NCBI RefSeq assembly: GCF_018424605.1
Contig: NZ_QTKT01000003.1
Location: 310,001-374,000 of the forward strand
DNA from: Marinobacter lipolyticus
Lineage (GTDB): Bacteria; Pseudomonadota; Gammaproteobacteria; Pseudomonadales; Oleiphilaceae
Direction: 5' to 3'
DNA: 64,000 nucleotides
This document shows positions 1 through 64,000 of this stretch, in pieces (within the stretch, counting starts at the first letter, position 1; each line of letters starts with the position of its first letter). The translations under genes and the position numbers were made by a program. The notes beneath the pieces are model-generated. The model saw only the letters and a program-made list of their open reading frames with translations. It was not told where the DNA came from and did not search any database.

Positions 1-225
1 CTGGTGCCCTACGCCTACAAGGCCTTCGAGCTGAGCGAGCGCTCCCAGGCACCGAGCGGGCTGCCCCATCGTTTTATTTTCAAGAGTGTGTTGCCACTGG
101 CGCTGATGCTGGTGTGGGTGGCGATGTTCTCCCGTGTGCTGCGCTGCACCACGCTGCTGTTCCGCTTCCCGCGGGAAATCCACGTTCACCGCGATGACCG
201 CAACGGCGGCCATCCGCACCCCTGA
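1..225 (+). CDS. TRAP transporter small permease (DctQ type), C-terminal part
   Basis: This is the end of a gene that begins before the window. Seventy-four codons are visible and the last membrane segment is clear (around 'VLPLALMLVWVAMFSRVLR'). The stretch before it reads as the periplasmic/cytoplasmic loop seen near the C-terminus of DctQ proteins. It ends 18 bp before a DctM-type large permease, and DctQ-DctM order is standard for tripartite ATP-independent periplasmic transporters. The substrate-binding DctP gene is not visible and probably lies upstream. The downstream bdhA and aacS genes suggest a ketone-body substrate, which is an inference from context. Confidence 0.75.
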   Translation: MVPYAYKAFELSERSQAPSGLPHRFIFKSVLPLALMLVWVAMFSRVLRCTTLLFRFPREIHVHRDDRNGGHPHP

Positions 226-243
226 GCAAGAGGCAAAGACGTC

Positions 244-1614
244 ATGGGTTTGGAAGCAATTCTGGTTACCACCATGTTTGCCAGCTTTATGCTGTTGCTG
301 CTGCTGGGCTTTCCGGTGGCCTGGTCGCTGGCGGGTATCGGCCTGGTGTTCGGCGGCGTTGGGTTTGTACTGGTGGAGTATTTCGACGCCGATCTCTGGT
401 TTACCTGGGCCGGCACCATTGGCGCGCTCGATGCCCGCCTGTACGGCGTGGTCGCCAATGAGCTGATGGTGGCGCTGCCGCTGTTCATATTCATGGGCAT
501 CATGCTGGACCGCTCCGGCATTGCCGAGAAGCTGATGCACAGCCTGGTGCGGGTGCTGGGCCCGCTGCGGGGCGGTTACGCCATCACCGTGGTGATTGTG
601 GGTGTCCTGCTGGCGGCGTCCACCGGCATTGTGGGTGCCTCCGTGGTGTTGCTGGGCATGCTCTCCCTGGGGCCGATGATGCAGGCGAACTACAACAAGT
701 CGCTGGCGGTGGGTACTGCCTGTTCGGTGGGCACCCTCGGCATTCTGGTGCCACCGAGCATCATGCTGGTGCTGATGGCCGACCGCCTGGGTACCTCCGA
801 CGCGTCGGTCGGCAAGCTGTTCATGGGAGCGCTGATTCCCGGCATCATGCTGGGCGCGATGTACATCCTGTACATAGTCATCGCCTCCTGGATCAAGAAG
901 GACCTGGCCCCGGCGCCGAAAAACCGACAGCCGCTGGACCGTCGCGCGGTGCTGGACCTGTTCCTGGCCGTGGTGCCGCCGATGGCGCTGATCATGGCGG
1001 TACTGGGGTCGATCTTTTTCGGCATTGCCACCACCACCGAAGCCTCGGCGGTCGGTGCCGCCGGCGCCCTGTTGATGGCGCTGCTGAGCCGCCGGCTGGA
1101 CCTGGCGGTGCTGAAGGAATCGTTGTACCAGACCAGTCGCACCACCGCGTTCATTTTCGGTATCTTCATCGGCGCCACGGTGTTTGCGGCGGTGCTGCGG
1201 GGGCTGGGCGGCGACGACGTCATCCGCGATGCCATCACCGGCCTGCCCTTTGGCACCACCGGCGTGCTGCTGACAGTGCTGTTCATAACCTTCCTGCTGG
1301 GTTTCTTCCTCGACTGGGTGGAAATCACCCTGATCATCCTGCCGCTGGTGGCACCGGTGATTTTCTCCATGGGGGTGGAACCGGTGTGGTTCGCCATCAT
1401 GTTTGCCATCTGCCTGCAGACCTCGTTCCTCACGCCCCCGGTTGGCTTCTCCCTGTTCTACATTAAAGGGGTGTGCCCGCGCGGTGTCACCACGCGGGAC
1501 ATCTATCTGGGTGTGTTGCCGTTTATCGGATTGCAGTTGCTGGGGCTGGCGCTGGTGTTCTGGTTCGAGCCCCTGGCCACCTGGCTGCCAAATGAGGTCT
1601 ACGGAGGGCCCTGA
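244..1614 (+). CDS. TRAP transporter large permease (DctM type)
   Basis: A 456-residue polytopic protein of the usual DctM length (about 420-460). Hydrophobic segments run end to end and it carries the family-like glycine-rich stretches 'STGIVGASVVLLGMLSLGPM' and 'LTPPVGFSLFYIKG' near the C-terminus. It would form the sodium-driven translocation channel with the small permease just upstream. The ATG is preceded by a purine-rich site (GCAAGAGGCAAAG). With bdhA 48 bp downstream and aacS after that, it probably imports 3-hydroxybutyrate or a related C4 acid. That substrate is inferred from the operon only. Confidence 0.9.
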   Translation: MGLEAILVTTMFASFMLLLLLGFPVAWSLAGIGLVFGGVGFVLVEYFDADLWFTWAGTIGALDARLYGVVANELMVALPLFIFMGIMLDRSGIAEKLMHSLVRVLGPLRGGYAITVVIVGVLLAASTGIVGASVVLLGMLSLGPMMQANYNKSLAVGTACSVGTLGILVPPSIMLVLMADRLGTSDASVGKLFMGALIPGIMLGAMYILYIVIASWIKKDLAPAPKNRQPLDRRAVLDLFLAVVPPMALIMAVLGSIFFGIATTTEASAVGAAGALLMALLSRRLDLAVLKESLYQTSRTTAFIFGIFIGATVFAAVLRGLGGDDVIRDAITGLPFGTTGVLLTVLFITFLLGFFLDWVEITLIILPLVAPVIFSMGVEPVWFAIMFAICLQTSFLTPPVGFSLFYIKGVCPRGVTTRDIYLGVLPFIGLQLLGLALVFWFEPLATWLPNEVYGGP

Positions 1615-1662
1615 CCCGCCGTACCGACAACTGAATAGCAATAAAAACAAGGAGTTGACGCC

Positions 1663-2442
1663 ATGCGTCTGAAGAACAGAATTGCCCTGATTACCGGCGC
1701 CGGGCGCGGCATTGGGCGCGCCATAGCCGAGCACTACGGCCGCGAAGGGGCCAAAGTGGCGGTGGCCGATCTGGATCTGGCCGGTGCCCAGCAGGTGGCG
1801 GACGCCATTGAGGCCGCCGGCGGCACGGCCATGGCGCTGGCCATGGACGTGACCGATGAACGCGCCGTGGATGAGGGCGTCAACGCCGTAGCGTCGCGCT
1901 GGGGCGGCCTGGACATCGCCGTTGCCAATGCCGGCATCCAGCACATTGATCCGCTCCACAAGCTGTCGTACGGCAACTGGAGCAAGGTGATGAGCGTTCA
2001 CCTGGATGGCGCCTTCCTGCTGACCCGCGCGGCCCTCAACCAGATGTACGCGTCCGGCGGCGGCACCATGTTGTACATGGGCTCGGTGCATTCGCTGGAA
2101 GCCTCCCCCCTGAAAGCGCCCTATGTCGCCGCCAAGCACGGCATGCTGGGGCTGTGCCGTGCGGTGGCCAAGGAAGGGGCGGAACACGGGGTGCGCAGCA
2201 ACATCATCTGCCCCGGGTTCGTGCGCACCCCGCTGGTGGACAAGCAGATCCCGGAGCAGGCCAAAGAGCTGGGCATCTCCGAGGAAGAGGTCATCAGCAA
2301 GGTGATGCTGAAAAATACAGTGGACGGGGAATTCACGACTCTGGAAGATGTATCGGAACTGGCCGTTCACCTGGCTGCCTTCCCCTCCGCAGCCCTGACT
2401 GGCCAATCCATCGTGGTCAGCCACGGCTGGCACATGCAGTAA
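1663..2442 (+). CDS. bdhA: 3-hydroxybutyrate dehydrogenase (short-chain dehydrogenase)
   Basis: A 259-residue classical SDR. The N-terminal nucleotide-binding motif is TGAGRGIG, followed by NAGIQH. The catalytic triad is visible as S141, Y154 and K158 (YVAAK). The extended C-terminal part and the GWHMQ ending match bacterial D-3-hydroxybutyrate dehydrogenases, which interconvert 3-hydroxybutyrate and acetoacetate using NAD. The ATG has a strong AAGGAG site. It lies between a TRAP permease and acetoacetyl-CoA synthetase, so the three steps (uptake, oxidation, activation) are co-encoded. Another SDR dehydrogenase cannot be excluded from sequence alone, but the context is strong. Confidence 0.88.
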
Positions 2443-2458
2443 GGGACAGGAGAGACGG

Positions 2459-4444
<1,986 letters not shown>

Positions 4445-4544
4445 TCCTGTGGTCCCATCGGCAAGGTGCGCACGGCCCGCAACCTGCGGAGCCCTGTGCT
4501 ACCTTGTAAGTGACTGACCATCAGGGAGCAGGGAAGGTGAAACA

Positions 4545-5504
4545 GTGCTAGGGGTTCGACCGGGCAGCGCCCTCGTGGGACTGTTCATCCTGCTTCTGCT
4601 GACCGGTTGCAGTCTGCCGATGGTGGATCACAGCAGTGACTTTCAGGGGCTCAGTGAGGCTGAGGCCGCTAACACCCTGATCGGTCGAGGGACCTCTGCA
4701 CTGGAGGCCGAGCACCCCGGCGAAACCGGTGTTTTCGCGCTCGCCGACCCTCTCGACGCCTTTGCCAGCCGGGTGCTGCTGATCCGCGCCGCCGAACGCA
4801 CCCTGGATGTCCAGTATTACATCTGGCAGCAGGACACGACGGGCGTGCTGCTGCTGGGTGAATTGCTGACGGCGGCGGAACGGGGCGTGCGCGTAAGGCT
4901 GCTGCTGGATGACAACGGCATTGGCGGCCTGGACCCTCTGCTCTCAGCGTTGGATAGCCATCCGGATATCCACGTTCGGCTTTTCAACCCCTTTCTCTTC
5001 CGCCGGGCCAAATGGTTCAGTTTCGTGACCGATTTCAGCCGCGTGAACCGCCGCATGCACAACAAGTCGATGACGGCGGACAATGCCCTGACCGTTCTGG
5101 GCGGGCGCAACATCGGGGATGAGTATTTCGGTGCCACCCAGGGTGCCTTGTTCGTGGATCTGGACGTTATGGCGGTCGGCGCGGCCGTTGGCGCGGTGAC
5201 GGACCAGTTCGACCAATACTGGACCAGCGAGTCCGCCTTCCCTATTGACGCGTTGGTGGAGCCGGCGGAAGCGTCGGAGCGGAGCGAATTGCGACAGCAG
5301 GTTCGTGATATTGCCCGCGATCCGGAGGCGCAAACCTATGCCAGGGCCGTGAGGGAGCGGCCGTTTGTCAGTTACCTGGTGGATGACACGCTGGAACTGC
5401 AATGGTCGCCCGCGAGACTGGTGAGCGACGACCCCGGCACCAATGCGTTCGACCGGGGCATGCTCTGGTTCTTTTCACTACTGCCCATTGAGGGATTGCT
5501 ATAG
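4545..5504 (+). CDS. phospholipase D-like lipoprotein, internally shortened
   Basis: The GTG start follows GGGAAGG. The protein begins with a lipoprotein signal ending in the lipobox LTGC, then matches the cardiolipin-synthase/PLD-like family (DVQYYIWQQDTTG, LLLDDNG). One catalytic HKD-type motif is present (HNKSMTADN, H172). Family members are about 470-520 residues with two such motifs; this one has 319. After the conserved VSDDPGT it jumps to a short tail, MLWFFSLLPIEGLL, which resembles the family's normal C-terminal end. The centre with the second HKD motif therefore appears to be missing while the frame is kept. Both motifs form one active site, so the product is probably inactive. It may be a decayed gene. 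Confidence 0.6.
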   Translation: MLGVRPGSALVGLFILLLLTGCSLPMVDHSSDFQGLSEAEAANTLIGRGTSALEAEHPGETGVFALADPLDAFASRVLLIRAAERTLDVQYYIWQQDTTGVLLLGELLTAAERGVRVRLLLDDNGIGGLDPLLSALDSHPDIHVRLFNPFLFRRAKWFSFVTDFSRVNRRMHNKSMTADNALTVLGGRNIGDEYFGATQGALFVDLDVMAVGAAVGAVTDQFDQYWTSESAFPIDALVEPAEASERSELRQQVRDIARDPEAQTYARAVRERPFVSYLVDDTLELQWSPARLVSDDPGTNAFDRGMLWFFSLLPIEGLL

Positions 5505-5573
5505 GTTCTTTGCCAAACCGGCGTCCATGGGCCAATCTTTTAAGCAACCTGATTGCGCCCGGAAGGACCTGAA

Positions 5574-7818
5574 GTGCATCGAACGTCAATCCACGCCCTG
5601 TGGCTGATACTGACCTGCCTGTTGGTCAACCCGGCAGCGGCGAAAACCCCGGCCGCTGCCTCACCCGGCATGGCCCCGGACGACTACGGCTATGTGGGGG
5701 CTGCCACCTGCGCGGGATGCCATGAAGATGAGCACAATCACTGGCAGGGCTCGCACCACGACCTGGCCATGCAGCCGGCGACAGCGGAGACGGTACTCGG
5801 GGATTTTTCTGGCGCCACCTTCGAGTATTTCGGCACCACCTCCACCTTCTTGCGCAAAAACGACACCTTCCATGTGCGCACCGATGGTCCTGACGGTGAG
5901 CTGACGGAGTACCCGATTGCCTACACCTTCGGTGTAGACCCCCTGCAGCAGTATCTGATCGATGCCCGGCGGCCGACTCCAGGCGCTGAGCATTGTCTGG
6001 GACAGCCGCGCGAAGGCAGAAGGTGGCCAGCGCTGGTATCACCTGTACCCGGACGAACCCATCCGCGCCGGCGACGAGCTGCACTGGACCGGGCTCAATC
6101 AGAACTGGAATTTCATGTGCGCCGACTGTCACTCCACCAACCTGCAGAAGAATTACGACGTGCAGTCGGATACCTACGCGACCACCTGGAACGAAATCGA
6201 TGTGGGATGTGAAGCCTGCCATGGCCCGGGCCAGCAACATGTCGACGCCATGCAAAAACAAGATGGGAGCCTGCCATTCCATGGCTTCAGCCTGACCCTG
6301 TCCCGGGCAGAACCCCGGGCATGGGCCATCGACCCGCAAACCGGCAGCCCGCAGCCGGCGAGCGCCGGGCCGGCCATGCAGCCGGAGCTGCAGGTGTGTG
6401 CCCAATGCCATTCCCGGCGGGCCACCCAGTTCCACGGCGCCCGGCCCGAGGACGGGCTGTTCGAGCATTTCTTGCCCTCGCTGTTGTCCGAGGGGCTATA
6501 CCACGTCGACGGTCAGGTGGCGAATGAGGTCTACGTGTATGGCTCGTTCGTGCAGAGCGCCATGTACCACGCCGGCGTGACCTGTTCGGACTGTCATAAC
6601 CCCCACAGCCTGGAGCGCAAAGCCGAAGGCAACGCCCTGTGCGGTCAGTGCCACCTGCCGGCGACCTTCGATACCGAGGCCCATCACGGCCACCCGGAGG
6701 ACAGTGCAGGCAGCCAGTGCGTCAACTGCCATATGCCGGCATCCACGTTTATGGGGGTGGATGAGCGCCAGGCCCACAGCTTCCGCATACCGCGACCGGA
6801 TCTATCGGTTTCCCTGGGTGTGCCCAACGTCTGTACCGACTGCCACAGTGACCGGGAAGCGGAGTGGGCTGTCGAGTCCTTGCGTGAACGGCACGGCCCG
6901 CCACCGGAAGGACACTTTGCCAGTGCCATTCATGCGGGCCGATACGGCGGCCCGCAGGCGGAGCAAAAGCTGGCGCAGTTGATCCGCAATCAGACCCAGC
7001 CGGCCATCGCCCGTGCTACGGCCGCTACCCTGTTGCCCCGTTACCTGAGCCAGCAGTCGGTGCCGGTACTTCAGCAGGCCAGCCAGACAACGGATCCACT
7101 GATCGCGTTGGGCGTTGCCCTGGGGCTACAGGACATTCCTGAGCAATACCGCGCCTTTTTTGGCATTCCCGGGCTGTACGATGAACATCGTGTGCCCCGC
7201 AGCCTGACCGCCAGTAACCTGCCGGAAAGCGCCCTGCCGCCCAATCAAGCGGAGGTTGGCCGTCGCCACGGGGCCGCGCTGGAGGACTACATCCAGTCCC
7301 AGAAGAACAACGGCGACCGACCCGAGTCACTGGTCAATCTGGCGGGAATTTATGGCCAGCGCGGGGCCTTCGAGCGCGCAGAAACCTACTACAGACTGGC
7401 CATGGCGCGGGCACCCTGGTACACACCCGCCTATGTGAACCTGGCTGATCTGTTGCGGGCCCGTGGCCGGGACAACGAAGGACAGCAGGTTCTGCAGGAC
7501 GCCCTGGGCCGGGTTCATGATCCGGCGCCCATCGAGCATTCCCTGGGGCTGCTGCTGGTTCGGCAACAGCGCCTCGATCAGGCGCTCGACCACCTGGGCC
7601 GTGCAGCAAATGCGGCTGTTTCTTCCGCCCGCTATGCCTATGTGTATGCCGTCGCACTGGACTCGGTGGGTCGCACGGCGGACGCCATAACAGCGCTGGA
7701 ATCGGCACTTCGTCGATACCCCGGCGACCCGCAGATACTGTCAGCACTGGTCGGTTATCACCGCCAGATGGGCAATACGGCTCAGGCCTCCCAATATCAG
7801 AGAATGTTGAATCCCTGA
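5574..7818 (+). pseudogene. octahaem c-type cytochrome with TPR tail, frameshifted
   Basis: The GTG at 5574 follows GGAAGG and gives a signal peptide and a first haem site (CAGCH). The reading frame runs to about 5960 (LQQYLID). The rest of the protein continues in another frame from 5962 (PGGRLQALS) to 7818. Joined, it is about 745 residues with eight CxxCH sites: CAGCH, CADCH, CEACH, CAQCH, CSDCH, CGQCH, CVNCH and CTDCH. A tetratricopeptide-rich C-terminal third follows. Homology reads straight through the junction, so one gene has been broken by a net two-base loss or one-base gain. A sequencing error is possible. The function would be periplasmic electron transfer, partner unknown. Confidence 0.8.
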
Positions 7819-7825
7819 TTATTGG

Positions 7826-8476
7826 TCATCGCTTCTTCCACTCACGTTCCGGCGTGTTCAGTGCATCGACAATAACCCTGGCGAAACCTTCTGCCGCCTC
7901 TTCCAGCGAGTCCGGATCGACAGTACGGGGCAGGGCCTGCCAAACGGCCTCCCCTGTGGCGCTGTCATAAAGGGTTGACTGGATTACATAATCCACAGAA
8001 CGTTCGATGCTGGCGGGCTGTACCGAATGCTCCATATAGGTCACCGAGGCGCCGGCGCCGATTTCCCGGGTGTAGGGGATGTAGGAGACCGATTCCGGCT
8101 TGTAGTCCGTGTGGACCCTTTTATCGACCAGCGATAACACCAGAACACTGTCGTGCTGACCTTCCCGGGCGATGTCGAGCAGCTGGCCGCGCAGTTCGGT
8201 CGGTGTGTCCCAGGAAAGCGAATCGTGTTCGGAGTTCAGGAACGTGGCTGCGTTGCCCTGTTCGTTCAGCCTGTTGGCCATGGCTTGACCCACCACTGTC
8301 CGCACCCGGGCATTGGGGCTGGCGGCAACGACGAGTGTATCGGAAAACTCACGGGCGGAATCGCCCCCGGACCGGACATTGGTAATGGACGTGCTGGGGC
8401 TGGAGCTTGAGCACGCACCGAGCAGAAACGATGCGGCCATGAGTGCAGTGAACAGAATGATCCATCTTGGCGTCAT
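7826..8476 (-). CDS. lipoprotein, DUF4136-like
   Basis: A 216-residue protein starting at the ATG whose upstream sequence on this strand holds GGGAG. The N-terminus (MTPRWIILFTALMAASFLLGAC) is a lipoprotein signal with the lipobox LLGAC. The rest resembles DUF4136-type lipoproteins: a compact alpha/beta domain with 'SVDYVIQSTLYDSATGEAVWQ' and a final helix. It runs tail to tail with the cytochrome gene, 7 bp away. Function is unknown. A longer reading from 8533 is open but has no better start signal. Confidence 0.7.
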   Translation of the reverse strand: MTPRWIILFTALMAASFLLGACSSSSPSTSITNVRSGGDSAREFSDTLVVAASPNARVRTVVGQAMANRLNEQGNAATFLNSEHDSLSWDTPTELRGQLLDIAREGQHDSVLVLSLVDKRVHTDYKPESVSYIPYTREIGAGASVTYMEHSVQPASIERSVDYVIQSTLYDSATGEAVWQALPRTVDPDSLEEAAEGFARVIVDALNTPEREWKKR

Positions 8477-8797
8477 GCGGGTTCTCCCTGAACCTGTCGG
8501 AATATGGTACCGCTGCTGACTCAAGCAAAGCACAGCCTGCGGACAAGCGCCAGATCAGGACGCACCGAAAATGTCCGAAAGTTTCGTAAAATCGTGCCTT
8601 TTCACGATGCTGTAACAGGTTTTATCGCATTTTTAGTCCGTTCTTATACTAAGATCGTAACCAGAATTCCCCAAAAAATGGTATCTTACTAGGTCTATCA
8701 AAAGTTCCCGTATCAGTCATTGCTCAGGTCGGGCGTTCACAAGACCCCTGACCCTGCCATGACCGTCCTGAACTCACATACTAGCCTGAGGACGAAA
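8477..8797. promoter_or_regulatory. divergent intergenic region upstream of icd
   Basis: This 321-bp gap separates the lipoprotein gene (minus strand) from icd (plus strand). It is more AT-rich than its surroundings. It contains an inverted repeat ATCGTG-N6-CACGAT at 8591-8608 and a TATACT hexamer at 8645-8650 that could be a -10 box for icd, with only a weak -35 match about 17-18 bp upstream (TTATCG). The icd leader would then be about 140 bases. I see no credible gene inside. Confidence 0.4.
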
Positions 8798-11041
<2,244 letters not shown>

Positions 11042-11059
11042 CACCCGGGTGGCACCAGA

Positions 11060-11092
11060 AACCGGGCGGCTGCGAGGTCGTCCGGTTTTTTT
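11060..11092 (+). terminator. rho-independent terminator of icd
   Basis: An 11-bp stem (two G-T pairs) formed by AACCGGGCGGC and its partner, six-base loop, followed by seven T. It lies 19 bp after the icd stop. The opposite strand lacks a T run, so it serves icd only. Confidence 0.9.
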
Positions 11093-11104
11093 GTGCCCCC
11101 AGTC

Positions 11105-11572
11105 TCAGGCTTGCAGGGGCGCGAACCGGGCGGCGGTCAGCCTGGCCAGGTCGTCCGGTGACAGTTCGATCTCCAGGCCGCGGCGGCCGGCACTGACATA
11201 GAGCGTGTCGAAATCCCGGGCCGAGCTGTCGATGAAGGTGGGCAACGCCTTTTTCTGGCCCAGCGGGCTGACGCCACCGAGTACGTAGCCGGTACTGCGC
11301 TGCACGGCCTGCTTGTCGGCCATGGCGGCTTTCTTGCCGCCGGCGGCCCGGGCTATCTGTTTCAGGTTCAGCATTGCGGTCACTGGCACCACGGCAACGG
11401 CCAGCGTCTTGCCGTCAACGCTGACTACCAGGGTCTTGAACACCCGGGCCGGATCGACGCCCATTTTCTCCGCCGCTTCGGTGCCATAGGACTCGCTGGA
11501 CGGGTCGTGCGGGTATTCGTGAAGACGGTGGGGCACCTTGGCCTGTCGCGCTGCGTTGACGCCGGGAGTCAT
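11105..11572 (-). CDS. ybaK: Cys-tRNA(Pro)/Cys-tRNA(Cys) deacylase, YbaK/EbsC family
   Basis: A 155-residue single-domain protein covering the YbaK/ProX editing fold. Typical stretches are FKTLVV, AVVPVTAMLNLK and YVLGGVSPLGQKKALPTFID. YbaK proteins hydrolyse cysteine wrongly attached to tRNA-Pro by prolyl-tRNA synthetase. The ATG is preceded on this strand by AAGGAAG. It converges with icd across 60 bp. Confidence 0.9.
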   Translation of the reverse strand: MTPGVNAARQAKVPHRLHEYPHDPSSESYGTEAAEKMGVDPARVFKTLVVSVDGKTLAVAVVPVTAMLNLKQIARAAGGKKAAMADKQAVQRSTGYVLGGVSPLGQKKALPTFIDSSARDFDTLYVSAGRRGLEIELSPDDLARLTAARFAPLQA

Positions 11573-11746
11573 GGGGTCTCGCTTCCTTTGACGTGAAAAT
11601 GGTAAGCAGATTTAACGCATTTGTTATCAATTGCAAACTCCCCTCGACGAATCCCTTATGAGTGACTATTTTTCATACAGAAAAACCAACCTCAGCAACC
11701 AAGTGCTTGCCGTACCACTCATGACCCGTATTCGCGATCTGACCAC

Positions 11747-12931
11747 ATGAAAACTCTGAAAACCAGGCATCTTCCGCTGCTGCGAACCCTGTGGGTGGTG
11801 GCCATCTACCTGTGCGCCGGGTGGCTGTGGATAACCTTCTCCGATGCCCTGGTGGAAGCCTGGGTGACCGATTCCCAGGCGCTGAGCCGGGTGCAGACCT
11901 GGAAGGGCCTGCTGTTTGTGCTGGTGACCGCGGTGGTGCTGTTCGTGGTGCTGCTGAGGCAACTGCAGAAGGACCGCAACCTGCTGCAGCTGCAGCAGCA
12001 CCAGCGCGACGCGTTGCGCAAGCGGGAACGCCAGCTTGCCGTGCTGATGGACAACCTGCCGGGCATGGCCTATCGCTGCCGCTTCGACGAACACTGGACC
12101 ATGCTGTTCGCGTCCAGTGGCTGTGGTGAGCTGACCGGTTACCAGCCCGAGGAACTGGTCGGCAACCGGGTGACCAGCTATGCCCGCCTGATCGGCGACG
12201 AAATCAACCCGGCGCTGGCCCGCCAGGTGCAACAGGCCGTGGAGCGCGACGAGGCTTTCTCCATCGAGTACCCGCTGACCCGCAAGGACGGCCGGCGCAT
12301 CTGGGTGTGGGAGCGCGGGCGAGGCGTGGACGAAGACGGCGAGACGCTGCTCGAGGGGATCGTGCTGGATATCTCTGACCGCAAGGCCCTGGAAGAAGAG
12401 CTGTCGGATCTGGCCATCCGTGATTCCCTGACCGGGCTGAACAATCGCCGGGAAATGACCCGGGTGCTGGAAGAGGAAGTGGCCCGCGCCGCCCGTTACC
12501 GGCGTGAGATGGCCGTGTTGTGGATCGACTTTGACCATTTCAAGGACATCAACGATTCTCTCGGTCACGCCGCCGGCGACGCGGTGCTGAAAAACGTCAG
12601 CCAGCTGTTGCTCAGCGGCATTCGCAGTGTCGATACCATCGGCCGCTTCGGCGGTGAGGAATTCGTTGTGGTGTTGCCGGAAAAGGGTGTGGAAGGCGCG
12701 CGGGAAACCGCCGAACGCCTGCGGCGCCTGGTCAGTGACCGGCCGGTAGCGCTGGACAGCGGAGATACCGTGCCCCTGACCATCAGCATCGGCGCGGCGG
12801 TCTTCCCCCATCATGGCCGCAGTCCTCGCGCGTTGAGCGCGGCGGCGGACAAGGCCATGTACCTGGCCAAGGCATCCGGGCGCAATTGTGTAATCATGGC
12901 GTCTATCGCGGAGGAAGCCCATAATTCCTGA
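11747..12931 (+). CDS. membrane-anchored PAS-GGDEF diguanylate cyclase
   Basis: A 394-residue protein. Two membrane segments (about 12-35 and 55-70) flank a short periplasmic loop. A coiled region, a PAS domain (about 95-215) and a GGDEF domain (about 220-390) follow. The active-site motif is GGEEF at 302-306. An inhibitory I-site RSVD lies exactly five residues upstream, so product feedback should be intact. It should make c-di-GMP from two GTP. The start is the first ATG before the hydrophobic segment; its ribosome site is weak. No EAL domain is present. Confidence 0.9.
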   Translation: MKTLKTRHLPLLRTLWVVAIYLCAGWLWITFSDALVEAWVTDSQALSRVQTWKGLLFVLVTAVVLFVVLLRQLQKDRNLLQLQQHQRDALRKRERQLAVLMDNLPGMAYRCRFDEHWTMLFASSGCGELTGYQPEELVGNRVTSYARLIGDEINPALARQVQQAVERDEAFSIEYPLTRKDGRRIWVWERGRGVDEDGETLLEGIVLDISDRKALEEELSDLAIRDSLTGLNNRREMTRVLEEEVARAARYRREMAVLWIDFDHFKDINDSLGHAAGDAVLKNVSQLLLSGIRSVDTIGRFGGEEFVVVLPEKGVEGARETAERLRRLVSDRPVALDSGDTVPLTISIGAAVFPHHGRSPRALSAAADKAMYLAKASGRNCVIMASIAEEAHNS

Positions 12932-13042
12932 CGGCGGCAGCTGGAAAGACTGACAGCCGTGCCACTGCCCTCCGGCCAATGATCCGGCGCCGGCCAGCAC
13001 CGATCATGAGCGAAAAACAGCAACCCCAACGAAGGCTTACCG

Positions 13043-14329
13043 ATGAACCGAATTGCCCGACGAGCCCTTCACACCTGCCCTGTACCAACAGATCTGGCCG
13101 CAATCACCTGCCGTGACAGCGCAGGCGAGCGCCCGGAGGCCGCCGGAGTGTCATCCCAGGTGGTGGACGATATCTGGCAGGGCGTGGAGCGTCTGTACCG
13201 TACCGGTGTGCACCCGGGCATCCAGTTATCGGTGCGCCATCGCGGGGAGCAGATACTGCACCGCGCCATTGGTCATGCCAGCGGGAACGGCCCCCATGAC
13301 CCGCCCAATGCCGTTAAGGTACCGATGACCACCGACACGCCGATCTGTTATTTCTCGGCCTCCAAGGCCGTGACGGCACTGCTGATGCACATGCTGGCGG
13401 AGCAGGGACTGATCAACCTGAGTGATCCGGTGTCTTACTATTGCCCGGAGTTTGCGGCGGCCGGCAAGCGCACTATCACCGTGCACCAGATCCTGTCCCA
13501 CCGCGGCGGCATACCGGGCATCCCCAGGGAAACCCCCATCGAGGTGTTGTGGGACCGGGAAGAGATCTGGCGGGTGCTGTGTGCCGCCAAACCGGTGGAA
13601 GTGGACGGCGCCAAGGTGGCGTATCACGCCATCACCGGCGGCTTCGTGCTGCAGCGGGTGCTGGAGAAAGTCACCGGGGATACCATAGAGAATTTTCTGG
13701 ATCGCCACCTGCGCCAGCCAATGGGGATGCGCTGGTTCACCTACGGTATTGCTCCGGACAACGTCAACGACCTCGCCAGCAACTACGCCACCGGGCCAAC
13801 CCCGCGTTTCCCGGTCTCCTGGATCGTCCAGCGGGCCCTGGGCGGCGATATCCGCACGGTGGAGCAGGTGGTCAACGATCCGCGCTTCCAGGAGGCGGTG
13901 ATTCCGGCGGGCAATCTGTGCGGTACCGCCGAGGAAATGGGGCGGTTCTTCCAGATGATGCTCAATGGCGGTGTCTGGAACGGCAAGCGGATCTGCAGCG
14001 AATTGACCATTCGCCGCTCCATCCAGCAGTTCGGTTCCCTGCAGATCGATCGCACCATGATGATTCCGATGCGATTCAGCGCCGGCATGATGCTTGGCGG
14101 CAACCCCTTCGGCCTGTGGGGCCAGCAGAGCCGCTACGCCTTCGGACACATCGGTTTGATCAACAAGCTGTGCTGGGCCGACGCGGCACGGGATATTTCC
14201 GTGAGTCTGCTCAATACCGGCATTCCCATTGTCGGCCATCACCTGCCGGCGCTGGCGAGGTTTGTCTATACGGTCTGCGACCGCTTTCCGCTGGTGCCCG
14301 AGAGTCAGCGTCCACTGATTGCGGCCTGA
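13043..14329 (+). CDS. serine hydrolase of the beta-lactamase/EstB family
   Basis: A 428-residue protein with the penicillin-binding fold of class C beta-lactamase-like esterases. The nucleophile motif SxxK is SASK at 105-108. A YHA tyrosine motif follows ('KVAYHAITGG'), and the third motif is FGHIG near residue 370. No clear signal peptide is seen, so it may be cytoplasmic or peripheral. Such proteins act as esterases, lipases or peptidases; the substrate is unknown. A GAAGG site precedes the ATG. The gene stands alone between the GGDEF gene and a convergent small gene. Confidence 0.8.
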   Translation: MNRIARRALHTCPVPTDLAAITCRDSAGERPEAAGVSSQVVDDIWQGVERLYRTGVHPGIQLSVRHRGEQILHRAIGHASGNGPHDPPNAVKVPMTTDTPICYFSASKAVTALLMHMLAEQGLINLSDPVSYYCPEFAAAGKRTITVHQILSHRGGIPGIPRETPIEVLWDREEIWRVLCAAKPVEVDGAKVAYHAITGGFVLQRVLEKVTGDTIENFLDRHLRQPMGMRWFTYGIAPDNVNDLASNYATGPTPRFPVSWIVQRALGGDIRTVEQVVNDPRFQEAVIPAGNLCGTAEEMGRFFQMMLNGGVWNGKRICSELTIRRSIQQFGSLQIDRTMMIPMRFSAGMMLGGNPFGLWGQQSRYAFGHIGLINKLCWADAARDISVSLLNTGIPIVGHHLPALARFVYTVCDRFPLVPESQRPLIAA

Positions 14330-14350
14330 GACAAGGATCGGCGAGCGCGC

Positions 14351-14695
14351 CTACAGCGTACGGAGCTGATCCTCAAGAATGCCCTGGACCGACGACAGAA
14401 TGTCGCGAAAATCGGTGAGGGTCTGGGTGCGCTGAATGATGTCCTCGCGGTGCTCGTCAAGGCGCTCCAGTTTGGGCACCACGCGGCGGATGCCCTCGGT
14501 GATCACTTCGTAGGGATAATGGTGGTCCATCACGCTGAGTTTGTTGATCTCCGCCACTTCCTGACTGAATATGCTGACGATGTCGTACAGCAGATCCTTA
14601 TGCTGGATGCTCGCCGCTTCCCAGTAGGCGTCGTCAAGCAGCTCCAGGAAAGACAGGTATTCCCGCAGGGTATCGGCAACTGAAGTCTGGCTCAT
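14351..14695 (-). CDS. conserved hypothetical protein
   Basis: A 114-residue acidic, mostly helical protein, without signal peptide or membrane segment. It opens MSQTSVADTLREYLSFLELL and is rich in charged and hydrophobic heptads (LERLDEHREDIIQRTQTL), suggesting a helical bundle. I do not recognise a family. It converges with the serine hydrolase gene. Confidence 0.6.
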   Translation of the reverse strand: MSQTSVADTLREYLSFLELLDDAYWEAASIQHKDLLYDIVSIFSQEVAEINKLSVMDHHYPYEVITEGIRRVVPKLERLDEHREDIIQRTQTLTDFRDILSSVQGILEDQLRTL

Positions 14696-14891
14696 GGGCG
14701 ATCCGTCCGTTTGGAAGAGTGGTGCGTATAACCGGGAACTATAGCAGGAGATCGTTGCGCCGTTTCTGCTGGGCCATGACGCGACCGTTAAAATATGAAA
14801 GCTTATTCATTTTTATTGAGTTTTGTCGGACAACCGTGCAGACTCCCGATGTGCGTTATGGATATACCACACTCAACGGAAGAGAAGCGTG

Positions 14892-15143
14892 ATGGACAAG
14901 CACCTTCACACGGCGACCAAGACGGCTCGCCAACGCCCGGTCAAACTCGATCACCACGACAGTGTTCGTTCCCATGTGCGTGAGCAGGTCAGCTCGGAAG
15001 TCGCGCGTCTGGAGCGTCGTATCGAAACCCTGCGTCTGACCCGGGGGCCCCACGCCGAGATCATGATTTCCGCCTACCAGCGCATGCTCGATCGCAAAAA
15101 GGGCTTCCTGCTCAACTGGGACCTGCGCGACGGCGGTTACTGA
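14892..15143 (+). CDS. small hypothetical protein
   Basis: An 83-residue basic protein beginning at the ATG after GGAAGAGAAG. The frame is open further upstream (from 14823), but the upstream part reads as noncoding. It has a helical stretch SEVARLERRIETLRLTRGPH and ends in LNWDLRDGGY. It may bind nucleic acid or a partner protein, but nothing specific is recognisable. Its last seven bases overlap the end of the convergent lipoprotein gene. Confidence 0.55.
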   Translation: MDKHLHTATKTARQRPVKLDHHDSVRSHVREQVSSEVARLERRIETLRLTRGPHAEIMISAYQRMLDRKKGFLLNWDLRDGGY

Positions 15144-16132
15144 CGACTGCTGACGACCACCGTTTCGTAGTTGATGGCCTCGTCGCCATTCTGCTGATTA
15201 CCGCAATGCTCCGGATTGGGCCGGCGCTCCCCGTTTTCCTCAAGGGTTGGCTCCTCGTCCGTGGAGGTAAATACCCGGGCCAGAGATTCGCCATAAGTCA
15301 GTACCACTTTGACACAGTCCGGTTGCTCGCCGTTGATCTCCAGGCCGTTCGCCTTGGTGAGTGTTAACGTGTCTCTCTGGGTGCCGACAAACTCCTGCAA
15401 CAGCTCTACGTTACCCCGGGTGCGTCCGGTGTAGCTGGTGGCGGCGTATTCCGGCTGGTTAAACCCGCTGTCGCCGAAGGAACTGGCGTTGTAGCGGCCG
15501 CTCCACGACGCACTGGCGACCTCCGCCGGGTTGTCCTCGCTGTCGGCCGGCGCCCGCGCGACGAACTGGGTGGCGCGGTAGACCTTGTCCTGCATCGGAT
15601 TGTAGGTCCAGTCCAGCATCACGTATATCCAGGTGCTGTCGGAGGCGGCCGAGTCACCCCCGGTCTCGGTGAAGCGCACCAGGGCGTCGTTCGCCGGAGT
15701 GTTGTAACTGGCCGCCTCATCCTCCGCGATACTGTCCCGCATCAGCCGTCGGCCGTCGTTGAAGTTGCTCACCTGGCCGCTGCGGATCACTTCGTTGATC
15801 AGGTCCAGCGGGTTGCGCACACTGGTGTAATCGCTGCCGTCGTCCGTCGGTGTGGTGCCCAGAAACGCATCAAGGTGGCCACGCAGGGCCATGGCGCTGC
15901 CGTTGTCCTTGCCGTCAGTGGCCGGTTCAAGGCCGCGGTACAGATCCTGAAAGGTGGTGTACTGCAATACCGGCGCCAGCCCCTCGGTGTTGCGCAGGCG
16001 GAAACTTTCCATGGGCAGGTCCACGTCTGTCGCCGGGTTGAGGTAGCCGTCGTCGCTGGAACTGTCCGGACCGCAGCCTGCGAGTCCGAAAGCCGTCAGG
16101 GTAAATGCGGCGAAAAGGCAGGAATGTCTCAT
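15137..16132 (-). CDS. hypothetical lipoprotein
   Basis: A 331-residue protein with a lipoprotein signal (lipobox GLAGC at about residues 16-20), followed by a low-complexity serine/aspartate linker. The mature part has no family I recognise. It contains aromatic-rich stretches (WIYVMLDWTYNPMQDKVYRA) and a short C-terminal block with two cysteines (QPDC, PEHC) that could form a disulfide. The predicted location is the outer or inner membrane, facing the periplasm. The ribosome site is poor. Confidence 0.6.
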   Translation of the reverse strand: MRHSCLFAAFTLTAFGLAGCGPDSSSDDGYLNPATDVDLPMESFRLRNTEGLAPVLQYTTFQDLYRGLEPATDGKDNGSAMALRGHLDAFLGTTPTDDGSDYTSVRNPLDLINEVIRSGQVSNFNDGRRLMRDSIAEDEAASYNTPANDALVRFTETGGDSAASDSTWIYVMLDWTYNPMQDKVYRATQFVARAPADSEDNPAEVASASWSGRYNASSFGDSGFNQPEYAATSYTGRTRGNVELLQEFVGTQRDTLTLTKANGLEINGEQPDCVKVVLTYGESLARVFTSTDEEPTLEENGERRPNPEHCGNQQNGDEAINYETVVVSSRQ

Positions 16133-16268
16133 TATATAGGGGCCCTGGGGTGCGAAAATGATGTTTAAGCGCTAAAGTGACGGACTGCGGCGCGGGAACC
16201 TCCTCGCTCCGGCCTGACTGCTGACAATAAACCATAAAGCAGGCATCTGCCCTCGCGGAGATCACATT

Positions 16269-19200
16269 TTGCAGCAATGGCAATCCCTGAACCGCCGGTG
16301 GCTCCTGCCGGTTCTTGTTATGCTGGCGCTATGGCTGCCGGGCTTAGCCAGCGCCAGCGAGCAGTGCCAGGACGGTGAGATTGTGCTCAACAGTGCAACC
16401 ACCAGCGTGCGCGACCTGGGCAACTGCATCTGGTACCTGGAAGACCCGGACCACACCCTGGGCTTCAACGATGTGATCGCCGCCGGGGCCGAACGGTTTA
16501 CCCGCCACGACGGCGGCGTGTTGAATTTCGGTTACACCGAGTCGGCCTACTGGGCCCGGTTCGATTTGCGGGTCGGTGCCGGCGCGGCGCTATCGGACTG
16601 GATTCTGGAGCTGGCGCTGCCGCTGGTGGATGAGGTGGTGCTGTACGTGGTGCAGGGCGGCGAGCTGGTGGACCAGCGTCGTGCCGGCTACGAGGGCGAC
16701 TGGTCGTCGCGGGATCTGGCGGTGCCGAACCCCACGTTCCGCCTGTCGCTCGAGGCCGGGCTGCCGGCCCGCGTCTACCTGCGAATCACCAATACCAATA
16801 CCTTCCGCCTGCCCATCACGCTCTGGCATCCGGACAGCTACATTGAAAAAGTCTCGGTCGATGAGGCCGTTCGCGGCATCCTGCTGGGCAGCATTCTTGC
16901 GATTCTCGCCTACAACCTGTTTGTAGCGGTGTCCGTGCGCGAGCGCAGCAACATCTACTACGTGCTCTATCTGGTTTCCGCCACGGTGTTTATCGCCACG
17001 GAGCAGGTCCACGGCACCCAGCTTTTCGAGGGCCGCCCGGCGTTCCTCAACAAGGAGTATCTGCATTACCAGATCATGATGACTTGGTTCTGGGGGCTGT
17101 TGATGGCTCGGTCATTGCTGGAAACACGCCAGCGGTCGACGGATCTGGACCAGGTCATCCGGCTGTGTCTGTACGCGGTGGTGGTCACCTTCGTGCTGTC
17201 GCTGTTCCTGCCCTACCATGTGGCGATGGAGTGGATCGTGCTGGGTTCCATTGTGCTCAGTACGCTGATGATTGTGGTCAGCTATCTGTCCTGGCGCTAT
17301 TACAACCCGGCCGCGCGCTCCTATTTCTTCGCCTGGACACTGGCGCTGGTGGGCTTCGGTATCTACGCCCTCACGGTCATGGGCTACCTGCCGTTGAACA
17401 TGTTTACCACCTACGCACCCCAGTTTGGCCTGACCGCGCAGATCATCCTGTTTTCCTTCGCCCTCGCCGATCGCATCAAGCAGGTACAGGGCGAGGCCCT
17501 GGGCTGGAGTGAGCGGGCCCTGGCCAACCTGCGCCGGTACCAGTCGCTGTTCGATAACGCCATTGAGGGGGTGTTCCAGATGTCTCTGCACCGGCGTTTC
17601 GTCACCGCCAATCCGGCCATGGCGAATCTGATGGGGTATCGCAGCAGTCGTGAGCTGCTGGACCGTGATCCCGACGTGCTGGATACCTGTTTTGCCGATG
17701 AGCGGGTGCGTCGGCGGGTCGTGGAGCAGCTGGAAACCCGCGGTACGGTAAAAGGCATCGAGGCCCGGTATCACGATCGCGACGGCAACGAGCGCTGGGC
17801 CACGATATCGCTGCATACGGTGTACGACAGCGACGGACTGCCGACCCATCTGGAAGGCACCTGCATCGATGCCACCGAACGCCACCAGCGCCAGCACATC
17901 GAGCGTGAACGCGAACAGGAGCGGCTGGAAAAGGAGCTGGCGCGTAACTCGGCTGAAGCCAAGAGCCAGTTTCTGGCGAACATGAGCCACGAGATCCGCA
18001 CGCCGCTGGCCGCCATCATCGGTTATGGCGAGACCCTGCTGGACCCGGATCTTAATGACGAGGAAAAACGCGGCAGTGCGGAAACGGTGGTGCGAAGCGG
18101 GCGTCACCTGCTGGACCTGGTCAACGACATTCTCGACCATTCCAAAATCGACGCCAACAAGCTGGATGTGGATGTGGTCACCGTCAACCTGCCCGAACTG
18201 CTGGACGAGATACGCGCGTTCTTTGCCCCCAGAGCGCGGGAGAAAGGGCTCGATTTCAGTATCATCTGCGACTATCCGCTGCCGGAAACCCTCCGCACCG
18301 ACCCCACCCGGTTCAGGCAAATCATCATCAATCTGTGCGGAAATGCATTGAAATTCACGGAAAAAGGCTCTATCTCCCTGGCTATCCGCTGTGATCGCCA
18401 GCGGGAGCAACTGGTGGCCCGGGTGGTGGATACCGGCATCGGCATGAAACCGGAGCAGTTGCGCCGGCTGTTCGATCCGTTCGCCCAGGGCAGTGCCGCC
18501 ATTGCCCGCCAATACGGCGGCACCGGCCTGGGCCTGAGTATTTCACGGCGGCTGGCGGAACTGCTGGGCGGTGACATTACGGTCGCCAGTACCTATGGTG
18601 AAGGTAGCGAGTTCGAGCTGCGGATAACCACCGGAGCGCTGGACGGGGTGCATTTCCTGCGGGACGCGTCGGAGCTCAGCCAGCGCCGCCGCACCATTCC
18701 GATGGTGGTGGCGCCGCGCCTGTGCGGCCGCATCCTCTGTGCCGAAGACAACGACGTCAACCGCCGCCTGGTGTCATTGCTGGTCAGCCGCACCGGGGCC
18801 GAAATCGTGCATGTGGGCAATGGTGCGGAAGCGCTGGAGACCGCCATTCGTGAGTCGTTCGACCTGATCCTGATGGACATCCAGATGCCGGTCATGAATG
18901 GGCGAGACGCAACGGCCGCACTGCGGGAGGCGGGCATTAACACGCCGGTGATTGCGCTGACCGCGAACGTGATGGCCGAAGACATCGCGGATTACCGCGT
19001 TGCTGGCTGCAACGAACACCTCGCCAAGCCCATCGACAAGCAGCGTTTTTACGAGGTGCTGGCCCGCTACCTCAAAGTGCAGCCGGATCAGGGCTATGGC
19101 AAGGACCGCCAGTACCGCGGTACGGTGCTGGTGGCGGAAGACAACGACGACAACCGGCAACTGGTGGAGCGTATGCTGCGGCGCCGCGGGCTTGAGGTGG

Positions 19201-19796
19201 TGGCGGTAACCAGCGGCGATGAAGCGGTGCGCGCGGCCCTGTCCGGCTCGGTGAATCTGGTGTTGATGGACCGTCATATGCCCGGGCTGGACGGCGTGGA
19301 GGCCACGAGGCTGTTGCGTCAGACCGGGTTCCGCCGCCCCATTGTGGCGTTCACCGCCGGTGATCAGCAGGAAATCGAGGCACTGAAGGACGCCGGATGT
19401 GACGGCGTGTTGAACAAGCCCATGGACACCGACCATCTGTTGGCGCTGCTGGAGCGCACACTGGGCAGCCCGGAGCCGTTCGCAGGCGATGCCCTGACCG
19501 CTGAGGACAGCGGCATCGAGGCGCTGGTGGAGCAGTTCCTGTCAGGCTTGCCGGCACGCCAGCAAACCATGCAGCGGGCATTGGCAGCAGAGGACCCCGA
19601 GAGCCTGCGCAGCGAGGCTCACCAGATCAAGGGCACGGCCGGGGCTATGGGCTATCCGGCGATGACCGCTCTGGCCGGTGCAATTGAGGCCAGCCTGAAA
19701 GCCTCGGCCCCGGACTGGGACCGGATTCGCAGTGAACTGGCGCGACTCGATGAGATGATTGACCGCGCCTTGACCGCACGCAAAGAACGTACATGA
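16269..19796 (+). CDS. hybrid sensor histidine kinase with 7TMR-DISM sensor, two receivers and HPt
   Basis: A 1175-residue protein from a TTG start after GGAG. The order is: signal peptide (1-27); periplasmic 7TMR-DISMED2 domain (about 40-180); seven membrane helices (about 195-400); PAS (about 425-545); HisKA with phospho-acceptor H574 (SHEIRTP); HATPase (N and G boxes to about 790); receiver 1 with D870; receiver 2 with D1001; HPt with H1118 (HQIKGTAGAMG). This is a complete His-Asp-His phosphorelay in one chain. Receiver 2 has MDRHMP instead of MDxxMP and keeps the aspartate. A short membrane protein and a stand-alone receiver gene follow and are probably co-transcribed. The signal sensed is unknown; DISM domains often bind carbohydrate or lipid-derived ligands. 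Confidence 0.92.
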   Translation: MQQWQSLNRRWLLPVLVMLALWLPGLASASEQCQDGEIVLNSATTSVRDLGNCIWYLEDPDHTLGFNDVIAAGAERFTRHDGGVLNFGYTESAYWARFDLRVGAGAALSDWILELALPLVDEVVLYVVQGGELVDQRRAGYEGDWSSRDLAVPNPTFRLSLEAGLPARVYLRITNTNTFRLPITLWHPDSYIEKVSVDEAVRGILLGSILAILAYNLFVAVSVRERSNIYYVLYLVSATVFIATEQVHGTQLFEGRPAFLNKEYLHYQIMMTWFWGLLMARSLLETRQRSTDLDQVIRLCLYAVVVTFVLSLFLPYHVAMEWIVLGSIVLSTLMIVVSYLSWRYYNPAARSYFFAWTLALVGFGIYALTVMGYLPLNMFTTYAPQFGLTAQIILFSFALADRIKQVQGEALGWSERALANLRRYQSLFDNAIEGVFQMSLHRRFVTANPAMANLMGYRSSRELLDRDPDVLDTCFADERVRRRVVEQLETRGTVKGIEARYHDRDGNERWATISLHTVYDSDGLPTHLEGTCIDATERHQRQHIEREREQERLEKELARNSAEAKSQFLANMSHEIRTPLAAIIGYGETLLDPDLNDEEKRGSAETVVRSGRHLLDLVNDILDHSKIDANKLDVDVVTVNLPELLDEIRAFFAPRAREKGLDFSIICDYPLPETLRTDPTRFRQIIINLCGNALKFTEKGSISLAIRCDRQREQLVARVVDTGIGMKPEQLRRLFDPFAQGSAAIARQYGGTGLGLSISRRLAELLGGDITVASTYGEGSEFELRITTGALDGVHFLRDASELSQRRRTIPMVVAPRLCGRILCAEDNDVNRRLVSLLVSRTGAEIVHVGNGAEALETAIRESFDLILMDIQMPVMNGRDATAALREAGINTPVIALTANVMAEDIADYRVAGCNEHLAKPIDKQRFYEVLARYLKVQPDQGYGKDRQYRGTVLVAEDNDDNRQLVERMLRRRGLEVVAVTSGDEAVRAALSGSVNLVLMDRHMPGLDGVEATRLLRQTGFRRPIVAFTAGDQQEIEALKDAGCDGVLNKPMDTDHLLALLERTLGSPEPFAGDALTAEDSGIEALVEQFLSGLPARQQTMQRALAAEDPESLRSEAHQIKGTAGAMGYPAMTALAGAIEASLKASAPDWDRIRSELARLDEMIDRALTARKERT

Positions 19797-19835
19797 GCCA
19801 ACGGCGGGCAGGATATGACCACAGGAAACCAGACG

Positions 19836-20378
19836 ATGACTGACCATCAGCAACCCAACGAACAATACTCACTGAGTATGATGTACGGCACCTACGCGGA
19901 CATTCTGTTTGTCCTGTTTCCTTTTCTGGTTATCACCATGCAGCGGTTATGGGACGGCAACCTGGCGCAGATTCTGATGCAGCCGGACCTCAGTATTGCC
20001 TCGGCCATCCTTGCCGGCCTCGCCATTGGCAAGTTTGTGCTGGGCCTGGTGACCAATCGTGACCTGGGCCGCTACAAGGAACGCATCGTGTTTTTTATCG
20101 CGCTGACGCTGTTTGTGGTGCTGGGGCCATCCATCATCCTGATGCTGAGCATTGTCGGGAACAGTGAGGTGCCCGGTTTCGTGGCGTTTGTGCAGCCGGT
20201 GCTGCTTATCATTGCCATATCGCTCTACACCAGCGCGGTCAGTATCAGTAACATCCTCACCCGCAGTATCGGCGCGGAAGCTGAGTCGCCCGGCGGTCTG
20301 CATGGCAGCGCTGGCGCAGCCGCGCCGGCCCATGAGCCGTTGGCCATACCGCGCCGTACCGGCAGCGACACGGTCTGA
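19836..20378 (+). CDS. four-helix membrane protein, unknown
   Basis: About 180 residues with four hydrophobic segments (ILFVLFPFLVITM, IASAILAGLAIGKFVLGLV, IVFFIALTLFVVLGPSIILM, VQPVLLIIAISLYTSAV). The cytoplasmic tail is rich in Ala/Gly/Pro. No family is recognised. An ATG at 19815 is also possible; I prefer 19836 because AGGA lies about ten bases before it. It sits between the hybrid kinase and the receiver gene with short gaps (39 and 28 bp), so it may belong to the same signalling unit. Confidence 0.65.
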   Translation: MTDHQQPNEQYSLSMMYGTYADILFVLFPFLVITMQRLWDGNLAQILMQPDLSIASAILAGLAIGKFVLGLVTNRDLGRYKERIVFFIALTLFVVLGPSIILMLSIVGNSEVPGFVAFVQPVLLIIAISLYTSAVSISNILTRSIGAEAESPGGLHGSAGAAAPAHEPLAIPRRTGSDTV

Positions 20379-20406
20379 ACGCACGGGGAAAATCAGGAGA
20401 GAGTCC

Positions 20407-20820
20407 ATGAGTGATCTCAGGGTATTAGTGGTCGAAGACGAGCCGGTGATGCGCGAGCATCTGGTGCAGATGCTGTTTAACGCCGGTGCCACCGGTGTTG
20501 AATCCGCCCGGGACGTTGCCAGTGCGCGAGCGGCCTATGACGCCAGTGAATTTCAGATCGTGCTGCTGGATATTGGTCTGCCCGATGGCAACGGGCACGA
20601 CCTGATGCTGGAATTCAAGCGGATCAGGGAAAGCCAGCATATTGTGCTGGTCACCGCCGACGACTCCATTGAAAGCATTCAGAAAGCCATCAGTGCCGGA
20701 GCCAATGGCTACGTGGTCAAGCCCTATTCCCAGGAAAAGATCTTCGACGTGGTCAACAACTACGCCATGGTGCACAGTGGCGACCGGGGCAAAATGCAGG
20801 GCCTGAACCGTCCCCACTGA
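20407..20820 (+). CDS. single-domain response regulator (CheY-like)
   Basis: A 137-residue stand-alone receiver domain starting at the ATG after AGGAG. The acidic pair (VVEDEP), phospho-acceptor D55 (LLDIGLP), the threonine (VTAD) and the lysine (VVKPYS) are all present. No output domain is attached. It is the third gene of a kinase-membrane protein-receiver set and is a likely phosphorelay partner of the upstream HPt domain. Confidence 0.88.
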   Translation: MSDLRVLVVEDEPVMREHLVQMLFNAGATGVESARDVASARAAYDASEFQIVLLDIGLPDGNGHDLMLEFKRIRESQHIVLVTADDSIESIQKAISAGANGYVVKPYSQEKIFDVVNNYAMVHSGDRGKMQGLNRPH

Positions 20821-20841
20821 ACGTTTCAGGCCCAGGACTGC

Positions 20842-21114
20842 TCAGGCAACCTGGCGGGCAATCCAGGAGTTGTAGCGGGTTGCCAGTGCTCTTACGTATC
20901 GGGCTTCCGCCCCGTCAAGCCGGCACAGTACGCCATTAAAGATCCATCCCCGCTCATACAGGCCGAGCACCCGCTGCTCGTCGTCGAGATTGACCCGCTG
21001 GTTCAGTTTCTTGCAGATGGCATCCAGCAGCGGCAGCTTTTCAGGGCGCCGGATCGGGCCCGGTTGGTTGCCGGCTGGCGGATGCGCTGCACGTGTTGTT
21101 GGATGTCTTCTCAT
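20842..21114 (-). CDS. small hypothetical protein
   Basis: A 90-residue basic protein. I chose the ATG with the strong AAGGAG site on the minus strand; the open frame continues upstream through a terminator-like hairpin and is not coding there. A proline-rich N-terminus is followed by helices (LLDAICKKLNQRVNLDDEQRV, RYVRALATRYNSWIARQVA). No known family. A minus-strand terminator lies just before its ribosome site, so attenuation is possible. Confidence 0.6.
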   Translation of the reverse strand: MRRHPTTRAAHPPAGNQPGPIRRPEKLPLLDAICKKLNQRVNLDDEQRVLGLYERGWIFNGVLCRLDGAEARYVRALATRYNSWIARQVA

Positions 21115-21141
21115 GATGTTCTCCTTGTCGTTTTGCGGCTG

Positions 21142-21177
21142 CAAAAACAAAAACCCCGGAGCTGTAGCAACCGGGGT
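21142..21177 (-). terminator. rho-independent terminator in front of the 90-residue gene
   Basis: Read on the minus strand, ACCCCGG-N11-CCGGGGT is followed by TTTTTGTTTTTG. It ends 27 bp before the start of the minus-strand gene at 21114. No gene lies directly upstream on that strand (the nearest ends at 21979), so it either ends a small transcript or attenuates the 90-residue gene. Confidence 0.75.
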
Positions 21178-21478
21178 CTGGCGGAGAGACTGGCCCGGTC
21201 GCTCGAACGGCTCCCGGGACTGACCGAAAGCCGTTAGCTGTTTTTCACCATGACGAGAACACACTGGTCGGCGAGACGGCCCGCGCCCGTGTGAATCAGG
21301 GAATGTCGGATAAACTGTCGCATGGATTCTGGCTCTTGGTCGGCGGTGCGCCGGATGGGCGTCGCCTTACGGTTTCGGTAACAGCATCAGTGTATCGGTT
21401 GCCAGCCGCTTTGCAAGGCCTGCGAGGCTTCGGCAAACCCCTACAGACCGGGGCGGGTCGGGCGCTCATAATTGCATC

Positions 21479-21586
21479 TGTCACGTGTTTTTACGTTGTG
21501 CAATCCCGGGTGCCCGGCAGTGAATTGCCCTGGCATCCAGTGGATCTCTCCTTTACGACGCAGCCTCTTGGGGCTGCGTTTTTTTT
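21479..21586 (+). ncRNA. candidate small RNA ending in a strong terminator
   Basis: A clear rho-independent terminator (ACGCAGCC, six-base loop, GGCTGCGT, then eight T at 21558-21586) lies in a 590-bp stretch without genes. The nearest plus-strand gene ends at 20820, some 740 bp upstream. A CATAAT box at 21467-21472 could start a transcript near 21479, but no good -35 is seen. A separate inverted repeat ATTGCA/TGCAAT spans 21471-21504. The RNA start is a guess; the terminator itself is solid. Confidence 0.35.
21558..21586 (+). terminator. rho-independent terminator without an adjacent upstream gene
   Basis: An eight-base-pair GC-rich stem, six-base loop and eight consecutive T. It lies 119 bp before the next plus-strand gene and far from the previous one. 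Confidence 0.85.
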
Positions 21587-21704
21587 GGTAGTGGATAATC
21601 CGTAGCCACTACTTCGTACAGCCTTCCAGCCTGTTTTTGCCGATAATTTAATCACTAACGCAGTGTTGAATATCACCAGTAAAGAGAGGTTGAAACCTAG
21701 CAAG

Positions 21705-21944
21705 ATGTCCGAAGAAGCCGGATCTGCTCGCCAAAAGTTACACGCACACGCACTTGTCGAATTCCTGTTGATCGCCGCCCTGGCGGTGTACCTGATGCTG
21801 GCCCGTGGCCAAGTGGTGGGGGATGACCTCGCGTTCACCGTTGTGGGCGCCGGCCTGATGGCGTTGGTCACCTACTGGACCCTGAATACCCTGCGGGATG
21901 TGCTGGAGGTGGTGGCGGTGAGAGCGCACCGGCTGAAACACTGA
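21705..21944 (+). CDS. small two-helix membrane protein
   Basis: A 79-residue protein with two hydrophobic segments (FLLIAALAVYLMLARG and AFTVVGAGLMALVTYWTL) and a basic tail. An in-frame GTG at 21663 would add 14 residues; neither start has a convincing ribosome site. I recognise no family. Coding is supported by helix periodicity, GC-rich third positions and a good match between frame and hydrophobicity. It converges with the exonuclease gene. Confidence 0.55.
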   Translation: MSEEAGSARQKLHAHALVEFLLIAALAVYLMLARGQVVGDDLAFTVVGAGLMALVTYWTLNTLRDVLEVVAVRAHRLKH

Positions 21945-21978
21945 CGCGCGAGTGACGGCCGCAGGGATACCCGGTCGG

Positions 21979-22515
21979 TCAGGCCTGACGGCTCTCGTCA
22001 GACAGCGGTGCTAACCCGCCGGAGTGCAGATCAATCTGCTGCCAGGTCCGGTGAAGAATCAGCGCGTCGTTGGCCGCCCGGTGAACCGGCAGCCCGAGTT
22101 CCCTGATAACCTCCTGACGCACCGCCGACCAGTGGCGGACCTGCACCGAGTTCAGCAGCATGGAAATGGATTCCAGCTGGAACGCGGGAGTGACGCCGGC
22201 TACCCGGTAGAGCCGGTGGAGCCAGAAACTGTCGAAGGTCCAGGCGTCGCAGAAAACCTGGGCGGGCAGCAGCCTGTTCAGCTCCTCGGCCACGATGGCC
22301 ACCGGCGTACCCTCGGCCTCGAGGGTTTTGCGGTCAATGCCGTGAATCTGCTCCGCGTTGTCCGACCAGTCCTGCCAGAGCACATGAGGGCGGATCAGCC
22401 AGCTGTGCAGTTGGCCGTCGGGCAGGCAGATACCCACTTCGATCGGGTAACTGGCGATGAGATCAAGGCTGGAAGCCTCGAAATCGATGAACGCTGGGTG
22501 GAGTTCGGAATTCAT
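21979..22515 (-). CDS. DnaQ-like 3'-5' exonuclease
   Basis: A 178-residue protein of the DEDDh exonuclease superfamily. ExoI carries acidic residues in FIDFEASS, ExoII in CDAWTFDSFW, and ExoIII as HRAANDA (H and D). No polymerase or other domain is attached. It likely trims single-stranded DNA or RNA ends; the substrate is not inferable. It is a single gene, with its promoter facing away from queC. Confidence 0.8.
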   Translation of the reverse strand: MNSELHPAFIDFEASSLDLIASYPIEVGICLPDGQLHSWLIRPHVLWQDWSDNAEQIHGIDRKTLEAEGTPVAIVAEELNRLLPAQVFCDAWTFDSFWLHRLYRVAGVTPAFQLESISMLLNSVQVRHWSAVRQEVIRELGLPVHRAANDALILHRTWQQIDLHSGGLAPLSDESRQA

Positions 22516-22648
22516 TATTCCTGTATTTTTGTTGATGTGCCGTTGGCTGAGTTTACCCGCCCCCTAGTCAGGACGCGAACCTATCGTGTGATTCCACTGT
22601 TACAATATGCTCATCGAATGTAAAAACCCGATGACAGCCGCTGCTGAC

Positions 22649-22676
22649 TGGCGAAATGGCGAAATGGCGAAATGGA
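22649..22676 (+). repeat. tandem 8-bp repeat before queC
   Basis: TGGCGAAA repeated three times followed by a partial TGGA, directly upstream of the queC ribosome site (nine bases before the ATG). The unit length is not a multiple of three. Confidence 0.8.
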
Positions 22677-22684
22677 AAGAACCG

Positions 22685-23350
22685 ATGTCCGAAACCGTTG
22701 TAGTTATTTATTCCGGAGGGATGGATTCCTTCACTCTGTTGCATCTGGCGCGTGCCCGCGGCTACCAGGTTCATGCCCTGTCCTTCGACTATGGCCAGCG
22801 CCATGTGCGCGAGCTGGACTGCGCCCGTCAGGTGTGCGATGCCGCCGGAATTCCCCATAAAGTGATCGATATCCGTGCCCTGGGTGCGGTGATGGCCGGC
22901 TCGGCGCTGACCTCCGACGTTGAGGTGCCCGAAGGCCATTACGAGGAAGAATCGATGAAGGCCACGGTGGTGCCCAATCGCAACATGATTCTGTTGTCGC
23001 TGGCCACCGGTTACGCGGTCACCGCGGGTGCGAGTGCGGTGTGGTATGGGGCCCATGGCGGCGACCACGCGATTTATCCGGATTGTCGTCCGGAATTTGT
23101 CGAGAAAATGGACGCCGTATGCCGGGTCGCCAATTACCAGCCGGTGGCAATTGAAGCGCCCTTCATGGCCCTGGACAAGTCCGACATTCTGGCGCAGGGG
23201 CTGCAGCTGAACCTCGATTACAGCCAGACCTGGACCTGCTACAACGGCCGTGAACGGGCCTGTGGTGTCTGTGGCTCCTGCGTTGAGCGTCGCGAGGCGT
23301 TTGCCGCCCACGGCCTGACCGATCCCCTGCCTTATGAGGATGCGCGCTGA
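22685..23350 (+). CDS. queC: 7-cyano-7-deazaguanine (preQ0) synthase
   Basis: A 221-residue protein. It has the PP-loop ATP motif SGGMDS near the N-terminus and a C-terminal zinc cluster [27 protein letters not shown] is typical of the family. It converts 7-carboxy-7-deazaguanine to preQ0 using ATP and ammonia in queuosine synthesis. I chose the ATG at 22685 by homology; an in-frame ATG at 22607 would add 26 residues and read through the tandem repeat. Its stop overlaps the queE start (TGATG), so the two are translationally coupled. Confidence 0.95.
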
Positions 23351-24006
23351 TGTACCGGGTCAAGGAAGCGTTCTACACCCTGCAGGGCGAGGGTGCCCAG
23401 GCGGGCCGCGCCGCGGTGTTTTGCCGATTCAGCAAGTGCAATCTGTGGAACGGTCGTGAAAAGGACCGGGCGCAGGCCGTCTGTGATTTCTGTGACACCG
23501 ACTTCGTCGGCACCGATGGCCAGAATGGCGGCCGCTTTGACAGTGCCGAGGCGCTGGCGCGGCACATACGAAGTCTCTGGCCCGACGCGCCCGGACAACC
23601 CTATGTGGTCTGCACCGGTGGCGAGCCACTGCTGCAGCTCGACACTGAGCTGATAGCGGCCTTTCACCAGCAGGGGTTCGAGGTGGGTGTGGAAACCAAT
23701 GGCACCCTGCCGGCCCCGTCCGGTATCGACTGGTTGTGCGTCAGCCCCAAGGCTGATGCCCCGGTGGTGATTGAGCGTTGTGATGAGCTGAAACTGGTCT
23801 ATCCCCAGCCGAAGGCCATGCCGGAGCGTTTTGCGGATGTGCAGGCCAGACACTACTTCCTGTCACCCATGGCGTCACCGACAGCGCCGGAGGGCGGGTC
23901 GGATCCGGTCAAGCAGAGCAATACCCGCAAGGCAACCGATTACTGCCTGGCCCACCCACGCTGGCGCCTGACGCTGCAGATGCACAAGATTATCGGCATC
24001 GACTGA
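23350..24006 (+). CDS. queE: 7-carboxy-7-deazaguanine synthase
   Basis: A 218-residue radical SAM enzyme that makes 7-carboxy-7-deazaguanine from 6-carboxytetrahydropterin. The cluster-binding cysteines lie in CRFSKCNLWNGREKDRAQ and VCDFC. The spacing between the second and third cysteines is enlarged by an insert, as in the gammaproteobacterial QueE type. CTGGEPLLQ follows. It is coupled to queC by a one-base overlap. No queD or queF is in the window. Confidence 0.93.
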   Translation: MYRVKEAFYTLQGEGAQAGRAAVFCRFSKCNLWNGREKDRAQAVCDFCDTDFVGTDGQNGGRFDSAEALARHIRSLWPDAPGQPYVVCTGGEPLLQLDTELIAAFHQQGFEVGVETNGTLPAPSGIDWLCVSPKADAPVVIERCDELKLVYPQPKAMPERFADVQARHYFLSPMASPTAPEGGSDPVKQSNTRKATDYCLAHPRWRLTLQMHKIIGID

Positions 24007-24022
24007 TCCCCCTGGCCGCAGC

Positions 24023-25093
24023 TCAGGCGGTTGCGCCCATGCCGAAAGTGCGGGATTTCACCGCCGGTTGCAGCGCCTGGCTGCGATAGTGGCTGGGGCT
24101 GGTGCCGGTCCAACGCTTGAACGCCCGGGTGAAGTTGGCGGCGTCGGCGTAGCCCAGCGCGTCGGCAATCTGGCTGAGGTTCATGCCGGTATTGGTCAAC
24201 AGTTCCCCCGCCCGTTGCAGCCGTACATGATCAACCAGATTCTGGAAACTGGCCTGTTCTTCCTGCAAGCGGCGTTTCAGGGTGCGTTCGGAAACGAAGA
24301 GTGTGGCAGCGACCCTGGCCAGTTTCGGCGGAAACGGGTGGCTGGTCTCGATGACCCGTCGGACGCGGCAGGCAAAGCCGGCATCTGCAGTCAGCTGCTT
24401 CAGCGCCTCCTCGCATTTGGCCCGTGACGACGCGGCCAGCTGGGCGTCACTGAAGCGCACCGGCAGGTACAGTTGCGCGCGCGGGATGAGCAGCGCGTCC
24501 ACCGCCGAGTTGTACCTTACCGGCACCGGAATGTGCTGGCGGAAACGATGGAAATACGCCGGTTCGGCATGGCGGCGCAGTATGGCGGAGCCGGGCACCG
24601 GGGTACCGGTCAGTTGCGCGCCCATGGACACGCAACCGAACAGCATGGCGTCCATGATGAACCCCTGCAGCGGGCCGAGATCGACGCCACAGGACACGTT
24701 GAACAGCACGTTATCGCCTTCCTGTCGGCGCTCGACGTTCAGGTGCGGCGCCCGCAGGGTCAGATAGCGGGTCATCAGTTCCAGCGCTTCATCGAGGGAG
24801 CGACTGCTCATGACGGCGGTGCCCAGTGCGCCATGCAGCGGAAGCTTGAGCTCCCGCGCCAGCATGATGCCCAGCCCCGGCTCGCCGCTTTCAATAATCG
24901 CCCGGGTCACGAATTCGCTGGCCTGGGCCTGGCTGACTCGCAGATCGGTGGATTTCAGTCGGGCCGGATCAAGCCCTACCCGCAGCAGCAGAGCCCGTTC
25001 ATCCACTCCAATGGTGTTCAGCAGTTCCGCCAGCAGATGCAGGTAAATGGCCGGCATGCCCAGATCCTGAACCGTCGATACGGAGGCGCGCAT
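24023..25093 (-). CDS. AraC-family transcriptional regulator
   Basis: A 356-residue protein. The N-terminal half is the 'arabinose-binding-like' domain found in OruR/VirS-type regulators, and the C-terminal 100 residues hold two helix-turn-helix motifs (FPPKLARVAATLFVSERTLKRRL; NLSQIADALGYADAANFTRAF). It should bind DNA as an effector-responsive activator. The neighbouring alpha/beta hydrolase on the same strand, 122 bp upstream, is a possible target, as is a distant gene. The effector is unknown. Confidence 0.88.
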   Translation of the reverse strand: MRASVSTVQDLGMPAIYLHLLAELLNTIGVDERALLLRVGLDPARLKSTDLRVSQAQASEFVTRAIIESGEPGLGIMLARELKLPLHGALGTAVMSSRSLDEALELMTRYLTLRAPHLNVERRQEGDNVLFNVSCGVDLGPLQGFIMDAMLFGCVSMGAQLTGTPVPGSAILRRHAEPAYFHRFRQHIPVPVRYNSAVDALLIPRAQLYLPVRFSDAQLAASSRAKCEEALKQLTADAGFACRVRRVIETSHPFPPKLARVAATLFVSERTLKRRLQEEQASFQNLVDHVRLQRAGELLTNTGMNLSQIADALGYADAANFTRAFKRWTGTSPSHYRSQALQPAVKSRTFGMGATA

Positions 25094-25215
25094 GGTGTTT
25101 CCTCGTTGTGTTCTGTTCTTGTTATGTAAGGGAGCAACGTCTGACCCCGATTATGACCGTAACCCGGGGCCGGCCCCATGACTTCGCTGACGGGTCAAGA
25201 GGCCACGCAGGCCAA

Positions 25216-26103
25216 TCAGTGCTGGTGGCGTTCGATAAAGCCCGCCAGGGTGGCGGCCGAACGGCCGGGATTCTCCAGCATTGGCAGGTGCCCGACGCCA
25301 CGGAACACATGAATATCCGCCTGGGGGGTGGCGGTGCGGAACCAGTCAACGCAGCGCGTCGGCGTGATCACATCGCGGTCGCCCCACTGCACCTGCAGCG
25401 GTGGTGTGCCGGAGCCGAGGTAGCGGGCGGGCGCCAGTGCGTCGGCCAGCATGTCATCAAAAATATGGCGAAGGGCATCACGGCGCTGCAGCAGATCGGG
25501 TCCCAGCAGGCCGGTCATGGCCAGCCCCATGGCGGTGGGTTTGCCATTGCCGACGCTGTTGAACATGCGATAGACGCCGGCCCAGTCCCGGGGGATGAGT
25601 ATGTCGTCGCGATCGGATTCGAACGGCGCGTCGATGTCCACGCCATCGTGCTCGGGGATGCCGGCGCTGTTGAGCAGGGTGATCGAGCGCGGGGCCGGTT
25701 CCATGCGGTGGGCCAGTACCGCCGCGATGGCCCCGCCCATGGAACTGCCGGCCAGATGGATATTGTCTGTAGGGAAGGTAGCCAGCCAGTCCCGCAGCCT
25801 CAGTGCCTGGGCTTCATAGCGGTAGCTGGCGCCGGGGTGGTAGTCGCTTTCACCGAGCCCCGGTACGTCGGGGACAAGGATATGCCAGTCCCGGGGCAGC
25901 TTCTGTAACCACAACGCCCAGTTCTCCTTCATGGCCGCAAAGCCGTGTATCAGCAGCACGGTGGGCCGCGAGGGGCCTGGCGCGCCACGCTCAAGGTACA
26001 CGAGGCGATGGCCGTCGATCCGGGTTTCCCGTCTTTTTGCCTGCAGCAGCCAGCGTTGGCCGCTGCGTGCCAGCGGCCACAGATTGGGGGTCGGTAGGTT
26101 CAT
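25216..26103 (-). CDS. alpha/beta-fold hydrolase
   Basis: A 295-residue hydrolase. The oxyanion region is LLIHGFAAMKENW, the nucleophile elbow GSSMGG near residue 119, and the catalytic histidine in GVGHLPMLENP. A cap domain lies between. It resembles lipases or esterases of the triacylglycerol-lipase/haloalkane-type branch. No signal peptide is evident, although the N-terminus is amphipathic. The exact substrate is unknown. Confidence 0.82.
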   Translation of the reverse strand: MNLPTPNLWPLARSGQRWLLQAKRRETRIDGHRLVYLERGAPGPSRPTVLLIHGFAAMKENWALWLQKLPRDWHILVPDVPGLGESDYHPGASYRYEAQALRLRDWLATFPTDNIHLAGSSMGGAIAAVLAHRMEPAPRSITLLNSAGIPEHDGVDIDAPFESDRDDILIPRDWAGVYRMFNSVGNGKPTAMGLAMTGLLGPDLLQRRDALRHIFDDMLADALAPARYLGSGTPPLQVQWGDRDVITPTRCVDWFRTATPQADIHVFRGVGHLPMLENPGRSAATLAGFIERHQH

Positions 26104-26209
26104 GGTGCATTCCCGCAGTCGTTGAGTGGTTCCAGTGTACCCCTCAGAGGATGGCGGGCGATGGCTTTGCCGCCGGTTTACGGCGGCACCCGAGCAACCA
26201 GGCAGACGT

Positions 26210-27979
26210 TCAGAGGGCGAGATCGACGATCACCGGGTTGTGATCGGAGGATCGCCACGGTGACGCCGGAGAGGCGTTCTGGCGGTAACCCAGCGCTGGC
26301 GGCTCCTCCGCGTTGATGGCCCAACTCCAGGCGCCGAGCACCAGCGGCATCAGGCTGTCGGAGGCCAGGGCGTAGTCGAGGCTGCCGTTCCTGCCCTTGT
26401 AACGGTAAGTGGTCTGGGGGCAGCCGGCGTCGGTACAGGGGTGGAAGTGATGAACCAGGCTGGAAAAGCCGGCGTTGCGGAAGATCGTCAGCGGTGTTTC
26501 CCGGGCGTAGCTGTTGAGGTCACCGGTGATCAGCGTGCCGGCGGTCGAGGCTGGCGCAGGGTGGGTTGAAACCCATGCCACCAGCGCACGGGCGGCCTTT
26601 TCACGACGATCACTGAAACACCCCTGGCCATCCTGTTGATCCCGGTTGCGCCCGCGGGCGCCGTGACAGGCCTTTGATTTCAGGTGAGGGACGATGATCT
26701 GCACGCCGCGCTCGCTACCGAGCGGCCGCAAGGTCTGGGCCAGAGGCCGCCTGCCCTGCTTCTGGAAAGGACCGGATGCCAGGTGCGAGGCCTGGCCGTC
26801 GGGTTCAACCCGGTCTGTCCGGTACAGCAATGCGGTACGGATAGCGTCCGTGCCACTGGACGCCCAGGCGCGAATGGCGCGCCACTGCGGACCCAGTGCC
26901 TGAGCGAGCCGAAGCAGTGCGCTGTGCTCACCATGGCCGTCGTTCTCCAGCTCAGCCACTGCGATAACGTCGGGGTCCGGTAGCGTGAGGGCGGCGATCA
27001 ATCGCTGCGACTGGCGCTGAAACTGCTCGAGGGTGCGGGCGCCCCGGTCCGTGGGAAAACCCTGACCACGGCCGTTGCCATTGAAATAGTTCTCGAGATT
27101 GAGAAAAAGCACCCGCAGCGTGGCGTCGGTGTGCCGGGGCGGCGGTGGCTTGCGAGGGTTGTCCCGGTGGAACGCCGGGCCGGCCGTCGGTTGCAGCCGC
27201 CAGGCGCCAAAGCGATAGTCGAGTACGCCCTCGAGTCCGGAGAGGGTGTCGCCGGTCCGGACGGTGTTGTCCAGTGCCAGAGCTGGCGTGGGCCAGGGGG
27301 TTGGATCGGGATGGCGCACGCCGCGGTTGTCGTCCAGCACCAGGCGATGACGGTCTTGCTGCTGCGACAGCGCAGCGGCCGCCGGTCCCGGTGGCAGGAT
27401 CTCGGTCGGGATGGTCTGGGTGGCCGCCGCCAGGGTCAGCTCGCCGTATTGCGCCAGCTGATAGCTGTCGATCACCGTGAGCCGGTTGCTGACCCGCACC
27501 CGCATGTTTTCCAGCCGTTCGGGGGGCGAATCACCGGCGGGCCAGGGCAGGCGGATGCTGACCGGTTGCGGTAGCGCCGAGGGCCCGCAATCGCGCACAA
27601 ACCGGACATCGGTCAGCTCGGTAAGATCGTGGAACTCCTTGACCCGGCCGCGCACCCGCACCCGGTGACCGGGTTTGCCAGCATTGAGGCCGGTGTGGAT
27701 AAACAGGGCTTCGGAAGTTGCAGGCAGCTGGTCGGTTTCGTCGTCGGCCTGCTGCAGGTAAAACCCGCGGAAGCCGCCGGCGTGTCGGGAATCGAGGGTG
27801 ATGATGCCCTCGACGCTGACGTCGGTGCCCGCCAATAGCGAGCGCGCCCCGCTGCCCTGCACCTCAGCAATCGGGGTGGCGGGGCTATGGCATTCCTCAG
27901 CCGCCGCCGATCCGGTGCAAGCGGCAAGGGCGGTGGCGAGGAAAGCGACGGTTAGCGGGCTGGCGGTATAGGCGGTCAC
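26210..27979 (-). CDS. secreted ExeM/NucH-family endonuclease
   Basis: A 589-residue protein with an N-terminal signal peptide (TVAFLATALAACTGSAAA), an OB-like/lamin-type region (about 30-270) and a C-terminal endonuclease/exonuclease/phosphatase domain. That domain holds RVLFLNLENYFNG, VAELENDGHGEHS, ITGDLNSYARETP and a final SDHNPVIVDLAL, which carry the metal and catalytic residues. Family members degrade extracellular DNA. The start is a GTG with a weak ribosome site. A WYL-type regulator on the same strand ends 10 bp away, so the two may be one transcript. Confidence 0.88.
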   Translation of the reverse strand: MTAYTASPLTVAFLATALAACTGSAAAEECHSPATPIAEVQGSGARSLLAGTDVSVEGIITLDSRHAGGFRGFYLQQADDETDQLPATSEALFIHTGLNAGKPGHRVRVRGRVKEFHDLTELTDVRFVRDCGPSALPQPVSIRLPWPAGDSPPERLENMRVRVSNRLTVIDSYQLAQYGELTLAAATQTIPTEILPPGPAAAALSQQQDRHRLVLDDNRGVRHPDPTPWPTPALALDNTVRTGDTLSGLEGVLDYRFGAWRLQPTAGPAFHRDNPRKPPPPRHTDATLRVLFLNLENYFNGNGRGQGFPTDRGARTLEQFQRQSQRLIAALTLPDPDVIAVAELENDGHGEHSALLRLAQALGPQWRAIRAWASSGTDAIRTALLYRTDRVEPDGQASHLASGPFQKQGRRPLAQTLRPLGSERGVQIIVPHLKSKACHGARGRNRDQQDGQGCFSDRREKAARALVAWVSTHPAPASTAGTLITGDLNSYARETPLTIFRNAGFSSLVHHFHPCTDAGCPQTTYRYKGRNGSLDYALASDSLMPLVLGAWSWAINAEEPPALGYRQNASPASPWRSSDHNPVIVDLAL

Positions 27980-27988
27980 CCGGTGAGT

Positions 27989-28894
27989 CTAGCAAAGCCC
28001 TGCCACGGCTTTCACCGCTTTATGCTGACGAGGGCTGCCAAGATGGACCTGCTCGGGGTTGGCCAGCTCCAGTTGCTGGATCAGCGGGTCCGGGTGCGGG
28101 GCGTCCATCGACACCCCCAGATTGGAGAGCAAATAGGGGGCCAGGGCCGCCCGCGTGGTCAGTTCCAGGCGATGGTCGGTCATGCCGTAATCGGTCGCAA
28201 TGATGTCGCGGCAGTCCCGGCTCAGGCGGCTGTCCGGCGCCAGCACCAGCGTGAGTTCACGGTTCCATTCATCGTCCTGGTGCACCGTGTGGCGCGCCCG
28301 CTGGCGCACCACGTCAGGTTCGCCGCGGAAACGGCTGAGCGCAAAGTCGCGGTAACCGCCGGTGGTTTCGCACCAGGCCCGCACATGCCAGTTCCGGCCC
28401 ACGCAGACCAGTGTATGGGGCTCCAGGACCCGCTGGCTGATGCCAGACTGGGACAGCGACGCATACCCCACGCGCAGTTGACGGCCATGGCGTGTGGCGG
28501 TGACCACGGCACGCATCACGGCGGGCTGCACCACCCGGTGCGGCCCCTGGATCACCGTGCTGTCCGGCAGGCTGATGTTGAGGGATTCAAAGGTGTCGCT
28601 CAGGTGTTCCTGGCGCGCCAGCAGATCCAGATACTCGCTGGCGTGGCCGCGGGTGACGACGGGCCGGAAGTCGGACGCCGGCACGTAACCTTTCAGGTGC
28701 CGGTCATAGATCAGGTTGTCGGGCGCAAGCTCCCGCAGGTAGGTATTGATGTCCTTGGAGGCCTGCTGCCGACCAATGCCAAAGCTGTGACAGATGTGGT
28801 TGGTCGTCAGCCGTCCTTCCCACAGGGCAATAATCTCAATCAGGCGGTAGCGAAGCAGCAGATCCCACCGGATGGGCCAGTCCGTTTTTTTCAT
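27989..28894 (-). CDS. WYL-domain transcriptional regulator
   Basis: A 301-residue protein with an N-terminal winged helix (RYRLIEIIALWEGRLTTNHICHSFGIGRQQASKDI) and a WYL ligand domain followed by a C-terminal extension. This layout matches stand-alone repressors of the BrxR/CapW kind, which are often tied to phage defence. No defence genes are present here; the adjacent gene on the same strand is a secreted nuclease. An in-frame GTG at 28903 is an alternative start. Confidence 0.78.
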   Translation of the reverse strand: MKKTDWPIRWDLLLRYRLIEIIALWEGRLTTNHICHSFGIGRQQASKDINTYLRELAPDNLIYDRHLKGYVPASDFRPVVTRGHASEYLDLLARQEHLSDTFESLNISLPDSTVIQGPHRVVQPAVMRAVVTATRHGRQLRVGYASLSQSGISQRVLEPHTLVCVGRNWHVRAWCETTGGYRDFALSRFRGEPDVVRQRARHTVHQDDEWNRELTLVLAPDSRLSRDCRDIIATDYGMTDHRLELTTRAALAPYLLSNLGVSMDAPHPDPLIQQLELANPEQVHLGSPRQHKAVKAVAGLC

Positions 28895-29190
28895 AACAGG
28901 CACTCACGGGTTTGGTGAATAGCTGGAATAATGTTAACCGCTCGTTGCCGGCAGGTCTGTTACGTCACCTTAATGTAAAACAATGTCAAAAGCAGCCGTG
29001 ACGCGCTCCCCGGCGCCATAAATGTGACTCTGTGCGCGGCGGTGATTGTGGCAAGTGCGTAGTGGTCAGCCGCCAGCCCGGCTGGTCTAATGCGCGGTCG
29101 GCAAACTCCGGCCTGCGCTGCTATGTTTTGTCACAGTCACCTTTTGGCACAACCCGCGAACCGAACTCCCTAAAGTCCGGAGCTGTATCG

Positions 29191-30477
29191 ATGACCCGCA
29201 TGGTCGCCTCTCTCTCTGCATTGATTCTGAGCATCATTCTGCTGGTCAGTGGTAACGCGTTCCTGATGACGCTGCTGGGTATCCGCCTCAGTATCGAATC
29301 GGTACCGGCAGACATCATCGGCTGGGTGCTGGTGTGTTACTCCATCGGCTTCGTGCTCGGCACCCTCTACGCCCAGAAAATCATTGCCCGGGTTGGCCAT
29401 ATCCGCACCTTCGCCGTGTTTGCGGCCGCTGCCGCGGTGGCGTCGCTGATGTATCCGATGGCGGTGTCGATGATCTTCTGGGCGTTTTTGCGGGTGTTGT
29501 CGGGATTCAGTATCGCCGGCGTGCTGGTGGTCATTGAGAGCTGGTTCAGCAGCCGGGCCACCAACGACAACCGCGGCGCGTTGTTTGCTATCTACCAGAT
29601 TGTGTTCTATCTGTCCGCCGCCGGTGGGCAGCTGGTGGTGAACATCGGCGACCCGGCCAACTTCATGCCGTTTTCCATCGCCGCCATGCTGCTGGTGCTG
29701 GCGCTGATTCCGCTGTCGCTGACGCGAATGGAAGCGCCGGTCATCGAACAGGCCGAGCGCATGTCGATCTTCAAACTGGCACGGGAGTCGTTCACCGGGG
29801 TGGCCGGCGCCCTGATCTGTGGCGTACTGATCGGCTCGTTCTACGCGCTGGGCCCGGTGTACGCCACCATGGTGGGGCTGGATGTGGCCCGCACTTCCAC
29901 CTTTATGGCCAGTGCCATTGTGGCGGCCATGCTGCTGGCCTGGCCCCTCGGGCTTTTGTGTGACAGCTTCGATCGCCGCCGGGTGATGTTCTGGATTGCA
30001 GTGACCGCGGCCACCGCCGCGGTGCTGGTGGGCGTGCTCGGTGCCGAGCGGTTATGGTTGCTGACCATTCTGGTGGGTCTGTTTACCGGGCTGTCGGCCA
30101 CGGTCTACCCGGTTGCGGTGGCCATCACCAACGACCGGATGGAAAGCAACCGGATTGTGGCTGCCAGCGCTACCCTGCTGCTGAGCTACGGCGTTGGCAG
30201 CGTGATCGGGCCGATTGTGATGGCCGAGCTGGTCAGTCAGCTGGGACCGCGCGGCCTGTTTCTGGGCAACGCCGGCTTCCTGCTGGTACTGGCGGTTGTG
30301 ACCAGCTACCGCATCAGTCACACCGACGATGTGGCGGTGGCGGATCAGGAGCACTTTGTGCCGGCCATGCCGGAGTCTTCCGTGGTGCTGACCGAGCTCG
30401 ATCCTCGCAACGAATCGTTCCATGAATCCCCGGAAGTGGTGGAGATGAAGGAAGAAGAGTTGCGGCAGGCGGGCTGA
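29191..30477 (+). CDS. MFS transporter
   Basis: A 428-residue protein with about twelve membrane segments and the conserved loop sequence after segment 2 (YAQKIIARVGHIRTF). It resembles the YcaD-like group of major facilitator permeases. The last 50 residues are an acidic cytoplasmic tail rich in Glu. I chose the ATG at 29191 (GGAG nine bases before), since upstream sequence reads as noncoding. The substrate is unknown. It diverges from the WYL gene across 296 bp. Confidence 0.85.
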   Translation: MTRMVASLSALILSIILLVSGNAFLMTLLGIRLSIESVPADIIGWVLVCYSIGFVLGTLYAQKIIARVGHIRTFAVFAAAAAVASLMYPMAVSMIFWAFLRVLSGFSIAGVLVVIESWFSSRATNDNRGALFAIYQIVFYLSAAGGQLVVNIGDPANFMPFSIAAMLLVLALIPLSLTRMEAPVIEQAERMSIFKLARESFTGVAGALICGVLIGSFYALGPVYATMVGLDVARTSTFMASAIVAAMLLAWPLGLLCDSFDRRRVMFWIAVTAATAAVLVGVLGAERLWLLTILVGLFTGLSATVYPVAVAITNDRMESNRIVAASATLLLSYGVGSVIGPIVMAELVSQLGPRGLFLGNAGFLLVLAVVTSYRISHTDDVAVADQEHFVPAMPESSVVLTELDPRNESFHESPEVVEMKEEELRQAG

Positions 30478-30553
30478 ACGGCCTGCCTTTCGGTTTTCAC
30501 CCATTTTGATTCCGTCTTCACATCTGTTTTTATCTCAATGGTTAGCTTACTAT

Positions 30554-30567
30554 TGTTAGCATTAACA
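30554..30567. promoter_or_regulatory. candidate operator before marR
   Basis: The palindrome TGTTA-N4-TAACA, 30 bp before the MarR-type start codon, in an AT-rich stretch. GTTAGC occurs at 30541 and again at 30555. MarR proteins often autoregulate from such sites; the assignment is by position only. Confidence 0.4.
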
Positions 30568-30597
30568 GTTTATTAGTTCCTGACCGGAGTTCAGACC

Positions 30598-31023
30598 ATG
30601 AGAGATCAGTTCCCCTTTGCGGTTGCCCGGGTAACCCGTCGCTGGCGCAAGCTGCTGGATGAACGCCTGAAAGATCTGGGGGTAACCCAGGCGCGCTGGA
30701 CCACCATGGTCTACCTGCAACAGGGCGGCGAAGGGCTGACCCAGCGCGAGCTGGCCAGCCTGATGGCGATCGAGAACCCCACGCTGGTGCGCCTGCTGGA
30801 CAGCCTCGAGCAACAGAAGCTGATCGAACGCCGGCCCTGCCCCAACGACCGCCGGGCGCGACGCCTGCACCTGACCGACAACGGCCGGGCGTTTATGGAC
30901 GATCTCACCGAGCGCGCGGCGAAACTGCGCGAACAGATGCTTGATGGCGTTGCGGATGACGACATCGAAGTTGCCATCAAGGTCTTCCACAAGATCATGG
31001 AAAACGCCGAAAAGCAGAAGTAA
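30598..31023 (+). CDS. MarR/SlyA-family transcriptional regulator
   Basis: A 141-residue winged-helix regulator with the MarR signature GLTQRELASLMAIENPTLVRLLDSLEQQKLIER and the wing PNDRRARRLHLTDNG. The start follows CCGGAGTTCAGACC. A DHA2-type exporter begins 30 bp downstream, the usual pairing of a MarR repressor with a multidrug efflux pump. A palindrome upstream could be its operator. Confidence 0.9.
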   Translation: MRDQFPFAVARVTRRWRKLLDERLKDLGVTQARWTTMVYLQQGGEGLTQRELASLMAIENPTLVRLLDSLEQQKLIERRPCPNDRRARRLHLTDNGRAFMDDLTERAAKLREQMLDGVADDDIEVAIKVFHKIMENAEKQK

Positions 31024-31053
31024 TGCCATGCGTCCCCGACAGGAGCCTTTGCC

Positions 31054-32445
31054 CTGAGCGACAATACGGTTGAAGGGCTGCGTGCCCGATATGGCGAGCG
31101 CTGGCGCTGGCTAGCGGTGGCTACGGTCATGCTGGGCACCATGGCCACGGTGCTCAGTGCCACGGTGGTGAACGTCGCCCTGCATGACATCATGATGGAA
31201 TTCGGTATCCGTCAGGGCCAGGTGCACTGGCTGGCGACCGGATTCATTGCCGCCATGACCACCACCATGCTGGCATCAAGCTGGCTGCTCGACCACTTCG
31301 GCGTGCGCAAGACCCTGGGCACCGCCATGGCGGTGTTCAGTGTTATTTCCGTCGCCGGCGGTTTCGCCACGTCTCCGGAGCAGCTGATCGTGGCCCGTAT
31401 TGGTCAGGGGGCCATGGCCGGCCTGATGCAGCCGATGGGCATGTATCTGGTGTTCCGGGTGTTCCCGCGGGAACGTCGCGGGCAGGCCATGGGCATCTAC
31501 GGGATGGGGGTGATTCTGGCGCCGGCGCTGGGGCCGGTGCTTGGCGGTTTTCTGGTCGATCAGCTGGACTGGCGCTACGTGATGTTTGCCCCGGTACCGG
31601 TCACCCTGATCGGGGTGGCCATGGCGTGGCGTTTCCTGCCGCTGCCGGTGTCGCGGCCAGCGCCCTACCGTTTCGATCTGCCGGGCCTTGTTCTGCTCGG
31701 CGCCACCATTGCGCTGGCCCTGGACGCCCTGAACCGGCTGCAGCAGTTCGCCGGTCAGCAAACCCTGATTGCACTGGAAATGGCCGTGGCGGCCATTGCC
31801 CTGGTGCTGTTTGTGATCCGGGAACGCCGCACGCCGCATCCGCTGGACAATATCCGCCTGCTGCGAAACCGCGCGTTCCTGTTCGCCAATCTGGGGGCCA
31901 TGGCCCTCGGGCTGGCGCTGTTTGGTTCCACCTATCTGGTGCCGTTGTTTGTGCAGACCGCGCTCGGGTTCTCCGCCACCGACGCCGGGCTGCTGATGCT
32001 GCCGGCGGGTATCGTGCTGGGCGCCACGTTTCCAATTGCCGGCCGTCTGGCGGACCGCAAAAGCGCCCGCTCGCTGGTGGTCTTCGGGATCACGCTGTTT
32101 GCCACCTCGGCGGTCCTGTTCGCCCTGTCGGATCTTGAGCTGGCGTTTGGCTGGCTTGCACTGTGGACCGTGATCGGCCGGATCGGCATCGGTTTCATGC
32201 TGCCGGCGCTGTCCACCGGTGCATTGAACCCGCTGGAACCGGCGGAGCTGGGCGCCGGTTCCAGCACCATCAATTTTACCCGGCAGCTTGGCGGTGCCTT
32301 CGGCGTCAATCTGGTTGCCCTGACCATCGAGTTCGGCGATCACCGTGGTGGTGTGCCCACCATCGATGCGTTTCATTCGGCCTGGTGGCTGGTGGCCGCG
32401 TTTGTCGCGGTGGCGGCCATACCGGTCTGGAAAATGCGGGTGTAG
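31054..32445 (+). CDS. DHA2-family multidrug MFS exporter (EmrB-like), apparent CTG start
   Basis: A 14-helix major facilitator protein of the EmrB/QacA family (motifs LDHFGVRKTLG, MGIYGMGVILAPALGPVLGG). The first ATG/GTG in frame (31117) lies inside the first membrane helix and has no ribosome site. In-frame codons upstream encode a typical N-terminus (RYGERWRWLAVATVML), back to a CTG at 31054 that has AGGAG eight bases before it. I therefore take CTG as the start. No in-frame ATG, GTG or TTG is found between the preceding stop and 31117. It is cotranscribed with the MarR regulator. The substrate is probably a drug or toxic organic compound (inference). Confidence 0.8.
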   Translation: MSDNTVEGLRARYGERWRWLAVATVMLGTMATVLSATVVNVALHDIMMEFGIRQGQVHWLATGFIAAMTTTMLASSWLLDHFGVRKTLGTAMAVFSVISVAGGFATSPEQLIVARIGQGAMAGLMQPMGMYLVFRVFPRERRGQAMGIYGMGVILAPALGPVLGGFLVDQLDWRYVMFAPVPVTLIGVAMAWRFLPLPVSRPAPYRFDLPGLVLLGATIALALDALNRLQQFAGQQTLIALEMAVAAIALVLFVIRERRTPHPLDNIRLLRNRAFLFANLGAMALGLALFGSTYLVPLFVQTALGFSATDAGLLMLPAGIVLGATFPIAGRLADRKSARSLVVFGITLFATSAVLFALSDLELAFGWLALWTVIGRIGIGFMLPALSTGALNPLEPAELGAGSSTINFTRQLGGAFGVNLVALTIEFGDHRGGVPTIDAFHSAWWLVAAFVAVAAIPVWKMRV

Positions 32446-32483
32446 TTGCCGCGGCCGGGACGATTGGCTAAGATGCGCACTCT

Positions 32484-32620
32484 CTTCAGGGGAGTAGCCT
32501 CTGTGGCGGAACCAGCGGTTCCGCCCAGATGGTAGTCAACACACTTGGGGCTCAATCTCCATGGCTACCATGTTTCACTGCAGGCCGGGCAGGCCGGTGA
32601 AATTGGCAAGACCTGAGGCA
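32484..32620 (+). promoter_or_regulatory. yybP-ykoY manganese riboswitch
   Basis: The leader carries the class-defining blocks in order: TTCAGGGGAGTAGCC, GTCAACACA with the second loop, GGCTACC, and GGCAAGACCTGAGGC at the 3' side. The first and last blocks pair to form the basal stem. It lies 66 bp before the start of a GDT1/UPF0016 transporter, a typical target of this Mn-sensing element. Mn(II) binding should raise expression. Confidence 0.9.
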
Positions 32621-32685
32621 GTGTCACCTCCAGAGGGCGGAAGGTGGGCTGTCTCATGTCTGATTATCCGCCCCCGGAGCATTTC

Positions 32686-33249
32686 ATGGACGCTTTTCTC
32701 GCCTCAACGATTGCCGTAGCCATCGCCGAAATCGGTGACAAGACCCAGCTGCTGTCTCTTTTTCTGGTTGCACGGTACGCCCAGCGCCTGCCGATCATTC
32801 TGGGTATTTTCATTGCCACCGTGCTGAATCATGCGTTGTCCGCATGGCTGGGCGCCTGGGTCGCCGAATGGATACCCGACCAGTGGTTACCCTGGATACT
32901 GGCGGTCAGTTTTATGGCCATCGCCCTGTGGCTGCTGATTCCCGACAAAGACGACAGCGAAGACTCCCGCTTTCTGGGCATGGGCGCCTTCATGGCCACC
33001 ACGGTGATGTTCTTCATCGCCGAAATTGGCGACAAGACCCAGGTGGCGACGGTGGTGCTGGCGGCCAGGTACCCGGAAACCCTCTGGGTTATCATCGGCA
33101 CCACGGTCGGGATGCTGTTGGCGAACATACCGGTTATCATGGCGGGCAAGTGGCTGATGGATCGGTTGCCCTTGGCAACGGCTCGCCTCGGCGCCAGTAT
33201 CCTGTTTGTGCTACTGGCGATCGCCACTGTATGGGCGGCCCTGGTCTGA
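32686..33249 (+). CDS. TMEM165/GDT1-family manganese exporter
   Basis: A 187-residue membrane protein with two copies of the family motif, EIGDKTQ at about residues 14-20 and again in the second half, each followed by helices. The ATG at 32686 follows GGAG by six bases, although the frame is open from 32644. UPF0016 proteins export Mn(II) (MneA in Vibrio), and the manganese riboswitch upstream supports this role. A transpeptidase gene begins 25 bp downstream and may share the transcript. Confidence 0.9.
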   Translation: MDAFLASTIAVAIAEIGDKTQLLSLFLVARYAQRLPIILGIFIATVLNHALSAWLGAWVAEWIPDQWLPWILAVSFMAIALWLLIPDKDDSEDSRFLGMGAFMATTVMFFIAEIGDKTQVATVVLAARYPETLWVIIGTTVGMLLANIPVIMAGKWLMDRLPLATARLGASILFVLLAIATVWAALV

Positions 33250-33274
33250 ACCTGACGCCTGGAAACCGAAATCG

Positions 33275-34342
33275 ATGGGTGGAAAACGAGTTATGCGGTG
33301 TAAACGACTCCTGGGGGTGATTGCCATCGGGCTGATGCTGGCCGGGAGCGTGGCCTATGGGGCCGTGCAGGACAAGACCCGGGAGATAGACGGTGACGAG
33401 CAGCCGGATCGTCAGCCGCGCGTGCCGACGTTTGCGATCGATGGTGATCTGGCCGGGCGTCTGGCCGTGTTCACTACCCGCTATGAAGACACCTTCGCCG
33501 CCATTGGCAACGACCTGAGCCTCGGTTATCTGGAACTGGTCAAGGCCAATCCCGGTATCGATCCCTGGCTGCCCGGGGATGGCACCCGCGTCACCCTGCC
33601 GCAGCAGTATGTGCTGCCAGACGTCGAGCGTAAGGGCATTGTCATCAACCTTGCCGAATACCGCCTGTACTATTTCACCGAAGAAGGCGTGCAGGTGTAT
33701 CCGGTGGGCGTCGGTACCGACGACAACCCCTCCCCGCTGACGGACGCCGAAGTCACCATGCCGCTGGAATCGCCTGCCTGGTATCCGCCGGCCAGCATTC
33801 GCGCCGAGTACGAAGCCTCGGGCGAGTACCTGCCACGGATGATCCCGCCCGGTCCGGGCAATCCATTGGGTACCCACGCACTGATGCTCAGTGAAAAGGG
33901 GTATCTGATTCACGGCACCAACAAACAGTTTGGTGTCGGCATGCAGGTCAGCCACGGCTGTTTCCGCATGTACAACGAGGACATCTCGCGCTTCGTCTAC
34001 CAGGTCAGCAAGGGAACGCCGGTTCGCGTCATCAAGGAGCCGGTGAAGATCGGTGTGTCCGGCGGTGAAGTCTGGCTGGAAGTGCACCGCCCCCATGAAG
34101 AATACAGTCAGAAAGACCGTGAGTGGCTGTGGCAGGAGGTGAGCGAAGCGGTGGATGGGTTTCTCCAGCGCCGCCCGGATGTCGAGATCCAGCGCAGCGC
34201 CATTGAGCTGGCGGTTGATCAGGCCGATGGCCTGCCCACCATGGTCGGCGAGCAGGTACGTCAGATGGCAGCGGGCGAGTCCGGTGCCGAGCAGTCCCCG
34301 GCAGCGGAAGAGGAAAGCGAGAGCCAGCAGCTCTGGTTCTGA
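33275..34342 (+). CDS. L,D-transpeptidase, ErfK/YbiS type
   Basis: A 355-residue exported protein with a signal peptide (GVIAIGLMLAGSVAYGA), a LysM-like segment (SLGYLELVKANPGIDPWLPGDGT) and a YkuD catalytic domain with IHGTN and the active-site SHGCFRMYNED. Such enzymes link Braun-type lipoprotein to peptidoglycan or form 3-3 cross-links. A Glu/Ser-rich tail follows the domain. An in-frame ATG at 33293 is an alternative start. An Lpp-like gene and a second L,D-transpeptidase lie 3 kb away. Confidence 0.9.
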   Translation: MGGKRVMRCKRLLGVIAIGLMLAGSVAYGAVQDKTREIDGDEQPDRQPRVPTFAIDGDLAGRLAVFTTRYEDTFAAIGNDLSLGYLELVKANPGIDPWLPGDGTRVTLPQQYVLPDVERKGIVINLAEYRLYYFTEEGVQVYPVGVGTDDNPSPLTDAEVTMPLESPAWYPPASIRAEYEASGEYLPRMIPPGPGNPLGTHALMLSEKGYLIHGTNKQFGVGMQVSHGCFRMYNEDISRFVYQVSKGTPVRVIKEPVKIGVSGGEVWLEVHRPHEEYSQKDREWLWQEVSEAVDGFLQRRPDVEIQRSAIELAVDQADGLPTMVGEQVRQMAAGESGAEQSPAAEEESESQQLWF

Positions 34343-34465
34343 TCCGACGCCAAATGAAACAAAACCGGTCGGGCCGGGTCACACATCCAGTGTCCGCGCT
34401 ATAGTCGTAATAGGATAATTGAACAATAACGACGACGCCGTTTCACCCTGATGAGGGGAGGAATG

Positions 34466-35932
34466 ATGAAAGCCCGCCAACCCGATCAAGTGATTCGCAC
34501 CAGGCCAGCTGCCTGGTGCCTGTCTGTATTCCTGCTCGGCGCACTGCTTGCGCTGGCTTCCCTCGCCCATTCTGTATACGCCCAGCAAACCCAGGGCCCC
34601 ACGGCCCTGGTATTGACCGTGGATGGCGCTATTGGTCCGGCCACCGTGGACTATCTGGCCCGCGGCCTGCAGCGCGCGGACGCAGAGGGCGCTGCCGTGG
34701 TGGTCATTGAGATGGACACCCCCGGCGGGCTGATGGATTCCATGCGCGCGATCATCAAGGACATTCTCGCCTCGCCGGTACCGGTTGCCACCTACGTGTC
34801 ACCGGAAGGCGCCCGCGCCGCCAGTGCCGGCACCTACATCCTGTATGCCAGCCACATCGCTGCCATGGCGCCCGCCACCAACCTGGGGTCAGCGACTCCG
34901 GTACAGATGGGCGGCGTACCGGGCATAGATGAACCGGCGGAAGAGCCGGCGGAATCCGACGGCGGGGAGGCCGGGGACAACAAACAGGCAGACGGCGAGC
35001 GGCCAGACACGAAACGCCGTGGCGGCACCGCCATGGAACGCAAAGTGCTGGAAGACGCTGTCAGCTACATTCGAGGCCTGGCCCAGCGCCATGGTCGCAA
35101 TGCGGACTGGGCCGAGGAAGCCGTTCGCGAGGCCGTCAATCTCGGGGCCGAGGAAGCCCGGGAGCAGCAGGTGATCGAGGTGGTGGCAAGCAACCTGTCC
35201 GACCTGCTGGCGCAGATCGATGGCCGTACCGTGCGCATGGCCGACGGCGAGCGCACCCTGCAGACCAGCGGGCTGGAGGTAGTGCGGGCGAAACCGGACT
35301 GGCGCACCCGGCTGCTGTCGGTGATCACCGACCCGAACGTCGCCTACTTCCTGATGATCATCGGTTTTTACGGCATCATTTTCGAGTTGTCCAACCCCGG
35401 CGCCATCTTCCCGGGGGTCATCGGCGCCATCAGCCTCATTCTGGCGCTGTTCGCCTTCCAGGTGCTGTCGGTGAATTACGCCGGTCTTGCGCTGATACTG
35501 CTGGGTCTGGCCTTCATTGTCGGGGAGGCGTTCATGCCCAGTTTCGGGATACTGGGCATCGGGGGCATTGTGGCGTTTATCACCGGCTCGGTGATTTTGA
35601 TGGATGGCAGCCACCGCGACATTTCCCTGCCCATGATCGGGGGCACGGCGGCGGTTGCCGCCGGCTTCATGCTGTGGACGGTTACCCGCTTCATCGGCCT
35701 GCGCAAACGCGATCCGGTCAGTGGGCCGGAGCAGATGTCCCATGAGCAGGTGGTGGCGCTTGAGGATTTTGTGCCCGATGACGAAGGCTTCCGCGGCCAC
35801 GTCCGCATGAGCGGAGAGCGCTGGAACGCCCGCAGTTCGGTACCGGTGCCCGCCGGTAGCCGCGTTCAGGTGCACGAGATCAGCGGCCTGACCGTGCTGG
35901 TGGAACCGCTGGATGCGGTTGCTGGCCGCTGA
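34466..35932 (+). CDS. nfeD: NfeD-family membrane serine protease (long form)
   Basis: A 488-residue protein. A signal segment is followed by a ClpP-like protease domain with the nucleophile S120 (AASAGTY) and an insert rich in Glu/Asp. A cluster of four membrane helices follows (about 300-420), then a soluble NfeD OB-fold domain at the C-terminus. Two ATGs lie at 34463 and 34466; the second is better spaced from GGAGGA. Long NfeD proteins cleave stomatin-type partners, and a slipin gene follows 42 bp downstream. Confidence 0.9.
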   Translation: MKARQPDQVIRTRPAAWCLSVFLLGALLALASLAHSVYAQQTQGPTALVLTVDGAIGPATVDYLARGLQRADAEGAAVVVIEMDTPGGLMDSMRAIIKDILASPVPVATYVSPEGARAASAGTYILYASHIAAMAPATNLGSATPVQMGGVPGIDEPAEEPAESDGGEAGDNKQADGERPDTKRRGGTAMERKVLEDAVSYIRGLAQRHGRNADWAEEAVREAVNLGAEEAREQQVIEVVASNLSDLLAQIDGRTVRMADGERTLQTSGLEVVRAKPDWRTRLLSVITDPNVAYFLMIIGFYGIIFELSNPGAIFPGVIGAISLILALFAFQVLSVNYAGLALILLGLAFIVGEAFMPSFGILGIGGIVAFITGSVILMDGSHRDISLPMIGGTAAVAAGFMLWTVTRFIGLRKRDPVSGPEQMSHEQVVALEDFVPDDEGFRGHVRMSGERWNARSSVPVPAGSRVQVHEISGLTVLVEPLDAVAGR

Positions 35933-35974
35933 CCCAGTCATTGCTCAGAAAGCTGAACCAGTGAAGGAGACGGT

Positions 35975-36772
35975 ATGATGTTCGGAGATCTGATTCCCTA
36001 TCTGGCACCGACGGTGGTGCTCCTGCTGATCCTCGGGTCGGCCATCAAGATCCTGCCCGAGTATGAGCGTGGCGTGGTGTTTTTCCTGGGGCGCTTCCAG
36101 GGTGTGAAAGGCCCGGGTCTGATCATTGTGATTCCCGGTATTCAGCAGATTGTCAGGGTGGATTTGCGGGTGATCACCCTCGATGTGCCCAGCCAGGACG
36201 TGATATCCAAAGACAACGTCACCGTGCGGGTCAATGCCGTGCTGTATTTCCGGGTTGTTGATCCGGAGCGGGCGATTATCCGCGTCGAAGACTACGGTGC
36301 AGCGACCAGCCAGCTGGCGCAAACCACCCTGCGCTCGGTGCTCGGCAAGCACGATCTGGACGAGATGCTGTCGGAGCGCGACAAACTCAATATCGATATC
36401 CAGGAGATCATCGACGCGCAGACCGAGGAGTGGGGTATCAAGGTGGCCAACGTCGAGATCAAACACGTGGACCTCAACGAGTCGATGATCCGGGCGATCG
36501 CCCGTCAGGCCGAAGCGGAGCGTGAACGGAGGGCAAAGGTGATTCACGCGGAAGGCGAACTTCAGGCCTCGAAAAAACTGGTGGAAGCGGCGGATGTGAT
36601 GTCGACCAATTCCGGTGCCATGCAGCTGCGGTACCTGCAGACCCTGGCGGACATGAGCAACAACAACTCCTCCACCATTGTCTTCCCGTTGCCGATGGAC
36701 ATGATGAAAACGTTCATGGAAAAGCAGAAGCAGGGGCTGAAGACGCCCCGCCCCGATGATTCAGAGACGTGA
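35975..36772 (+). CDS. slipin (stomatin/prohibitin SPFH-family protein)
   Basis: A 265-residue protein with one N-terminal membrane helix ([15 protein letters not shown]), an SPFH domain ([36 protein letters not shown]) and a coiled region rich in Ala/Glu ([19 protein letters not shown]). It forms membrane-associated oligomers, with roles in membrane microdomains. It pairs with the upstream NfeD protease, as in many bacteria and archaea. A strong bidirectional terminator follows. Confidence 0.9.
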
Positions 36773-36807
36773 TGGGGGGCCACTGAAGGGCAAACCGCAG
36801 GCACAAA

Positions 36808-36834
36808 AAAAGGCCGGACGAATCCGGCCTTTTT
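36808..36834. terminator. bidirectional terminator between slipin and lpp
   Basis: AAAGGCCGGA-N4-TCCGGCCTTT has T runs on both strands (TTTTTC on plus, TTTTTTTGT on minus). It serves both the slipin gene (plus) and the lipoprotein gene (minus). Confidence 0.9.
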
Positions 36835-36849
36835 CGTTACGTGTCAGCC

Positions 36850-37131
36850 TTATTTCTGGCTGGCACGCTCGAGCATACGCTTGGCGCGCTCGTTTGCTTC
36901 GTCAGCAGCCTGTTGGGCGGCTTTCGCAGCAGCCAGAGCTTCGTCTGCAGTCTGCTGGGCAGAACGTGCAGCGCTGGAAGCACTGTTAGCGGTGTTCATT
37001 GCGTTTTCAGCAGTCTGCTCGGCGGATGCGGCGTTTGCGTTCGCTTCCTCGATAGCTGCGTTGTCAGTGGTGGCGCAGCCAGCAGTCAGTGCGGCGGCCA
37101 TTGCAAACCCTGCGATCGTCAGTTTACGCAT
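36850..37131 (-). CDS. Lpp/OprI-family alanine-zipper lipoprotein
   Basis: A 93-residue lipoprotein with lipobox TAGC, followed by a long alanine-rich heptad helix (NAASAEQTAENAMNTANSAS...) and a C-terminal lysine. This is the layout of murein lipoprotein OprI/Lpp: a trimeric coiled coil anchored in the outer membrane, with the terminal lysine linkable to peptidoglycan by L,D-transpeptidases. Two such transpeptidases lie close by. It should be abundantly expressed. The terminator at 36808-36834 ends its transcript. Confidence 0.88.
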   Translation of the reverse strand: MRKLTIAGFAMAAALTAGCATTDNAAIEEANANAASAEQTAENAMNTANSASSAARSAQQTADEALAAAKAAQQAADEANERAKRMLERASQK

Positions 37132-37167
37132 ATCTTTTCCCCTTTATTGGTCGTTATATATCCTGTG

Positions 37168-37183
37168 ATCCAGAAGTCTGGAT
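37168..37183. promoter_or_regulatory. palindrome in the lpp upstream region
   Basis: ATCCAGA-N2-TCTGGAT, 7-bp perfect arms, 37 bp before the lpp start on the minus strand. A TTGACA lies just upstream of it (37191-37196 on the minus strand), but no -10 at a normal spacing. It could be a binding site or a short hairpin. Confidence 0.35.
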
Positions 37184-37341
37184 GACTTCCTGTCAACCCG
37201 GGCCCGATAGGCTTTGACTACCGGAGTCGTCAAACAGTGTAAAACACTCTACGGGAAAATGTTAACTAAGGATACGTAAAAGTTCCTAGGTTATGACAAC
37301 AACTTAATAAACAGGAAAGTTTGATAACCGTCAGTAACGTA

Positions 37342-37905
37342 TCAGGGAAGGATGCGAATGGGGGTGCCATCGGCGACCAGTTGCCAGATCTCGTCCATTT
37401 CCTCATTGGTCACGGCGATACAGCCGTTGGTCCAGTCGAGGCCGGAGTAGGCGAAGGCCATATCGCCTGCTTCGTTGGGCAGGCCGTGGATCATGATGCT
37501 GCCGCCCGGGTCGAGCCCCCAGGCGCTGGCCAGCTCCCGGTCGCGGGCGTTGGGATAGGAAATGTGAATGGATTTGTAGAAGTCACTGTTCGAGTTGCGC
37601 CAGTCCAGCTGGTAATCGCCCTCTGGCGTGCGCTGATCGCCCTCGTACAGCTTGTGCCCCTCGGGGTTGTCGCCCAGAGAAATGCGGTAGCTGCGCACTA
37701 CCTGGTCATCGTCCATCAGGAACAGCCGGCGCTCGCTCTTGCGAACCAGCACCTTGTTGATGGTCAGCGGCAGGTCCGATGCGGCTTTCTCCGGCGGCAT
37801 GCGGGTATCCGCCCGCGCCAGCAGTTCCGTTGCAGCTGCCGCATGCGGCAGCATCAGACAGCCGACGGCAAAGATGAACAGAAAGAGGCGGTTGCGGAAC
37901 GTCAT
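37342..37905 (-). CDS. L,D-transpeptidase (YkuD domain)
   Basis: A 187-residue exported protein with a signal peptide (RLFLFIFAVGCLMLPHAAAA) and a YkuD domain (IHGLPNEAGD ... WTNGCIAV). The catalytic cysteine is in the NGC motif. It resembles the YafK-like short L,D-transpeptidases, one of which (DpaA/LdtF) was shown to release Lpp from peptidoglycan. It shares the strand with the lpp gene 211 bp away, so a role in linking or removing Lpp is plausible. Confidence 0.85.
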   Translation of the reverse strand: MTFRNRLFLFIFAVGCLMLPHAAAATELLARADTRMPPEKAASDLPLTINKVLVRKSERRLFLMDDDQVVRSYRISLGDNPEGHKLYEGDQRTPEGDYQLDWRNSNSDFYKSIHISYPNARDRELASAWGLDPGGSIMIHGLPNEAGDMAFAYSGLDWTNGCIAVTNEEMDEIWQLVADGTPIRILP

Positions 37906-38004
37906 GGGCTTGCTTTACCAATTATTAATGTGTGTCTGGCACAGTTTATAGCATAGCCGGGCGCGGTGTTGTGAAGTGGTTTTGTTAACTTTCTTGGTAA
38001 TCCA

Positions 38005-39738
38005 TTATCCGGATCGGCCACCCTGGGAGCTGTCCATCTTCAGACCGACCTTGGTAACCCGGTCGGCTTCGGTGGCGCGGGCCACCAGCGTAACCGGGCC
38101 CAGAATCACCTTGTCGCCCACCACCGGATGGCCCTTGGTGCGCCGTGCGAAGCACTCCGCCAGTGACAGTTCCGGTGGCAATTCATCGAATTCGATACCG
38201 TATACCTGTTCCACATCCCCCAGCAACGCGTCGCCGTTCAGGACAAAGTCGCCGAAGAAGGCCCGTTCGGCCAGATGTTTGGGTGCCTGGCGGCCGCTGA
38301 GCGCCTTGCCCAGCTCTGACAATGCCGCCGGTGTGGCGAACATGGCGATGACATCGCCGCTGGAGACTTCCATCTCGGGACTGGGCTGATAGCAGACCCG
38401 CTTGCGGAAAACCCCCGCGATGGCCGTGTTGGTGGGCAGGCGCAACTGGCCCAGCGGCCGCGGCGTGTTCCAGTTATCTCCCCGCAACGGGAACAGCATC
38501 AGTTCGTGGTCGCCGGTGGCGGGTACGTCCAGGGGCAGGCGGCGATACGGATCCTCGCCGGCGGGTACTTCCAGCCCCAGCTTGCGCGCCAGCGGCGCCA
38601 TGGTGGTGCCCTGGACAATCAGCGACACCAGCACAATGAAGAACGCCGCGTGAAAAATCAGCTGGGCGTCGGGCAGATCGGCAATGATCGGGAACAGTGC
38701 CAGCACAATGGGCACTGCGCCGCGCAGCCCCACCCAGCTGATAAAGCCCAGTTCGCGGCGATTGAACCCGAACGGCCAGAGCGTGATCAGTACGGTCAGC
38801 GGCCGGATCAGGAAAATCAGTGCCAGTGCCAGTACCAGCCCGCCACCGGCCAGCAGCCACAGGTCACTGGGGGTCACCAGCAACCCGAGAATAAGGAACA
38901 GGCTGATCTGGGACAGCCAGGCCAGCCCATCGTGCACCTGCAGGATCATCGGCATCATCCGCACCGGGCGATTGCCAATGACCACCCCGGTCAGGTAAAT
39001 GGCGAGGAAGCCACTGCCGCCTATGGCGTTGGTGCCGGAAAACACTGCAATCCCGGCCGCGGCCACCAGCAAGGGATACAGTGAAGGGGTCAGGCGTATG
39101 CGGTTGGCCAGCTCCACCACCAGATAACCGCCGATCAGACCCGCCGCGGCGCCGATGCCGAATTGCTCAATCAGCATCAGAAGCGCGGTCCAGCCCTCGC
39201 TCTGGCCGTCGCTGGCGATCATGGTAACCAGCATCAGGGTCAGGAAAATCGCCATCGGGTCGTTGCTGCCGGATTCAATCTCCAGCGTGGCGCTGACCCG
39301 TTCGTTCAGGTGCAGGCCGCGGCCCTGCAACAGGGAAAACACCGCAGCGGCATCGGTAGAGGAAATGATGGCGCCAATCAGCAGCGCCGTGAGCCAGTGC
39401 AGATCAAACACCCACCAGGCCACCAGACCCGCCCCCGCTGCCGTCAGGAAGACCCCGGCGGTGGCCAGCATCAGCGCCGGTTTCAGGCCCACACGGAAGG
39501 TTTCCGCGCGGGTGCGCATGCCGCCATCGAGCAGGATGACGCCAAGGGCCAGGTTGGCGATTACAAAGGCGAGTTCGAAGTCGTCAAAATCAATGCCCCC
39601 GGGGCCATCCTCACCCATTATCATGCCGACGATCAGGAAAATCAGCAGCACAGGCATCCCCACCCGGCTGGACAGCGGGCTGAGTACAATGCTGATAACC
39701 AGCATCAGGGCGCCAATCAGGGTGAACGTGGGGTCCAT
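38005..39738 (-). CDS. nhaP2: potassium/proton antiporter, CvrA/NhaP2 type
   Basis: A 577-residue protein. The N-terminal 400 residues carry about thirteen membrane helices of the CPA1 antiporter family (conserved LGVILLDGGM, STDAAAVFSLL, ESGSNDPMAIFLTL). A cytosolic TrkA-C domain (about 400-485) and a further C-terminal domain follow. E. coli CvrA and Vibrio NhaP2 are K+/H+ antiporters of this form that help control cell volume and K+ at low pH. It fits an organism that also makes compatible solutes. Confidence 0.88.
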   Translation of the reverse strand: MDPTFTLIGALMLVISIVLSPLSSRVGMPVLLIFLIVGMIMGEDGPGGIDFDDFELAFVIANLALGVILLDGGMRTRAETFRVGLKPALMLATAGVFLTAAGAGLVAWWVFDLHWLTALLIGAIISSTDAAAVFSLLQGRGLHLNERVSATLEIESGSNDPMAIFLTLMLVTMIASDGQSEGWTALLMLIEQFGIGAAAGLIGGYLVVELANRIRLTPSLYPLLVAAAGIAVFSGTNAIGGSGFLAIYLTGVVIGNRPVRMMPMILQVHDGLAWLSQISLFLILGLLVTPSDLWLLAGGGLVLALALIFLIRPLTVLITLWPFGFNRRELGFISWVGLRGAVPIVLALFPIIADLPDAQLIFHAAFFIVLVSLIVQGTTMAPLARKLGLEVPAGEDPYRRLPLDVPATGDHELMLFPLRGDNWNTPRPLGQLRLPTNTAIAGVFRKRVCYQPSPEMEVSSGDVIAMFATPAALSELGKALSGRQAPKHLAERAFFGDFVLNGDALLGDVEQVYGIEFDELPPELSLAECFARRTKGHPVVGDKVILGPVTLVARATEADRVTKVGLKMDSSQGGRSG

Positions 39739-39812
39739 CGAGTCTCCATTCGTCGGTGCTACAGCATATCAGGACTGTCCCGGCCCCGGGCACGGAAATC
39801 CGCTGGCGGGTC

Positions 39813-39842
39813 TTGCCGGCCGGTGGCAACTCCGCTTATATT
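39813..39842 (+). promoter_or_regulatory. promoter of tRNA-Gly
   Basis: TTGCCG (39813), 18-bp spacer, TATATT (39837), with a GC-rich stretch (GCCGTGGC) at the predicted start. It lies 20 bp before the tRNA. Confidence 0.5.
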
Positions 39843-39862
39843 GCCGTGGCACCGGGTGTTTT

Positions 39863-39936
39863 GCGGGTGTAGTTCAATGGTAGAACGGCAGCTTCCCAAG
39901 CTGCATACGAGGGTTCGATTCCCTTCACCCGCTCCA
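39863..39936 (+). tRNA. tRNA-Gly (anticodon CCC)
   Basis: A complete 74-base cloverleaf including CCA. The acceptor stem is GCGGGTG/CACCCGC, the anticodon stem GCAGC/GCTGC with loop TTCCCAA, and the T arm is GAGGGTTCGATTCCCTTC. It reads GGG glycine codons. Confidence 0.95.
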
Positions 39937-39956
39937 TCTCTCGCCCAGGGCGTTAC

Positions 39957-41267
39957 TCAGTGCAGTTTAAGTCGCGGTTGCATGGCCCGGCTGATCTTGT
40001 CCATCAGCCAGATCACCCCGGTGCGGAGCATGCCGTGCAGGGCGACCTGGTGCATGCGGTACAGCGATACGTAGAACAGCCTGGCCACCCTTCCTTCGAT
40101 GTACATACTGCGCCCCGACAGATTGCCCATCAGGTTTCCCACCGTGGTATAGCGGCTGAAGTTGATCAGTGAGCCGTGGTCCTTGTAGACAAAGGGCACG
40201 GGGTCCTTGCCGTCGAGCCGGTTGCAGAGCGTCTTGAACAGGGCGTCGGCCTGCTGGTGTGCGGCCTGGGCCCGCGGCGGCACGGGTTTGTCGGTGTCCG
40301 GCTGCGGGCAGGCGGCGCAGTCGCCGAAGGCAAAGACGTTGGCATCGAGGGTGGTTTGCAGGGTCTGCGCCACGATCAGCTGATTACCTTTGTTAACCTC
40401 CAGCCCGTCCAGTTCCGCCAGGAACGCCGGTGCCTTGATCCCGGCGGCCCAGATGGTCATTTCCGAGGGCAGCTCGGTGCCATCTTTCATCACCACGCTG
40501 TCTGCCCGCACTTCACTGACCGGCTGCCCGGTGAGTACCTTGACATGCTGGCGCTCCAGTTCCCGCGTCGCGGCGGCGGACAAGCGCCCGGGTAGCGCGG
40601 GCAGAATGCGGTCGGCGGCTTCAATCACGGTGATCGACACGTCCGAGGCCTGCAGATGGTTCATGCCGTAAACCGGCAGTTCCCGGGAGGCCAGGCGCAG
40701 TTCGGCAGCCAGTTCAACGCCGGTAGCGCCGGCGCCGATGATACTGATGTTCAGGGCGCGTCGGGTGCCTTGCAGGGTCTCGTGATTCTTGCGCAAGAAG
40801 GCGTTGAGCATCAGGTTGTGGAACCGCCGCGCCTGCTTGAGGCTGTCCAGAAACAGGCAGTGATCCTTGGCACCGGGAGTGCCGAAGTCATTGGCGGTAC
40901 TGCCCACGGCAAGTACCAGGGTGTCGTAGCTTATGCGGCGTTCAGGCACCACTTCGGCGCCGTCCTCATCGTGGAAGGCGGCAATGACCAGTTGCCTGGC
41001 GTCGCGGTCCAGCCCGCACATGCGGCCCAGCTGAAACTCGTAATGGTGCTTGCGGGCGTGGGCGCGGTAGTTGATCTCGTTGGCGTTGGCATCGAGGGAG
41101 CCGGAGGCCACCTCGTGCAGCAGGGGTTTCCAGACGTGGGTCAGTCCCGCATCGACCAGAGTGATGCGTGCCCGTTTTTTGCGACCGAGTTTGTTGCCGA
41201 GGCTGGTGGCCAGTTCAAGACCGCCGGCGCCACCGCCGACCACCACGATGTGATGAAGGTTGTCCAT
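39957..41267 (-). CDS. ndh: type II NADH dehydrogenase
   Basis: A 436-residue FAD enzyme with two nucleotide-binding Rossmann motifs (VVVGGGAGGLELA near the N-terminus and IIGAGATGVELAAEL in the middle). The FAD-binding block FAFGDCAACP follows, with a C-terminal membrane-associated region (ALHGMLRTGVIWLMDKI). It oxidises NADH and reduces quinone without proton pumping. The gene ends 21 bp from the tRNA. An inverted repeat lies in its leader. Confidence 0.9.
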   Translation of the reverse strand: MDNLHHIVVVGGGAGGLELATSLGNKLGRKKRARITLVDAGLTHVWKPLLHEVASGSLDANANEINYRAHARKHHYEFQLGRMCGLDRDARQLVIAAFHDEDGAEVVPERRISYDTLVLAVGSTANDFGTPGAKDHCLFLDSLKQARRFHNLMLNAFLRKNHETLQGTRRALNISIIGAGATGVELAAELRLASRELPVYGMNHLQASDVSITVIEAADRILPALPGRLSAAATRELERQHVKVLTGQPVSEVRADSVVMKDGTELPSEMTIWAAGIKAPAFLAELDGLEVNKGNQLIVAQTLQTTLDANVFAFGDCAACPQPDTDKPVPPRAQAAHQQADALFKTLCNRLDGKDPVPFVYKDHGSLINFSRYTTVGNLMGNLSGRSMYIEGRVARLFYVSLYRMHQVALHGMLRTGVIWLMDKISRAMQPRLKLH

Positions 41268-41293
41268 AACAATCAGACCTTTAAGTGAAGAGA

Positions 41294-41323
41294 GCCAAGC
41301 GCTCTCGGGAGAAAACGCTTGGC
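41294..41323. promoter_or_regulatory. inverted repeat in the ndh leader region
   Basis: GCCAAGCG-N14-CGCTTGGC, 8-bp perfect arms, 27 bp before the ndh start. No T run on either strand, so it is not a terminator; a regulator site or leader hairpin is possible. Confidence 0.4.
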
Positions 41324-41457
41324 TGTCCTCACTGAGTGTCGGGCATCACTGGGCGTGACGTCAGGGACTTAATAGTAACGTTGGCAGGGCGACGGAAACA
41401 ATTGCATAGCTAAACCATCGTCGCCGCATAGGGAGGCTCAAGGTGAGCAGGCCGGGA

Positions 41458-42075
41458 TTAATGGTGTGTGCGGTATCCGTCCAGAATTGCGGCCATGTCG
41501 TCACCGAGCTGTTGCATGGCCCGGGGAGCGAGATGGCGCTCACCCATCGAGCGCAGGCCCATAATCTGTGCCTGAAACAGGCGCGCGAGCCTTTCACAGT
41601 CAACCGTGGGGACCAGCTCACCGCGTTGCCTGGCCTGATTGAGCAGATCAGTGAGGGATCGTTCAATCGCGGCAAGTATGCTGTTGGCCTGGTCTGCCAG
41701 CAAGCTGTGGGTGTTGCTGGCCTCGAACAGGGTTTTGACAATCATGCAGGCCTGCGCCGGCGATTGGGTTTCCGGGTTGCAGCTGCCCGCGATGTTGCGC
41801 AGGTAATCCTGGAGACCGTCGACAATCGAGTCGTAACCGGCCAGGTGCGCCGCCATTTCCCGGCCCGCCTGTTCAGCGTAGCTGGCAAGCGCCTCGGTAA
41901 ACAACCCATCCTTACTGCCGAAGGTCGCGTAAATGCTGCCAGGCCGCATATCGAGCACCTGCTCAATCTGCTTCATCGAGCTGCCATGGTAGCCTTTTTC
42001 CCAGAACAGGCCCACGGCCTTATCAAGAGCGGTTTTGCGATCATAGCGTGCTTGCCTGGCCATACAACGATCCAT
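41458..42075 (-). CDS. TetR-family transcriptional regulator
   Basis: A 205-residue regulator with the TetR helix-turn-helix near the N-terminus (KAVGLFWEKGYHGSSMKQIEQVLDMRPGSIYATFGSKDGLF) and an all-helical ligand domain. An ATG four codons later (42063) is an alternative start; the first has AAGG five bases before. It may control ndh, next on the same strand, or itself. The ligand is unknown. Confidence 0.9.
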   Translation of the reverse strand: MDRCMARQARYDRKTALDKAVGLFWEKGYHGSSMKQIEQVLDMRPGSIYATFGSKDGLFTEALASYAEQAGREMAAHLAGYDSIVDGLQDYLRNIAGSCNPETQSPAQACMIVKTLFEASNTHSLLADQANSILAAIERSLTDLLNQARQRGELVPTVDCERLARLFQAQIMGLRSMGERHLAPRAMQQLGDDMAAILDGYRTHH

Positions 42076-42142
42076 CAGTGCCTTGTGTTGAAAATCTGAA
42101 CAATGTTATCGCGAAAGGGCGGCCGTTAACAGTTGACCTCAT

Positions 42143-42883
42143 TCACAGTCTGCTGACTTTGCCCATCAGCCTGCGCCAGTCAATGGGTAGCCGTTGTTCC
42201 AGATCGGCTAACACCGGATCTCGCGAGGCTATGGATTCGAAATGGGTTTTGCTGGCGTAGATCACGGTGTTGTTGCTCTTGCTCCTGAACATCAGTACCA
42301 CCCGGAAGTGCTGCTTCAGTTGGCGAAGATAGGGCCCTTCCGGGTCCGGGGCGCGGTGGTAATTCAGCACCAACCAGCCGTCGCTCCCCAGCGCCCGCGC
42401 GCAGTCATCCACGAATTGCCGCTGCGCCTGGGCCGGACTCATGCGGTCAGCGGTATAAAGATCGGCCAGAATCATGTCTGTGCCGGCGGGAGGCAGCGTT
42501 GCGAGGGCGTCCCGGGCATCGGCGATGGTCACCGTAAGGCGTTCGCTGTCGGGCAGATCGAAGAATGCCCGTGCGGTATCCAGCACCGCCTGACGCAGCT
42601 CGACCGCGTGTATCCGGCAGTGCGGGTACAGGTGGTGAAAGGCGCTGGCCATAACGCCACCGCCAAGCCCGAGAACGGTGACGTGGCGAGGGTTGGCAAA
42701 AACGGCCGGTAACATCATCGCCCGGTTGTATTCATGAACCGGCAGGTACGGGTAGCGACGATCGATCTTGCTCTGCTCGAACGCCGAGTTGAAGGTCAGC
42801 ACCCGATGTTTGCGGTAGTCGATCACCAGGATACTGCCCAGAGCATCCCGGGTGTGATGGATAATATCGCCTTTGCCGAACAC
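42143..42883 (-). CDS. spermidine synthase-like methyltransferase-fold protein
   Basis: A 246-residue protein of the polyamine-synthase superfamily: QSKIDRRYPYLPVHEYNRAMMLPAVFANPRHVTVLGLGGG holds the substrate and nucleotide sites, then ADARDAL and ILADLYTAD. It is close in shape to SpeE but lacks clear identity of all active-site residues by eye, so aminopropyl transfer is probable but not certain. It starts 5 bp after an ankyrin-repeat gene, indicating translational coupling. Confidence 0.72.
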   Translation of the reverse strand: MFGKGDIIHHTRDALGSILVIDYRKHRVLTFNSAFEQSKIDRRYPYLPVHEYNRAMMLPAVFANPRHVTVLGLGGGVMASAFHHLYPHCRIHAVELRQAVLDTARAFFDLPDSERLTVTIADARDALATLPPAGTDMILADLYTADRMSPAQAQRQFVDDCARALGSDGWLVLNYHRAPDPEGPYLRQLKQHFRVVLMFRSKSNNTVIYASKTHFESIASRDPVLADLEQRLPIDWRRLMGKVSRL

Positions 42884-42888
42884 GCCGG

Positions 42889-43218
42889 TTACGGCTTCGA
42901 AGCGCTGAACAGACGCCTGACACGGTCCGTTGGCGCCAGTGACAACGCGGTGTCGCCCTGATGGTTGCGGGCGTCGCTGTCGGCGCCCTTGTCCAGCAGC
43001 AGCTGCACCGTCTCGGCGTGGCCGCTGCGGCTGGCCAGCATCAGCAAGGTGTCGCCGTCGCTGGTGCGCAGGTTCACCGGTACGCCGGCATCCAGCATCA
43101 CGCTGAGCGGGCCGGCGCCACCGTTGCGGGCCAGATCGAAAATGCCCTGGGCAAAGGCCACGGCGTCCTCATCCTTCTGGCTGGCGGGTTGTTGCGGCTG
43201 GCCGGGTTTGTGAGTCAT
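42889..43218 (-). CDS. small ankyrin-repeat protein
   Basis: A 109-residue protein with about two ankyrin repeats (DGDTLLMLASRSGHAETVQLLLDKGAD and HQGDTALSLA), preceded by a polar N-terminus. No signal peptide. It probably mediates a protein contact; the partner may be the product of the next gene, 5 bp downstream. Confidence 0.8.
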   Translation of the reverse strand: MTHKPGQPQQPASQKDEDAVAFAQGIFDLARNGGAGPLSVMLDAGVPVNLRTSDGDTLLMLASRSGHAETVQLLLDKGADSDARNHQGDTALSLAPTDRVRRLFSASKP

Positions 43219-43341
43219 TCGGGCTCCGTGGTCAGGTTGGAGGATTGTGTGTTACAACCTATTATCACAGAACAGGCTCCTTGCAGACACCGGCAAAGAG
43301 CCGCAGGCCAACGACCAACAGGATCAACAGGAGACATCGCC

Positions 43342-43965
43342 GTGAAACTAGAGGTTCGGGGAATTGAGGAAGGCCAGCCGATTGCGGAGAAATTCGCCTT
43401 CGGGGTCTACAGCGAAGAAGACCACATGAGCTTCGGGCCCAACCGCAACCCTGAGGTAGTCTGGGACGACGCGCCGGACGGCACCAGAAGCTTCGTGGTG
43501 ATGATGTTTGATCCGGATGTGCCCAGTGTGGCGGACGATGTAAACCAGGAGGGCAAAAGCGTCTCCAAAGACATCCCGCGGGTCGATTTCTTTCACTGGT
43601 TGCTGGTGGACGTGCCGGCCAGTATCAGCCGCATTCCCGAGGGTGAGGACAGCGATGGGGTCAGCCCCAAGGGCAAAAATCCCGGGCCCGGCCCCATCGG
43701 TCTGCGTGGTGTGAACAACTACACCCAGTTCCTGGCTGGCAACCCGGATATGGCCGGCACTTACGCCGGTTACGATGGCCCGTGCCCGCCCTGGAACGAT
43801 GAAATCATCCACCGTTACCACTTTGAAGTGCACGCGCTGGATGTCGACAGCCTGGGCCTGGACGGCGAGTTCGACGGCAACGACGTGCGCGAGGCCATGG
43901 CCGGGCATGTGCTGGCCAGCGCCCGGGTGACCGGCACGTACACGCTGAATCCGGATCTGCGCTAA
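43342..43965 (+). CDS. YbhB/YbcL-type phosphatidylethanolamine-binding-like protein
   Basis: A 207-residue PEBP-fold protein starting at a GTG with AGGAG eight bases upstream. The family core is visible: NPEVVWDDAPDGTRSFVVMMFDPDVP, then HWLLVDVP, and GYDGPCPP with YHFEVHALD. PEBP-like bacterial proteins (YbhB) have no firmly established reaction. No signal peptide. It stands alone. Confidence 0.85.
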   Translation: MKLEVRGIEEGQPIAEKFAFGVYSEEDHMSFGPNRNPEVVWDDAPDGTRSFVVMMFDPDVPSVADDVNQEGKSVSKDIPRVDFFHWLLVDVPASISRIPEGEDSDGVSPKGKNPGPGPIGLRGVNNYTQFLAGNPDMAGTYAGYDGPCPPWNDEIIHRYHFEVHALDVDSLGLDGEFDGNDVREAMAGHVLASARVTGTYTLNPDLR

Positions 43966-44006
43966 TCTGCCCGGTCATCAAATTGTCTTCTGATCGTCAC
44001 CTGCCC

Positions 44007-44030
44007 GTCACCCGCCTTTGAGAGGGTGAC
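44007..44030. repeat. hairpin between PEBP and phosphatase genes
   Basis: GTCACCC-N10-GGGTGAC, perfect 7-bp arms, without a T run. It may weakly terminate or stabilise the upstream transcript. Confidence 0.4.
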
Positions 44031-44063
44031 CTCATCCGGAATGGTTGAAGGGCGGGAGACGAC

Positions 44064-44915
44064 ATGCGGAACTACCGGAGCGTTTTCATTTCCGATGTGC
44101 ACCTTGGGACGGCGGACTGCCAGGCAGAGTATTTGCTGGATTTCCTCACCCGGGTGCGCTGCGAAACCCTCTATCTGGTCGGCGACATCGTCGATCTGAT
44201 CGCCATGCAGCGGCGCGTCCACCTGCCCGCCTCCCATCAGGCGGTGATTCACAAACTGATTGAGCTGGCCGCCAGCGGTACCCGCGTGGTCTACGTGCCC
44301 GGCAATCACGATGACTTTATGCGCCGGTTCTGCGGCCAGACCATTGCCGGTATCGAACTCCACTACAAGGCCGTACACACCACCGCCGATGGCCGCCGCT
44401 TCATGGTCTGCCACGGCGATCAGTTTGACCAGGTGGTGCGCTGCAGTCCGCTCATGCTTCTGGTGGGCGACCGGGCCCACGGCATCCTCCTGCGACTGAA
44501 CCGCTGGTTCAACGCCTGGCGCCGCCTCAAGGGCAAGCCTTACTGGTCACTGGCGGCCTGGGTGAAAAGTCGCGTTGGCAAGGCCCGCACTTTTATTCGC
44601 CGCTTCGAGCTCGCCGCCCTGACCGCCGCTGAACGGGGTCACTATGACGGTTTTATCTGCGGCCATATCCACTCAGCCGGTTTCCTGCGCAGCGAGGAAG
44701 GCCTGTACTGTAATGATGGCGACTGGGTGGAACACTGTACGGCGCTGGTGGAACGGGACAACGGTCGGCTGGAGCTGCTGCATTGGTCCGAATCGCCGGT
44801 GGTGCTGGCAGTGGAACCGGATGCCCCGCATCCGGATGTGTGCGGGGATGCCCGGCCAGTCATTGATATTCTACCGGCCGGGTTCGTCGAGCAGATGAAT
44901 CGACTGGCTGGTTGA
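44064..44915 (+). CDS. metallophosphatase, UDP-2,3-diacylglucosamine hydrolase-like
   Basis: A 283-residue calcineurin-like phosphatase with the full metal motif set: FISDVHLG, VGDIVDL, PGNHDD, a histidine in VCHGDQFD and GHIHSAG. It resembles the LpxH-like group (YbbF-type) but is longer than LpxH (about 240), so lipid A hydrolysis is only one possibility. The ATG follows GGGAG. It is convergent with the ADP-ribosylglycohydrolase gene. Confidence 0.85.
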   Translation: MRNYRSVFISDVHLGTADCQAEYLLDFLTRVRCETLYLVGDIVDLIAMQRRVHLPASHQAVIHKLIELAASGTRVVYVPGNHDDFMRRFCGQTIAGIELHYKAVHTTADGRRFMVCHGDQFDQVVRCSPLMLLVGDRAHGILLRLNRWFNAWRRLKGKPYWSLAAWVKSRVGKARTFIRRFELAALTAAERGHYDGFICGHIHSAGFLRSEEGLYCNDGDWVEHCTALVERDNGRLELLHWSESPVVLAVEPDAPHPDVCGDARPVIDILPAGFVEQMNRLAG

Positions 44916-44925
44916 TCCATCCGCT

Positions 44926-46110
44926 TCAAGTTGATGACTGTCCGCTCACCAGTGACTCGATCTGAGCAAGGATGACCGGTGCACCGGTCAGCCGGGTCAG
45001 CCAGCTCAACGGGATGCCCCGCTCACCCCCGACGCCGAATTGAGCGGCCATCGCTGGCCCGATCAGCCAGGCCCGCCCACAGGAATCACCCCCACACCGG
45101 ATGTTTGCGCGCACCGCCTCGGTAAAGCTGTTGCTGTGGCTCAGGATGTGGAAGATCACCGGCATCGCCTCGTTCAGGTAACAGGTACGGCCAAACACAT
45201 CGCCAGCGCCTACAGCATCCAGTTCGGAGCCGGAACGGGCTTTCTGAAGGTTTGCCGGATCGGGTGCCCCTGCCATCGCGGCATCCAGTGCCACTGGCAT
45301 TGGTTCGCCCCGGAATAACCGGTCGAGCAGTCTTGCGGCACTCTTCGCCCAGGCGACGGCTTCGTCATTGTGGTTGGTCATCCTGACGGCCGTTTCTGTG
45401 GCCTCAAGCAGATCGTCATGGCCGCTGTAGCAGGCTACCAGCGGTGGCAGCTTGGAGACTGCAGGCAACTGCAGGTCATCGGCGCCGCTTTCAGACACCA
45501 TATGGCGATCTATGGTTTCGGCGAGGTGAACGCCCGCTTGCTGAATGTCGGGGTCGCTGTAGGTAAGGCTAATGGCCTGGCGCACCGGGTCCGCGAGTTG
45601 GTCGCCGCTCAGGTGACGGGTGTAGGGCAGAACTTTCTGTACCAGCAACCGCTTCTGCTTGTCAGTCAGTGGGGTTGTGGTGGTTGAGCGGGCCTGCTCA
45701 ATAGCGTTCTTTTCAATGCGGTTGAAATTGTCCAGGGTGACCCGGGTCGGGTGGTCGATGTACCCCTGCCACTGCCCGCCTGGCCCAAAATAGGTGCGGA
45801 AGCGCCGCTGATAATCGCGTATATCCAGTACGCCTTCGCTGGCAAGCAGGCTGTCGGTCAGTACCCCGGTAGCCGCCCCGTAATGACTGGTGTCGCCCGT
45901 CTGTTTGCCCTCATGGGCGAAGTAGCCGAACCCTTCGCTGAAGTATTCGGCTTTCGGCGGCAGGAATTCGGGTGTCTCAGCGCCGATGTCGATGATCCGT
46001 TGGCTGTTGTACAACCAGTGCAAGCCAAGACTTGCCGCATCGGCGACCCACCCCCCGGCCAAGGCAGCGATGAGACGTGGGCCGTTGCAGGTTGAGGAAG
46101 ACCTGGTCAT
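44926..46110 (-). CDS. ADP-ribosylglycohydrolase-family protein
   Basis: A 394-residue protein of the ADP-ribosylglycohydrolase/J1-crystallin fold. The N-terminal part shows GGWVADAASLGLHWLYN. The usual late GGDTD-type metal motif reads GGDSCGRAW here, a variant I associate with the crystallin-like branch. The activity may be removal of ADP-ribose or may be altered. It begins 31 bp after the amino-acid ABC ATPase gene on the same strand and looks like the fourth gene of that operon, an unusual partner. Confidence 0.8.
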   Translation of the reverse strand: MTRSSSTCNGPRLIAALAGGWVADAASLGLHWLYNSQRIIDIGAETPEFLPPKAEYFSEGFGYFAHEGKQTGDTSHYGAATGVLTDSLLASEGVLDIRDYQRRFRTYFGPGGQWQGYIDHPTRVTLDNFNRIEKNAIEQARSTTTTPLTDKQKRLLVQKVLPYTRHLSGDQLADPVRQAISLTYSDPDIQQAGVHLAETIDRHMVSESGADDLQLPAVSKLPPLVACYSGHDDLLEATETAVRMTNHNDEAVAWAKSAARLLDRLFRGEPMPVALDAAMAGAPDPANLQKARSGSELDAVGAGDVFGRTCYLNEAMPVIFHILSHSNSFTEAVRANIRCGGDSCGRAWLIGPAMAAQFGVGGERGIPLSWLTRLTGAPVILAQIESLVSGQSST

Positions 46111-46141
46111 GAGAGAGCCTCCGGGTTCCGTGGGCAGGTGG

Positions 46142-46888
46142 TCAGACTGTGTTGCTTGCGAGAATTTTCTTCAGGAAATCCTGGGTGCGAGGGTCCTGAG
46201 GGTGGTGGAAGATCTCGTCGGGCGGCCCCTGCTCCACAATGCGGCCACCGTCGATAAAGATCACCCGGTCGGCCACATCCCGGGCAAAAGACATTTCATG
46301 GGTGACCACCATCATGGTCTGGCGCTCGGCCGCCAGCTGTTTCATCAGTCCCAGCACTTCTTCCACCCATTCCGGGTCGAGCGAGGAGGTGGGTTCATCG
46401 AAGAGAATGACTTCGGCGCCGGCGGCCATCGCGCGGCCGATGCCCACCCGCTGTTGCTGGCCGCCGGACATGGATGCAGGGTAGGCATCGGCTTTGTCGG
46501 CGAGGCCAATCCGCTCCAGTATGTCCCGCGCCCGCTGGTAGGCTTTCGCTTTCGGCCAGCGGTCCACCACCAGTAATCGCTCTGCGATGTTCTGCAGCGC
46601 CGTCTTGTTGGCGAACAGTGCGTAGTTCTGGAACACAAAGGCGGTTCGGCGCCGCATGGCGAGGATGTCGGCGCGGCTGGCGCGGTTCACATCCACCGTG
46701 AGGTCGCCCACGCTCATGGTGCCCGCGGTAGGCTGTTCCAGAAAGTTGATGCAACGCAGCAGCGTGGATTTTCCGGTCCCTGAAGGGCCAATCACTACCA
46801 CGATTTCACCCTTTTCAATGGTGAGATCGATCCCGTCGAGAACCACGCTCTTACCGAAATGTTTGCTCAGTGATGCCAGCTTGATCAT
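46142..46888 (-). CDS. amino-acid ABC transporter ATP-binding protein
   Basis: A 248-residue ATPase of the polar amino acid (GlnQ/HisP) family. The Walker A is GPSGTGKST, the signature [10 protein letters not shown], the Walker [14 protein letters not shown] and the H-loop VTHEM. It energises import with the permease and binding protein upstream. The start overlaps the permease stop by four bases. Confidence 0.92.
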
Positions 46889-47559
46889 CGGCTGTAAGCC
46901 TTGTTGAGTCGGATTTCCAGATGGTGCTGAAGCTTGGAGAGGAGCTCGACCACGATCCAGTACATGATGGCGGCCACGATGAAGGCCTCGAAATACAGGA
47001 AGCTGCCGGAGGCTTCCTTCTGGGTCGCCCCCATCAGTTCGGTGACACCCAGTGTGAAGGCCAGCGAGGTGGCCTTGATCATGTCGATGAAGTAGTTCAT
47101 CAGCGTCGGCAGGGCCACACGGGTCGCCTGGGGCAGCACAATGCGTCGCATCAACTGGCCATTGGTCATGCCAATCGACAGCGCGGCCTCGGTCTGGCTG
47201 CGATCAACGCCCACGATGGCAGCCCGGATCGATTCGGCCATGTACGCGGAGAAATGCATGGTCAGGCCCATGATGGTGGCCGTAATGCCGTCGATGACCG
47301 TTAACGCGCTGACCAGTTGCGGCAGCCCGTAATAGAACAGGAACAGCTGAACCAGCAGGGGTGTGCCTCGGAAGAAGGAGATGAACACGATGGTCAATTG
47401 ATTGAGCACCGGAATTCGCAGCACCCGCACCACCGCAAACAGGCAGGCAAGAATCAGAGCCAGCACCATCCCGATGCCGGCCAGTTGCAGGGTAAGGGGC
47501 AGGTACCTGAGTAGCACAGGTACCAGCCCGAGCATGTAATCGACGTTCAGCACGTCCAT
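46885..47559 (-). CDS. amino-acid ABC transporter permease
   Basis: About 224 residues with five or six membrane segments and the HisMQ-type loop ([30 protein letters not shown]). The [20 protein letters not shown] block is family-typical. A TTG six bases upstream of the chosen ATG (at 47565) has better spacing from GAGG, so it may be the start. The substrate is a polar amino acid or cystine. Confidence 0.9.
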
Positions 47560-47584
47560 AGTCAATCAGACCTCGGTTTACCCG

Positions 47585-48340
47585 TCAGGGCTGGGTGATA
47601 TCCGTTCCGAACCATTTCTCGGAAATGGACGTCATGGTGCCTTTCTCACGCAGGGCTGCCAGGGCTTGGTTGACGTCGTCCCGCAGGGCGCGTCCGGCCT
47701 CGGTGTCCTGAAACGGGTAGGCGTTGGTGATTTGTGAGAATGTGGGGCCGGCCAGTTCAAGTGGCAGTGGTTTTTCCTTGATGATCTGGCTGGCACTGAC
47801 CCGGTCCATGACGAACGCGTCGACGCGGCCCAGAGCGGTATCCCGCTCCAGATTACTGTCGTAGGTCTTGATGTCGATCTGGTCGGCATAGGGCAGCTCG
47901 CGTAACAGCGCTTCAAAGTTGGAGCCCAGATTCACGGCGACGGTTTTGCCTTTGAGATCCTCGACCCCCTCAATCTCGGTATTGCCTTTCTTGGTCACCA
48001 CCTGCGCGCCGTCATAGACATAGGGCTCGCTGAAAATATAGGCTTTCTGGCGCTCTTCGGTGATGGTGATCTGGTTGGCCACGGTGTCGATACGGCCGGA
48101 TTCCATCATGCCGAACAGCCCGGAGAAACTGGCGGTTTCGTACTGTATGTCCCGGCCCAGCTCCTCGCCGATGGCATTCATCACGTCAACGTCGAAGCCT
48201 TTGAGTTCATCCTGCTCCACGAAGGTAAACGGGAAATACTGGCCGGACATGCCCACCCGTATCGGGGCTTCCTGCGCGAGCAACGATGGACTCGCCAGCG
48301 CGGAAGCAAGCAGCGAAACGCAGAATATCAGTGATTTCAT
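47585..48340 (-). CDS. amino-acid ABC transporter substrate-binding protein
   Basis: A 251-residue periplasmic binding protein with signal peptide (SLIFCVSLLASALASPSLLA). The ligand fold starts IRVGMSGQYFPFTFVEQDELKGFDVDVM, and TYDSNLERDTALGRVDAFVMDR is typical of the cystine/polar amino acid cluster. First gene of a four-gene minus-strand set (binding protein, permease, ATPase, ADP-ribosylglycohydrolase). Confidence 0.9.
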   Translation of the reverse strand: MKSLIFCVSLLASALASPSLLAQEAPIRVGMSGQYFPFTFVEQDELKGFDVDVMNAIGEELGRDIQYETASFSGLFGMMESGRIDTVANQITITEERQKAYIFSEPYVYDGAQVVTKKGNTEIEGVEDLKGKTVAVNLGSNFEALLRELPYADQIDIKTYDSNLERDTALGRVDAFVMDRVSASQIIKEKPLPLELAGPTFSQITNAYPFQDTEAGRALRDDVNQALAALREKGTMTSISEKWFGTDITQP

Positions 48341-48687
48341 AAAACCTCCCTATCCAGGATTGACGCGTTGGGGTATGCAAGAAGGGTGAATTTGAGCGAA
48401 TACTCAACATACTACACCTGGGGTCGGATTCGCTAACATCGCTGTTAAGGTGTTATGGCACACTAGGCGATGATCAGCCAGTCGCCGCCGGTGGGGGCCG
48501 CCAGCGTTGTCATCAATTTGTTAGAGAATGTTGATGTCAGATTGACACATTTACTGTGTGGGTCACGTACAACTGGTGGGGTGACGTCGGCTGACCCGGT
48601 GTTTTTAACACTTTTTCGGTAACACTTCCGCCACTCCGGTGTCATAGCGGCATCAGGAAGCAACTTCAGGCTATAAAGGACTCGTTC
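48341..48687. other. divergent intergenic region of 347 bp
   Basis: Separates the ABC operon (minus) from the TVP38-reductase gene (plus). It holds a TTGACA (48542-48547) without a good -10 at normal spacing, and a small inverted repeat GTGTT/AACAC. The region is AT-richer than its surroundings. I see no gene in it and cannot name a promoter with confidence. Confidence 0.5.
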
Positions 48688-50898
48688 ATGGCAGTGAAAA
48701 AATGGATTCTGCTCGCAGTGATCGCGGCGGTGGTTATCGGATTTATCGCCAGCGGCGGCAATGAGCTGCTGACACTGCAGAATCTCAAGGACAATCAGCA
48801 GCTTCTGGCCAGCTGGATCGAACAGAATCTGGCCGTAGCGGTGTTTGGCTTTGTCGGCATCTATGTGGTGGTGACGGCATTGTCGCTGCCCGGTGCGGCC
48901 ATCATGACCCTCGCCGGCGGGGCGTTCTTCGGTAATCTCTACGGACTGATGGCGGTGTCGGTGGCTTCGACCATCGGGGCGTCGATTGCGTTTCTGGTGG
49001 CCCGCTTTCTGATGCGGGATACGTTACGCAAGCGCTACCGCGACACGGTCGCCAAGATGGACCGGGGCATCGAGAAAGACGGCGCGTTCTATCTGGCGAC
49101 CCTCCGCCTGGTGCCGGTTTTTCCCTTCTTTCTGATCAATCTGGCCATGGGCCTGACGTCCATGAAACTGCGCACCTACGCATTGGTGAGCTGGGCGGCG
49201 ATGCTGCCGGGGACGTTCGTGTTTGTGAATGCCGGGACCCAGCTCGGGCAGATCCAGTCCACCGGTGACATTCTGTCGGCCGAATTGCTGCTGTCGTTCG
49301 CCTTGCTGGGGCTGTTTCCCCTGATCGCCAAGCTGGTGGTGGGCTTTATTCGCCGGCGCCGGGTCTATGCCGGCTGGCAGAAGCCCGACGCCTTTGACTA
49401 CAACCTGTTGGTGATCGGCGGCGGCTCGGCCGGGCTGGTGTCCGCCTACATTGCCGCCGCGGTGAAAGCCAAAGTGGCGCTGATCGAAAAAGACAAGATG
49501 GGGGGCGATTGCCTCAATACCGGCTGCGTGCCTTCCAAGGCGCTGATTCGCAGCGCCAGGGCGGCGGATACCATGCGCCATGGCAACCGTTACGGTCTCG
49601 AATCCGTGCCGGTGAAGGGCTCCTTCAAAAACATCATGAACCGCGTGCAGAAGGTCGTGGCCAAAGTAGAACCCCACGACTCGCCCGAACGCTACCGCAA
49701 CCTGGGGGTGGACTGCCTTTTCGGTGAAGCCAGCTTCGTCTCTCCCTGGGAGCTGGAAGTGAAACACAACGACGGTCGCACCGAGCGACTGACGGCGCGC
49801 AGCATCGTGGTGGCCACCGGCGGTAAACCCGCCATGCCGCCGATTCCCGGACTGGCGGACATGAACCCGCTGACCTCGGATAACCTGTGGCAGCTGGAGG
49901 ATCAGCCGCAACGCCTGCTGGTGCTCGGTGGCGGCCCCATCGGGTCGGAGCTGGCCCACGCCTTTGCCCGCCTGGGCAGCCAGGTGATTCAGGTGGAAAT
50001 GGCCGAGCGCCTGCTGATCAAAGAAGACCCTGAGGTGTCGGAGCTGATCCGTCAGCAGTTCGAGCAAGACGGCATTGATCTGAGGCTCGGCCATGCGGCG
50101 AAAGAATTTGCCCTCGAAGACGGCGAAAAAGTGGTGTACTGCGAGCATCAGGGCGAGCGGGTTCGTATAGCGTTTGATGAAGTGCTGGTGGCGGTCGGGC
50201 GCGCCGCCAATACCCGCGGGCTGGGGCTGGAGAACATCGGCGTGGAAACCCTGCCCAATGGTACCGTGCCGGTGGCGGAGGACATGAGCCTGCGTTTCCC
50301 CAATGTGTTCGCCTGTGGAGATGTGGCGGGCCCCTACCAGTTTACCCACGCGGCTGCCCATCAGGCCTGGTACGCGGCGGTCAACGGGCTTTTTGGTCAG
50401 TTCAAGCGCTTCCGCGTGGATTACCGGGTGATGCCCTGGGTGACCTTTACCTCACCGGAAGTGGCGCGGGTGGGCCTCAGCGAGACAGAAGCGCAGCAAC
50501 AGGGGGTTGCCTACGAGGTGACCCGCTACGGCCTGGATGATCTGGATCGTGCCATTGCGGAAAGCGAGGACCACGGCTTCATCAAGGTGCTGACGCCCCC
50601 GGGCAAGGACCGGATTCTGGGTGCCGTGGTGGTGGGAACCCACGCCGGTGAAATCCTGGCGGAATTCACCCTTGCGATGAAGCATGGCCTGGGTCTGAAC
50701 AAAATCCTCGGCACCATCCACCCGTACCCGACCTGGAACGAGTCGGCAAAGTACGCGGCCGGCGAGTGGAAACGTGCCCACGCCCCCCAGGGCGTGCTGA
50801 ACCTGCTGGAAAAACTGCACGGCTGGCGCCGTGGCAAAAACACGAATGCATCAAGGAACACCTATGCCCCTGACCGTAACCCGACCGGCCCGCAGTAA
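48688..50898 (+). CDS. TVP38/TMEM64 membrane domain fused to flavin disulfide oxidoreductase
   Basis: A 736-residue fusion. Residues 1-225 form a TVP38/DedA-like membrane domain (GAAIMTLAGGAFFG, FPFFLINLAMGLT). From about 235 a pyridine nucleotide-disulfide reductase follows: VIGGGSAGLVSAYIAA (FAD), redox pair C275/C280 (CLNTGC), GGGPIGSELAHAF (NAD(P)H), ACGDVAGPYQFTHAA and a C-terminal dimerisation domain with HPYPTWNESAKY. It resembles mercuric reductase or lipoamide dehydrogenase, but no metal-binding N-terminal domain is present. The terminal catalytic histidine-proline is there. Its last 35 bases overlap the radical SAM gene. The substrate is unknown. Confidence 0.9.
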   Translation: MAVKKWILLAVIAAVVIGFIASGGNELLTLQNLKDNQQLLASWIEQNLAVAVFGFVGIYVVVTALSLPGAAIMTLAGGAFFGNLYGLMAVSVASTIGASIAFLVARFLMRDTLRKRYRDTVAKMDRGIEKDGAFYLATLRLVPVFPFFLINLAMGLTSMKLRTYALVSWAAMLPGTFVFVNAGTQLGQIQSTGDILSAELLLSFALLGLFPLIAKLVVGFIRRRRVYAGWQKPDAFDYNLLVIGGGSAGLVSAYIAAAVKAKVALIEKDKMGGDCLNTGCVPSKALIRSARAADTMRHGNRYGLESVPVKGSFKNIMNRVQKVVAKVEPHDSPERYRNLGVDCLFGEASFVSPWELEVKHNDGRTERLTARSIVVATGGKPAMPPIPGLADMNPLTSDNLWQLEDQPQRLLVLGGGPIGSELAHAFARLGSQVIQVEMAERLLIKEDPEVSELIRQQFEQDGIDLRLGHAAKEFALEDGEKVVYCEHQGERVRIAFDEVLVAVGRAANTRGLGLENIGVETLPNGTVPVAEDMSLRFPNVFACGDVAGPYQFTHAAAHQAWYAAVNGLFGQFKRFRVDYRVMPWVTFTSPEVARVGLSETEAQQQGVAYEVTRYGLDDLDRAIAESEDHGFIKVLTPPGKDRILGAVVVGTHAGEILAEFTLAMKHGLGLNKILGTIHPYPTWNESAKYAAGEWKRAHAPQGVLNLLEKLHGWRRGKNTNASRNTYAPDRNPTGPQ

Positions 50899-51835
50899 GC
50901 GCATTCCGGCCGTGGAAGTGCTCGAACCCAGGGCGCGCGACAGCTGGACCCACACCCGCAACGGCGACCCGCGCGGCTACATCGATGCGGACCAGCTGAA
51001 AGAGCTGTGGATTCACACCGGCACCGCCTGCAACCTGGCCTGCCCGTTCTGCCTCGAGGGTTCGCACCCCGGCGACGGGCGGATTCCCGGCATGAAACTC
51101 AGTGACGTGAAACCGTTCATTCACGAAGCCATCGACATGGGTGTGGAGCAATTCTCCTTCACCGGTGGTGAGCCGTTTGTGATTCGCGATTTCGTCAACA
51201 TCCTCGACTACGCCAGCCAGCACCGGCCCTGCTTCGTGCTCACCAACGCCACCGAACCGCTGCTGAAGCGCCGCCACCAGGTGCTGCCGTTGCTGGACAA
51301 CCCCTACCCGATTCACTTCCGTGTCAGCCTGGATTTCCCGGACCGCGCCCGCCACGACAAGGATCGCGGCGATGGCAGCTTCGATCAGGCGCTGGAAGGC
51401 ATTCGCTGGCTGATCGAACAGGGCTTCAAGGTATCGATTGCCCGCCAGACCGATCCCCAGGAGATCCCCGCGGACGTGGAAGCGAGGTTCCGCGACATCT
51501 TCCGCGCATGGGAGATTCCCGAGACCCTGGCATTCACCGCGTTTCCGGACCTGGGTACGCCCGGTTCGGAGGACGGCAGCCCGGAGATCACCGAAACCTG
51601 CATGGAGAAGTACCCGACCCGGGAAGCCCGTTCCCACTTCATGTGTACCTACACACGCATGCTGGTGAAAAAGGGCGACCAGGTGCGGGTGTATGCCTGC
51701 ACGCTGGTGGACGACGATCCCCAGTACGACCTGGGCGGCACCCTGGCCGAGAGCATGGACGAGCGCATCATGTTGCGGCACCACCGGTGCTTTTCCTGTT
51801 ACCGGTTCGGAGCCAGTTGTTCGGCGCCTGGCTGA
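50864..51835 (+). CDS. radical SAM enzyme
   Basis: A 323-residue protein with the cluster motif C56-x3-C60-x2-C63 (CNLACPFC), the glycine-rich FTGGEPF and a partial TIM barrel. The C-terminus is cysteine-rich (RCFSCYRFGASCSAPG), suggesting a second cluster or metal site. I recognise the general SPASM-like/Fe-S oxidoreductase type but not the reaction. The ATG lies after AAGGA, and the first 35 bases overlap the preceding gene. A symporter and phosphoesterase follow. Confidence 0.88.
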   Translation: MPLTVTRPARSKRIPAVEVLEPRARDSWTHTRNGDPRGYIDADQLKELWIHTGTACNLACPFCLEGSHPGDGRIPGMKLSDVKPFIHEAIDMGVEQFSFTGGEPFVIRDFVNILDYASQHRPCFVLTNATEPLLKRRHQVLPLLDNPYPIHFRVSLDFPDRARHDKDRGDGSFDQALEGIRWLIEQGFKVSIARQTDPQEIPADVEARFRDIFRAWEIPETLAFTAFPDLGTPGSEDGSPEITETCMEKYPTREARSHFMCTYTRMLVKKGDQVRVYACTLVDDDPQYDLGGTLAESMDERIMLRHHRCFSCYRFGASCSAPG

Positions 51836-51884
51836 TTGTTTTGTCTCCGGGTTTGGGGCCGCTGGTTTCTGGGCTCGGAGTTTC

Positions 51885-51968
51885 GGCCATTGGGGTTGGG
51901 GAGACCTTCCAAAACGAGAACCGTGGCTTCTCTGACTGTTTTGGAAGGTCTCCCCAACCCCAACGGCC
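51885..51968. repeat. long palindrome 1
   Basis: Perfect 26-bp arms (51890-51915 with 51938-51963), then one mismatch and four more pairs (GGCC). Loop of 22 bases holds an inner stem GAGAA/TTCTC. The arm reads outward-in GGGGTTGGGGAGACC then TTCCAAAAC. Its core (TCCAAAAC ... GTTTTGGA) and loop block GAAGCCACG (here on the minus strand) recur in palindrome 2. Confidence 0.95.
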
Positions 51969-52016
51969 TTGTTTGACTGACGTGGTGTTTCAGACGGCGT
52001 TTGCCAAAGTTCGGTG

Positions 52017-52103
52017 GCTGGTGAGGGGCAGGTGTAGGAATCCAAAACATTAAAAGAAGCCACGCTTCTCCGTTTTGGATTCCTACACCTGCCCCTCACC
52101 GGC
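52017..52103. repeat. long palindrome 2
   Basis: Perfect 29-bp arms (52020-52048 with 52072-52100), then a G-T pair and up to three more pairs. Loop of 23 bases with an inner stem AGAAG/CTTCT around CCACG. The outer arm is GGTGAGGGGCAGGTGTAGGA, unrelated to that of palindrome 1, while the inner TCCAAAAC and loop are shared. It ends 33 bp before the symporter start. Confidence 0.95.
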
Positions 52104-52136
52104 CCGCCCCCAAAGACAAAGAACCGGAAATGAACA

Positions 52137-53546
52137 ATGAACTTCACTGAAGCCTCCCTGTTCTGGGGATTTTTGCTGGTCTACGGCGTGGTCATGTACG
52201 TGCTGTCCCCGAAGAGCAAGAACGCCAATTCGTTCTACAAGGGCGCGGATGATCACGGTAACCCGGTGGGTCAGTGGTCACTGACCGCCAGTATCTTCAT
52301 CAGCTGGATTTTCGCCAAGTCCGTCACCAACGCCGCCAATCTGGGTGCCGCGTATGGCGTGGTGGGCGGGCTGGCGTATGCCAGTTACTGGCTGTCCATC
52401 CCGGTGGCCGGTTACGTGATCTACCTGATCCGTACCCAGACCGGCGCCCGCAGCCTGCAGGACTTTCTGACCTCCCGGTTTGGCCGGCTTGCCAGCCTGG
52501 CGTTTGCGGCAGCCATCCTGATCCGGCTGTATAACGAGGTCTGGAGCAACACCGCGGTGGTGGGCGGTTATTTTGGGCTGCCCGGTGAGTGGGAGTACTA
52601 CTCCGCGGCGATGCTGTTCACCCTGTTTACCCTGGCCTACAGCCTCAAGGGTGGGCTGCGGTCATCCATATTCACCGACGTGATTCAGGCGTTCGTGTTT
52701 GTGTTTTTCGTCGGGGCCGTGCTGTTCCTGATCGTTCCCGCCAACGACACCAGTGCGCTGCTGACCAATGGCGAATTCCGACTCAATGCCGGCTTCGACC
52801 TGCTGCTGGTGGCCCTGCTGCAGCTGTTCAGCTACCCGTTCCATGACCCGGTACTGACCGATCGGGGCTTCGTGAACAAAGAAAAGACCATGCTCAAGAG
52901 CTTTGTGGTGGCGGGCCTGCTGGGCTTTGTCGCGGTGTTTATCTTCAGCCTGGTGGGCGTGCATGCGCGGCTTAACGGCATCGAGGCCATGGGCAACGCG
53001 CCGGCGGCTGTAGGACAGTCACTGGGGTTGGCGGCGCTGTTCTTCATGAGCGTGGTGATGATGACCTCGGCGGGCTCCACCCTCGACTCCACCTTTACCT
53101 CGCTGGCCAAATCCCTGGCGGTGGATCTGCCCCGGCTGGCACGCCGCGCCTCAGAAAAACTGCCGAGTATGCGAGTCGGTGCCGTGGTGATGGTTGTGTT
53201 CGCGTTTCTCGGCAACCTGCCGATGTTCGCCGGCACCGACATCCTCAAGGCCACCACCATCTCCGGCAGCATGGTGATGGGGCTGGCGCCGGTGTTTCTG
53301 TTCTACGGTTTTACCCGCTGGTCGCCCTGGAGTTTCCACCTGAGTTTCTGGACCGGGCTGGGACTGGGTGTGCTGCTGGCGGTGGGCCTGATTCCGTCAA
53401 GCTGGGCGATCGGCGACGGGGCCTACGGGCTGCTGCTCGGCGTCAATGCCTATGGCTTCCTGATCTGTACCGCCGGGTTTTTCCTGCCGTTGTTGGTTCG
53501 CCGGCTAGCGGGCCGTTCACTGGCGGCTGGCGAGGCCCGGGGTTAG
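52137..53546 (+). CDS. sodium:solute symporter (SSS family)
   Basis: A 469-residue protein with about twelve to thirteen membrane helices. SSS hallmarks are SPKSKNANSFYKGAD, SIFISWIFAKSVTNAANLGAAYG and the later MMTSAGSTLDSTFTSLAKSLAVDL, where small hydroxyl residues form the sodium sites. The substrate is not inferable. It lies 301 bp after the radical SAM gene, the gap being filled by two palindromes, and 4 bp before the phosphoesterase gene. Confidence 0.9.
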   Translation: MNFTEASLFWGFLLVYGVVMYVLSPKSKNANSFYKGADDHGNPVGQWSLTASIFISWIFAKSVTNAANLGAAYGVVGGLAYASYWLSIPVAGYVIYLIRTQTGARSLQDFLTSRFGRLASLAFAAAILIRLYNEVWSNTAVVGGYFGLPGEWEYYSAAMLFTLFTLAYSLKGGLRSSIFTDVIQAFVFVFFVGAVLFLIVPANDTSALLTNGEFRLNAGFDLLLVALLQLFSYPFHDPVLTDRGFVNKEKTMLKSFVVAGLLGFVAVFIFSLVGVHARLNGIEAMGNAPAAVGQSLGLAALFFMSVVMMTSAGSTLDSTFTSLAKSLAVDLPRLARRASEKLPSMRVGAVVMVVFAFLGNLPMFAGTDILKATTISGSMVMGLAPVFLFYGFTRWSPWSFHLSFWTGLGLGVLLAVGLIPSSWAIGDGAYGLLLGVNAYGFLICTAGFFLPLLVRRLAGRSLAAGEARG

Positions 53547-53550
53547 CGGA

Positions 53551-54501
53551 ATGAACGAAGGTCGTAGCTGTCCGCTGGCGTACCGGTACGATCCGGCGTC
53601 CCTGTGTGATAACCCCGCGCCGGTGGTGGAGGATGTGCTCTACGTGGTGGGCGGCCTCTATGGCAATTCGTTCGCGCTGGACGAAGTCGAGCGCATGGCC
53701 CGTGTCGAGGCGCGTCAGGGGCATCGGGTCAAGCTGGTCTTCAACGGTGATTTCAACTGGTTCAATGCCAGTGATGAACTGTTCCGGCAGATCAACAACC
53801 GGGTACTCGAGCACACCGCCAGCGCAGGCAACCTGGATTACGAGCTGGCGGATCCGCAGGCCGGTGCTGGTTGCGGCTGTGCCTATCCGGATTTCATCGA
53901 CCAGGGTGTGGTGGAGCGCTCCAATCGCATCATGGAGCGGCTGCAGGCGGTTGCTGCGGACCATCCGGACATTCAGCAACGTCTGTCTCGGCTGCCCCGG
54001 TACCGCTGCCTGATGTTTGGAGGCCTAAAGGTTTTGGTGTTGCACGGGGACCCCGAGTCGCTGGCGGGCTGGGGGTTGGCCCGCGAATCCTTCCTGGCCG
54101 GCAACGACACCGCGGTGGAAAACTGGCTGCAGGCAACCGGTGCCGATCTGATCGCCTGCACTCATACCTGTCTGCCGGTGCTGTGGCGGGGGGCGGCCAG
54201 CGGTGCCGTCGGGGCGGTGGTGAACAACGGCTCCGCCGGCATGGGTAACCTGCGGGGTGACCGCCGCGGTCTGATCACCCGTATCGGTTTTACCAGCCCC
54301 GTGGCTGAGCCGGTTGCCGGGATCGAATGCGCTGGCCTGAACGTCTCGCTGCTGCCCGTCGCCTTCGATGCAGACGCTTGGCTCGCGCAGTTTGACCGCT
54401 TGTGGCCGCCGGGCTCGGCGGCCGCTGTGTCCTATCGCGAACGCATTATGAGGGGCACTGACCTGGGGCCGGATGACATCGTTTTGCGGCCGGTTTCTTA
54501 A
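53551..54501 (+). CDS. metallophosphoesterase
   Basis: A 316-residue calcineurin-like protein with altered motifs: GGLYGN in place of GDIHGN, FNGDFNWF, then VLHGDPE and CTHTCLP as the late histidines, and NNGSAGM. The leading aspartate and histidine of the first motif are missing, so metal binding may differ from the family norm. It includes a CGCAYPDF block with two cysteines. Last gene of the TVP38-reductase/radical SAM/symporter set, coupled to the symporter by 4 bp. Confidence 0.8.
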   Translation: MNEGRSCPLAYRYDPASLCDNPAPVVEDVLYVVGGLYGNSFALDEVERMARVEARQGHRVKLVFNGDFNWFNASDELFRQINNRVLEHTASAGNLDYELADPQAGAGCGCAYPDFIDQGVVERSNRIMERLQAVAADHPDIQQRLSRLPRYRCLMFGGLKVLVLHGDPESLAGWGLARESFLAGNDTAVENWLQATGADLIACTHTCLPVLWRGAASGAVGAVVNNGSAGMGNLRGDRRGLITRIGFTSPVAEPVAGIECAGLNVSLLPVAFDADAWLAQFDRLWPPGSAAAVSYRERIMRGTDLGPDDIVLRPVS

Positions 54502-54587
54502 CCATTTTGTCACTGGCGATTGCGTTAATTCGGACTATTCTGAAAGAACAGGCTGGGCGTCGGTGGTGTGCGTTACGGAGGCCCGGC

Positions 54588-54615
54588 TTGAAATATATTT
54601 TGTGGTCTATATAAT
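54588..54615 (+). promoter_or_regulatory. sigma-70 promoter of the ect operon
   Basis: TTGAAA (54588), 16-bp spacer, TATAAT (54610), with AT-rich flanks. Transcription would start near 54622 and leave a leader of about 30 bases before ectA. Confidence 0.75.
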
Positions 54616-54650
54616 TTAACCCTAACTTTTTGACGCGAAACCATCACGCT

Positions 54651-55166
54651 ATGACCTCAGAAGGATCGAATACCACCGCCATCACCCTCCGCACACCGGT
54701 CAAGGATGATGGCTACAGACTTCACCAGCTGGTGGCGGAATGCCCGCCGCTGGACCCCAACTCGATTTACTGCAACCTGTTGCAGTGCAGCCACTTTGCC
54801 GACACCGGCGTGGCCGCGGAGAAGGACGGCGATCTGGTCGGCTTTATCTCCGGATACATCCCTCCCCAACAGCCCGATACCGTGTTTGTGTGGCAGGTGG
54901 CCGTTCACGAGAAAGGTCGTGGACAGGGCCTGGCTAAGCGGATGCTGAAAGAGATCGTGGCCCGGGATGCGTGCCGCAAGGTGACGCACCTGGAAACCAC
55001 CATCACCGAGGACAACGAAGCCTCCTGGGCGCTGTTCCGTTCGTTCGCACGTGATCTGGGGGCGGAGCTCACCTACCACGAGCACTTTGAGAAAGAGACC
55101 CACTTCGGCGGCCAGCACGATTCCGAATTCCTGCTGCGCATCGGGCCTTTCACCAAGCCAGTCTGA
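54651..55166 (+). CDS. ectA: L-2,4-diaminobutyrate acetyltransferase
   Basis: A 171-residue GNAT-family protein. It carries the typical EctA opening (ITLRTPVKDDGYRLHQLVAECPPLDPNSIYCNLLQCSHF) and the acetyl-CoA site (VAVHEKGRGQGLAKRML). It acetylates L-2,4-diaminobutyrate at the gamma nitrogen, the second step of ectoine synthesis. The ATG at 54651 lacks a strong ribosome site; a TTG at 54630 is an alternative. It is driven by the promoter at 54588, and ectB follows after 168 bp. Confidence 0.95.
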   Translation: MTSEGSNTTAITLRTPVKDDGYRLHQLVAECPPLDPNSIYCNLLQCSHFADTGVAAEKDGDLVGFISGYIPPQQPDTVFVWQVAVHEKGRGQGLAKRMLKEIVARDACRKVTHLETTITEDNEASWALFRSFARDLGAELTYHEHFEKETHFGGQHDSEFLLRIGPFTKPV

Positions 55167-55213
55167 GAGTCTGTGACAGACACAGGCATTACTGACCGCA
55201 ATACGGACGAGCC

Positions 55214-56603
<1,390 letters not shown>

Positions 56604-56653
56604 GGCGCCCGCTCACCCCGACATTCATTCTGCAGGATAGCGAAGACAACACT

Positions 56654-58096
56654 ATGACGAGTCAATTGCATACCGTAGAGAAAATCGGCGGCACCTCGAT
56701 GAGCAACTACGAGGCCGTTCGCGACAACATCATCATTGGCGGGCGCAGCAAGGAAGACCTGTACCAGCGGATTTTCGTGGTCTCCGCCTACGGCGGCGTC
56801 ACCAATGAGCTGCTGGAACACAAGAAAACCGGCGAGCCCGGCGTGTACGCGCTGTTTGCCGATGCCGAATCCGACTGGGCCTGGGGTGACGATCTCACCA
56901 AACTGGTGAAGTTCCTCACCGACATCAACGGCGAGCTGTTCGAGGACCCGATGCTGAAGCAGCAGGCGGACCAGTTCATCACCGACCGTATCGAGGGTGT
57001 GCGGGGCTGCCTGATTGATCTGCAGCGGTTGTGCTCCTACGGTCAGTTCCAGCTGGAAGAGCATCTGCTGACCGTGCGCGAAATGCTGGCGGGCATCGGC
57101 GAGGCCCACAGTGCCTTCAATACTGCACTCAAGCTTCAGCAGGAGGGCATCAACGCCCGCTTTGTGGATCTCACCGGCTGGCGCGACAACGAGTTGCTGC
57201 CGCTGGACCAGAAACTGAAGCAGGCGTTTGACGCTGTGGATCTGACCCGCGAACTGCCGATTGTCACCGGCTACGCCCAGTGCAAGGAAGGCCTGATGCG
57301 GACCTTCGACCGTGGCTACAGTGAAATGACCTTCAGCCGGGTGGCGGTGATTACCGAAGCCCGTGAGGCGATCATTCACAAGGAATACCACCTCAGCTCC
57401 GCCGACCCCAACATCGTCGGCGCCGACAAAGTGGTACCGCTGGGCCGCACCAACTACGACGTGGCCGACCAGCTGGCCAACCTCGGCATGGAGGCGATTC
57501 ACCCCCGTGCCGGCAAGGGCCTGCGCCAGAACGAAATTCCGCTGCGGGTGATGAACACCTTCGAGCCGGAGCATACCGGTACCCTGATCACCGGCGACTA
57601 CGTCAGTGAGAAGCCCCAGGTGGAGATTATTGCCGGTGCCAAGGGTGTGTTTGCGGTGGAGGTATTCGACCAGGACATGCAGGGTGAGCCCGGTTCCGAT
57701 CGCCGCATCCTGGACGTGCTGAGCCGCTTCAAGGTGCGTTTCATGTCCAAGGACACCAACGCCAACACCATCACCCATTACGTGGGCAGTACGCTGAAAC
57801 ACGTCAAGCGGGTGGTCAAGGCGCTGAAGGAAGAATTCCCCAACGCCGAGATCAACACCCGCAAGGTGGCGGTGGTGTCGGCCATTGGCAGCGACATGAA
57901 AGTGCCGGGCATCCTCTCCCGTTCCGTGAAGGCGCTGGCCGACGAGGAAATCAGCGTACTGGCGCTGCACCAGTGCATGCGTCAGGTCGACATCCAGTTT
58001 GTGGTGGATGAAGACGACTACGAGAAGACCATCGTGGCTCTGCACGGCGTGCTGATTGAACCTCACAATCACGAGTACGCCATTGTCGCGGCGTAA
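56654..58096 (+). CDS. ask: aspartate kinase of the ectoine type
   Basis: A 480-residue aspartokinase of the Ask_Ect group, which lies in ectoine operons and resists feedback control that would limit osmolyte supply. The N-terminus HTVEKIGGTSMSNYEAVRDN holds the kinase motif; FVVSAYGGVTNELLEH and the ACT-type C-terminus (AVVSAIGSDMKVPG, ALHQCMRQVDIQFVV) follow. It phosphorylates aspartate to feed EctB through aspartate semialdehyde. Confidence 0.93.
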   Translation: MTSQLHTVEKIGGTSMSNYEAVRDNIIIGGRSKEDLYQRIFVVSAYGGVTNELLEHKKTGEPGVYALFADAESDWAWGDDLTKLVKFLTDINGELFEDPMLKQQADQFITDRIEGVRGCLIDLQRLCSYGQFQLEEHLLTVREMLAGIGEAHSAFNTALKLQQEGINARFVDLTGWRDNELLPLDQKLKQAFDAVDLTRELPIVTGYAQCKEGLMRTFDRGYSEMTFSRVAVITEAREAIIHKEYHLSSADPNIVGADKVVPLGRTNYDVADQLANLGMEAIHPRAGKGLRQNEIPLRVMNTFEPEHTGTLITGDYVSEKPQVEIIAGAKGVFAVEVFDQDMQGEPGSDRRILDVLSRFKVRFMSKDTNANTITHYVGSTLKHVKRVVKALKEEFPNAEINTRKVAVVSAIGSDMKVPGILSRSVKALADEEISVLALHQCMRQVDIQFVVDEDDYEKTIVALHGVLIEPHNHEYAIVAA

Positions 58097-58117
58097 GCCG
58101 TGACGACGTGATTGCCT

Positions 58118-58211
58118 CCGCCGGAACCGGTCGCTCCGGCGGGGGTGATGGGGGTGGTCTTGCCTCCCGATCGGAGCGCCCGGCGGCCTGATCCGCCGGG
58201 CGTGGCCGATC
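58118..58211. repeat. two GC-rich hairpins between ask and the sigma factor gene
   Basis: Hairpin 1: CCGCCGGA-N9-TCCGGCGG (58118-58142). Hairpin 2: CGCCCGGCGG-N6-CCGCCGGGCG (58177-58202), flanked by an outer GATCGG/CCGATC pair (58169-58211). No T run follows either, so they are not standard terminators. They may end the ect transcript weakly or form a leader for the sigma gene. The rest of the 241-bp gap shows no gene and no ectC. Confidence 0.5.
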
Positions 58212-58337
58212 CCTTCCCGATGACCGTCCCTACACCCTCCGTAGTTGCCCTTATCTGCGCTCTTACCGGCCATTGCGGGGAATCCACGCCCTGATTCCGA
58301 GCGTATCCCCAATACATTCGTAACCGGACCCAAAGCC

Positions 58338-59333
58338 ATGAGTAAATCTGAAAGGCTGGGACCGTCTCCGACCATGACACCGAACGGCGAAACGGATTCC
58401 CTGGTCGGGTTGTACTTCAGGGATGCGTCCCGCTACGAATTACTGGGTGACAAGGGCGAGCGCCGGCTGGTACGCCAGCTTACCCGCTGCTACCGGGTGA
58501 TTGCCCACGAGCTGGCGTTGCCGGACGACACGCCGCAAACCTACCGCGAGATCGTCGGCAGTCTTGGCGATGCCTGTGCCTTCTCGACCCGTTGCCGACG
58601 CGCCTTTCATCTGGCCCGGGCCTGCCGTGCCCGGCTGGTGGAAAGCAATTTGCGGCTGGCGGTGCATATAGCCCGCCGTTATGGCCATCACGGGATCGCC
58701 ATGGCGGACCTTATTCAGGACGCCAATGTGGGGCTGATCAAGGCGGTGGAACGCTTTGACCCGACCAAAGGCTTCCGTTTTTCCACCTACGCCTACTGGT
58801 GGATCAGTGAGGAGGTCAAGCGCTGCCTACAGCGGGGTACGCGTCTGGTTCACACCCCGGAAAACGTGGTGGAGGAGATCCGCCAGCTGCGCCGGGTGTC
58901 CATGCAGTTGCATCAGGATCTCGGTCGCGCACCGCTGCAGAGCGAACTGGCCCGGGAGATGGAGGCGTCGCCGTCACGGATCGGCGAGCTCAGAGCACTG
59001 GCCAGTCGGGAGGTATCGGTGGATTCGCCGGTGTCCGACAGCACGGGCATCACACTGGGGGACAGTCTCAGTGCCGGCGAGCAGATGGCGCCGGAGCATT
59101 TCATGGCGCAACGGGACCGCAACCGGTACCTGACGGGCATACTCGCGCAGCTGAGTGAACGGGAGCAGGCGGTGCTGGCGCGCCGCTTCGGCCTGGGCCG
59201 GCCCGAGCCGGAAACCCTGCAGATCATTTCCGACGACCTGGGCATCAGCCGCGAACGGGTGCGGCAGATTGAGAAAGGGGCGATTCGCAAGCTGCAGGCC
59301 AGCCTTGGCGTTGACCAAGTCAGTGGGCGGTGA
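58338..59333 (+). CDS. group-2 RNA polymerase sigma factor (RpoS-like, divergent)
   Basis: A 331-residue sigma-70-type factor lacking region 1.1. Region 2 (ADLIQDANVGLIKAVERFDPTKGFRFSTYAYWW) is intact for core binding and melting, and region 4.2 (ISDDLGISRERVRQIEKGA) for the -35. In region 2.4 the usual WWIRQAIT/WWIRQTIE reads WWISEEVK, replacing residues that contact the -12 base in RpoD (Q437, T440). It is therefore likely a specialised sigma. The ATG at 58338 has only a weak CGGA site; a later ATG at 58374 is possible. It follows the ect operon. Confidence 0.85.
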   Translation: MSKSERLGPSPTMTPNGETDSLVGLYFRDASRYELLGDKGERRLVRQLTRCYRVIAHELALPDDTPQTYREIVGSLGDACAFSTRCRRAFHLARACRARLVESNLRLAVHIARRYGHHGIAMADLIQDANVGLIKAVERFDPTKGFRFSTYAYWWISEEVKRCLQRGTRLVHTPENVVEEIRQLRRVSMQLHQDLGRAPLQSELAREMEASPSRIGELRALASREVSVDSPVSDSTGITLGDSLSAGEQMAPEHFMAQRDRNRYLTGILAQLSEREQAVLARRFGLGRPEPETLQIISDDLGISRERVRQIEKGAIRKLQASLGVDQVSGR

Positions 59334-59769
59334 TAAACCAGGCGCCTGCGGCCACCTGACAGGCCAGCACAACGGACGTCAGGCCGAGCCGCAGCCGCAG
59401 GTACCAGGTGGGCCAGTAACCCCGCATCCAGCGTGCGTCCACCATGTACAGCGCCAGGAACGCGGTGGTGTACAGCGCAATCTGCCAGCGTGTGGTCAGC
59501 AGCAGACCAACCCCGGCGACGACGAAGAAAACCTGACTGAGCACCATGGTGACCAGCGGCGAAAGCGGGTAGCAGCGCTGCTCCAGTTGCATGGCAATGG
59601 GCCAGTAAACCCCCGCCATAAAAGCGAGAATGCCGGCGCTGTACAGATAGAACCAGCCAATGACGTTGTCGCTGAGGGCGGGCATGGAAAACAGGCAGGT
59701 AATCGCGGTCAGAAAGGGAATCAGCCCGAGAACGCCCACCAGAATGGCCAGTCGCGCCACGGCAATCAC
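59320..59769 (-). CDS. DUF3429-type membrane protein
   Basis: A 149-residue protein with five hydrophobic segments (ILVGVLGLIPFLTAITCLF, YLYSAGILAFMAGVYWPIAM, and three more). It resembles DUF3429 proteins of unknown function. Its end overlaps the convergent sigma-factor gene by 14 bp. Its start overlaps the preceding small gene by four bases (ATGA), indicating coupled translation. Confidence 0.75.
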   Translation of the reverse strand: MIAVARLAILVGVLGLIPFLTAITCLFSMPALSDNVIGWFYLYSAGILAFMAGVYWPIAMQLEQRCYPLSPLVTMVLSQVFFVVAGVGLLLTTRWQIALYTTAFLALYMVDARWMRGYWPTWYLRLRLGLTSVVLACQVAAGAWFITAH

Positions 59770-60071
59770 GATTCGCGCCCCTGCACCCGGATTCTCATCG
59801 GCTCGACGGCGGCGGGCTCCATGCCCACCATTTCGTGGTACGCCGAAGCGTGAACCACATCGGTTCGGGCAATACTCAATGCGCCCAGGGCGTCCTGGAT
59901 CTGCCAGCTGCTGCGAAACAGCCGCGTGTTGCCCTTGTTGTCCGACAGGATCATCAGCTGATCGCCGATACGGAGGCGGGCCATATACTGCTGGCCCTCA
60001 ATGGAGAGGATCTCGAGCAGGTCTATCTGGCTGTCACCGCTGTTGACGAGTTGATCGAGGGTTATTCTCAC
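59766..60071 (-). CDS. small conserved protein, DUF6482-like
   Basis: A 101-residue protein from a GTG with GGAG seven bases upstream (the frame is open further up, without coding signs). It opens RITLDQLVNSGDSQIDLLEILSIEGQQYMARLRIG, with a beta-rich centre. It resembles small marine gammaproteobacterial proteins annotated DUF6482; I am only moderately sure. It overlaps the DUF3429 start. Confidence 0.65.
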   Translation of the reverse strand: MRITLDQLVNSGDSQIDLLEILSIEGQQYMARLRIGDQLMILSDNKGNTRLFRSSWQIQDALGALSIARTDVVHASAYHEMVGMEPAAVEPMRIRVQGRES

Positions 60072-60130
60072 CGTGGTGCTCCGGGCGTGGAATGTTACCG
60101 AAGGGTTTACGAGCCCCCGCAGTAATAAGA

Positions 60131-60712
60131 TCAATCGCCCAGTTTGCGGCAGACCTCGTGCTGGGGGCAGCCCACCAGATGATCGTTCACCATGCCGGTG
60201 GCCTGCATGAAGGCGTAGACGATGGTGGGGCCGACAAAATTGAACCCGGCTTTTTTCAGCGCCCGTGACATGGCTTCCGCCTCGGCGGTGGTGACCGGCA
60301 CGTCGGCAAAGGCCTGCCAGCGGTTCTGAATCGGCCTGCCATCCACGAAGTCCCAGAGAAACTCACTGAAATCCCGACCTTGTTCCTTCAGCTCGAGAAA
60401 GCTGCGGGCATTGCGGATGATGGACCGGACTTTCAGCCGATTACGGATAATCGCCGGGTTGGCCAGCAATTCCTCGACCTTGCGCTCGTCGTAGCGGGCG
60501 ATTTGCTGGGGATCGAAGTGGTCGTAAGCCTCGCGGTAGCCCTGCTGTTTGCGCAGGATGGTGATCCAGCTCAGGCCCGCCTGCTGACCGTCCAGGCACA
60601 GTTTCTCGAACAGTGCGTACTCGTCGTACTCCGGACGACCCCAGACGGTGTCGTGATAATGCACGTACAACGGGTCGGTGCCGCACCAGGGGCAGCGGTT
60701 GGGGTCTTCCAT
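60131..60712 (-). CDS. tag: DNA-3-methyladenine glycosylase I
   Basis: A 193-residue protein matching Tag over its full length. The opening DPNRCPWCGTDPLYVHYHDTVWGRP and a late VNDHLVGCPQHEVC hold the zinc-binding cysteine/histidine residues. SWITILRKQQGYREAYDHFD is family-typical. It removes 3-methyladenine from DNA in base excision repair. It overlaps the phosphopantetheinyl transferase stop by one base. Confidence 0.95.
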   Translation of the reverse strand: MEDPNRCPWCGTDPLYVHYHDTVWGRPEYDEYALFEKLCLDGQQAGLSWITILRKQQGYREAYDHFDPQQIARYDERKVEELLANPAIIRNRLKVRSIIRNARSFLELKEQGRDFSEFLWDFVDGRPIQNRWQAFADVPVTTAEAEAMSRALKKAGFNFVGPTIVYAFMQATGMVNDHLVGCPQHEVCRKLGD

Positions 60713-61485
60713 CAGGCCTCCTTGTGATGATCGGTGGCGGGGCTCACCGCCTGGTGCCAGCTCAGGGCCAGCCGGTCAGACTCGGACCGGGGGCTGTCCA
60801 GCGCAAGGCTGGGCGGAATCTCGCGCAGCAGGTGACCCTGTGGCAGCACCCATCGCTCGTGGTGATAGACAAGGGTTACCAGAAATCCCGCAATGATCCC
60901 GCTGGCGGCCTGCCAGCCGGTCTCGTCCCGATCACCCTGCAAGCGGAAGTCTGGGCCCACCTGCAGCGTTTGCAGATTGCCGGCAATGCCCCGGCCGGTG
61001 GCTTTCAGCCAGGCCTCCTTGAGTGTCCAGACCCGCAGGAAATCCTGCTGGCAATCGTTCGCCAGCAGCCAGTCCTGTTCGGCGGGCGTGAACCAGCGCC
61101 GCACCACTTTCTGCCATTGCGGGTGCCGGTCCAGCGGTTCGATATCCAGCCCCAGGCCCGGCTGGGCGCCGACGGCGCAGGCAGAGAGCTGTTTGCTGTG
61201 GCTCAAAGATAGGTGCCAGCCCTGCGGCTGGTCGGACGCCGTGGGGCGCCCGGCTACCGGCCTGCAATCCGCCGCGGGGCAGCCGGCACTGTGGGCAATG
61301 GCCTGGCGTAACAACCAGCGGCTGCTCAGGTACTCCCGCCGGCGGGGGCCGGCGAACCGGGCCACGGTGGCCTGTTCGTAATCGGTGAGCCAGGTGGGGG
61401 CCGCAAGCCCGTCTGTTTCTGGCTCACGGCACAGCCAGATGGTTGGCGCGCCGTCAGGGCTGCAAGCGCTGGATGTGCCAGCCAT
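60712..61485 (-). CDS. 4'-phosphopantetheinyl transferase (Sfp type)
   Basis: A 257-residue transferase with the two-motif core: GLDIEPLDRHPQ (metal-binding Asp and Glu) and FLRVWTLKEAWLKATGRGI (WxxKEA). HLSLSHSKQLSACAVG supplies the CoA-binding histidine. It attaches phosphopantetheine from CoA to carrier proteins of fatty-acid, polyketide or peptide synthesis. It overlaps pdxH by 32 bp; no synthase gene is near. Confidence 0.9.
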   Translation of the reverse strand: MAGTSSACSPDGAPTIWLCREPETDGLAAPTWLTDYEQATVARFAGPRRREYLSSRWLLRQAIAHSAGCPAADCRPVAGRPTASDQPQGWHLSLSHSKQLSACAVGAQPGLGLDIEPLDRHPQWQKVVRRWFTPAEQDWLLANDCQQDFLRVWTLKEAWLKATGRGIAGNLQTLQVGPDFRLQGDRDETGWQAASGIIAGFLVTLVYHHERWVLPQGHLLREIPPSLALDSPRSESDRLALSWHQAVSPATDHHKEA

Positions 61486-62089
61486 CGGCTTCCCTTACAT
61501 ACTCGAAACGGTCATGGAGCCGGCTGGGGCGGCCCTGCCAGAACTCGATACGCTGTGGTACCACCCGGTAACCGCCCCAGAAGCTGGGTAACGGCACCTC
61601 GCCGTTACCGAATTTCTGTTTTATTTCCGCCACTTTCTGTTCCAGCAGCCCCCGTGACGTAATCACCCTGCTCTGCTCCGAGACCCAGGCGCCAATCTGG
61701 CTGCCTCGGGGGCGTGAGGCAAAATAACGCAGGGATTCGGCCTTGCTGACCCGCTCCACGCTTCCCTGGATACGCACCTGCCGGTTCAGCCCGATCCACG
61801 GGAACAGCAGCGCGGCCTGCGGATTCTGCTCCATTTCCCGGGCCTTGCGGCTGCCGTAGTTGGTGTAGAACACAAAACCCTGGTCATCAAAGTACTTCAG
61901 CAACACCGTGCGCAGGTCCGGCATGGCGTCACTGCCGGCGGTCGCCAGTGACATGGCGTTGGGCTCCAGAATGCCGGCGTCCCGGGCGTCTTCGAACCAG
62001 AGGTGGAACTGGCGGATCGGATTTTCATCCAGGGCGTCACGATCGAGGCCTTCGCTCTCGAAATCCCGGCGCATGTCACTGATGTCCAT
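61454..62089 (-). CDS. pdxH: pyridoxamine 5'-phosphate oxidase
   Basis: A 211-residue FMN enzyme of the standard PdxH length, with the blocks AMSLATAGSDAMPDLRTVLLK, GFVFYTNYGSRKAREM, the FMN contacts, PRGSQIGAWVSEQS and a C-terminal FWQGRPSRLHDRFEY. It makes pyridoxal phosphate, the cofactor also needed by EctB (no direct link implied). The ATG is preceded by AGGA. First gene of a likely pdxH-PPTase-tag transcript. Confidence 0.95.
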   Translation of the reverse strand: MDISDMRRDFESEGLDRDALDENPIRQFHLWFEDARDAGILEPNAMSLATAGSDAMPDLRTVLLKYFDDQGFVFYTNYGSRKAREMEQNPQAALLFPWIGLNRQVRIQGSVERVSKAESLRYFASRPRGSQIGAWVSEQSRVITSRGLLEQKVAEIKQKFGNGEVPLPSFWGGYRVVPQRIEFWQGRPSRLHDRFEYVREADGWHIQRLQP

Positions 62090-62179
62090 CTGGCGAATCC
62101 TGTCGTTGTGGGCGACTCTTCAGTTATATTGAAAGCATCACCTTGATACGGTGGTCTATTCTTTCAGGATTGGCGAGTG

Positions 62180-64000
62180 ATGGAAACCAGCGGACAGCAA
62201 TCAGGGAGCGCGGGCGTGGCCAAGACAAAAGCGGCAAAACCAATGTACCGGAGAATCTCGTTCTGGCTGGTGGTGCTGGTGGCGATTTATGCGCTGGCCG
62301 GGTTTCTGCTGTTGCCGTGGTGGCTGGAACGCGTGCTTCCGCAACAGCTGGAACAGCGCATGGGCTGGCAGGCCCGGATTGGCGACATCCGTACCAACCC
62401 GTTCCGCCTGAGCGTTGATGCCCGCGAGCTGAGCGCCGATGACCGCAGCGGTGAGAAAGTGCTGGGGTTTGACCGTTTGCACATGAACGTCGGCTTCTGG
62501 CGGCTGTTCACCGGGGTGATCGGGTTGCAGTCGGTTGAGCTTGACGAGCCGTTTATCCGTGCCGACCTGCTGGAGGATTACCGTGTCAATTTCGCCAGGG
62601 ACTGGCAGCAGGCCAACAGCGACCAGCCCGCCGCCGACGCGGCCGACGAGCCCTCGCCCCCTCCCCGGCTCTATCTTGGGCAGCTGACCGTCTCTGGCGG
62701 CGAGCTGCTGTTTCGCGATTTCACCCAGTCGGAGCCGGCCAGCTTCCGCTTTGAACCGCTCGATCTGCAGTTGAGCGATCTGGCAACCTGGCAACGGGAG
62801 GGGGATCAGAGCAGTTACCAGTTGCAGGCGGCCCTGGGCGAGCAGACCCTGTCATGGCAAGGCGAGCTCAGTATTAACCCGCTCTATTCCCGCGGCATCC
62901 TGCGCATTGCTGATCTGGACCACGCCACCGTCGGACATTTCATCCGGCCCTATGTGCCGTACGACCTTCGGGGCGGCAACGTCACGATCAGCACCGGTTA
63001 CGAATTGCGTGTGGAAGAGCAGCTGTTGCTGAGTACCTCGGACGGGGTGCTGGAACTGGAAAACCTGACACTGGCCACCGATGGCGATCGGGAGTCGGCG
63101 GCCCTGTCTACCGGCCGCCTGGCAGTTGATCAGATCCGTTTCGGGCTGACCCGCCGCACCGCCGACGTGGGGGTGGTCACCGTTGAAGGACTGGACCTGG
63201 CGGTGGAACGAAACGCCGATGGCGTCATTGACTGGCTGGCGCCCTGGCAACAGGCCAACGGGGAGGCGGATAACGCCGACGCTCCGCAAGACGACAGCGG
63301 CAGCGCCGCGTTCCAGTGGTCAGTGGCCGGTGTGGAGGTGACGGGCAGCCGCATCCTGTGGCGGGATCTGCAGCCGGATGCGCCGGTGGAACTGGCAGCC
63401 ACCGAGCTGTCGCTGACCCTGGGGGCGCTCAGCGATGAGCTGGAAGAGCCGGTGGACTATCGCCTGCAGGGATCGCTGACCGAAGGCGGATCGCTGGGGG
63501 TGCAGGGACAATTGACTTTGCAGCCGTTTACCCTGGAGGCCGGGCTGAACGCCGCCACCATTGATCTGGCTGTGTTTGGCCCCTACATCCGGCAGCTGGC
63601 CAACCTGGAAATTCGCAGCGCCCGCCTGACCCTCGACGGCAATCTCGATCTGGATGGTCAGCAGGCGCCATTGACCGGAACCTTCAATGGCACCGGTGAG
63701 ATTACCGGCCTTGATGTCACCCTGCCGGACTCCGACGAACCGCTGGTCAACTGGCAAACCCTGCGGTTGGCGCCGGTGGCCTACAACGTGCATCCGGCGC
63801 GGTTGGAGATCGGCACGGTGACCCTGAGTGAGCCGTCGGTTAACGTGGTGCGTGGGGACGACGGGCTTCACAACCTCGAACGTATCATCCGCGCCTCGGA
63901 TGACAGCGACCCCCCGGAGGGGGGCGAAGACAGCGGCGAGCAGGAGTTCATTTTCCGTATTGAGCAGTTCCTGCTGGAAAACGGCGAAGTGTCTTATACC
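62180..64000 (+). CDS. AsmA/DUF748-like membrane-anchored protein, N-terminal part
   Basis: The frame stays open from the ATG at 62180 to the window end (607 codons, no stop). A basic N-terminus precedes one membrane helix (FWLVVLVAIYALAGFLLLPWW). A long periplasmic region follows with DUF748-type repeats (RIGDIRTNPFRLSVDARELSA; QLTVSGGELLFRDF; RPYVPYDLRGGNVTISTGY). AsmA-like and DUF748 proteins are thought to bridge lipids between membranes. Two acidic, Asp/Glu-rich linkers appear (near DAADEPSPPP and DSDPPEGGEDSGEQ). The start has only a weak ribosome site. Confidence 0.85.
   Translation, partial: METSGQQSGSAGVAKTKAAKPMYRRISFWLVVLVAIYALAGFLLLPWWLERVLPQQLEQRMGWQARIGDIRTNPFRLSVDARELSADDRSGEKVLGFDRLHMNVGFWRLFTGVIGLQSVELDEPFIRADLLEDYRVNFARDWQQANSDQPAADAADEPSPPPRLYLGQLTVSGGELLFRDFTQSEPASFRFEPLDLQLSDLATWQREGDQSSYQLQAALGEQTLSWQGELSINPLYSRGILRIADLDHATVGHFIRPYVPYDLRGGNVTISTGYELRVEEQLLLSTSDGVLELENLTLATDGDRESAALSTGRLAVDQIRFGLTRRTADVGVVTVEGLDLAVERNADGVIDWLAPWQQANGEADNADAPQDDSGSAAFQWSVAGVEVTGSRILWRDLQPDAPVELAATELSLTLGALSDELEEPVDYRLQGSLTEGGSLGVQGQLTLQPFTLEAGLNAATIDLAVFGPYIRQLANLEIRSARLTLDGNLDLDGQQAPLTGTFNGTGEITGLDVTLPDSDEPLVNWQTLRLAPVAYNVHPARLEIGTVTLSEPSVNVVRGDDGLHNLERIIRASDDSDPPEGGEDSGEQEFIFRIEQFLLENGEVSYT

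Follow-up and report, generated by a model that had tools for sequence, protein, structure and literature searches.

Dispersed intergenic hairpins with conserved tips and variable, self-complementary arms in Marinobacter

Several described systems resemble the palindromes dealt with here. In the TwoAYGGAY motif (RF01731), an outer stem encloses two hairpins whose loops read A-N-GGA-Y; this outer stem has been called not well conserved, and CsrA binding has been proposed for the family (PMC4333381). REP/BIME repeats, which comprise GTAG and CGTC palindromes, are mostly extragenic and multicopy, with a predominance of head-to-head dimers, which lie inside longer palindromes in some species, and their conserved stem is short, from 5 to 13 bp (PMC3733652). 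Intrinsic (Rho-independent) terminators are hairpins located after stop codons. Lastly, template switching has been reported to homogenise the arms of inverted repeats and to invert their spacers (PMC8604942), and it can maintain RNA hairpins (PMC8794818); the cases published in these two papers concern yeast genes, microRNAs and rRNA, whereas the elements described here form a dispersed bacterial family with conserved tips and a strand polarity. No title or abstract describing such palindromes in Marinobacter was found among the open-access papers listed, and the name Marinobacter occurs neither in PMC13155455 and PMC12306157 nor in the main text of PMC3733652.

The locus under study belongs to genome G000 (3.76 Mb, 46 contigs, 99.99% complete) and is located on its contig C33, in a 64-kb window, by which is meant the whole stretch of DNA analysed. 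The features of the locus are as follows, in positions of the window:

50831..51835, plus strand: upstream gene, encoding a radical SAM protein and ending 49 bp before element A.
51885..51968, minus strand (the CCACG strand being the sense strand): element A, a palindrome with 31-bp arms and a type I tip, with a predicted folding energy of -68.7 kcal/mol on the minus strand and -62.9 kcal/mol on the plus strand.
51908..51945, minus strand: tip of A with its conserved inner arms, TCCAAAAC-N22-GTTTTGGA, a match to the core pattern.
51969..52015, no strand: 47-bp spacer of the divergent pair, between the outer ends of A and B.
52016..52104, plus strand (the CCACG strand being the sense strand): element B, a palindrome with 33-bp arms and a type I tip, with a predicted folding energy of -73.5 kcal/mol on the plus strand and -73.0 kcal/mol on the minus strand.
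52041..52079, plus strand: tip of B with its conserved inner arms, TCCAAAAC-N23-GTTTTGGA, a match to the core pattern.
52137..53546, plus strand: downstream gene, encoding a sodium:solute symporter (SSF) and starting 32 bp after B.

A and B form a divergent, head-to-head pair and belong to a dispersed kind of hairpin element with modular tips, in which two long arms carry a conserved tip. An earlier, sequence-only reading had described two long, near-perfect palindromes with a gap between them, and this is what is found: A has 26 perfect pairs at 51890-51963, or 31 pairs with one mismatch, and B has 29 perfect pairs at 52020-52100, or 33 pairs with one mismatch. On the CCACG strand, the sole arm mismatch of each element forms a G·U pair, which leaves the outer helix of that strand unbroken. 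The same reading correctly saw that the two share a nested core and have unrelated outer arms. On the CCACG strand, the core reads TCCAAAAC-AGTCAG-AGAAGCCACGGTTCT-C-GTTTTGGA in A (minus strand) and TCCAAAAC-ATTAAA-AGAAGCCACGCTTCT-CC-GTTTTGGA in B (plus strand). Of the 19 inverted repeats detected in the window with arms at most 80 bp apart, A and B are the longest; the core pattern has two matches in the window versus none in 100 shuffles, and on either strand of either element the folding z-score lies between -11.8 and -14.9. No sigma-70-like site was found in positions 51800-52200. The part of the query corresponding to the upstream gene gave an 84.7% match to a plasmid record of Marinobacter adhaerens. 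Further along (window positions 54630-58096), a row of genes for a GNAT acetyltransferase, a class-III aminotransferase and an aspartokinase-like protein (amino acid kinase plus ACT) resembles an ectoine synthesis cluster.

The pair is not a two-copy curiosity, and hairpins of this kind are far more frequent than expected by chance: Marinobacter chromosomes carry dozens of dispersed, intergenic long hairpins belonging to three tip families, the stems of which are variable and yet self-matching. A census with a cut-off of at least 15 net pairs was carried out on 1.25 Mb from three species (453.3 kb of contig C33 plus 400 kb each of G029 and G077). It yielded 87 hairpins, including 69 typed ones (17 of type I, 22 of type II and 30 of type III), 13 with a short loop and 5 untyped; one of the latter (C33:443317) resembles type III. 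The 453 kb of C33 contributed 30 of these hairpins; five first-order Markov sequences as long as this contig contained 0, 0, 0, 0 and 1. The arms of the typed hairpins are 16-36 bp long and their sequences are unlike from site to site. Tip I is the CCACG core present in A and B, tip II matches AACTCGCTNNGCTCARACA, and tip III is marked by a pair of GGA loops and by a sub-threshold TwoAYGGAY score. When the census stretches were searched starting from the tips, arms were present in 21/21 cases for type II and 14/14 for type I, and 30 of the 43 matches to a short type III pattern were armed. G000 as a whole carries about 70 candidates, namely 27 type II tips, 37 of type III (up to E 10) and 7 of type I; an extrapolation of the census to the genome (from 26 long-tip hairpins per 453 kb of C33) was dropped because the tip types are unevenly spread, 13 of the 27 type II tips being located on C33.

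The further copies of the core that the sequence-only reading proposed to look for exist both in its own genome and in related ones. Matches to the type I core pattern occur in 20 of the 124 genomes of the genus. Armed copies, of which there are 38 including A and B in the 31 stretches examined, occur in nine genomes (G000, G022, G029, G077, G085, G088, G092, G113 and G123); the by-eye check of the core matches omitted eight of them (the second match of G011 and those of G030, G037, G057, G062, G078, G095 and G106), and the armless matches L051 and L066-L069 were taken to be due to chance. In a collection of 84,980 species, a tighter type I pattern was found in 20 stretches, 17 of which belong to Marinobacter, 2 to Paraburkholderia and 1 to Clostridiales, the last three being a pattern match alone. 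In a sample of 293 genomes and 118 genera from the order, the type II pattern was detected in 26 genomes and 9 genera, and outside Marinobacter it amounts to the tip pattern alone. A 70-bp perfect arm with a type I tip at the very start of a contig (L061, G113:C6, 1-163) was rejected as probably an assembly fold-back artefact. In G077 (C1, near 42535-42765), a type III tip carries an extra insert of about 80 bp and its arms are still perfect. A repeat beginning with GTAGGTCGGATTAG forms long hairpins beside type I and type II elements (G029 C19 near 365451 and G077 C1 near 351418) and looks like another palindrome family.

In G000, type III alone gave matches to TwoAYGGAY (37 up to E 10), the best of which scored 42.7 bits and thus fell short of the gathering threshold of 43 bits. 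Two hairpins with AYGGAY-like loops were recognised by eye in 29 of the 30 type III loci, another fold having been picked in the remaining one (L201). Such loops are absent from the type I and type II tips shown, and neither of these types reached any Rfam threshold in the loci scanned; matches to microRNA families at four loci were all below the gathering scores and were taken to be generic long-hairpin scores. Type III therefore resembles TwoAYGGAY while scoring below its cut-off, and type I differs from it in having no such loops. By analogy with the proposal made for this related family, a CsrA-binding role may be proposed for type III. TwoAYGGAY-like elements would become members of a larger set of exchangeable tips, whose role is open to study by deletion in this cultivable marine genus.

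None of the 69 typed hairpins lies inside a predicted gene, and only one of the 30 hairpins on C33 does so, a short-loop one. All 39 hairpins of types I and II are located in tandem or convergent gaps, whereas divergent gaps make up 172 of all 592 gaps with a length of 60 bp or more; these counts include orthologs and depend on gene calls made with a codon model of our own. In G000, 11 of the 15 type I and II hairpins sit 11-49 bp from a stop codon and the other four are the second of a tandem pair. Such locations would suit long bidirectional transcription terminators, and the A-tract and T-tract flanking the type I tip, as well as a terminator-like stem and T-run in tip B on the minus strand, are in keeping with this function. 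The latter is one match of a scan for GC-rich stems plus T-runs which gave 3 sites versus 1.1 in shuffles (sd 1.2), a number not far above these. Unlike intrinsic terminators, the type I elements have their T-run within the stem, which would make the long arms superfluous, and these arms are variable and enclose large loops with conserved tips; in addition, 12 of the 30 type III hairpins are located in divergent gaps. We therefore regard a terminator function of this kind as quite unlikely. For types I and II, neither of which turned up in divergent gaps here, our best guess is that they may act as 3'-region hairpins ending, processing or stabilising transcripts. No rule was found between the sense of the tip and the direction of the neighbouring gene among the 69 typed hairpins, which is awkward for a plain 3'-UTR role and makes a single-stranded DNA hairpin an alternative to RNA.

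The elements share with REP/BIME repeats their extragenic location, their multiple copies and the head-to-head arrangement of close pairs. According to counts made by eye, pairs less than 700 bp apart were divergent in 7/7 cases for type II in G000, 13/13 for type II in other Marinobacter among the places listed, 3/3 for type III and 9/9, at few sites, for type I; in other families, among the places listed, the type II pairs of G257 and G309 are divergent and those of G280 and G288 are not. Mobile palindromes of this kind would be moved as single-stranded hairpins by a transposase, and the polarity of the tip would be that of the DNA strand recognised by the enzyme. Type I copies with inner arms in common occupy different sites in G000 and G029, as might be expected of such elements. 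No match to the Y1/RAYT transposase (PF01797, E 0.001) was found in the 99.99% complete G000, although 5 of 14 control genomes had one; the search was for the Y1 kind alone, and CGTC repeats are also without a dedicated transposase (PMC3733652). Moreover, a hairpin is present in G029 at 17 of 24 mapped G000 sites, which indicates little recent movement. Since the stems are far longer than those of REP, the arms are not conserved and no Y1 transposase was matched, membership of the REP/BIME group does not fit, and we find it unlikely that the palindromes are mobile elements resembling them. Loss of hairpins also occurs: the 7 other mapped sites had no detected hairpin in G029, one of them (C33:222005) carrying an eroded, sub-threshold one, and none was detected in G077 at 5 of 16 mapped sites.

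The two arms of an element change in concert. In 19 ortholog groups, arm and arm within an element differed at 21 of 1258 positions (1.7%), orthologous arms between species at 203 of 1839 (11%) and the flanks at 792 of 4110, in comparisons which are not independent within ortholog triples and involve groups chosen by hand as having a hairpin above an ungapped complementarity threshold in both genomes (the other sites being left out), so that asymmetric changes are hidden and symmetry is favoured. The compensated arm changes in these groups comprised 46 transitions and 38 transversions, along with 26 uncompensated columns, and 17 of the arm indels scored were symmetric and 1 asymmetric. In an alignment of 16 type I copies, 99.6% of the 512 cells are paired and 2 are unpaired; double-sided changes affect 140 cells and single-sided ones 2, and the covariation amounts to 0.738 versus 0.172 in shuffled and at most 0.166 in slid alignments. 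Arm homogenisation therefore exceeds independent compensation in the 19 groups, with the above selection caveats, and in the 16-copy alignment. When elements were picked via the flanking genes alone, a sampling with noisy alignments which did not capture type I at position A, the contrast persisted and was smaller, with 2.4-6.7% of differences within elements versus 9.2-15.1% between genomes: 2.4% versus 9.2% for type I at position B (7 elements), 6.7% versus 15.1% for type II at position A (26 elements) and 3.1% versus 13.9% for type III at position B (19 elements). Of the 428 pairs scored in this sample, 267 had as many indels in one arm as in the other and 161 did not. One-sided indels affect L059, the G029 copy of B and the copies of the second pair in G077 and G092, and many species have retained a C·A mismatch in the type II element of position A, which means that correction is not universal.

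If these were ordinary structured RNAs, complementarity would be kept by selection alone, through single compensating mutations passing via G·U intermediates. That 38 of the 84 compensated changes are transversions, that indels mostly affect both arms, that double-changed cells outnumber single-changed ones 140 to 2 in type I and that the tip changes orientation between orthologs all argue against this explanation, which we consider rather improbable even though the inner stem of type I covaries at 2 of its 5 pairs (the other 3 being invariant), TwoAYGGAY has been listed as probably an RNA (PMC2864571) and the leftover mismatches show a strand polarity.

This polarity, an excess of G·T over A·C on the sense strand, was observed with all three tip types in counts which include orthologs. 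The leftover mismatches of type III on the GGA-loop strand consist of 20 G·T, 1 A·C and 14 others (30 own copies, 855 pairs), or 18 G·T and 0 A·C if L201, where the other fold was picked, is set aside; those of type I on the CCACG strand consist of 17 G·T, 2 A·C and 12 others (48 copies, 1385 pairs). Type II shows 8 G·T, 50 A·C (18 of which are the one shared mismatch at position A) and 31 others on the GCTCAGACA strand (43 copies, 1228 pairs), and the excess of A·C means that the opposite strand is the sense strand. The hairpin of one strand thus also seems to be under selection, which supports the earlier suggestion that the arms are kept by selection on structure, in the form of selection on a single-strand hairpin. 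In a DNA hairpin, too, G·T has a higher stability than A·C, which makes the polarity compatible with REP/BIME-like mobility as well.

The explanation we hold to be fairly probable is that template switching keeps the arms alike, in combination with selection on the hairpin of one strand, and that the arms act as a clamp presenting the tip. DNA polymerase would switch template between the arms during replication, so that one arm would be copied onto the other, indels and transversions included, and the tip would sometimes be inverted. Purifying selection would also act on the hairpin of one tip-defined strand, RNA being the simplest candidate and a single-stranded DNA hairpin a possible one, and the clamp formed by the arms would be independent of their sequence. 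Concerted arms together with in-place inversion of the tip match the reported signature of template switching. By eye, the orientation of the tip was found to differ between orthologs in 5 of the 19 groups, namely C33:113529, 222005, 223982 and 266702 (type III) and 444252 (type II). In the last of these, the tip is flipped with respect to G077 and the arms are identical, which makes it the clearest in-place inversion; since identical arms occur only there, replacement by another element is possible in the other four. A type I site is flipped too (L052 versus L040 and L059).

The sequence-only reading had taken the pair for a mobile or conversion-maintained palindrome family in which only the core is heritable and the arms are made or replaced locally. 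The repeat family, the conserved tip, the variable self-complementary arms and a conversion-like upkeep all stand, and in aligned copies the arms are less conserved than the core, unlike those of an ordinary repeat. What finds no support is the exclusive heritability of the core: orthologous copies have recognisable arms in common, a local duplicate on C33 (290153/293075) has retained its arms except for one compensated pair, and a type I copy located elsewhere in G029 has 19 nt of inner arm and the tip variant in common with the C33:42922 copy of G000. In these cases, the arms travel with the core. At C33:390552, which is empty in G000, both arms of the G077 element are missing and there is thus no sign of arms having been copied from the target; with two genomes compared, insertion in G077 and loss in G000 are equally possible.

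The gap containing A and B was found in 120 of the 124 genomes, and 50 such gaps were examined, our own included, one of them (L096) lying on another contig of G001 that resembles a plasmid. According to a motif scan, 20 gaps carry the tip combination II/III, 9 carry I/I, 1 carries III/III and 1 (L122) carries II/II in the reverse arrangement; 14 have a single tip and 5 have none. Among the single-tip gaps, L134 is in the reverse sense and at least 3 others carry a second hairpin with a variant tip; in one gap without a tip (L075), hairpins are present and the tips are altered. Whatever the tip families, 30 of the 31 two-tip gaps show a minus-sense tip followed by a plus-sense one. A possible, if doubtful, extension of these findings is that the hairpins are genus-wide, cassette-like elements in which strand-specific, swappable tips would be carried by a self-correcting stem in a divergent orientation fixed at each site, with an exchange mechanism of their own, no Y1 transposase, and recognition in the form of either RNA or single-stranded DNA. 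The dozens of natural replicates that a genome offers, in a genus represented by 124 genomes, make it possible to measure how template switching upholds near-perfect hairpins under selection on one strand, which is an old question in RNA evolution.

Among the typed hairpins of C33, G029 and G077, G is more abundant than C in the 5' arm in 61 of 69 cases; a stem asymmetry in favour of G-C over C-G pairs is associated with template switching in PMC8794818.
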